Virus record (IMG/VR): IMGVR_UViG_3300002180_000069
Coordinates: 1 to 20,849 of that record
Reading direction: 5' to 3' (one strand)
Origin: a virus
DNA: 20,849 nucleotides
Within the stretch, counting starts at the first letter, position 1. Every line of letters starts with the position of its first letter. Below, one piece after another: positions 1 through 20,849 of this stretch. The notes under the pieces were generated by a model. The model did not search any database. It was not told the DNA's origin and saw nothing but the letters and a program-made list of their open reading frames with translations. Made by a program: the position numbers and the translations under genes.

Positions 1-39
1 CGAGCAGGGTATGGTATCTTGAGGGCGTGGATTAGCCAT
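1..39 (-). CDS. 5' end of a hypothetical gene running off the left edge
   Basis: An ATG at 39 overlaps the TGA stop of the preceding gene (TGATG) and the frame stays open for 13 codons to the window edge, beginning MANPRPQDTIPCS. Stop-start overlaps of this kind are used repeatedly by the leftward genes here, which is the main support. The upstream Shine-Dalgarno is weak (GAAG about 8 nt before the ATG, inside the previous gene). Too little is visible to guess a product. Confidence 0.35.
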   Translation of the reverse strand, partial: MANPRPQDTIPCS

Positions 40-335
40 CAGGCAATCTTCATGCGATACATATAAGGAGCTGGTATGACATTCTTGGGAGTGTCATCTG
101 TCGAGTGTCCAGGCTTACTGATCCAACGGTAAGCTCGCTTACCTTTGTTACCAGGCTTGTTCTGACTAATGAGAATCAGATTACGTACAGCAAACTCATC
201 TTCAGGATGGCGTCTAACGTGAGCTTGGAGTTTACGTAGTCTGTTCTTGGTGCGACGATCTTGAATCCGGTATGCGAGACGTTGAGCTGTACCGCGTGAA
301 CGCTTGCCGGAACCACCTTGTTTTTTACCTGTCAT
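39..335 (-). CDS. small, very basic hypothetical protein
   Basis: This 98-residue protein is rich in Lys and Arg over its first 45 residues, with a segment near residues 27-45 (RRTKNRLRKLQAHVRRHP) that looks like a basic amphipathic helix. That would suit nucleic-acid binding, although no named domain is recognised. Its ATG overlaps the stop of the HNH gene by four bases (ATGA) and has a GGGAG Shine-Dalgarno 6-7 nt upstream, so it is probably translationally coupled. It is the last complete gene of the leftward primase-helicase transcript. No signal peptide or membrane segment is seen. The reading frame looks genuine because of its coupling and ribosome site; function is unknown. Confidence 0.7.
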   Translation of the reverse strand: MTGKKQGGSGKRSRGTAQRLAYRIQDRRTKNRLRKLQAHVRRHPEDEFAVRNLILISQNKPGNKGKRAYRWISKPGHSTDDTPKNVIPAPYMYRMKIA

Positions 336-874
336 GTCGTTCTCCCATGGTTAGGATGAAAGCCGTGTTCTTTCTCAGCTGCTTTACGCGCAGCTATTGC
401 GTCTTCAAGTTTTATAAAAAGCCCTATATGCTTAGTAATATTATTTACTGTAATACGAGCTCGCCATTTCTTACAAGGCTTGGAATAAGCTATTCCACAT
501 ATCCCAGATATATTATGTTTATGTAGTTTTGCATTCCGTTGATTTTCTGAACGGGTTACACTTCGTAAATTTTTCCATCGATTGTCAGTGCGTTGACCAT
601 TTATATGATCTATTATATTAGGCCAATATCCAACTACCCAAAACCAAATAATACGTGGAACTCGGTATGTATGATTATCTATAGAGACTAATTGATAACC
701 ATTACCATTTACACTTCCAACCACTGTATTTACAAATTTGGTGTTCCACGTATTAAAAGCTTGTAAGTTTTTGAAGTCGCTTCTAGGTCGCTTGTTCCAG
801 CGTAAATTACCAGTCTCAGGATTATATGAGAATAGGCGCTTTACATACTCATGAGCTAATTCTGGTTTGGGCAT
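332..874 (-). CDS. HNH homing-type endonuclease with AP2-like C-terminal domain
   Basis: This 180-residue protein has the phage HNH_3-type core: a His-bearing strand near residues 66-80, the motif DHINGQRTDNRWKNLR at about 89-104 (Asp89, His90, Asn98, Asn102) and a following SENQRN segment. Residues 122-165 (SGICGIAYSK, then KWRARI and HIGLF) match the AP2-like DNA-binding tail that often follows such nucleases. The family makes site-specific breaks and spreads by homing; whether this copy is mobile is inference. GGAG lies about 6 nt before the ATG. It starts 9 nt after the primase-helicase stop and overlaps the next gene by 4 nt. Its base composition is more AT-rich than the primase-helicase, which fits insertion into an existing operon. 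Confidence 0.88.
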   Translation of the reverse strand: MPKPELAHEYVKRLFSYNPETGNLRWNKRPRSDFKNLQAFNTWNTKFVNTVVGSVNGNGYQLVSIDNHTYRVPRIIWFWVVGYWPNIIDHINGQRTDNRWKNLRSVTRSENQRNAKLHKHNISGICGIAYSKPCKKWRARITVNNITKHIGLFIKLEDAIAARKAAEKEHGFHPNHGRTT

Positions 875-883
875 GCTGGCTCC

Positions 884-3295
884 TTATTTCACAATGTGCA
901 TCTTGAATGCCTCGGGGCTGGCAGCTATATAGGCGTTCCATGCCGAAACCGCTTCCTTGCTAATCTGCCAATCTGTTTGAATGCCACGCACGGTGCGCTC
1001 ACCTACTCTAATAGGTTCAATGAACTGCCCACATTCTTTACGTAGGAATGAAGTGAACTTGTTCTTCTTTGGAACCGTTGGTTCCAAGTATAAGAAGAGG
1101 TCGTTAATCTGTTCACGAGTCATCTTCATACTGCCGTCAGGCTTGCTGGACATGATCTGAAGGAGCAGTGCTTCATAACGAGCTAAGCGTTCCAGTTCGA
1201 ATGGGTCATTAATGTGGCGTCTTTCAGCTGGGAGCTCAGTGATGAAGAACTCAGCATCACGGTTCTTAAAGGCTGAGGCTATTTCGCCTATGGAAGTATA
1301 GTGCTGCGTGTGCAACGCAGTCTTGGCTTCATTCCAGATAGCTGTGTGAGCCAGTGTCTCGTCAGCTTTGCGCAGCATCAGGTAGTTAGCGAACTGCTGC
1401 AGTTCTCCAGGCAGAGTCTTCTTGATGTCTCCGCCGTTAGGTAATCGTTTCTCCTGCCGCTCTGCGATATTGAAGCGTCGGTCCTGGTCTTCAATGACCA
1501 GTGACATAATGCGGTTGGATGCAATGATGTAGTTGGCATAGTTCACAACCATGTGTGAACGAATCCACTTATCAGCGAATAGTACACGCTGTTCTGTAAT
1601 CTGATGTTTTAACGTAGCAATGGCGTCATCAACATCACGCTTGGTCATGTTGTCTACGTCGGCCTCATCCACCATGGTTAGGAAAGAATGAGGTGTACCA
1701 GATTGAAACTCTTGTGTGAACTGTTTGAGTTGCCGGTTCGATGTATATTCGTGTCCAAAGATAGGAGTAAGGACATAGTTGAACAGAAGCCCTTTACCTG
1801 TACCAGGTATACCCTGAAGGAGCCACGCTGTTTCTGTGCGTTGTCTGGTCTGTACTATATGTGCTAACCAGTTCAGGAAGTGCTCTATGATCTCTTCATC
1901 GTTATTAAAGACGTGGTGGATGAGTGTATTGATATTCTTTGGGATTGCTGGTGCTTTGCGTTGTTTTAATTTTAATGAGATACGCATGAACTCTGTTGGT
2001 TGGTACTTATTAACAAAACAGTTTTCAGGATCAAATAATATATCGTTCTGTGGTTCAAATTCATAGCGCCACTGTGGAATGAAGTCACCAGCCTCAATAT
2101 CATTCTGCACCCAGAAGTCAGCAATGAGTACACGTTTCTGTGTTGCTGCCAGATCCAGGCGTTGTTCAGTATTACTGTAAGTGCCGTAATAATAGGAATC
2201 AGATTTAGCATCAGAGAAGGCCAGGTAATGTAAATCCTGGTCTTCTTTATATACAGGCTCAACTCCTACACGGGCAAGTTCAGCTAGTTTTTCGTTATAG
2301 TATTCAGGCACCAGTGCACTGGCCAGACAAGGCTCTTCATCTTTGAACGAATAAATTACATCCGGGTTATTGATTGGATGCCAGTATGCCCAAGTTTCTC
2401 CGCCGTTAAGATTAAGACGGATGAAGTCGGGGTTCTCAAGGATCCCGGTTACTACAGCCTCAGCTGGATTGGTGACGACTTCTGTGTTAGCCACTAGTTT
2501 AGTGCGGGGTTTATGGTTGGGCAGACCTAATTCTGCACGTAGCTCAGCAATACGTGCTGTGCGTCTGGCTCGAATGGCAATGATGTTTACCTCCGGGCAC
2601 CATTTATGAAAATCAACAGTGAGTTTGTCGCCTTTACGACAAACATATTTAACAGCAGGACCACGGATGTTGCGCTTTACGCCTTTCTTACAGATGGCTG
2701 GTTGGATGTAGATGAGCTTATCGTTCTGGCATGTGGTTACATCCAGGATGTACCTCAGTCCACGTCCTGTAGCAGTTAGTTGTAGCTGATCATTCAACTC
2801 AGGTATGGTGAGGTTCAATTGTATCAACGCATGTTTAACTAGTGAGGGAGAGACAGGTGTAGTAAAGAGTATATAAATATGAGTACGTAAACCTGGTTGA
2901 TCAGTGACACCGGCACTGGCGCTGCGTTGAACGATATAGGCATAGCCGGACAAGCCAAGGCGTGCAAGGAGTACATCAATGTCATCAGTGGACATGTCTC
3001 CATCTATATCAAGAAGGAGCCAGAAGGTAAGAGCATTGGGATCATGTGATCCACGCCGTGATTCATTATTGAGAGGATGAATGACGTTGCCTTTAAGTAG
3101 GCAGAAGTTTCGCTTTTGTTTCAAGACACCAGTTAACAGGTCGTAGATGTCTTTGAGTGAGAGTACATCGTATTGGTGTGATGTGAACTTACTGATGTGG
3201 GGGTATGGTTGTTTTTGTAATATGCCCTCTTCATCATAGAAATATGTTTTCGTGAGGGGAGTACGGGCATTAGCTTCAAGCATAGTAATCTTCAT
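884..3295 (-). CDS. replicative primase-polymerase / SF3 (D5/P4-like) helicase
   Basis: This 803-residue two-part replication protein carries an archaeo-eukaryotic-type primase in its N-terminal third: hydrophobic strand plus DxD in FWLLLDIDGD (Asp96, Asp98) and a later TH motif (His139), arranged as in PrimPol-like enzymes. Residues about 450-620 form a superfamily 3 helicase/ATPase: Walker A GIPGTGKG (495-502), Walker B FLTMVDEAD (Asp543, Glu544), sensor NYIIASN (588-594, Asn594) and the arginine pair DRRF (605-608). Proteins of this design synthesise primers and unwind DNA at the origin in P4-like and many phage systems. A weak AAGGA lies about 9 nt before the ATG, and a sigma70-like promoter lies just upstream. 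The primase assignment is less certain than the helicase. Confidence 0.9.
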   Translation of the reverse strand: MKITMLEANARTPLTKTYFYDEEGILQKQPYPHISKFTSHQYDVLSLKDIYDLLTGVLKQKRNFCLLKGNVIHPLNNESRRGSHDPNALTFWLLLDIDGDMSTDDIDVLLARLGLSGYAYIVQRSASAGVTDQPGLRTHIYILFTTPVSPSLVKHALIQLNLTIPELNDQLQLTATGRGLRYILDVTTCQNDKLIYIQPAICKKGVKRNIRGPAVKYVCRKGDKLTVDFHKWCPEVNIIAIRARRTARIAELRAELGLPNHKPRTKLVANTEVVTNPAEAVVTGILENPDFIRLNLNGGETWAYWHPINNPDVIYSFKDEEPCLASALVPEYYNEKLAELARVGVEPVYKEDQDLHYLAFSDAKSDSYYYGTYSNTEQRLDLAATQKRVLIADFWVQNDIEAGDFIPQWRYEFEPQNDILFDPENCFVNKYQPTEFMRISLKLKQRKAPAIPKNINTLIHHVFNNDEEIIEHFLNWLAHIVQTRQRTETAWLLQGIPGTGKGLLFNYVLTPIFGHEYTSNRQLKQFTQEFQSGTPHSFLTMVDEADVDNMTKRDVDDAIATLKHQITEQRVLFADKWIRSHMVVNYANYIIASNRIMSLVIEDQDRRFNIAERQEKRLPNGGDIKKTLPGELQQFANYLMLRKADETLAHTAIWNEAKTALHTQHYTSIGEIASAFKNRDAEFFITELPAERRHINDPFELERLARYEALLLQIMSSKPDGSMKMTREQINDLFLYLEPTVPKKNKFTSFLRKECGQFIEPIRVGERTVRGIQTDWQISKEAVSAWNAYIAASPEAFKMHIVK

Positions 3296-3324
3296 GTTGT
3301 GTATCCTTAGCAGCGCGGAGGAAG

Positions 3325-3354
3325 AGTATAGCCCGTGGTCGGTAGAAGGGTCAA
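3325..3354 (-). promoter_or_regulatory. sigma70-like promoter for the primase-helicase gene
   Basis: Read on the - strand, TTGACC (3354-3349) is followed after 18 bases by TATACT (3330-3325). This is a good match to -35 and -10 boxes and places the start of transcription near 3318, about 23 nt before the primase-helicase ATG. It implies that host RNA polymerase reads this operon. Two direct repeats lie immediately upstream of the -35 box. Confidence 0.7.
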
Positions 3355-3371
3355 ATTAAGCATTTATTTCC

Positions 3372-3410
3372 TAGGAATTAAAGGCATAACTATAGGAATT
3401 AAAAGCCTAA
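3372..3410. repeat. two 18-bp direct repeats, 21 bp apart, upstream of the primase promoter
   Basis: TAGGAATTAAAGGCATAA (3372-3389) and TAGGAATTAAAAGCCTAA (3393-3410) match at 16 of 18 positions. The 21-bp period is two helical turns, so a bound protein would contact the same DNA face twice. Their position, about 55-90 bp upstream of the inferred start site, suits an activator or repressor site, or two iterons. No binding protein is identifiable. Confidence 0.55.
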
Positions 3411-3431
3411 TTGCGTTCTGTGTTGGTTCTC

Positions 3432-3665
3432 TGTTACAAACAGCTAATAAACGTCGAGGATTTGTAAGGCGTAACAAGAACGTAACAGATGAGACAGACG
3501 GAAAGCGCCTTAAAATCAAAGAGTTAATTATAGCTTGTTATGTTTGTTACATTGTTACGATAAATATAATAGTTTAGATAGGAAAAAAGTAAGTAGTAAA
3601 AAGAAAAAGTGAAAATACTGTATAAGAAGTAGGAAATCGCTGATCGTAATCGTAATTCGTAACGT
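3432..3665. repeat. GTAAC/GTTAC box cluster in AT-rich DNA: possible replication origin or operator array
   Basis: The gene-free stretch 3296-3670 contains repeated boxes: TGTTAC (3432-3437), CGTAACA (3470-3476 and 3481-3487), TGTTAT (3536-3541), TGTTAC (3545-3550), TGTTACG (3553-3559) and a CGTAA series near 3648-3665. The first pair and the later trio are in opposite orientations and flank an AT-rich core. Repeated short boxes plus AT-rich DNA next to a primase-helicase gene is the layout of iteron-type origins such as that of P4, but operators for a regulator would look similar. No convincing gene was found in this stretch on either strand. Confidence 0.4.
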
Positions 3666-3670
3666 AGGGT

Positions 3671-4015
3671 CTATTTGACGATTTGCTGCAAGCATTCCCT
3701 TGTTGCTTTGAACTCAAAGGTTTTGTAGTTATTAAGCTGGTGCGCGTCGGCGCAGTGTTGGAAATATGAAGCTGCATCTTTTTCAGGAACGCTGTCTAGT
3801 ATATCAGAGATTATATCGAGTTCTGTTTTTAGTGCTGTTGTACATGTGTCCCACCCCACGGTTTCTCTTTTGCACTGTTGTTTGAAGTCTGTGTGGAACT
3901 CTAAGTAGGGGGCTCGGTCTGGGTTTGGCTGTATAATGAAGACAGCACTGAGTATTATCAAGGCTGTAACTAGTCCAATAACGTCTAATTTGGTTGTTCC
4001 ATGTATGTTCTTCAT
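3671..4015 (-). CDS. hypothetical protein with an N-terminal membrane anchor
   Basis: This 114-residue protein begins with a short basic stretch and then one hydrophobic helix at about residues 12-28 (VIGLVTALIILSAVFII), followed by a soluble domain of about 85 residues. The soluble part has four cysteines (in KQQCKRETVGWDTC, HCADA and RECLQQ) that could form two disulfides if it faces the periplasm. This gives a signal-anchor layout with the C-terminus outside, which is inference. AAGGA lies about 8 nt before the ATG. It is the first gene after a terminator-like hairpin (4071-4102) and stops 376 bp before the primase-helicase start. A superinfection-exclusion or envelope role is possible, but no family is recognised. 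Confidence 0.7.
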   Translation of the reverse strand: MKNIHGTTKLDVIGLVTALIILSAVFIIQPNPDRAPYLEFHTDFKQQCKRETVGWDTCTTALKTELDIISDILDSVPEKDAASYFQHCADAHQLNNYKTFEFKATRECLQQIVK

Positions 4016-4070
4016 GATATTATCCTTTATGTTGGGTGTCCGTAGATTCGGTAGCGCGGGTAAACGGAAT

Positions 4071-4102
4071 AAAGGGCTAGACTCTCACGAGTCTGGCCCT
4101 TT
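4071..4102 (-). terminator. terminator-like hairpin after the 265-residue protein gene
   Basis: AAAGGGC-TAGACTC pairs with GAGTCTG-GCCCTTT around a 4-base loop (4085-4088). On the - strand the loop is GTGA, a GNRA tetraloop, with one C-A mismatch in a 14-bp stem, and the exit reads CCCTTTATT. It lies 16 nt beyond the stop at 4119. The U-tract is short, so termination may be partial. On the + strand the same stem is fully paired with one G-U. Confidence 0.6.
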
Positions 4103-4118
4103 ACTTTAGGAAGTGCTT

Positions 4119-4916
4119 TTAATGCACTTCAGGCTGAGTGCCGTGTTCTGAGTCATAAGTATCTATGACATCACGTCCGGCGTTGTACACAGCATCTTCA
4201 TACTGTGAGCAGAGTTCATCTGCTTGGTTCATGGTATCGATCAGCAGCTTGCGTTCTGCGGCGATATTCAACCGAGTGCGTTTGCGACGTGTGCGTACTG
4301 CACGTAGGAGCCTTGTGGACTCATACTGTTCACACTTGTCACCAATCTTGGTAAGAATGGTGATCATGTCACGGTCACTGATCTCAAACCCGCCAATCGG
4401 ATGATCCAGTATTTGCTGCAGTTCAAGTACCAGTTGTTCGCGGCTTTTATCAATCGCACCGCGTTGCAGTTCCATCCGTTCTGCTCTTTCTTTGGCATCG
4501 ATCTTCAGCAACTTCATGGCTGTATTTTCATCGATGTCTTGAGTTTCTACCAACTCTGCAACCAGAGCGTCTTCCATCAGTTGGTTAGTACCGCTACCAA
4601 TTGTATTGTTGGTGGAAGTGAAGAATTCAATGAGTTGTTCTGCATTTGGTAGTAAGTCTGGGTTGGACTCTGGTGCACAGTACGAGATGATGTCGCTGAT
4701 CTCGTTAACGCGCTTTTCAATAGACATCGGATGCCAGAAGTTTTCAGGTTCGTCGGACAGTTTTACGTCCATACTCTCAGGGTCTAGTAGTGCTGTTTTG
4801 AAGAAGCAGAAGCGTGCTGCATAGCTCCAGAGTAGCGAGACGAAGATGTTACTTTTGACATTTGCTACATGATCGACGGAAGTAAGGATTGTTTCGAGTT
4901 TCGCTATGTTTGACAT
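4119..4916 (-). CDS. hypothetical helical protein, 265 residues
   Basis: The start is set at ATG 4916 (MSNIAKLETILTS), which has GGAG 10 nt upstream; the frame stays open for 48 more codons upstream, but that stretch lacks a ribosome site and contains intergenic signals. The protein looks all-helical: a hydrophobic segment near residues 22-43, an acidic middle, a basic run at about 205-215 (RAVRTRRKRTR) and a charged C-terminal helix. The basic run could contact nucleic acid. No catalytic motif or named family is recognised. It lies in its own unit between a terminator upstream (5131-5162) and one downstream (4071-4102), with a recurring hairpin element about 150 bp ahead of its ATG. Confidence 0.75.
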   Translation of the reverse strand: MSNIAKLETILTSVDHVANVKSNIFVSLLWSYAARFCFFKTALLDPESMDVKLSDEPENFWHPMSIEKRVNEISDIISYCAPESNPDLLPNAEQLIEFFTSTNNTIGSGTNQLMEDALVAELVETQDIDENTAMKLLKIDAKERAERMELQRGAIDKSREQLVLELQQILDHPIGGFEISDRDMITILTKIGDKCEQYESTRLLRAVRTRRKRTRLNIAAERKLLIDTMNQADELCSQYEDAVYNAGRDVIDTYDSEHGTQPEVH

Positions 4917-5064
4917 AATGTTATATCTCCAATGGGATATACGGTGGACACTGAATGTATCCAATTTGGGGGGTTTTCTATCCATTTTGAGTACTAAATG
5001 CGTTAGAATGGGTGTGATTCCCCCCGCTGTCGCGCTTTTATAATCTCGTACAGAAATCAAAAAC

Positions 5065-5104
5065 GCATAAATCTATTTACTTAAAAACTTCGTCAGAAGT
5101 TTTT
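5065..5104 (-). promoter_or_regulatory. recurring hairpin plus GTAAATA element, copy C
   Basis: Reading leftward, a perfect 9-bp hairpin AAAAACTTC-TGAC-GAAGTTTTT (5104-5083) is followed by AA and GTAAATAGATTTATGC (5080-5065). From loop to GTAAATA is exactly 11 nt, as in the two other copies. The hairpin is U-rich enough to act also as a bidirectional terminator. It lies upstream of the 265-residue protein gene. Confidence 0.6.
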
Positions 5105-5130
5105 TATTCCTTTAGCTTGTTTATAAAAAG

Positions 5131-5162
5131 AAAGGGCTCGGGACTTTCGTCCGTCGCCCTTT
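5131..5162 (-). terminator. rho-independent terminator with GNRA loop and tandem G-A internal loop
   Basis: On the - strand the order is AAAGGGC, GAC, GGAC, loop GAAA, GTCC, CGA, GCCCTTT, then CTTTTTAT. The outer stem is 7 bp and the inner stem 4 bp; they are separated by a 3x3 internal loop (GAC opposite CGA) that can form two sheared G-A pairs. The U-rich exit supports termination of the leftward small-gene transcript. Its outer stem is identical in sequence to that of the 4071-4102 hairpin. Confidence 0.75.
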
Positions 5163-5316
5163 AACGCTACACAGGAGAGTGTATTCAACTTAATTCGTAA
5201 GACTGCCACTAATCAGGCGAGTGCCACCCCGCAGCATTCCCAGCTCTGCGTTTCTTCGATACTTGTTCTGAGTGCACAGTGGCTAAGCACCCCGTCGCCT
5301 TGCGGCTCGGGGGTGC
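5131..5316 (-). ncRNA. candidate structured RNA or structured 3' UTR
   Basis: This 186-nt gene-free stretch lies downstream of the last small membrane gene. It opens, on the - strand, with GCACCCC-CGA-GCC-loop GCAA-GGC-GAC-GGGGTGC (5316-5287) and closes with the terminator hairpin at 5162-5131. Both hairpins have a GNRA loop and the same CGA/GAC internal loop, though the stem sequences differ. Between them, AGTGGC (5278-5283) can pair with GCCACT (5205-5210), enclosing a CGCAG/CTGCG stem (5230-5250). The region is GC-richer than its surroundings. It may be a stable phage RNA or simply a protective 3' UTR; no known RNA family was recognised. Confidence 0.4.
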
Positions 5317-5323
5317 AGAGATA

Positions 5324-5593
5324 TTAGATCACCTTCTTTTGTTTTTTGTTGTACCGCCACTTTGTCAAGAGCAGTAGGAGTGAGAAGAACAGGCCAGTCC
5401 AGGTAGTCATGGCGGTGACCAAGTTGGTAGGAACTTTAACGATCAGCGCAATGCATAGAGCAACAACTGTAGCGTCAATGTAAGCTTTGTACTTTACCAG
5501 TGTCACAATGGGTACAAGTTGTGCAATTACATAATACAGTCCAAGCGCTAAACCGAAACCGAGTCCCAAGCTGCTGTTAAAGAACTCAGTCAT
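5324..5593 (-). CDS. small three-helix membrane protein, holin-like
   Basis: The start is ATG 5593 (MTEFFNSSLGLG), with a strong GGAGG 8 nt upstream; longer in-frame starts lie inside the previous gene. The 89-residue product has about three hydrophobic segments (residues 8-30, 35-56 and 62-76) and a very basic C-terminus (KWRYNKKQKKVI). Size, three helices and a charged tail match class I holins, which form the membrane lesion that releases an endolysin. However, no endolysin is in this window, and the gene lies in an early-looking leftward cluster, so holin is only a suggestion. It overlaps the preceding 52-residue membrane gene by 8 nt and is probably co-translated with it. Confidence 0.7.
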   Translation of the reverse strand: MTEFFNSSLGLGFGLALGLYYVIAQLVPIVTLVKYKAYIDATVVALCIALIVKVPTNLVTAMTTWTGLFFSLLLLLTKWRYNKKQKKVI

Positions 5594-5744
5594 CTTTTTT
5601 ATCCTCCATGGTTGAGTAAGCCCAGAGGCCACCGGCAACGATTGCTGCGATACCTGCGGCGTAGACAATGACATTGAATGATGCAGATACGATGGGAGCT
5701 GCTACTGCACCGGCGAGGATGTACATCCAAGGCTTCTGTTTCAT
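5586..5744 (-). CDS. 52-residue membrane protein
   Basis: The start is ATG 5744 (MKQKPWMYILAG), whose A-T-G-A overlaps the stop of the 25-residue peptide gene; GGGAG lies about 10 nt upstream. The product has two adjacent small-residue-rich hydrophobic stretches, about residues 6-22 and 24-43, and a charged tail EDKKDD. This could be one long helix or a helical hairpin with both ends in the cytoplasm. The Gly/Ala pattern favours close helix packing, as in small oligomeric phage membrane proteins. A longer frame with a GTG start at 5825 exists but would read the preceding two genes out of frame, so it was rejected. No family is recognised. Confidence 0.65.
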   Translation of the reverse strand: MKQKPWMYILAGAVAAPIVSASFNVIVYAAGIAAIVAGGLWAYSTMEDKKDD

Positions 5745-5818
5745 AAGAGGGTTACTCCCATAATGAATCCAACACCATAAGCGAGAGCTGTTACCAATGT
5801 TAGAGTAAGCTTTTTCAT
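5741..5818 (-). CDS. 25-residue single-helix membrane peptide
   Basis: This gene is short enough to escape normal ORF calling. ATG 5818 overlaps the previous stop as TAATG, and its TGA overlaps the next ATG as ATGA. An AGGTGG Shine-Dalgarno lies about 6 nt upstream. The peptide starts MKKLTLTLVTALAYG and ends GVTLL: two lysines followed by about 21 uninterrupted hydrophobic residues, so a single transmembrane helix with the N-terminus inside is predicted. Coupling on both sides and the ribosome site argue for real translation. It could be an antiholin-like modulator, a membrane toxin-like peptide, or a subunit of a complex with its membrane neighbours; nothing in the sequence decides. Confidence 0.6.
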   Translation of the reverse strand: MKKLTLTLVTALAYGVGFIMGVTLL

Positions 5819-5997
5819 TATCCACCTCGTACTTTGTCAGCTGCTGCCTGGAGCTTGTCAGAAACGCTTTTGCGCATCTTGGAGCGTAGTGATGGGGCTT
5901 TTTCTTTCATAGTGGCCTGGGCCTTTTGGATGGTCTTGGCGATCTTAGGTGTATGCTCTAGGCTGATGCTGATTGGGTTGCGTAGAGTGATGTGCAT
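5818..5997 (-). CDS. 59-residue basic helical protein
   Basis: The start is ATG 5997 (MHITLRNPIS), with CAGGAGA 7-8 nt upstream; a longer in-frame start has no ribosome site. The product is basic and helical from about residue 15 onward, with a Lys/Ser/Ala-rich pattern (KIAKTIQKAQATMKEK and SLRSKMRKSVSDKL) that forms an amphipathic helix and ends in KVRGG. It has no hydrophobic segment. It is the first gene of a four-gene coupled cluster that continues with three membrane proteins (TAATG junction at 5818-5820). A nucleic-acid-binding or membrane-surface role is conceivable. No family is recognised. Confidence 0.65.
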   Translation of the reverse strand: MHITLRNPISISLEHTPKIAKTIQKAQATMKEKAPSLRSKMRKSVSDKLQAAADKVRGG

Positions 5998-6030
5998 GGT
6001 GTATCTCCTGTGTTGTTTATAGTAATGAAG

Positions 6031-6072
6031 CACACATGTATTTACCCCTGGCCTACGTCAGTAGGACAGAGG
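6031..6072 (-). promoter_or_regulatory. recurring hairpin plus GTAAATA element, copy B
   Basis: Reading leftward, CCTCTG-T-CCTAC, loop TGAC (6060-6057), GTAGG-C-CAGGGG is followed by TAAATACATGTGTG; the G of GTAAATA is the last stem base (6045). From loop to GTAAATA is exactly 11 nt. The one odd pair in the outer stem is a G-U on the - strand but an A-C on the + strand, which favours the - strand as the working strand. It lies 34 nt ahead of the 59-residue protein start, in the gap between two small genes. Confidence 0.6.
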
Positions 6073-6079
6073 TAGTTAG

Positions 6080-6292
6080 TCATGTGAACATCCACTCAGC
6101 AGCTGATTCAGCAGTAGGCTCATCTATGGTGGGTGTGATCTCTACTGATTCAAATCCGCCTATGTATGGTACGAGTGCCATATGTTTGAGGGCTGTGGCT
6201 TCATCATAGTTAGACAGTACTACTCGGTGTTGCCTGTTGTGGTGTGAGTGTATGGCGACTGCATAGTTTGGTGGTGTTAGGGTAATGCTCAT
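6080..6292 (-). CDS. 70-residue hypothetical protein
   Basis: The ATG has CAGGAGA about 7 nt upstream in a leader (ACAACACAGGAGAACATC) nearly identical to that of the 59-residue gene, which supports this start. The product is mildly acidic, with a central segment HHNRQHRVVLSNYDEATALKHM and a C-terminal acidic tail. The N-terminus could form beta strands (SITLTPPNYAVAIHSH). It has no membrane segment, cysteine motif or recognised domain. It lies 17 nt after the 69-residue gene, almost certainly on the same transcript, and is followed by hairpin element B. Confidence 0.65.
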   Translation of the reverse strand: MSITLTPPNYAVAIHSHHNRQHRVVLSNYDEATALKHMALVPYIGGFESVEITPTIDEPTAESAAEWMFT

Positions 6293-6309
6293 GATGTTCT
6301 CCTGTGTTG

Positions 6310-6519
6310 TTATACCACTATAGTCTTGTGTCCAGCCATGGCTGCTCTACGTGCATTGGCTAGGCGTTGCCTGTAGGGGAGTGGTTGCTCAGTACTATTA
6401 GTTGGTGCATTGAGCTTGGATGTAGCATCAGCGAGCTTGGCTCTGAGGTTAGCTACTTGTTGGGTCAGTGCTTTGTGCTCTCTTATAAGCTCAGGTTTAG
6501 TTGTTTTGGAATAGTTCAT
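6310..6519 (-). CDS. 69-residue coiled-coil hypothetical protein
   Basis: The start is ATG 6519 (MNYSKTTKPEL), with CAGGAG 7-8 nt upstream; the in-frame extension beyond it lies in the leader. Residues 10-40 (LIREHKALTQQVANLRAKL) have leucines and hydrophobics at heptad spacing, so a short dimeric coiled coil is likely. The C-terminal part is basic (YRQRLANARRAAMAGHK). This layout suits a small DNA-associated or adaptor protein. It is the first gene of the leftward transcript that leaves the divergent hub and lies just downstream of hairpin element A and a sigma70-like promoter. No family is recognised. Confidence 0.65.
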   Translation of the reverse strand: MNYSKTTKPELIREHKALTQQVANLRAKLADATSKLNAPTNSTEQPLPYRQRLANARRAAMAGHKTIVV

Positions 6520-6545
6520 GGTGTTCTCCTGTGGGGGGTGTAGGT

Positions 6546-6584
6546 ACACACATCTATTTACTGCGGAATTGCATCAGCAATTTC
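6546..6584 (-). promoter_or_regulatory. recurring hairpin plus GTAAATA element, copy A
   Basis: Reading leftward, AATTGC, loop TGAT (6576-6573), GCAATT is followed by CCGCA and GTAAATAGATGTGTGT (6561-6546). The distance from loop to GTAAATA is 11 nt, as in copies B and C, although the stem sequences are unrelated. It lies about 27 nt ahead of the 69-residue protein start. Confidence 0.6.
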
Positions 6585-6754
6585 GTGAGACTGGTAGGGG
6601 GGTGGGGCCCCTTATGTTGGAAGAACACCGAAGTCGAATCCGAAGTGGGGTGGGCCTGTGGAGAGAAGGGTATAGGGTACCCCACTCGCTATCCCCCACT
6701 ATTTTTTATAAAATCACTATATACGTTTTGTAAAATTTATGGCATACTTTTTAC
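6585..6754. other. G-rich divergent intergenic hub between leftward and rightward blocks
   Basis: No gene is supported here. The stretch has G runs and perfect palindromes GGGGCCCC (6604-6611) and GGGTACCC (6675-6682). AGTGGGG (6644-6650) can pair with CCCCACT (6694-6700), followed on the + strand by a run of six T. An AT-rich segment follows (6701-6750). It separates divergent transcription units and lies just before the terminase region, a position where cos or pac sites are often found, but nothing proves one. Confidence 0.4.
6705..6734 (-). promoter_or_regulatory. sigma70-like promoter driving the leftward small genes
   Basis: On the - strand TTTACA (6734-6729) is followed after 18 bases by TATAAA (6710-6705), or after 17 by TTATAA. 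The start of transcription would fall near 6698. The leader would then run through the G-rich hub and element A to the 69-residue gene. The AT-rich context makes a chance match possible. Confidence 0.45.
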
Positions 6755-7474
6755 ATGAGTATTAAAAAATCTTTTAGTGCAATGCACCAACGGTGTAAAA
6801 ATCCTAATAACCCTAATTATTATAGATATGGGGGAGTGGGGATTACTGTTTGTGAACGGTGGGATTCTTTCGAAGCTTTTTGTGAAGATATGGCCCCTCG
6901 TCCTATAGGGATGTCTTTAGATAGGATTGATTCTCTTGGAGATTACACCCCTGAGAATTGTAGATGGGCAACTCCATTAGAACAGATGCAAAATCGCGTG
7001 GATTCTATATATTGTGAACATAGAGGGGAAAGTAAAACTCTTTCTGAATGGTGTAACGAGCTTAAACTTAACTATAGTTTTGTTTATAGGCACCTCAAAG
7101 CGGGAAAGAACATCGAGGAAATCATGACATTAAAATTTAATGATACATACCGTTCTAAATGGGGAGCTATAGAAATTAATGGAGTAACTAGAAAATTAAA
7201 AGAGTGGTGCGTAGAATATAGAAAGCCTTACCCAACTGTCTACGCTCGAATTCGCCGGGGAATTGATCCACTAACAGCACTAACCCAAGATAATGTTCAC
7301 ACAGGGCGTACAAAATATAAAAAATTTGATTCTAAATACGCAGCGATAAAAATCCGTGGGAGAACACAGTCTCTTTCTGATTGGTGTAGAGAGTATGGTA
7401 TTCTCTACCAAACAGCATACTATGCTCTGTTTATAAAAGGGGTCGCCCCTTGGAAAGTCTTTCCGCGTGTTTGA
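6755..7474 (+). CDS. HNH endonuclease with three C-terminal HTH-like repeats
   Basis: This 239-residue protein has an HNH-type core in residues 1-82: AMHQRCKNPNNPNYYRYGG, GITVCERW, MSLDRIDSLGDYTPENCRWAT and the MQNR tail, as in common phage homing-type nucleases. Three related modules follow, at about 90-130, 138-177 and 197-236, each with hydrophobic start, Thr-x-x-Leu, EWC or DWC, then Y-x-x-(V/A)Y and a Gly turn; they are probably helix-turn-helix DNA-recognition repeats. Its AT-rich codons contrast with the terminase genes, indicating separate acquisition. No Shine-Dalgarno precedes the ATG, and family members often have a few more N-terminal residues, so the start may be trimmed or expression weak. 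Nucleases beside terminases sometimes assist packaging, but homing is the simpler reading. Confidence 0.85.
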   Translation: MSIKKSFSAMHQRCKNPNNPNYYRYGGVGITVCERWDSFEAFCEDMAPRPIGMSLDRIDSLGDYTPENCRWATPLEQMQNRVDSIYCEHRGESKTLSEWCNELKLNYSFVYRHLKAGKNIEEIMTLKFNDTYRSKWGAIEINGVTRKLKEWCVEYRKPYPTVYARIRRGIDPLTALTQDNVHTGRTKYKKFDSKYAAIKIRGRTQSLSDWCREYGILYQTAYYALFIKGVAPWKVFPRV

Positions 7475-7541
7475 GTTCTCTTCGCAGCCGAGCTACACTT
7501 CCGGTAAGTACCAATGGAGAACTTTAAGAGGTGTCATATCT

Positions 7542-8051
7542 ATGTCGGAGCCTACCCGCCCGTGTAATTCACACGAACGTCTTTTTTGCGAAGCTATTTC
7601 TATTGGGATGAAACCGTCCCAGGCTGCAAAACACGCTGGTTGGAAAGAGCCTTATCGCAGAGCCGCTTCAAATGCGTTAAGACGTCCCTGTGTAAAGGCG
7701 TACTTGGAAAAACTGCAGAAAAAAGCCAGTAAGCAGGCTGATATCACCCGTGCAGATGTGCTTGAAGGGTTGAAGGAAGCTATCTACGATGCAAAATTAG
7801 GCGCAGACCCCCAGTCACAAATCGCTGGTTGGCGTGAAATTGGTAAGATTATTGGTATCTACGCTCCTGAAGAGAAGAAAATCCTGGTTGAATCGGATAA
7901 GTTGGTCGCCCTTGCTCAGTTGGAGTCTCTACCTGAGTCACGACTGTTGGAGTTGGCCGGTGAAGAGGCCCTTGAAGGTGAATTCTCCTTGATAGATGAG
8001 GATGATGACGAAGCTGAGTCTTTCACTGGGGAAAATCATGCCACGCACTAA
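7542..8051 (+). CDS. terS: terminase small subunit
   Basis: The start is ATG 7542 (MSEPTRPCNSHERL), with AGAGGTG about 9 nt upstream; a longer frame from 7467 lacks a ribosome site. The 169-residue protein fits the Terminase_2-type small subunit: an N-terminal helix-turn-helix (residues about 10-58, FCEAISIGMKPSQAAKHAGW, then NALRRPCVKAYLEKLQ), a central helical oligomerisation segment (ITRADVLEGLKEAIYDAK to REIGKIIGIYAPE, 69-110) and an acidic C-terminal tail. The small subunit recognises the packaging site and hands DNA to TerL. It overlaps terL by 14 nt, and gene order supports the assignment. Confidence 0.85.
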   Translation: MSEPTRPCNSHERLFCEAISIGMKPSQAAKHAGWKEPYRRAASNALRRPCVKAYLEKLQKKASKQADITRADVLEGLKEAIYDAKLGADPQSQIAGWREIGKIIGIYAPEEKKILVESDKLVALAQLESLPESRLLELAGEEALEGEFSLIDEDDDEAESFTGENHATH

Positions 8052-10008
8052 ACACGAACGAAGAACTGGCATGCGTCATTGTGCTGAGTGTAAGAAGGAT
8101 AAGCCGAAGGAGCAGTTTGGCCGCTCTCAATCAATCTGTATTACGTGTCGGGAGAAGCGTGATGCCGCAGCGTTTAAGAAAAAAGCTGAAAAACGCCAGC
8201 TTGCCCGTGAAAAGAAGAAACAGAACTCTATAGAAGCGAAGAGGTTGGCACGGGTCACCCATCACACGCGTAAACACGCCGCGAAAGTCCGAGTAGCGAA
8301 TAAGCAGAAGAAGGAAGAGGCACAACAGGCCAATGTTGTCGCTACTCAAGAGCTGGCCAAGCGTGAATTGGCCCGTAGAAGCCTGGTAAACTTCATAACC
8401 CGGTTCAAATCCGACTATCAGGCCGGTTGGGTGCACAAAATCGTGTGCGCCAAGCTGGAAAAGTTTGCACAGGACGTAATTGATAAAAAATCACCTCGTT
8501 TGATGGTTTTTATGCCCCCTCGAACTGGTAAATCACTCATTGCTTCTCAAGATTTCCCCTCCTGGATCCTTGGACACTACCCACAGCTTGAATTTATCGC
8601 TGCATCCTATGCTGTTTCTCTTCCGTTGAGTTTTTCACGTAAAGTGAAAGACCGGTTAGCCGATCCGATGTATCAGGCCATGTTTGAAGAGACTAAATTG
8701 CACCCGAAAGTGCAGGCGGCAGAGCACTGGATGACTACTGAAGGCGGTGGTTACATCGCAGCGGGTGTCGGTGGTGGTATTACCGGGCGTGGTGCTGATA
8801 TTTTGAATATTGACGACCCGGTGAAGGATGCACAGGAAGCAGACTCTGAAACTGTGCAGGAAGCGGTGTGGGACTGGTACGGCTCGACTGCTCGTACTCG
8901 TTTAGCTCCGGGTGGAGGCGTGTTGTTAATCCAGACCCGGTGGTCTGATCGTGATCTGGCAGGGCGGTTACTCGAACACCAGAAGGAGCAGGAGGAGGAA
9001 TTCCAGGATCGCATCGATGACCTCGATGAGAAGATGAAAGCGACGGAAGATCCAACTAAACTGCTCCAGCTCCAGGAGGAGATCCGGTTTCTAACCGAGA
9101 AGTCGGAGAAAGAGATCGAGAAGTGGGACGTGTTGTCGCTGGCGGCAATAAACACTGAGCATGATGAGTTCTGGCACAAGTCGAAGGGTAAGATTGTGCA
9201 CGAGTATGGCCCACATACCCAGCTCCTCAGACGTAAAAACTGCGCTCTGCATCCGGAGAGATTTGATGAGATAGCACTGGCGCGGATAAAGAGGGTGTTG
9301 CAGCCACGTCACTGGTCAGCGCTGTACCAGCAGAACCCGGTACCGGATGAGGGGCTGTACTTCAGGAAGGAGATGTTCCGGTACGAGCCTAAACTGTCAG
9401 ATCAAGCGTGGAGGCGGTGGAATATTTTCATTGCCTGGGACTTGGCCATCGGTCAGCGGCAGACTAACGACTGGACAGTGGGGCTGATCGGTGCGCATGA
9501 CCCTGAAGATCGACTACACTTGTTGGATATGGTGCGGGTGAAGACCGATATGCTGGCTGAAACTATTGTTGGGGCTGCGGTGCCGTATAAAGCTCAGTTA
9601 CAGAAGTTGGGGCTGGAGCAGGGGCAGATACAGATGGCTGTGATGCCGACGTTGAAGAAAGAGATGCGCAGGGAGCGGATGTACATGTCGTTGGATGATA
9701 CGCTGAAACCGGTGACTGATAAGTTGGCTCGGGCACGCCCTGCACAGGGCTGGTTGCAGCAGGGCAGGATACTGCTGCCGCAGGGTGAGCCGTGGGTAGA
9801 GGTGTTTACGTCGGAGTTGCTGAGGTTCCCTAATGGTACATTTGATGATATCGTTGACTCGCTGGCGTGGCTGGTGCGCATGGTAGCGCACCATGAGCCA
9901 CCGCGTATGAAGAAGAAAAAGAAGAAGAAAGGCTGGAAGGACAAGATGAAAGGACAGCTGGCCACGCGAGGCAGAGTCGGTAGCGGCAACGGGGCGATGA
10001 GTGCGTAA
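8038..10008 (+). CDS. terL: terminase large subunit with zinc-ribbon-like N-terminal extension
   Basis: The start is ATG 8038 (MPRTKHERRT), with GGGGA upstream, giving 656 residues. Residues 15-37 hold CAEC and CITC, a probable zinc ribbon, followed by a basic helical linker to about 110. The packaging ATPase then starts: ARRSLVNFI, Walker A MPPRTGKS (159-166), Walker B ILNIDD (Asp259, Asp260) and a motif near LLIQTRW. Residues about 313-365 form a charged coiled-coil insertion. The C-terminal nuclease has AWDLA (Asp468), NDWT (Asp478) and DDIVDSLAW (Asp604). It cuts and translocates phage DNA into the procapsid. The zinc-ribbon-like extension and coiled-coil insertion are unusual compared with typical 450-550-residue relatives. 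It ends in a Lys-rich tail. Confidence 0.95.
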   Translation: MPRTKHERRTGMRHCAECKKDKPKEQFGRSQSICITCREKRDAAAFKKKAEKRQLAREKKKQNSIEAKRLARVTHHTRKHAAKVRVANKQKKEEAQQANVVATQELAKRELARRSLVNFITRFKSDYQAGWVHKIVCAKLEKFAQDVIDKKSPRLMVFMPPRTGKSLIASQDFPSWILGHYPQLEFIAASYAVSLPLSFSRKVKDRLADPMYQAMFEETKLHPKVQAAEHWMTTEGGGYIAAGVGGGITGRGADILNIDDPVKDAQEADSETVQEAVWDWYGSTARTRLAPGGGVLLIQTRWSDRDLAGRLLEHQKEQEEEFQDRIDDLDEKMKATEDPTKLLQLQEEIRFLTEKSEKEIEKWDVLSLAAINTEHDEFWHKSKGKIVHEYGPHTQLLRRKNCALHPERFDEIALARIKRVLQPRHWSALYQQNPVPDEGLYFRKEMFRYEPKLSDQAWRRWNIFIAWDLAIGQRQTNDWTVGLIGAHDPEDRLHLLDMVRVKTDMLAETIVGAAVPYKAQLQKLGLEQGQIQMAVMPTLKKEMRRERMYMSLDDTLKPVTDKLARARPAQGWLQQGRILLPQGEPWVEVFTSELLRFPNGTFDDIVDSLAWLVRMVAHHEPPRMKKKKKKKGWKDKMKGQLATRGRVGSGNGAMSA

Positions 10009-10024
10009 CTCTTAGGGAGATAGC

Positions 10025-10492
10025 ATGGCGAAAAAACACAAGAAGTCTCGTAAACCGATTTTGTGTTTGGATTTTGATGGAGTGCTCCACTCTTATACCA
10101 GTGGGTGGCAGGGGGCACGGGTGATTAGTGATTTACCGGTAGAGGGGACACAACCATTTTTGATAGAAGCACTAATGCACTTTGATGTACAAATTTACTC
10201 CGCTCGGTCAGCGCAGTGGGGTGGACGTCGGGCCATGAAACGGTGGCTGAAACAAGCACTGTATGGTTATTTCCAGACTATTGAGGGGTTCAAACACTGG
10301 GATTTTAATACGGCAGGATTTGGAACTCATGACGAAGAAGCTCTGCACCAGACTAAGCTTATTTTAGAGCAAATCAAATTCCCTCTTACTAAGCCACCAG
10401 CATCTGTAACTATCGATGATCGAGCGTGGTGTTTTAATGGGGTCTTTCCTAATATAGAAGCGCTCAAAGAATTTGAGCCTTGGAACAAGTAA
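10025..10492 (+). CDS. HAD-superfamily phosphatase-like protein
   Basis: This 155-residue protein has the HAD signature: hydrophobic strand and CLDFDGVLHS (nucleophile Asp16, acid Asp18), motif II VQIYSARS (Ser59), a candidate motif III Lys near 123 and motif IV SVTIDDRA (Asp131, Asp132). There is no large cap domain; the short insert after motif I suggests a substrate open to large molecules such as nucleic-acid ends or nucleotides. The reaction would be magnesium-dependent phosphate transfer; the substrate is unknown. GGGAGA lies about 6 nt before the ATG. It sits between terL and portal genes, so it is made with the packaging proteins. A 5' or 3' end-processing role is a guess from context. 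Confidence 0.8.
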   Translation: MAKKHKKSRKPILCLDFDGVLHSYTSGWQGARVISDLPVEGTQPFLIEALMHFDVQIYSARSAQWGGRRAMKRWLKQALYGYFQTIEGFKHWDFNTAGFGTHDEEALHQTKLILEQIKFPLTKPPASVTIDDRAWCFNGVFPNIEALKEFEPWNK

Positions 10493-10502
10493 GGGTGTAT
10501 GT

Positions 10503-12614
10503 ATGACAATGACCAGCCAGGTTGCTACAGAGCAAGCAGAACACTATGTGTATTGTCGTGATAACGGACACACTAAGTTTTTAGAGAAAGCCAAGAAGTG
10601 TGAGAATTTCTTTGCTGGCATACAGTGGGACGAAGAGGATCTGGCCAAGTTACGACGCACCCGTCGTCCAGCCCTGACTATGAATAAGGTGCTGCCGAGC
10701 ATGGCCAGTATCTTCGGTGAACAGATTGAGAATCGGGCGGAGATTGGATTCCGGCCTTCGAAGAATGGGAACCAGGAGACGGCTGACGCACTGTCAAAGG
10801 TGTGGATACAGATTCAGAACAACACACAGCTGACCTGGAAAGAGTCAGCTGTTTTTGATGATGGGAGTATTACCAGTCGGGGCTTCTTCGATGTACGCCT
10901 GGGATTTAACGATTCTGTGTTTGGAGAGGTGAAGATTGAATCACTGAATCCTAATAATGTGGTCCTGGATCCGGATGCCGAAGAGTATGATCCGGACTAT
11001 TGGAAAGAGCTGTTTATATCCAAATGGTTCAGTCTGGATGACATCGAACTGACTTGGGGGGCTGCTGCCAAGAAGGAGCTGGAACACAAGACCAAGTCGA
11101 ACTATATGTATGGGTATGACTTCATCGATACCAGGCCGGATACTTTCGGTGGTAGTCGGCGCAGGACTGCTGATGATGCCAACGCAGCGCATCGGCGCAG
11201 AATTCGTATTCTGGAGCGTCAGTATAAGAAAGTTGAACAGCGCGAACACTTCGTAGACCTGGTTACTGGCGACACTCGTATTATTCCGAAAGATATGGAT
11301 CGGGAGAAGATCCGCCTCATCATGCAGGCGTTCAACCTCGGCACTATTTCCCGCCCTACCGATGCTTACTGGTGGACTGTAACTGCTGACGACGTAGTAC
11401 TGCATCACGAGCGCAGCCCGTATAAACACTTCACTGTAGTTCCGTATTTCCCGTTTTTTCGCAGAGGCAACACCATCGGCTTGGTTGAGAATATGATCGG
11501 GCCGCAGGAGCTGTACAATAAGAGCTCTAGCCAGGAGCTGCATGTAATCAATACTACTGCCAACAGCGGGTGGAAGATCAAGACCGGTTCGTTGCAGAAT
11601 ATGGATATCGAAGAGGTGGAGGAGCGTGGAGCTGAGACTGGTCTGGTGATGGAGCTGGACGATATCAACAACGCTGATAAGATCACCGCCAATGCCATTC
11701 CGACTGGACTGGAGCGGGTAGCGTTTAAAGCGGCTGAGGATTTGAAAGAGATCTCCATGTCTTCTGATTCCATGCGGGGTTTTGACCGAGCTGACGTGGC
11801 GGCTAAGGCCATTATGGCTAAGCAGGTACGTGGATCAGTGAACTTTGCCAAGCCTCTGGCTAACCTCGGCTTCACTCAGTTTCTTTTAGCACGTAACACT
11901 ACAGACATCGTGCAGGAGTATTATACTGAAGAACGGTTGATGCGTATCACCGGCAGCGACCTCAATGCTGAATCGGAGGAGTTCACCGTTAATCAGATGA
12001 CTCCGGAAGGGCGCATTGCTAACGACCTCACTCTGGGTGAATACGAACTGACTATTACTCAAGTGCCCCCACGCAATACGTTCGAAGAGTCTCAGTTCGA
12101 TGAGGCCATGCGTATGCGCGAGCAGGGCATTCCCATACCTGATGATGTAATTGTTGAGAATTCTCATCTGGCACGTAAAGGTGAAGTTGTTAAGCGCATC
12201 AAGGATAAGATGGGTGATGGCGAGCCGAGTCCGGAGCAGCAGGAGCTGCAGCGGCTGGAGGTCGAACTCAAGCGGCTTGAAGCTGATAAGATCAGAGCTG
12301 AGAACAGCCACAAACAATCAGAGACCGCACTTAACCTGGTACGGGCGCAGGAGACTGCTGAAGGCGAGGGGCGTAGTGGCGGTGGTGACAATGCCAAGTT
12401 GCTGGAAGCGCGTACTGAGCGTGAGCGTGTAGTTGCGGAGATGCGGCTGCAGAAGTATAAGATCGATGGAGAGTTGGATATCAAACGAGAGGAATTGAAC
12501 CTGGCGAGAGAAAAGATGCAGGCAGAACTCTTGTTGAAAAAAGCGACGGAAGCACAGAAGTTGTTGGTGTTGAAGTCACAAGAAAGTAAACCCGCAGAGA
12601 AACGAGGTGAATAA
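10503..12614 (+). CDS. portal protein (P22-like, long form)
   Basis: The start is ATG 10503 (MTMTSQVATEQAEHY), with AAGGG 7 nt upstream; a longer frame begins inside the HAD gene. The 703-residue protein has the P22-type portal layout: an N-terminal helical clip with RRPALTMNKV (about 54-63) and FGEQIENR, a wing and stem region with NPNNVVLDPDAEEYDPDYW, a conserved GPQELYNKSSSQELHVINTT segment, and SSDSMRGFD. From about residue 575 on it is a long charged coiled coil rich in Glu, Lys and Leu, which forms the barrel or internal tail. Portals make the dodecameric ring through which TerL pumps DNA. Gene order terL-portal-scaffold-capsid agrees. Confidence 0.92.
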   Translation: MTMTSQVATEQAEHYVYCRDNGHTKFLEKAKKCENFFAGIQWDEEDLAKLRRTRRPALTMNKVLPSMASIFGEQIENRAEIGFRPSKNGNQETADALSKVWIQIQNNTQLTWKESAVFDDGSITSRGFFDVRLGFNDSVFGEVKIESLNPNNVVLDPDAEEYDPDYWKELFISKWFSLDDIELTWGAAAKKELEHKTKSNYMYGYDFIDTRPDTFGGSRRRTADDANAAHRRRIRILERQYKKVEQREHFVDLVTGDTRIIPKDMDREKIRLIMQAFNLGTISRPTDAYWWTVTADDVVLHHERSPYKHFTVVPYFPFFRRGNTIGLVENMIGPQELYNKSSSQELHVINTTANSGWKIKTGSLQNMDIEEVEERGAETGLVMELDDINNADKITANAIPTGLERVAFKAAEDLKEISMSSDSMRGFDRADVAAKAIMAKQVRGSVNFAKPLANLGFTQFLLARNTTDIVQEYYTEERLMRITGSDLNAESEEFTVNQMTPEGRIANDLTLGEYELTITQVPPRNTFEESQFDEAMRMREQGIPIPDDVIVENSHLARKGEVVKRIKDKMGDGEPSPEQQELQRLEVELKRLEADKIRAENSHKQSETALNLVRAQETAEGEGRSGGGDNAKLLEARTERERVVAEMRLQKYKIDGELDIKREELNLAREKMQAELLLKKATEAQKLLVLKSQESKPAEKRGE

Positions 12615-12616
12615 TT

Positions 12617-13714
12617 ATGGGTAAGCAAGCAGTACAAGACCTGGATTGGAGTGATCCCAAGGCCGTAGCACAGGCGCGGGGTGATAACTTCGGTAAAGAG
12701 ACTGATGATGAGGTCAAGGATCCTGAAGCGGAAGCTGCGGCTAAGGCCGAAGCTGAAAAGACCGCAGCTGAAAAGGCTGAAGCTGATAAGATCAAAGCTG
12801 ATGCTGAGGCGAAAGTAGCTGAAGATGAAAAGGCTGACGCTGATGCCAAAGCTGCCAAGGGCGAGGATGATAAAAGTGGAGATGATAAGAGTGGAGATGA
12901 CGATAAGGGGCACATGGTTCCGAAGTCTCGCCTTGATTCCAAGGCTAAACGGGTACGTGAGCTGGAGGATCAGAACAACGCTCTACAGGACAAGCTGACT
13001 GATTACCAGCTCGCTGGGCAACCGGTGGAGAAGAAAGAGGAGCCTGAAGCTGATCCGCGTGAGGCCATCGATGAAGAGCTGGAGGAGCTGGAAGGGAAAC
13101 TTCTGGATGCCCTGGCTGATAACAACCGCGAAGCTGCGGTAATAATCCGGCGTGAGATTCGTGGTAAGGAGATGGCACTGATGCACCTGGATATAGCCGC
13201 CAGCAGCAAGCAGACAGCTACCGACGTAACGCAGAACTTGGAGCTGGAAGCAGCGTATGACGTGATCGAAAAGCGTTACCCCGCTCTGGATACTGAGTCG
13301 GATGATTATGATCAGAAACTGACTGATCAGGTGCAGCAGGTACGCGAGGCGTTCCTGGCTACCAATAAGTATTCTCCCGCCAATGCGTTGCTGGAAGCGG
13401 TGAAGATTGTACAGCCGGAGCCTGCAGCTAAAGCTGATGAGAGTGAAGCTAAGGCTGGTGAAGAGGAAGAAGAGGAGGGGGCTAAACTTACTGAAGAGCA
13501 GCAGGCGGAAGTCGAAAAACGTAAACAGAAAGCGGTGGAGAAAGCTGTGGATGCAGCCAACAAACAACCGCATGATATGTCAGGTGTTGGTGATGATGGC
13601 GACAAAGCTGGTAAGAGTGGACAGGATCCACTGCCATCAAAGATGACCATAACCGATTTTCGGGCTCTGCCGGAAGAAACGAAGAAACGGCTGCGTGGTG
13701 ATTACAACGTGTAA
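12617..13714 (+). CDS. probable capsid scaffolding protein
   Basis: This acidic 365-residue protein starts 2 nt after the portal stop, with GAGGTG upstream. Residues 30-100 are an Ala/Glu/Lys/Asp low-complexity helix with two KSGDD repeats. About 105-133 is coiled coil (SKAKRVRELEDQNNALQDKL). About 145-265 is a more ordered helical core containing EELEELEGKLLDALADNN and YDVIEKRYPALD. An acidic run EEEEEE lies at 282-287. The C-terminus ends with a basic KKRLRGDYNV segment, of the type that contacts capsid subunits in known scaffolds. Position between portal and capsid, size and composition all match scaffolding proteins, which shape the procapsid and then leave. No protease motif is seen. Confidence 0.8.
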   Translation: MGKQAVQDLDWSDPKAVAQARGDNFGKETDDEVKDPEAEAAAKAEAEKTAAEKAEADKIKADAEAKVAEDEKADADAKAAKGEDDKSGDDKSGDDDKGHMVPKSRLDSKAKRVRELEDQNNALQDKLTDYQLAGQPVEKKEEPEADPREAIDEELEELEGKLLDALADNNREAAVIIRREIRGKEMALMHLDIAASSKQTATDVTQNLELEAAYDVIEKRYPALDTESDDYDQKLTDQVQQVREAFLATNKYSPANALLEAVKIVQPEPAAKADESEAKAGEEEEEEGAKLTEEQQAEVEKRKQKAVEKAVDAANKQPHDMSGVGDDGDKAGKSGQDPLPSKMTITDFRALPEETKKRLRGDYNV

Positions 13715-13725
13715 AAACCAAGACG

Positions 13726-13741
13726 GAGGGCTGCGGCCCTC
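13726..13741 (+). other. short stem-loop between scaffold and Tad2-like genes
   Basis: GAGGGC, loop TGCG, GCCCTC forms a perfect 6-bp hairpin 12 nt after the scaffold stop. There is no U-tract after it, so it is more likely an RNA-stability or attenuating structure than a full terminator. Confidence 0.4.
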
Positions 13742-13765
13742 TACTACTTATAGAGGTAAATAATA

Positions 13766-14035
13766 ATGAAGATGGATTTTAGTCAAGCGTTGGAAATGCT
13801 TAAGGATGGTGGAAAAGTAACACGGTCTGGTTGGAACGGAAAAGAGATGTTTGTTTTCCTGGTGCCTGGGTCTACTTTCAATGTAAATCGTGCGCCTTTG
13901 CTGGGTATTTATTTGGAAGGCACTGAGATTAGCTACCAACCGCATATTGATATGCGAACAGCTGATGGCACAATTGTACCTTGGTTAGCGTCTCAATCTG
14001 ATTTACTTGCTAATGATTGGGAGCTTGTTGCGTAA
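13766..14035 (+). CDS. DUF2829 / Tad2-like anti-Thoeris protein
   Basis: This 89-residue protein shows the DUF2829 pattern throughout: MDFSQALEMLKDGGKVTRSGWNGK at residues 3-26, MFVFLVPGS at 28-36, PLLGIYLEGTEISYQPHIDM at about 44-63, TADGTIVPWLASQSDLLANDW at 65-85. Tad2, the best-known member, is a phage oligomer that sequesters the cyclic ADP-ribose-type signal made by Thoeris TIR proteins and so blocks that defence. Whether this copy binds such a signal is inference. GAGG lies about 8 nt before the ATG. It sits alone between the scaffold gene and the capsid leader, unlike the usual unbroken scaffold-capsid order, so it looks like an inserted cargo gene. No transmembrane segment or zinc motif is seen. 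Confidence 0.88.
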   Translation: MKMDFSQALEMLKDGGKVTRSGWNGKEMFVFLVPGSTFNVNRAPLLGIYLEGTEISYQPHIDMRTADGTIVPWLASQSDLLANDWELVA

Positions 14036-14239
14036 GATAAAACTTTGACATATACTCAGAGCGTAGGGGTTCAGCCCCTACGCTCCTTCGAAAGTTACGT
14101 GCGATACAGTAACGGAGAATCGGAACCTCCTTGGGCTCTAGTCCATAAAAGGGTCGTGACTCGCAATCTGCAGCGATAGAGCAGAGTTCAATTACTTTTG
14201 GATTAACGCCAGTTACGTCTATACAAGGAGGCGCATACC
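14036..14239 (+). promoter_or_regulatory. structured ~200-nt leader of the major capsid gene
   Basis: No ORF fits this stretch. GAGCGTAGGGG, loop TTCAG, CCCCTACGCTC (14059-14085) is a perfect 11-bp hairpin and can be extended by AACTTT (14041-14046) pairing with AAAGTT (14091-14096). Further hairpins are GTTAC/GTAAC (about 14095-14113), GGAG/CTCC (about 14115-14130) and TCTGC/GCAGA (about 14167-14186). It ends in a strong AAGGAGG 9 nt before the capsid ATG. None of the hairpins has a U-tract. It may stabilise the capsid mRNA or set its translation level. Confidence 0.55.
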
Positions 14240-15358
14240 ATGGCAGCAACAAATTTTAGTCGGATGACCGACGAGGAAAAAACCATCTGGTCGATGGATT
14301 TCTGGGAACAAGCTCGGAATAACTCTTTCCTCAACAAGTTCACAGGCAGCAGTGCAGATGCTCTAGTTCAGCGTATTAGTGAGCTGAAAAAGACTGAGAA
14401 AGGCGCACGTGCTGTTATCACTCTCGTAGCAGATCTGGTTGGCGACGGTATCGCCGGTGACCGTACTCTGGAAGGTAACGAAGAGCAGATGGCAAGCTAC
14501 GATCAGGTTATTCAGATCGATCAGCTGCGTCACGCTAACCGCAACGAAGGTAAGATGGCTGAGCAACGCTCTGTTGTCACTTTCCGTGAGCAGTCCCGTG
14601 ACAAGCTGGCATACTGGATGGCTGACCGTTCTGATCAGATGGCATTTCTCACCATGTCCGGTGTTGACTATGCCTACCATACCAATGGTGCGTCTCGCGT
14701 AGGTTCTGACCTGCCATTCCTGGAATATGCAGCTGATGTTTCTGCTCCAACTGCTAACCGCCATCGCCGGTGGGATGCTACCCTCGGATTGCAGGCTGGT
14801 GATACTGCTGCTGTAGAAGGTGGCGATACTCCAAGTTGGGGTATGCTCGTTGAGCTGAAAGCCTATGCCAAGGACAACTTCCTCCGTCCGATCCGTACTA
14901 AGGATGGCATCGCTTTCTACCACGTATTCATGACCCCGTTGGGTATGGCGAAGCTGAAGCAGGATTCAGATTACCTGGCCAACGTCCGTAATGCAGGCGT
15001 TCGCGGTCCTGGTAACGAACTGTTTAAGGGCACCGATACTGTGTTCGTAGATGGTTTGGCTATCTCTGAATACCGCCATGTATACAACACCAAGGGTCTG
15101 ATCTCTGGCACTGATAAATGGGGTTCCAGTCAAGACGTGGATGGTCAGCGTGTACTGTTCTGCGGTGCCCAGGCTCTGGGTTACGCCGACATCGGTGATG
15201 CTGATTGGGAAGAGAAGGGTTTTGACTACGATAACCAGCAGGGCATCAGTATTGGTAAGATCTTTGGCTTTCTGAAGCCAGTGTTCCACACCAATGTAAC
15301 TGACAGTGACGAGGATTTTGGCGTCATCTGTTGTGATACTGCTATTGAAGATGCGTAA
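14240..15358 (+). CDS. major capsid protein, N4-gp56 (DUF4043) family
   Basis: This 372-residue protein matches the N4-gp56 capsid family in its N-terminal half: FWEQARNNSFLNKFTG at residues 21-36, KKTEKGARAVITLVADLVGDG at about 50-71, RTLEGNEEQMASYDQV, IDQLRHANRNEGKMAEQRSV and FREQSRDKLAYWMADR. It forms the HK97-fold icosahedral shell. The length is typical. The ATG has AAGGAGG 9 nt upstream and the codon use is rich in common C-ending codons, as expected for the most abundant virion protein. It follows a structured leader and is followed by a stem-loop and a small decoration-type gene, both usual for capsid operons. Confidence 0.95.
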   Translation: MAATNFSRMTDEEKTIWSMDFWEQARNNSFLNKFTGSSADALVQRISELKKTEKGARAVITLVADLVGDGIAGDRTLEGNEEQMASYDQVIQIDQLRHANRNEGKMAEQRSVVTFREQSRDKLAYWMADRSDQMAFLTMSGVDYAYHTNGASRVGSDLPFLEYAADVSAPTANRHRRWDATLGLQAGDTAAVEGGDTPSWGMLVELKAYAKDNFLRPIRTKDGIAFYHVFMTPLGMAKLKQDSDYLANVRNAGVRGPGNELFKGTDTVFVDGLAISEYRHVYNTKGLISGTDKWGSSQDVDGQRVLFCGAQALGYADIGDADWEEKGFDYDNQQGISIGKIFGFLKPVFHTNVTDSDEDFGVICCDTAIEDA

Positions 15359-15367
15359 TCATAGTGA

Positions 15368-15391
15368 TTCCCGCCTCTTTTGAGGCGGGAA
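15368..15391 (+). other. stem-loop between capsid and decoration-type gene
   Basis: TTCCCGCCTC, loop TTTT, GAGGCGGGAA forms a perfect 10-bp stem 9 nt after the capsid stop. Only a few A's follow on the + strand, so it is not a classical terminator in that direction. It probably limits 3' decay or read-through, lowering or separating the expression of the next gene. Confidence 0.55.
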
Positions 15392-15423
15392 AACTGTGAA
15401 GCTCAATACACAGGAGATTTAAT

Positions 15424-15825
15424 ATGAGCGCAAAAGTATATGAACAGCAGTGGCCTCTAGCAGTACTCGCACCAGTTGCCTATGACGATTTTGTGTCAGG
15501 CGTTGCTGAGGCCCTGGCAGAAATTCCTGGTGATGCAATTATCACTAGGGGTATGTATATCCCCATTCTAGCATGGGACTCCGCTACCTCTGCGGTAATG
15601 GATATCGGTGATTCTGTTGATGATGACGAGTACACTGCTACTCCGATTGATCTGAAGACAGCAGCTGCTGGTACTCCGGTTGATTTCGACATTACTGGTT
15701 ATCAGTCTCTGACTGTTGATGAAATCATCGCCACCGTAACTGTAGTCGGTGCTCCTACCGAAGGTAATGGGTTGGTTTACTTCGAATACGTCGTCCAAGG
15801 ACGCGGAAACGAAGTACGCGGTTAA
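15424..15825 (+). CDS. decoration-type structural protein
   Basis: This 133-residue acidic, beta-rich protein is preceded by CACAGGAGA about 7 nt before the ATG. It has the look of small virion proteins found just after capsid genes: FVSGVAEALAEIPGDAIITRG, then LAWDSATSAVMDIGDSVD, and a final beta segment IIATVTVVGAP to YFEYVV. A segment with Val/Ala/Thr strands and Gly/Asp turns suggests a jelly-roll or Ig-like fold. It lies in the same transcript as the capsid gene and ends at a strong terminator, so it is probably made in near-capsid amounts and coats the head. The family itself is not recognised by name; role is from position and composition. Confidence 0.75.
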   Translation: MSAKVYEQQWPLAVLAPVAYDDFVSGVAEALAEIPGDAIITRGMYIPILAWDSATSAVMDIGDSVDDDEYTATPIDLKTAAAGTPVDFDITGYQSLTVDEIIATVTVVGAPTEGNGLVYFEYVVQGRGNEVRG

Positions 15826-15841
15826 CCTCCGTGGGACCGTT

Positions 15842-15879
15842 AGGGGGCGTAGGGCTATGCCCTATTCCCCCTTTTTTTA
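15842..15879 (+). terminator. strong rho-independent terminator of the capsid operon
   Basis: AGGGGG-CG-TAGGGC, loop TAT, GCCCTA-TT-CCCCCT is followed directly by a run of seven T. There are two 6-bp paired blocks with one 2x2 internal loop. It closes the packaging-capsid unit, so the genes to the right need read-through or their own promoter, which was not found. Confidence 0.9.
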
Positions 15880-15904
15880 AGAAAATAATAATGAGGTTAT
15901 AACT

Positions 15905-16291
15905 ATGAAAATGAAATCATTGCGTAATTTCACTTTACGCACTACGGCTGGTCACACACTTGTTTTCAAGAAATTTAAAAAGGAAGAGGACGCCACTGTA
16001 GTTCCTGCTTTCCTCGTTCCTCTGGCCATGGAGAAAGGCTGTGTACCGTTAGATGAAGAAGACCTGAAACAACCTGAGCCCGAAGTTATGCCTGATCCTA
16101 CAGGTTTGGACCGAGAGAATAAGATCAAGGAAGCTCTGGTTGCCATACGTACAAAAAATGCTCGCGAAGACTTTACTGCTGCCGGAAAACCAAAGATCAA
16201 CGTAGTGAAAGAGGTTTGTGGTTTTTCTGTATCTGCGAAAGAGATCGCCAGCGTTTGGCAGATGATACTGGACGAGATGCATGGCGATTGA
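15905..16291 (+). CDS. hypothetical head-region protein
   Basis: This 128-residue protein has GAGG about 8 nt before the ATG. Residues 1-45 look beta-stranded (NFTLRTTAGHTLVFKKF, then PAFLVPLAMEKGCVPLDEEDL) and resemble the short head-region proteins encoded between decoration and adaptor genes. Residues 70-128 look helical (RENKIKEALVAIRTKN and VSAKEIASVWQMILDEM), with a possible small helical domain around VCGFSVSAKE. No catalytic motif is seen. Its stop overlaps the adaptor gene by 11 nt, implying coupled translation and a role in head completion. This functional view is from context only. Confidence 0.7.
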   Translation: MKMKSLRNFTLRTTAGHTLVFKKFKKEEDATVVPAFLVPLAMEKGCVPLDEEDLKQPEPEVMPDPTGLDRENKIKEALVAIRTKNAREDFTAAGKPKINVVKEVCGFSVSAKEIASVWQMILDEMHGD

Positions 16292-16991
16292 TACTACAGC
16301 TCTGATACGTCTTTTTCGCGAGGATATGACAGATCCCGAAATGCCTGGAACTGGCACCACTCCTGATGAAGACTCTCTGTGGTCTGATGCGGAAATAATC
16401 CGCTATCTCGACGTGGCGCAGGAGGAATTCTGTCGCCACGTCGATGCTTTACCAGATGGGCGAACATTCTCGTCTCCTATCACTGCTGATGATCCCTGGG
16501 TTAAAGTTGACCCCAGGATTACGCGAATCCGTAAAGGGCGCATGCAGACGTTGAAACGTACCCTCCTCCCCCGCACACTTAGGGATATGGAACGGGGGGA
16601 ACTCCATGATGATTATGGAATGCAGGTAAGCGGGACAAATGGTTGGGAAGATCAGGTAGGAACACCTTCTTATGTGGTTACTGACCTGGAGAAAGGAAAA
16701 GGACGGCTATCTCCAATTCCAAAAACTAATGATACTATTTTGTGGTCTGTGTACCGTTTACCAAAAGCTAGTTTGGTGGATGGCGCGGCGTTGGAAATCG
16801 ATTCTCAGTATCGACGCGGGTTGTTGTTGAAAGCTAAAGCCCAGGCGTATTTGAAACATGATACTGAAACTAAGGGTAAAACCGAGTCTGAGAAGTGGGA
16901 AGGTAAGTGGGATGATTTTCTTTTGGAAGTTGATCGTGAGTTAAAACGTAAACGTCGTCGGGCACAGACTACCACTTATGGCGGATTGTAA
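16281..16991 (+). CDS. head-tail adaptor/connector-like protein
   Basis: This 236-residue protein starts with ALIRLFREDMTDPE and WSDAEIIRYLDVAQEEFCRHVDAL (about 34-57), a helical opening typical of phage adaptors that sit below the portal. A central beta region with KVDPRITRIRKGRM, LPRTLRDME and PSYVVTD follows, then helices rich in Lys/Arg/Glu with YRRGLLLKAKAQAYLKHDTETKGKT-type text near 178-200 and a basic tail KRKRRRAQ. The gene overlaps the previous one by 11 nt and lies two genes after the capsid operon, the usual adaptor position in podovirus-like maps. It would bridge the portal to the tail. Assignment rests on layout and secondary-structure pattern, not on a diagnostic motif. Confidence 0.68.
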   Translation: MAIDTTALIRLFREDMTDPEMPGTGTTPDEDSLWSDAEIIRYLDVAQEEFCRHVDALPDGRTFSSPITADDPWVKVDPRITRIRKGRMQTLKRTLLPRTLRDMERGELHDDYGMQVSGTNGWEDQVGTPSYVVTDLEKGKGRLSPIPKTNDTILWSVYRLPKASLVDGAALEIDSQYRRGLLLKAKAQAYLKHDTETKGKTESEKWEGKWDDFLLEVDRELKRKRRRAQTTTYGGL

Positions 16992-17016
16992 AAGTTAATA
17001 TATTGGGAGAGGTGTT

Positions 17017-17310
17017 ATGGGGCATTCTAAGTATCAACAAAAAGTAGCTGGGCCACTTAATCCTCTGGGATACCAGAAGATAAGTAGTGTAGCTACAGCT
17101 ACGGGACTGACTGTTCCGGAAGGAGCTACGCTTGCGCTTATCATAGCTGAAGGTGGAAGTGTACGTTGGCGTGATGATGGTACGGATCCTATCAGTACTG
17201 ATGGTATGTTACTGACTGAAGAACTCGATTTTATGTATATCGGTGATTTGGACGCGATAAAGTTTATTGATGCTGGCAGCACCGCAACACTCCACGTGGC
17301 TTATTATTAA
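17017..17310 (+). CDS. small virion protein, beta-rich
   Basis: This 97-residue protein has GGGAGAGG about 4-9 nt before the ATG. It follows a pattern seen in many phages for a small structural protein: a Gly/Pro-rich N-terminus, ATATGLTVPEGATLALIIAEGG, VRWRDDGTDPIST and FIDAGSTATLHVAYY at the end. The strand-turn pattern suggests a compact beta sandwich and the protein ends in aromatic residues, as capsid or tail stabilising proteins often do. Its stop overlaps the next ATG as TAATG, so it is coupled to the fibre-like protein gene. Its exact virion location is unknown. Confidence 0.75.
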   Translation: MGHSKYQQKVAGPLNPLGYQKISSVATATGLTVPEGATLALIIAEGGSVRWRDDGTDPISTDGMLLTEELDFMYIGDLDAIKFIDAGSTATLHVAYY

Positions 17311-19457
17311 TGAAACGCTTAAGCCCTAGACTTCGTTATAACGCCCCCCGTTTGCCTGGTGCGTACCGGAAAGGCGTCGCTGCAGTTCGTACTTTGCTCG
17401 GTCTTCCTGGTTGGGATAGCGCTGGCAGATCAGTCCAGGGGCTATGGGACGATGACCGGGGCGATGACTATAGATTAGTAGTAGATCATGAAGGGATACT
17501 GAGAGTCTTTGAATCTGGGATATTGCCTTATAAGGGTAGTAGGCAGGTTAGGAATCTTTATATAGCTGAGCTACATGATTCTGATAACTGGCGTACTTAT
17601 GGAAGTGGTGCCATAGTTGATGGTGACACATATGGTGAGCTAGATTTAACTGTAACTGTGGTAGGGTCTGCTGACAGAATAGAAACTGATGCTTCACTTT
17701 ATCCTGGGGCTGGACTTTTAGTTGGAAAGGACTTTAGGGTTAGTTATGAAGCAAAAACCACTACCGCAAATTTAGGGAAGAATATTATCTGTCAACTAAA
17801 TAGGTATGATGGTGGTGCATCAGCTATCGCAAATGATATTGCGGAATTAACAGATGAGTGGCAGCGATTTACTGTTGACAGTTTTCCTAATTTTACAGAT
17901 CCTTTAAATAATGGAATGCGGTTACAGTTCTGGGGCGGTAGTAATTATTGCCCTGATTTTACTATTAGAAATATTCAATTAGAAGATGTAACCGGCCAAG
18001 CTAATCAGAATCCTAGTGAGTATGAGCCTGTTGGTACTCCTACTGGTGCAGAGATATGTAGTGATCCAACATTCCAAGAAGCTGAAGGTGTTACTTGGAT
18101 AGATGCCGGTACTGCCTGGACGCTTACTGAAGGTCAGGCAGAGTCAACAACTACTTATATAACATTATATGCTGCTATAGATATAGATGTTATTGCGGAT
18201 GAGCAATTTGTGATTGTTGCAGAGTTTACAGGTGGATTGCGAGCAAAGGTTGGAGGTACTGGAACCTATGAGGATCTAGTCAGTGGAGTGCCTTTTGTTA
18301 ATACTTCTGGTGGTGGAACAGATTTTATTTTTATGCAAGCTACTTCTCTTGGGGTTGTCACTAGCTTCTCAGTCAAAAAAGCCACAGACGGCATAGGCAT
18401 TTACAACACAGCTAACGGTAATACCGTAGATGTTAATGGTGTAGTAACTGAAGCTGTTGGTGCTGCTCTTAGTCCTGTTCCTGTTATAAGGCATGAGCCT
18501 GAGAGTACTAATAAGTGTGAGAACTACAACCTTAATCCTACTGATACTACAGGCGTAACAAAAACTGGTGATGCCGCTTCTGTTTTATCAGTTGTAGATG
18601 ATTCAGCAAATTATCCAGCCGTATTAAAACAAATAGGAAATCAGCAAGTATATAAACTTGATAATAGTGCAGGAGTTGCTTGGGCATATGCTGTTATAAC
18701 AGGTGGAGCAGCAGACACAACCGCACACAGTATTTTTTGTTATGCACGCATAGATACTGGCACAGGAAGGATGGAGTTTAATAAACCTGCCGGTGCTGTA
18801 AATATAACAGCCAGCACTTACACCCTGATTTCTTCTGAAAACATAACGACTCATGACATAGGTAATAAAGTAAGGCTCGCGGTTCCTGCTGGATCAACTT
18901 TATATTTTATAGCGAACCAGATGGAAGATAGCGCATTTTCTACCAGCTTAGTTGAGGTAATCGGCGGCTCTGCTATTAGAAACACAGACGCTAACCAGCA
19001 TCCTTATTCCAGTGCTGTGTTTAATCAAGATGAGGGTTATTTAGTCTTTGATTGGACTCCTGAATATGACAAAGTTGATCTATCAACTACTGATTTAGAA
19101 ACGTTTACTACAGACGGCGTTGGTGGCTACATACTTTATATGGATGATGGAGGAGTAAAAACATTTGCGGGTTCTGCATTGGGTGCAGTTAATGAGCTTT
19201 TTGTATCTGGTAATAAATACCGCGTGGCTGTCAGGTGGGGCAATACCGAAGGCACCTATCAAATTGGAATTTTAGATATTGATGGTGATGGTTTATGGTC
19301 ATGGGACGGCACTCCTGGTGCTTATGACGGAGAGTTTGGGGCTTCTCAATTGTTCTTGTATATTTTCAAAGATCATCCATACATAAATCAAGTCCATGAT
19401 CTCCAGATATTCAACAAGGATCAAACAACTGCTGAAATAGAAGCGAGGCACCCGTAA
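17310..19457 (+). CDS. fibre-like virion protein with carbohydrate-binding-type modules
   Basis: This 715-residue protein has a basic N-terminal anchor (about 1-80, with LPGAYRKGV and LGLPGWDSAGRS), then probable beta-sandwich modules. Module one (about 81-240) ends in IRNIQLEDVTGQ; module two spans about 245-360; module three (about 400-560) ends in IANQMEDSAFSTS. These 'QLED/QMED' ends are typical of carbohydrate-binding modules in phage fibres. The C-terminal 565-712 region looks LamG/concanavalin-like (GYLVFDWTPEYD, then HDLQIFNKDQTTAEIE). It probably binds host surface sugars from head or tail. No autoproteolysis or depolymerase motif is seen. The coding sequence is more AT-rich than the capsid genes, as often in host-range genes. 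Confidence 0.75.
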   Translation: MKRLSPRLRYNAPRLPGAYRKGVAAVRTLLGLPGWDSAGRSVQGLWDDDRGDDYRLVVDHEGILRVFESGILPYKGSRQVRNLYIAELHDSDNWRTYGSGAIVDGDTYGELDLTVTVVGSADRIETDASLYPGAGLLVGKDFRVSYEAKTTTANLGKNIICQLNRYDGGASAIANDIAELTDEWQRFTVDSFPNFTDPLNNGMRLQFWGGSNYCPDFTIRNIQLEDVTGQANQNPSEYEPVGTPTGAEICSDPTFQEAEGVTWIDAGTAWTLTEGQAESTTTYITLYAAIDIDVIADEQFVIVAEFTGGLRAKVGGTGTYEDLVSGVPFVNTSGGGTDFIFMQATSLGVVTSFSVKKATDGIGIYNTANGNTVDVNGVVTEAVGAALSPVPVIRHEPESTNKCENYNLNPTDTTGVTKTGDAASVLSVVDDSANYPAVLKQIGNQQVYKLDNSAGVAWAYAVITGGAADTTAHSIFCYARIDTGTGRMEFNKPAGAVNITASTYTLISSENITTHDIGNKVRLAVPAGSTLYFIANQMEDSAFSTSLVEVIGGSAIRNTDANQHPYSSAVFNQDEGYLVFDWTPEYDKVDLSTTDLETFTTDGVGGYILYMDDGGVKTFAGSALGAVNELFVSGNKYRVAVRWGNTEGTYQIGILDIDGDGLWSWDGTPGAYDGEFGASQLFLYIFKDHPYINQVHDLQIFNKDQTTAEIEARHP

Positions 19458-19942
19458 TGAGCAGAACATATCAAGTAATTTTAGATGTACCAGCAATTCC
19501 AAAGGCTAGTTTCCCCGAAGCTTTCATTGCTCTATTAGAAGCTATTGGTTTTAATGTTTCTACCTTCTCTCAGATGCCAGGAACACAGGTGGTAACTGGC
19601 CGCAGGCTAGTACAAGGCGAAGTAGTGCCTATGGGTGGTTGGGGTGGTGAAGCTACTGAAATAGTAATGGCTGGAGCTACTGCTAACTATACTGGAACTG
19701 TTTCATTAGTTGGTGGGCAAACTACAAAGAAAGAGTTAGTAGTGGATGAGAGTGGAGATCCTATTTTACTAGATGGTGAATTTCAGTATGCAATTAAAAG
19801 CTACTTAAAACCGTCAGCTGCTGTTATTGCTCCTTACATAATCAGTGAATTAAGTGTAGTGGAAGTGGAAGCAGGGTTGCTAGACGGCTCTATAAAATTG
19901 AATAGGCATGTTGGTGCAGAAGATTGGGAAGTCGGAGTATAA
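19457..19942 (+). CDS. hypothetical protein, probably virion-associated
   Basis: The ATG overlaps the fibre-like gene stop (TAATG), with GAGG in the upstream gene. The 161-residue product is not recognised. Residues 1-60 look alpha/beta (TYQVILDVPAIPKASFPEAFIALLEAIGFNVSTFSQM), followed by Gly/Thr-rich beta segments (GGWGGEATEIVMAGATANYTGTVSLVGG) and a C-terminal helix-strand portion. Its coupling to the fibre-like gene points to a part of the same assembly, such as a chaperone or a tail-attachment subunit. No catalytic motif, cysteine or membrane segment is seen. Confidence 0.7.
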   Translation: MSRTYQVILDVPAIPKASFPEAFIALLEAIGFNVSTFSQMPGTQVVTGRRLVQGEVVPMGGWGGEATEIVMAGATANYTGTVSLVGGQTTKKELVVDESGDPILLDGEFQYAIKSYLKPSAAVIAPYIISELSVVEVEAGLLDGSIKLNRHVGAEDWEVGV

Positions 19943-19946
19943 CAGA

Positions 19947-20288
19947 ATGGCAATCGTAGTTAATACACCACCAAAACAGCCGCCGCTGGAATATAAAAAT
20001 GTCCATCTGGAACGGTTAATAATCGAACAACCTCACGAAGAGGACAGCTCGGTCGTCCCGGTGTATCATTTGAAAATTATTTATCGCCTGTTTGCTCTTG
20101 ATAGTAAGGGGAAGCGTTATTATGAGCGTCAGGCTTACCACATTACTCTTGAAGATTATCTGAAGACTGCAATGGGAAAAGCAGCAGTAGGCGATATGGA
20201 TTTGATTAACGCACTTCAGGCAATAGAAACAGCTCTAGCGTCAATCATAGCTGATCAAGGGAACCATGGTTCAACTAATGTAACTTGA
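19947..20288 (+). CDS. hypothetical protein, 113 residues
   Basis: The start is ATG 19947 (MAIVVNTPPKQPP), 4 nt after the previous stop, with GGAG about 9 nt upstream; a longer in-frame start at 19908 lies within the previous gene. The product has a Pro-rich N-terminus, a beta segment (YKNVHLERLIIEQP and VPVYHLKIIYRLFALDSKG) and a C-terminal helix (MDLINALQAIETALASIIADQG). It sits between two structural genes on the same strand and is probably a small virion or assembly protein. No named family is recognised. Confidence 0.7.
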   Translation: MAIVVNTPPKQPPLEYKNVHLERLIIEQPHEEDSSVVPVYHLKIIYRLFALDSKGKRYYERQAYHITLEDYLKTAMGKAAVGDMDLINALQAIETALASIIADQGNHGSTNVT

Positions 20289-20298
20289 GGAAATAGAA

Positions 20299-20849
20299 AT
20301 GCCAAATCCAACAGTAGCGGCAGACCCGCATTCAATTAGCCAAGGCAATATCCAAAATTGCTCTGACTTAGTATTCGGTACCCCTACAGGGGATGCAGTA
20401 ACTATTACTAGTGTGGGTACCAATATCCCAGTTATGGTGGACAAAGAATTTTTTGAGATTCGTAACCATCCACAGGCCACTAATAATGGTTTGTATCAAG
20501 TAGATGATACGGCTCCTGCTGCAGGTACCACAGATGTGCGCAAAGTATCCGGTTCGGATCCTGTAGTAGATGGCACCGGGCGGGACTGCGATATCCTGTG
20601 TTCTCTGAATACTTCTCACTCTAACCTTGTGTGGGCTAGTAGCTCTGCTGCAACCACCGAGATCACGGATGCGGTTCTCACGCTCCCAGTGATGGAGGTT
20701 GGCGAACGGTTCGAGATTCGTAACGCTAATACTGCTGGCAACGACGGTGTATATCAGGTAGCTAGTACAGTGACTAATGGTTATGCCTGCACTAAGATTA
20801 CAGGCAGTAACCCAGCCAACGATACCGCCAATACTGGTAACGTTATCAC
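20299..20849 (+). CDS. 5' part of a repeat-containing structural protein (runs off right edge)
   Basis: The ATG at 20299 (MPNPTVAADPHSISQG) has GAGG about 8 nt upstream, and the frame is open for 183 codons to the window edge. Two related modules of about 86 residues are visible: FFEIRN at 51-56 followed by NNGLYQVDD, and RFEIRN at 137-142 followed by NDGVYQVAS, each then passing to a (V/I)(S/T)GS(D/N)P segment. Such tandem modules are common in long phage neck, tail or fibre proteins, and the downstream part is likely to hold more copies. Function beyond virion structure cannot be judged from this fragment. Confidence 0.8.
   Translation, partial: MPNPTVAADPHSISQGNIQNCSDLVFGTPTGDAVTITSVGTNIPVMVDKEFFEIRNHPQATNNGLYQVDDTAPAAGTTDVRKVSGSDPVVDGTGRDCDILCSLNTSHSNLVWASSSAATTEITDAVLTLPVMEVGERFEIRNANTAGNDGVYQVASTVTNGYACTKITGSNPANDTANTGNVI

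Follow-up and report, generated by a model that had tools for sequence, protein, structure and literature searches.

A repeated hairpin element ahead of early phage genes: a candidate template-strand promoter in phages related to KPP25

Introduction

To our knowledge, the double-stranded DNA phages for which hairpin (cruciform) promoters have been described are N4 and its kin, in which these promoters are accompanied by a giant injected polymerase. The window analysed here, a stretch of viral DNA of 20,849 nucleotides (IMG/VR record IMGVR_UViG_3300002180_000069, positions 1 to 20,849), carries three copies of a composite element in gaps ahead of leftward genes. Each was predicted to consist of a hairpin with a TGAY loop, 11 nt and the motif GTAAATA, and an analogy to the N4 promoters was drawn. 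This raises the question of what these elements are, and whether they act as DNA or as RNA.

Results

The three copies were found where the original prediction had placed them, all on the minus strand, and their coordinates were read back from the sequence. Element A (5066..5104) is composed of a 9-bp stem (5104-5096/5091-5083), the loop TGAC (5095-5092) and, after 11 nt, the motif GTAAATAGATTTATG (5080-5066). Element B (6031..6065) has a 5-bp stem (6065-6061/6056-6052), again the loop TGAC (6060-6057), and the motif GTAAATACATGTGTG (6045-6031). Element C (6547..6582) has a 6-bp stem (6582-6577/6572-6567), the loop TGAT (6576-6573) and the motif GTAAATAGATGTGTG (6561-6547). All stems are perfectly paired and have no sequence in common. 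The C(TGAY)G loop with its C-G closing pair and the distance of exactly 11 nt from loop to GTAAATA are the same in all three elements, as predicted. On the template strand the loops read GTCA in A and B and ATCA in C. The predicted shared block downstream of the 11 nt exists, with a different extent: it comprises about 15 nt (consensus GTAAATAsATkTrTG), of which 12 of 15 positions are identical in all three copies.

Element C is located upstream of the first leftward gene, an ORF of 69 amino acids (6310..6519, minus strand), with 42 nt between the G of the motif and the ATG. For element B the corresponding distance to an ORF of 59 amino acids (5818..5997, minus strand) is 48 nt. Both start codons are preceded by AGGAG. 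The ORF behind element A (265 amino acids, 4119..4916, minus strand) most likely starts at 4916, where GGAG precedes the ATG, and there the distance is 164 nt. Scanned in its TTG-start form, this ORF gave no PHROG or Pfam match.

The neighbourhood of the elements was searched for known signals. A terminator-like hairpin with a T-run (5125..5162, minus strand), which the terminator scan omits because its loop exceeds the limit of the scan, ends about 20 nt upstream of A. In many relatives the early region has its start marked by the box CTTCGGATTCG, located here at 6635..6645 (minus strand); this box served as an anchor separate from the element. A sigma-70-like site (9/12) was observed at 6745-6716, upstream of C. 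Host sigma-70 promoters resemble the elements in their place ahead of genes; no listed site with -35 and -10 hexamers 16-18 nt apart overlaps A, B or C, and none is listed from the hairpin at 5125..5162 to the gene behind A. The scan for intrinsic terminators (GC-rich stem followed by a T-run) lists none of the three elements. An Rfam search of positions 3300-7000 of the window gave no family match; the sole match up to an E-value of 5 was CC2171 (E 1.5, 17 bits), which lies below the cut-off of 75 bits.

The exact string TGAY-N11-GTAAATA matched three times in the window. In a record of this phage that comprises 70,109 bases, these three matches, all on one strand, were again the only ones, and the reversed pattern as a control gave none. 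The exact motif thus has no further copies in the genome. In 300 Markov-simulated windows the string occurred 0.037 times per window, and in none of them together with a stem of at least 5 bp. When up to two mismatches were allowed, 18 matches were obtained in the window versus 11 expected; consequently, only the exact copies stand out. Beyond this phage, the exact string was found in three of the 293 loci examined (L049, L053 and L220), with one match in each. The exact motif therefore had to be rejected as a marker of relatives, and homology was sought at the level of architecture.

The same architecture was indeed present in KPP25-like podoviruses, most of them uncultivated, in 2 to 8 copies per phage with loops, spacings and motifs that differ between phages. 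Most copies lie 40-85 nt upstream of start codons in the early direction. The 11-nt spacing itself is not retained in these relatives, which use 8-10 nt; the spacing is constant inside each phage. In 146 loci, 12 pairs of hairpins with at least 8 common downstream letters were found compared to none in shuffled sequences, which gave one pair at 7 letters and seven pairs at 6. These shuffles replaced two controls that proved unsound and were not used: a reversed-sequence control (59 raw matches versus 59 reversed) and an 'upstream' count, which repeats the test by strand symmetry. The latter belonged to an earlier pair search with 20 pairs versus none in one shuffle. Some of those 20 pairs (for example in L036, L181 and L151) are probably chance matches inside coding sequence. 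The nearest relative by portal (L101, 55%) revealed no repeated element, only a single 7-bp hairpin 172 nt from a start codon. As the architecture recurs across relatives, the group is characterised by an early-gene element that depends on structure, although not every member has it. Comparison of these sequences supports the predicted conservation of structure rather than stem sequence, as the relatives use the same design with loops and motifs of their own.

Base pairing and loops were then compared for DNA and RNA. The continuous helices of 35 elements from 13 phages contain 275 Watson-Crick pairs and one G-U pair, whereas 134 terminator-like hairpins from the same loci contain 83 G-U pairs among 1117. 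The first five stem pairs are biased by discovery; beyond them about one G-U pair in 102 was found (p = 0.007). In 43 box-anchored leaders of first genes a hairpin was present in 28 (10.5 expected), with a stem of at least 7 bp in 15 (0.9 expected). A G-N(N)-A loop was found on the template strand in 9 leaders (0.5 expected) and on the sense strand in 3 (0.4 expected). Fifteen of the 43 leaders lack such a hairpin and 16 have other loops, among them that of element C. In folding calculations the sense-strand RNA folded as well as the DNA or better. The near-lack of G-U pairs and the bias for G-N(N)-A loops on the template strand, as in N4, favour DNA over RNA.

The original prediction had suggested a search for a single-subunit RNA polymerase gene elsewhere in the genome. 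None was found in this phage (G001): the N4-type virion RNA polymerase domain PF21867 was absent from it and from 48 relatives while N4 was positive, and a T7-type polymerase (PF00940, phrog_414) was not detected in G001. The T7-type search had two positives in the records covered, namely N4 and a single one of the 48 relatives (G036). Matches to phrog_2206 were confined to N-terminal positions. A giant virion protein occupies the position of the polymerase in N4. Pfam and PDB sequence searches for a hidden polymerase in this protein gave no match that counts, and profile searches covered its middle part (residues ~560-1580). Alignment by hhalign with single N4 pieces yielded probabilities of at most 1.8%, but 9.5% for the N-terminal part. 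A search of the giant proteins for polymerase motifs gave scattered single matches, including one TxxGR-like match at residue 886 in this phage; as most motifs escaped it even in N4, this approach was uninformative. For the C-terminal 850 residues, AlphaFold and Foldseek returned ejection proteins among the matches listed, and the predicted model of this part resembles ejection proteins of the T7 gp16 type. It is possible that a cognate virion RNA polymerase has diverged past detection.

Discussion

A CsrA/RsmA-type reading of GGA loops was considered for the KPP25 leaders only; the other loops do not fit it. In KPP25, phiR18 and CRPAP1904 (Kochitakasuvirus and kin) two 9-bp hairpins with unlike stems and a GGA loop in both are located 48-50 nt upstream of two early genes, with a CTTCGG box upstream as in the present phage. 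These leaders differ in that their G-N-A loop form lies on the sense strand, and no common downstream motif was seen in them. Term searches of the CRPAP1904 and phiR18 papers did not find 'promoter', and no description of these leaders as promoters was met in the literature consulted.

The early hairpin promoters P1-P3 of N4 and N4-like phages (Schitoviridae) are read by the virion RNA polymerase (PMC4496689, PMC3715699), which requires a template-strand loop with a 5' G and a 3' A and a C-G closing pair (PMC4496689). The two systems share three copies upstream of early genes, inverted repeats with dissimilar stems, a constant loop-to-G distance and the C-G loop closure. The template loop is G-N-A in N4 and G-N-N-A in two of the three elements here, and P2 of N4 is also preceded by a terminator-like hairpin, as is A. 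In contrast, the N4 loop has 3 nt with a loop-to-G distance of 9 nt and stems of 5-7 bp, while all three loops here have 4 nt with a spacing of 11 and stems of 9, 5 and 6 bp. The conserved 15-nt block behind the hairpin distinguishes these elements from N4. Promoters of the N4 type further depend on gyrase and single-strand binding protein. Thus, the analogy holds for place, spacing logic and type of template loop, where the parallel is closer than the original prediction knew, but not for the polymerase: no domain of the N4 or T7 type was detected in this phage. In the literature searched, with most subscription papers outside its reach, no hairpin promoter was found outside N4-like phages.

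We tentatively propose, with somewhat less than even confidence, that A, B and C are template-strand DNA hairpin promoters of early genes; no virion RNA polymerase that might read them could be recognised. Together with the versions of the design in related phages, the three hairpins resemble start signals of early genes that are recognised by their structure. If they worked as in N4, the inverted repeat would be extruded from the supercoiled incoming DNA, and on the template strand a small hairpin would become exposed, its stable loop being mostly of the G-N(N)-A type. A polymerase, or a factor recruiting one, could bind loop and stem while being largely blind to the stem sequence. Transcription would then begin at a constant distance of 11 nt from the loop, on or close to the G of GTAAATA, so that the leaders behind C and B would measure about 42-48 nt.

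The evidence for hairpin promoters consists of an architecture that is repeated and also occurs in relatives, the place ahead of early genes, the few G-U pairs and the loop bias. Loop, closing pair, spacing and motif are constant despite unlike stems. The terminator-like hairpin before A, with no sigma-70 site listed between it and the gene, also speaks for this reading, as does, by analogy, the layout of N4's own promoters. Against it stand the lack of a detectable virion RNA polymerase core or T7-type domain, the predicted ejection-protein-like C-terminus of the giant protein, the sense-strand loops of KPP25, the leaders with other loops or no hairpin, the nearest relative, the sigma-70-like site upstream of C and the good folding of the RNA.

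It is conceivable, though somewhat doubtful, that a group of podoviruses outside the N4 family uses DNA-hairpin early promoters with phage-specific loop, spacing and motif, read on the template strand by host RNA polymerase with a factor or by a polymerase too divergent to be recognised. If this is true, hairpin promoters are not tied to a giant virion RNA polymerase, and their use by a group without that enzyme would make structure-read promoters more general. Whether they act as DNA or as RNA, the elements mark early transcription units in phages without such annotation, cultured Pseudomonas phages included. Their combinations of loop, spacing and motif across many phages would provide natural variants for studying hairpin recognition.

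The main rival is a hairpin in the RNA leader: host RNA polymerase would start upstream, and at the 5' end of the early cistrons a hairpin with its motif would be bound by a phage or host protein, or would stabilise or process the mRNA. We regard this as a serious possibility but on balance doubtful. The elements do sit in leaders, upstream of ribosome-binding sites; the sigma-70-like site upstream of C would provide a start, and the hairpins of the sense-strand RNA fold well. T7-type ejection proteins, which the giant protein resembles, are found in phages whose transcription is begun by the polymerase of the host. However, G-U pairs are almost absent, the loop bias is on the strand not present in the RNA, and a terminator-like hairpin immediately precedes A. 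If the element acts in RNA, it is an early leader element described nowhere in the accessible part of the literature searched.

Alternatively, a phage regulator acting with host RNA polymerase might contact CTGAYG and GTAAATA in duplex DNA, the inverted repeats being secondary. Two short motifs at constant spacing suit such a protein, and L219 combines the same loop letters with a different motif. Since a duplex site would not need the perfect stems of unlike sequence seen in A, B, C and relatives, we consider this improbable. Terminators or RNA-processing sites between cistrons are a still more remote explanation: several copies in relatives lie directly 3' of a stop codon, and those of L234 and L203 end in T-rich tails, but C and the first copies of relatives have no nearby same-strand gene upstream, no T-run follows the stem in B and C, and the terminator scan is silent on all three elements. 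Chance or recent local duplication, to which the confinement of just three copies to 1.5 kb might point, is hardly credible in view of the simulated windows, the stems, whose lack of common sequence copying does not explain, and the parallel families of elements in relatives.

Hairpin elements in the phage genome

The original prediction of a three-copy hairpin element was borne out. Elements A (5066..5104), B (6031..6065) and C (6547..6582), all on the - strand, possess perfect stems of 9, 5 and 6 bp, respectively, a C(TGAY)G loop and 11 nt between loop and GTAAATA. The shared downstream block is present but longer than first described, namely GTAAATAsATkTrTG. The exact string TGAY-N11-GTAAATA occurs three times in the window, compared with 0.037 times per window in 300 simulated windows, none of which contained it together with a stem of at least 5 bp.

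The virus fragment of 20,849 bases corresponds to a longer record, IMGVR_UViG_3300027852_000002 (G001; 70,109 bases). The two agree completely in the primase and terminase genes (100% identity) and belong to the same phage. By arithmetic from the match coordinates, about 127 window bases are common to both ends of G001; thus, the genome assembles as a circle. The exact string was found three times in this 70-kb record, on a single strand, and the reversed-pattern control gave no match. The scan proposed for the rest of the genome consequently yielded no further exact copies.

The late genes for terminase, portal and capsid run rightward in the window, and small genes followed by a large primase-like gene run leftward. 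RIIA- and RIIB-like proteins and an HNH endonuclease (332-874, - strand; PHROG 99) are also encoded. The nearest named phages are the Pseudomonas phages KPP25, phiR18, YMC17/07/R4900a and CRPAP1904 (portal 41-42%, primase about 34% identity). The genome plan resembles that of N4, with early genes diverging from the terminase and a giant virion protein gene (2430 aa; G001, L258:3001-10290) at the convergent point.

Element C lies upstream of the first leftward gene. The distance from the motif G to the start codon is 42 nt for C, 48 nt for B and 164 nt for A. An ORF (6755-7474, + strand) separates C from the small terminase gene; DNA at about 6794-6975 inside it shows weak likeness to Staphylococcus phage HNH genes. 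A terminator-like hairpin (5162-5125, - strand) ends about 20 nt before A; transcription of the gene behind A therefore probably has to start anew. Between this hairpin and that gene the scan listed no sigma-70 site on the same strand. The non-coding stretch 5105-5335 (- strand) contains two hairpins with a common 3x3 internal loop (CGA/GAC) and GNRA-type end loops. Its fold z-score was -1.9, equally good folds arose in 8/200 shuffles, and an Rfam search of it returned nothing above gathering score.

The same architecture in related phages

Relatives were collected via TerL, portal and primase, the TerL and portal sets being the best 80 listed. Without using the window letters, 146 loci (L100-L245) were scanned for two hairpins per locus, 22-120 nt before a start codon, with the same loop (at most one mismatch) and unlike stems, followed at equal distance by identical letters. 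This revealed 12 pairs with at least 8 common letters, from 8 loci, versus none in one shuffle; the corresponding numbers were 5 versus 1 for 7 letters, which is the best pair of the window itself, and 14 versus 7 for 6 letters. With looser criteria, nearly all loci collected by then gave 20 distinct pairs of at least 8 letters from 17 loci (shuffled, 0), some of them chance-like and in coding sequence. Copies in relatives were found as an architecture, with a spacing of 8-10 nt and other motifs.

Among the clear families, only L219 shares the TGAC/TGAT loops of the window (8 nt, GCGTACCTC, two copies). L119/L188 combine loop GTT with 8 nt and GCGAATCG (three copies), and loop TTC occurs with 8 nt and GCCCTTTG in L185 and L187 (two copies each) and with 10 nt and GTCTCTC in L139 (two copies). 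L241 exhibits eight copies (loops ATA, GTA or TGTA; 9 nt; GGCTAG or GGCAAG), each preceding a separate start codon. Two copies each were found in L102 (CTC/TTC), L193 (TTAC), L227 (TTGC, weak motif) and L203 (ATTA/AATA), and three in L234 (TTTC). KPP25, phiR18 and CRPAP1904 carry two hairpins with 9-bp stems and loop GGA, located 48-50 nt before two early genes in KPP25 and phiR18, the two measured. The copies in relatives are oriented with the early/replication genes, mostly 40-85 nt from the start codon. Very probably, this phage group has an early-gene element that is conserved in structure.

L241 also contains a second hairpin class at 6380 and 6550 (10-bp stems, loop TACG, then AACTTATG). 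L064, related more distantly through TerL, carries three hairpins (9-11 bp, loop ATCC) ahead of genes (- strand; 14813, 15064, 15264), with a conserved TATAAAT-AAGGAGT stretch behind.

DNA or RNA hairpin

The best single reading, which we hold tentatively, is a hairpin promoter formed by the template DNA strand. The resemblance of the L234 and L203 copies to terminators weighs against it. An RNA leader element ranks behind it as the main rival, somewhat less likely and kept alive by a sigma-70-like site (6745-6716) upstream of C. Continuous helices of 35 elements from 13 phages comprise 275 Watson-Crick pairs and one G-U pair, versus 83 G-U in 1117 pairs of terminator-like hairpins (n=134) from the same loci; since discovery required Watson-Crick pairs beside the loop, the fair comparison is past pair five only, where G-U amounts to about 1 in 102 (p = 0.007). 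All slot positions past pair five, broken helices included, gave 116 Watson-Crick, 4 G-U and 15 mismatched pairs. Folding energies for A, B and C were -6.6, -2.7 and -4.2 kcal/mol for template DNA, -6.2, -2.3 and -4.1 kcal/mol for sense-strand DNA and -6.5, -4.7 and -4.4 kcal/mol for sense RNA. With so small a gap between DNA strands and such good RNA folds, folding energy alone is not decisive.

In N4, the closing base pair and two bases of the template loop, G at its 5' end and A at its 3' end, are needed for hairpin extrusion (PMC4496689). The template loops of A, B and C are GTCA, GTCA and ATCA. In the N4 record the promoters exhibit stems of 5-7 bp and 9 nt from loop to G. The suggested N4 analogy holds for the layout, but loop size differs and the cognate polymerase (PF21867) was not detected; therefore, the element is not classed as an N4 promoter.

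Search for a polymerase

PF21867, the core domain of the N4 virion RNA polymerase (vRNAP), was detected in N4 and in neither this phage nor any of 48 relatives. Because many of the records cover genome fragments, a missing match says little about any single one. The suggested look for a single-subunit polymerase revealed no T7-type domain PF00940 in this phage; N4 and one of the same 48 relatives were positive, and phrog_414 agreed over 50 records. This relative (G036, contig of L218/L011) encodes a T7-like single-subunit RNA polymerase ORF of 563 aa at about 28669-29685. The vRNAP family profile phrog_2206 matched the giant protein with its N-terminal positions only (E 9.5e-6), as in 9/50 relatives.

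The giant protein resembles the N-terminus of N4 vRNAP in its own N-terminal part and shows weak similarity to thermonucleases (PHROG E 2.6e-5) and metalloproteases (PHROG E 4.4e-4) in places. Its C-terminal 850 residues, modeled with 14 sequences, are nearly all helical (mean pLDDT 71, pTM 0.68). The best solved-structure matches were the phiM1 ejectosome (E 5.8e-5) and a T7 core protein (E 2.5e-3), with low TM-scores; among the matches listed from a viral structure library, a KPP25 structural protein came first, with many internal virion proteins. Thus, as modeled, the C-terminal part resembles an ejection protein of the T7 gp16 type.

Box-anchored leaders

A CTTCGG(A)TTCG box, unrelated to the elements, marks the early-region start in many relatives. 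It anchored 43 distinct leaders, including the window and KPP25 and at least one (L202) that is probably spurious. Hairpins with a stem of at least 5 bp and a loop of 3-5 were present in 28 (10.5 expected when these leaders were shuffled 200 times) and absent from 15; stems of at least 7 bp occurred in 15 (expected 0.9). In nine leaders the best hairpin has a G-N(N)-A loop on the template strand (expected 0.5), in three on the sense strand (expected 0.4); 16, among them C of the window, have other loop types. The binomial probability of 9/28 at 1/16 is 3e-5, with related phages (e.g. L185, L187, L214) being non-independent. Counted more widely, over non-coding hairpins of at least 7 bp before early-strand starts (n=50), the loops point the same way, with 10 template versus 3 sense, which is weak evidence when taken alone.

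The box family was compared over 45 leaders, the box letters themselves being set by the search pattern; in the window the region spans 6604-6645 (- strand). CCCCA usually precedes the box, and 22/45 leaders exhibit a short palindrome about 31-35 nt past its start, varying by phage (AAGAATTCTT in KPP25; AAGCATGCTT, GGAGTCC and GAGTCTC in others). The window palindrome GGGGCCCC (6604-6611) lies slightly farther from the box. By sequence, box and palindrome resemble a terminase site cut to give cohesive ends; a genome end would then lie about 25 nt upstream of element C.

Follow-up and report, generated by a model that had tools for sequence, protein, structure and literature searches.

Candidate anti-Thoeris genes of two unrelated families, one of which (Tad2) appears to have been gained repeatedly, gather before the capsid gene in the phage group described here, and no paper reporting such a gathering was found in the literature searched, which left out most subscription journals. 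The example considered is a Tad2-like gene in a viral stretch of 20,849 nucleotides (IMG/VR record IMGVR_UViG_3300002180_000069, hereafter “the window”), located between a scaffold-like gene and the major capsid protein gene. Its product is probably a sponge for an ADP-ribose (ADPR)-type signal, which would be expressed late, beside the gene of the putative trigger of the defense, in a slot repeatedly filled with anti-Thoeris cargo. This arrangement bears on two questions, namely how Gram-negative Thoeris is triggered, and what determines the location of sponge genes in phage genomes.

The open reading frame (ORF), on the + strand, starts with ATG and encodes 89 aa. Pfam profile PF11195 (Tad2-like, formerly DUF2829) matches the protein with 97.7 bits (cut-off 25) over profile positions 1-73 of 73, so that the fit to DUF2829 along its whole length, claimed in a preliminary description made from the letters alone, is confirmed; in a profile scan, PF11195 was found in one place only of the whole record, and likewise of this phage's 70-kb contig. 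The relatives of known structure are ModTad2 (3e-20), HgmTad2/AcrIIA7 (5e-17) and SPO1 Tad2 (7e-16), and also SptTad2. An AlphaFold (AF2) model of the monomer, built from 35 window and IMG/VR sequences, reached a mean pLDDT of 95.5, and the 24 PDB chains that Foldseek retrieved with it at E<=0.001 were without exception Tad2/AcrIIA7 structures, the top match being ModTad2 with hisADPR (9eib; E 7.5e-10, TM 0.81). All the family-invariant residues (F5, R20, W23, N24, G25, M28, P72, W73, L74, S76, Q77, D79, D84, and W85), as read from two alignments (A3 and A4) whose rows are 45-79% identical to the window protein, are kept; with respect to the ligand pocket of 8smf/9eib, this comparison reflects general family conservation. 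Membership of the Tad2 family is thus firm by sequence and by fold, bearing out the identity first proposed, and from the family we infer the function. The G+C content of the gene was also considered as a sign of transfer (42.6% vs. about 51% in its neighbors) and discarded, as 20% of equal late-gene windows are as low.

The phage is a KPP25-like podophage, with a capsid protein 58% identical to that of Kochitakasuvirus, and in the part compared the window shows no difference from IMG/VR contig 3300027852_000002. Positions 1-3362 (~3.4 kb) extend past the point where this phage's 70-kb IMG/VR contig ends, and therefore reflect another assembly or a different circular break. The flanking genes are those first described (Table 1), the scaffold-like gene, which has no Pfam or PHROG match, being recognized from its position, its acidity and its C-terminal motif. 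Between the terminase and portal genes, positions 10025-10492 encode a HAD-like protein (DFDGVLHSY motif), probably another cargo gene; two other ORFs, 332-874 (- strand) and 6755-7474 (+ strand, directly 5' of the small terminase gene), resemble by eye HNH/homing-endonuclease-type proteins. In the nearest relative, L002 (capsid 82% and portal 64% identical), the gap between scaffold and capsid genes is 183 nt and contains no tad2. Among the 149 scaffold-capsid junctions that could be resolved, 88 measure <320 nt and count as short, and the other 61 are enlarged and house many unrelated small ORFs. Since it is missing at the junction in L002 and in most other relatives, tad2 is accessory cargo in the slot between the scaffold and capsid genes, which is how the comparison with related phages suggested in the preliminary description turned out.

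Table 1. Features of the window around tad2 (positions refer to the window unless a locus is named) and locations of two further families associated with the slot.
Feature	Position	Strand	Basis
Terminase large subunit gene	7996..10008	+	PF03237, phrog_38
Portal gene, P22 type	10473..12614	+	PF16510 1.8e-83
Scaffold-like gene, acidic, C-terminus ..RLRGDYNV common to relatives	12617..13714	+	position, homologues in relatives
G+C-rich hairpin 3' of scaffold gene	13726..13741	+	fold; terminator scan scores minus strand only
Ribosome-binding site AGAGG, 9 nt 5' of tad2-like ATG	13752..13756	+	sequence
tad2-like gene, putative sponge for ADP-ribose-type immune signal	13766..14035	+	PF11195 E 5.8e-28, solved relatives, AF2 model
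Hairpin GCGTAGGGG-TTCAG-CCCCTACGC between tad2 and capsid leader	14061..14083	+	fold
Capsid-leader hairpin 1, GTTACGTGCGATACAGTAAC, CGAYA loop	14094..14113	+	fold, motif counts
Capsid-leader hairpin 2, TCTGCAGCGATAGAGCAGA, CGAYA loop	14167..14185	+	fold, motif counts
Major capsid protein gene	14240..15358	+	PF13252 Phage_capsid_3 5e-37, phrog_334 3e-81
PF13876 fused to or adjoining Tad2-like/RyR	L183 4500-4805; L295 5132-5761; L307 2054-2317; L312 351-890; L111 7725-8267		
Basic 90-100-aa slot family	L249, L258, L271, L274, L287, L289, L290, L293, L339		

When 265 capsid loci, whose capsids fall into 176 clusters at 95%, were searched with a Tad2 profile, nine of the 176 clusters had Tad2 in the 5 kb upstream of the capsid gene and none had it downstream (p 0.004), the DNA scanned being similar on both sides (716 kb upstream and 667 kb downstream). 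Leaving out the two clusters arrived at by way of Tad2 itself (window and L053), the result is seven upstream vs. none downstream. The Tad2-like gene follows the scaffold gene and precedes the capsid gene in the window, L053, L150, L168/L169, L183/L185, L315, and L319 (the last two being prophages of Motiliproteus and of P. fluorescens C2, respectively); it is placed between the terminase and portal genes in L307, L309, and L312, the last of these being a separate cluster with Tad2 just over 5 kb away. A scan of whole records for positional enrichment returned just six PF11195 genes in 47 partly hand-chosen records, too few for the purpose.

The head-module Tad2 proteins belong to several subtypes, with that of L307 nearest to ModTad2 (57%) and that of L312 nearest to SPO1 Tad2 (51%), and pairwise identities of 77% (L309-L319), about 75-76% (window-L053) and 69% (window-L315). 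A single clade for ten of them was rejected (p-AU 0.002, minimum of 6 changes), in a test with 86 columns and a very long L169 branch. Between the window and L053, the capsid proteins are 56% identical and the portal and terminase 39-41%, vs. about 75% for Tad2. Taken together, the diversity of subtypes, the rejected single origin and the greater closeness of Tad2 than of the head genes point to repeated gain of Tad2 before the capsid gene in this group rather than to one inherited gene.

In other relatives the same slot is filled by RyR-domain genes (PF02026), detected with Pfam in L171, L172, L298, and L295 and with a local HMM in L302. Short RyR-like proteins drawn in by the local RyR model (L131, L326, L328, L329, and L342) were excluded from the count, those inspected being devoid of the H..W motif. 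The RyR proteins of the slot keep an H..W pair, an HP motif and then D; judged by motif, these may be the counterparts of H75, W78, H100, and D117, the ligand residues of the phage enzyme RyDEP. RyDEP and its homologues either cleave 2'cADPR and 3'cADPR or sequester them, and they rescue phage growth against Thoeris (PMC13232231, preprint, May 2026). RyDEP-type RyR proteins, like Tad2, act on the same class of signal; nonetheless, RyDEP (PF02026) is unrelated to the Tad2 family, and RyR proteins can be glycosidases, whereas Tad2 is a sponge. No cluster contains Tad2 and RyR together, though less than one would be expected at these numbers.

By single-linkage clustering of the cargo between terminase and capsid genes, the largest group is the one joined by Tad2, RyR and PF13876 (Phage_gp49_66), with 26 lineages, followed by one with 9. 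A fusion of PF13876 with RyR is present in L295 (Pfam), and fusions with a Tad2 domain are present in L111 and L312 (sequence, local model). Of 99 Tad2 loci, 9 have PF13876 no more than 1.5 kb from Tad2, and none has it farther away. It may act in the same counter-defense as Tad2 and RyR. A basic family of about 90-100 aa (..RAGVSGYNKPKRTP..KSHVVVAK..) also fills the slot in nine members, with no Pfam match in the one member searched. As to the hosts, no clear difference in ThsB (PF08937) was seen between those of prophages with and without Tad2/RyR, a point against the proposed explanation; P. fluorescens C2, the host of L319, has two ThsB. A separate observation concerns L133 (MW202615.1), where the capsid gene is seemingly split over positions 6646-8882 into the N-terminal 55 codons, an HNH-like ORF annotated as PacI endonuclease and the remainder, possibly an intron with a homing endonuclease.

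The place inside the head module had been considered odd for a counter-defense gene, an impression that did not survive comparison, as in this group Tad2-like genes are repeatedly met ahead of the capsid gene, and in several unrelated phages they adjoin capsid, portal or terminase genes. Tad2 is situated directly 3' of the major head gene in Drulisvirus PWKp7 and myPSH1235, two genes 5' of the capsid gene in Vibrio phage 1.127.O, next to the terminase in Lactobacillus phage Lb, among virion genes in Momine, and with the capsid gene as neighbor in L111. In Klebsiella phage myPSH1235 (L363), the Tad2-like ORF (2501-2740) is absent from the RefSeq annotation. On the other hand, RcXuper, Sundance, Tlacuache, VLCpiS13c, VLCpiS11a, and others carry Tad2 near replication, rII, ligase or early genes, and approximately half of the Tad2-like genes of annotated phages are among replication or early genes. 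The nearest large genes in IMG/VR loci include portal (7), ribonucleotide reductase (6), and terminase (6); large neighbors were classed in 66 other loci, as a picture rather than a clean test. Broadly, a head-module place is common for the Tad2 family and not odd, though far from the rule.

A reason for such a place may lie in what Thoeris senses. The trigger of staphylococcal Thoeris is the major capsid protein as such rather than the assembled capsid, and a streptococcal Thoeris senses the capsid protein too (PMC12578639); capsid sensing is known for Gram-positive Thoeris and other capsid types only, not for P22-like capsids or Gram-negative Thoeris. In the mechanism that we propose, the window Tad2, a tetramer by family precedent, would bind and hold an ADP-ribose-derived signal made by the TIR proteins of a Thoeris-like system, and with the signal held the effector would stay off. 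The gene, which has the same direction as the head genes, is probably expressed at a late stage, shortly ahead of the capsid protein or at the same time; the capsid protein would be the trigger, and the position of tad2 may have been selected for that reason. Because a sponge acts by amount, it would be enough to produce it along with the head genes, before the trigger or at the same time, and an early place would be unnecessary. A bolder version, which we put forward tentatively and regard as somewhat doubtful, is that the pre-capsid junction might be a dedicated anti-Thoeris slot, in which the trigger gene is paired with interchangeable Tad2 sponges or RyR degraders, with PF13876 as a further member. 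If unrelated anti-Thoeris families do gather beside the capsid gene, P22-like capsid proteins would be predicted to trigger Thoeris too, and the slot would be a way to find new anti-Thoeris genes among its other occupants.

Which signal would be held has to be judged from the characterized Tad2 proteins, which are tetramers with two pockets holding the Thoeris signal (PMC12043709; PMC13299392). SPO1 Tad2 binds 1''-2'/1''-3' gcADPR of type I Thoeris (PMC12043709; PMC13299392; PDB titles) and ModTad2 binds His-ADPR of type II Thoeris (PMC13299392; PDB title). ModTad2 (Myroides odoratus prophage; 8v3e, 9eib) shares Pfam family, length and fold with the window protein, and is its best match by sequence and fold; however, identity is about 43% and the stretch after strand beta2 differs (VNRAPLLGIYLEGT in the window protein), and therefore its ligand is not to be assumed here. 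SPO1 Tad2 (gp34.65; 8sme, 8smf) has the family and fold in common and about 45% identity, the tree being unresolved at these forks; its GFGFGEY stretch is shared by L312, not by the window protein. A sponge for some other signal, such as a CBASS cyclic dinucleotide, or an anti-CRISPR role of the AcrIIA7 type, is in our opinion unlikely. HgmTad2, deposited as AcrIIA7, is certainly a clear relative; it and SptTad2 (8kbi-8kbm, 8wjd) present a C-terminal motif near-identical to that of the window protein (ADGTIV..WLASQ.D.LANDW), and both bind cGG, reportedly via a site in a long beta2-beta5 insertion (PMC12043709). That insertion is not present in the window protein, the extra stretch of 8kbi being unmatched in the alignment, and its 89 aa are close to SPO1 Tad2 (90) and ModTad2 (88) rather than to HgmTad2 (104). 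Furthermore, SPO1 Tad2 does not bind 3'3'-cGAMP (PMC11722364).

Accepting an ADPR-signal sponge, its place could still be meaningless, the scaffold-capsid junction being permissive for any small gene and Tad2 and RyR being common accessory genes that land there by chance. We give this explanation a serious hearing, at rather less than an even chance: it is favored by the unrelated small ORFs of the 61 enlarged junctions (out of 149) and by the many phages with Tad2-like genes beside replication and nucleotide-metabolism genes, but it agrees poorly with the linked Tad2/RyR/gp49_66 set being by far the most recurrent cargo of the terL-capsid region, and with the lack of any Tad2 or RyR match in a similar length of downstream DNA. 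Far less probable is a role in the virion or in assembly, in which the protein would be packaged with the capsid or help it and merely share the Tad2 fold; the position inside the head block would suit such a role, but the gene is missing in most relatives with intact head modules, the same family is found far from head genes in many phages, and every family-invariant residue is kept. Nothing points to packaging of the window Tad2 into the virion, a possibility raised in the preliminary description.

Regarding expression signals, the hairpin 3' of the scaffold gene would be a weak terminator at best on the + strand, because of its poor U-run, and a sigma-70 scan around tad2 gave no more matches than in shuffles. 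In L053, the sequence presents a terminator-like hairpin 3' of the scaffold gene, and tad2 and the capsid gene are separated by a near-consensus sigma-70 promoter (TTGACT, TATAAT), so that tad2 would there be read with the preceding genes or from a promoter not found here. Both CGAYA-loop hairpins of the window are intact downstream of tad2, a junction for which Rfam, at the gathering threshold and at E<=5, returned no credible family. Such hairpins are found in 91 of the 172 capsid-gene leaders, taken as the 250 nt 5' of the gene, at a density of 2.59 per kb vs. 0.081 elsewhere on the same strand (about 32x), and they are strand-specific (2 on the opposite strand vs. 111). Permuted pentamers gave fewer hairpins, the best permutations being overlapping frames of the CGAYA motif. 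The loop is constant and the stems vary freely between phages, and the hairpin may represent a new cis-acting RNA element of the capsid mRNA, e.g., a phage-protein operator or an mRNA stabilizer.
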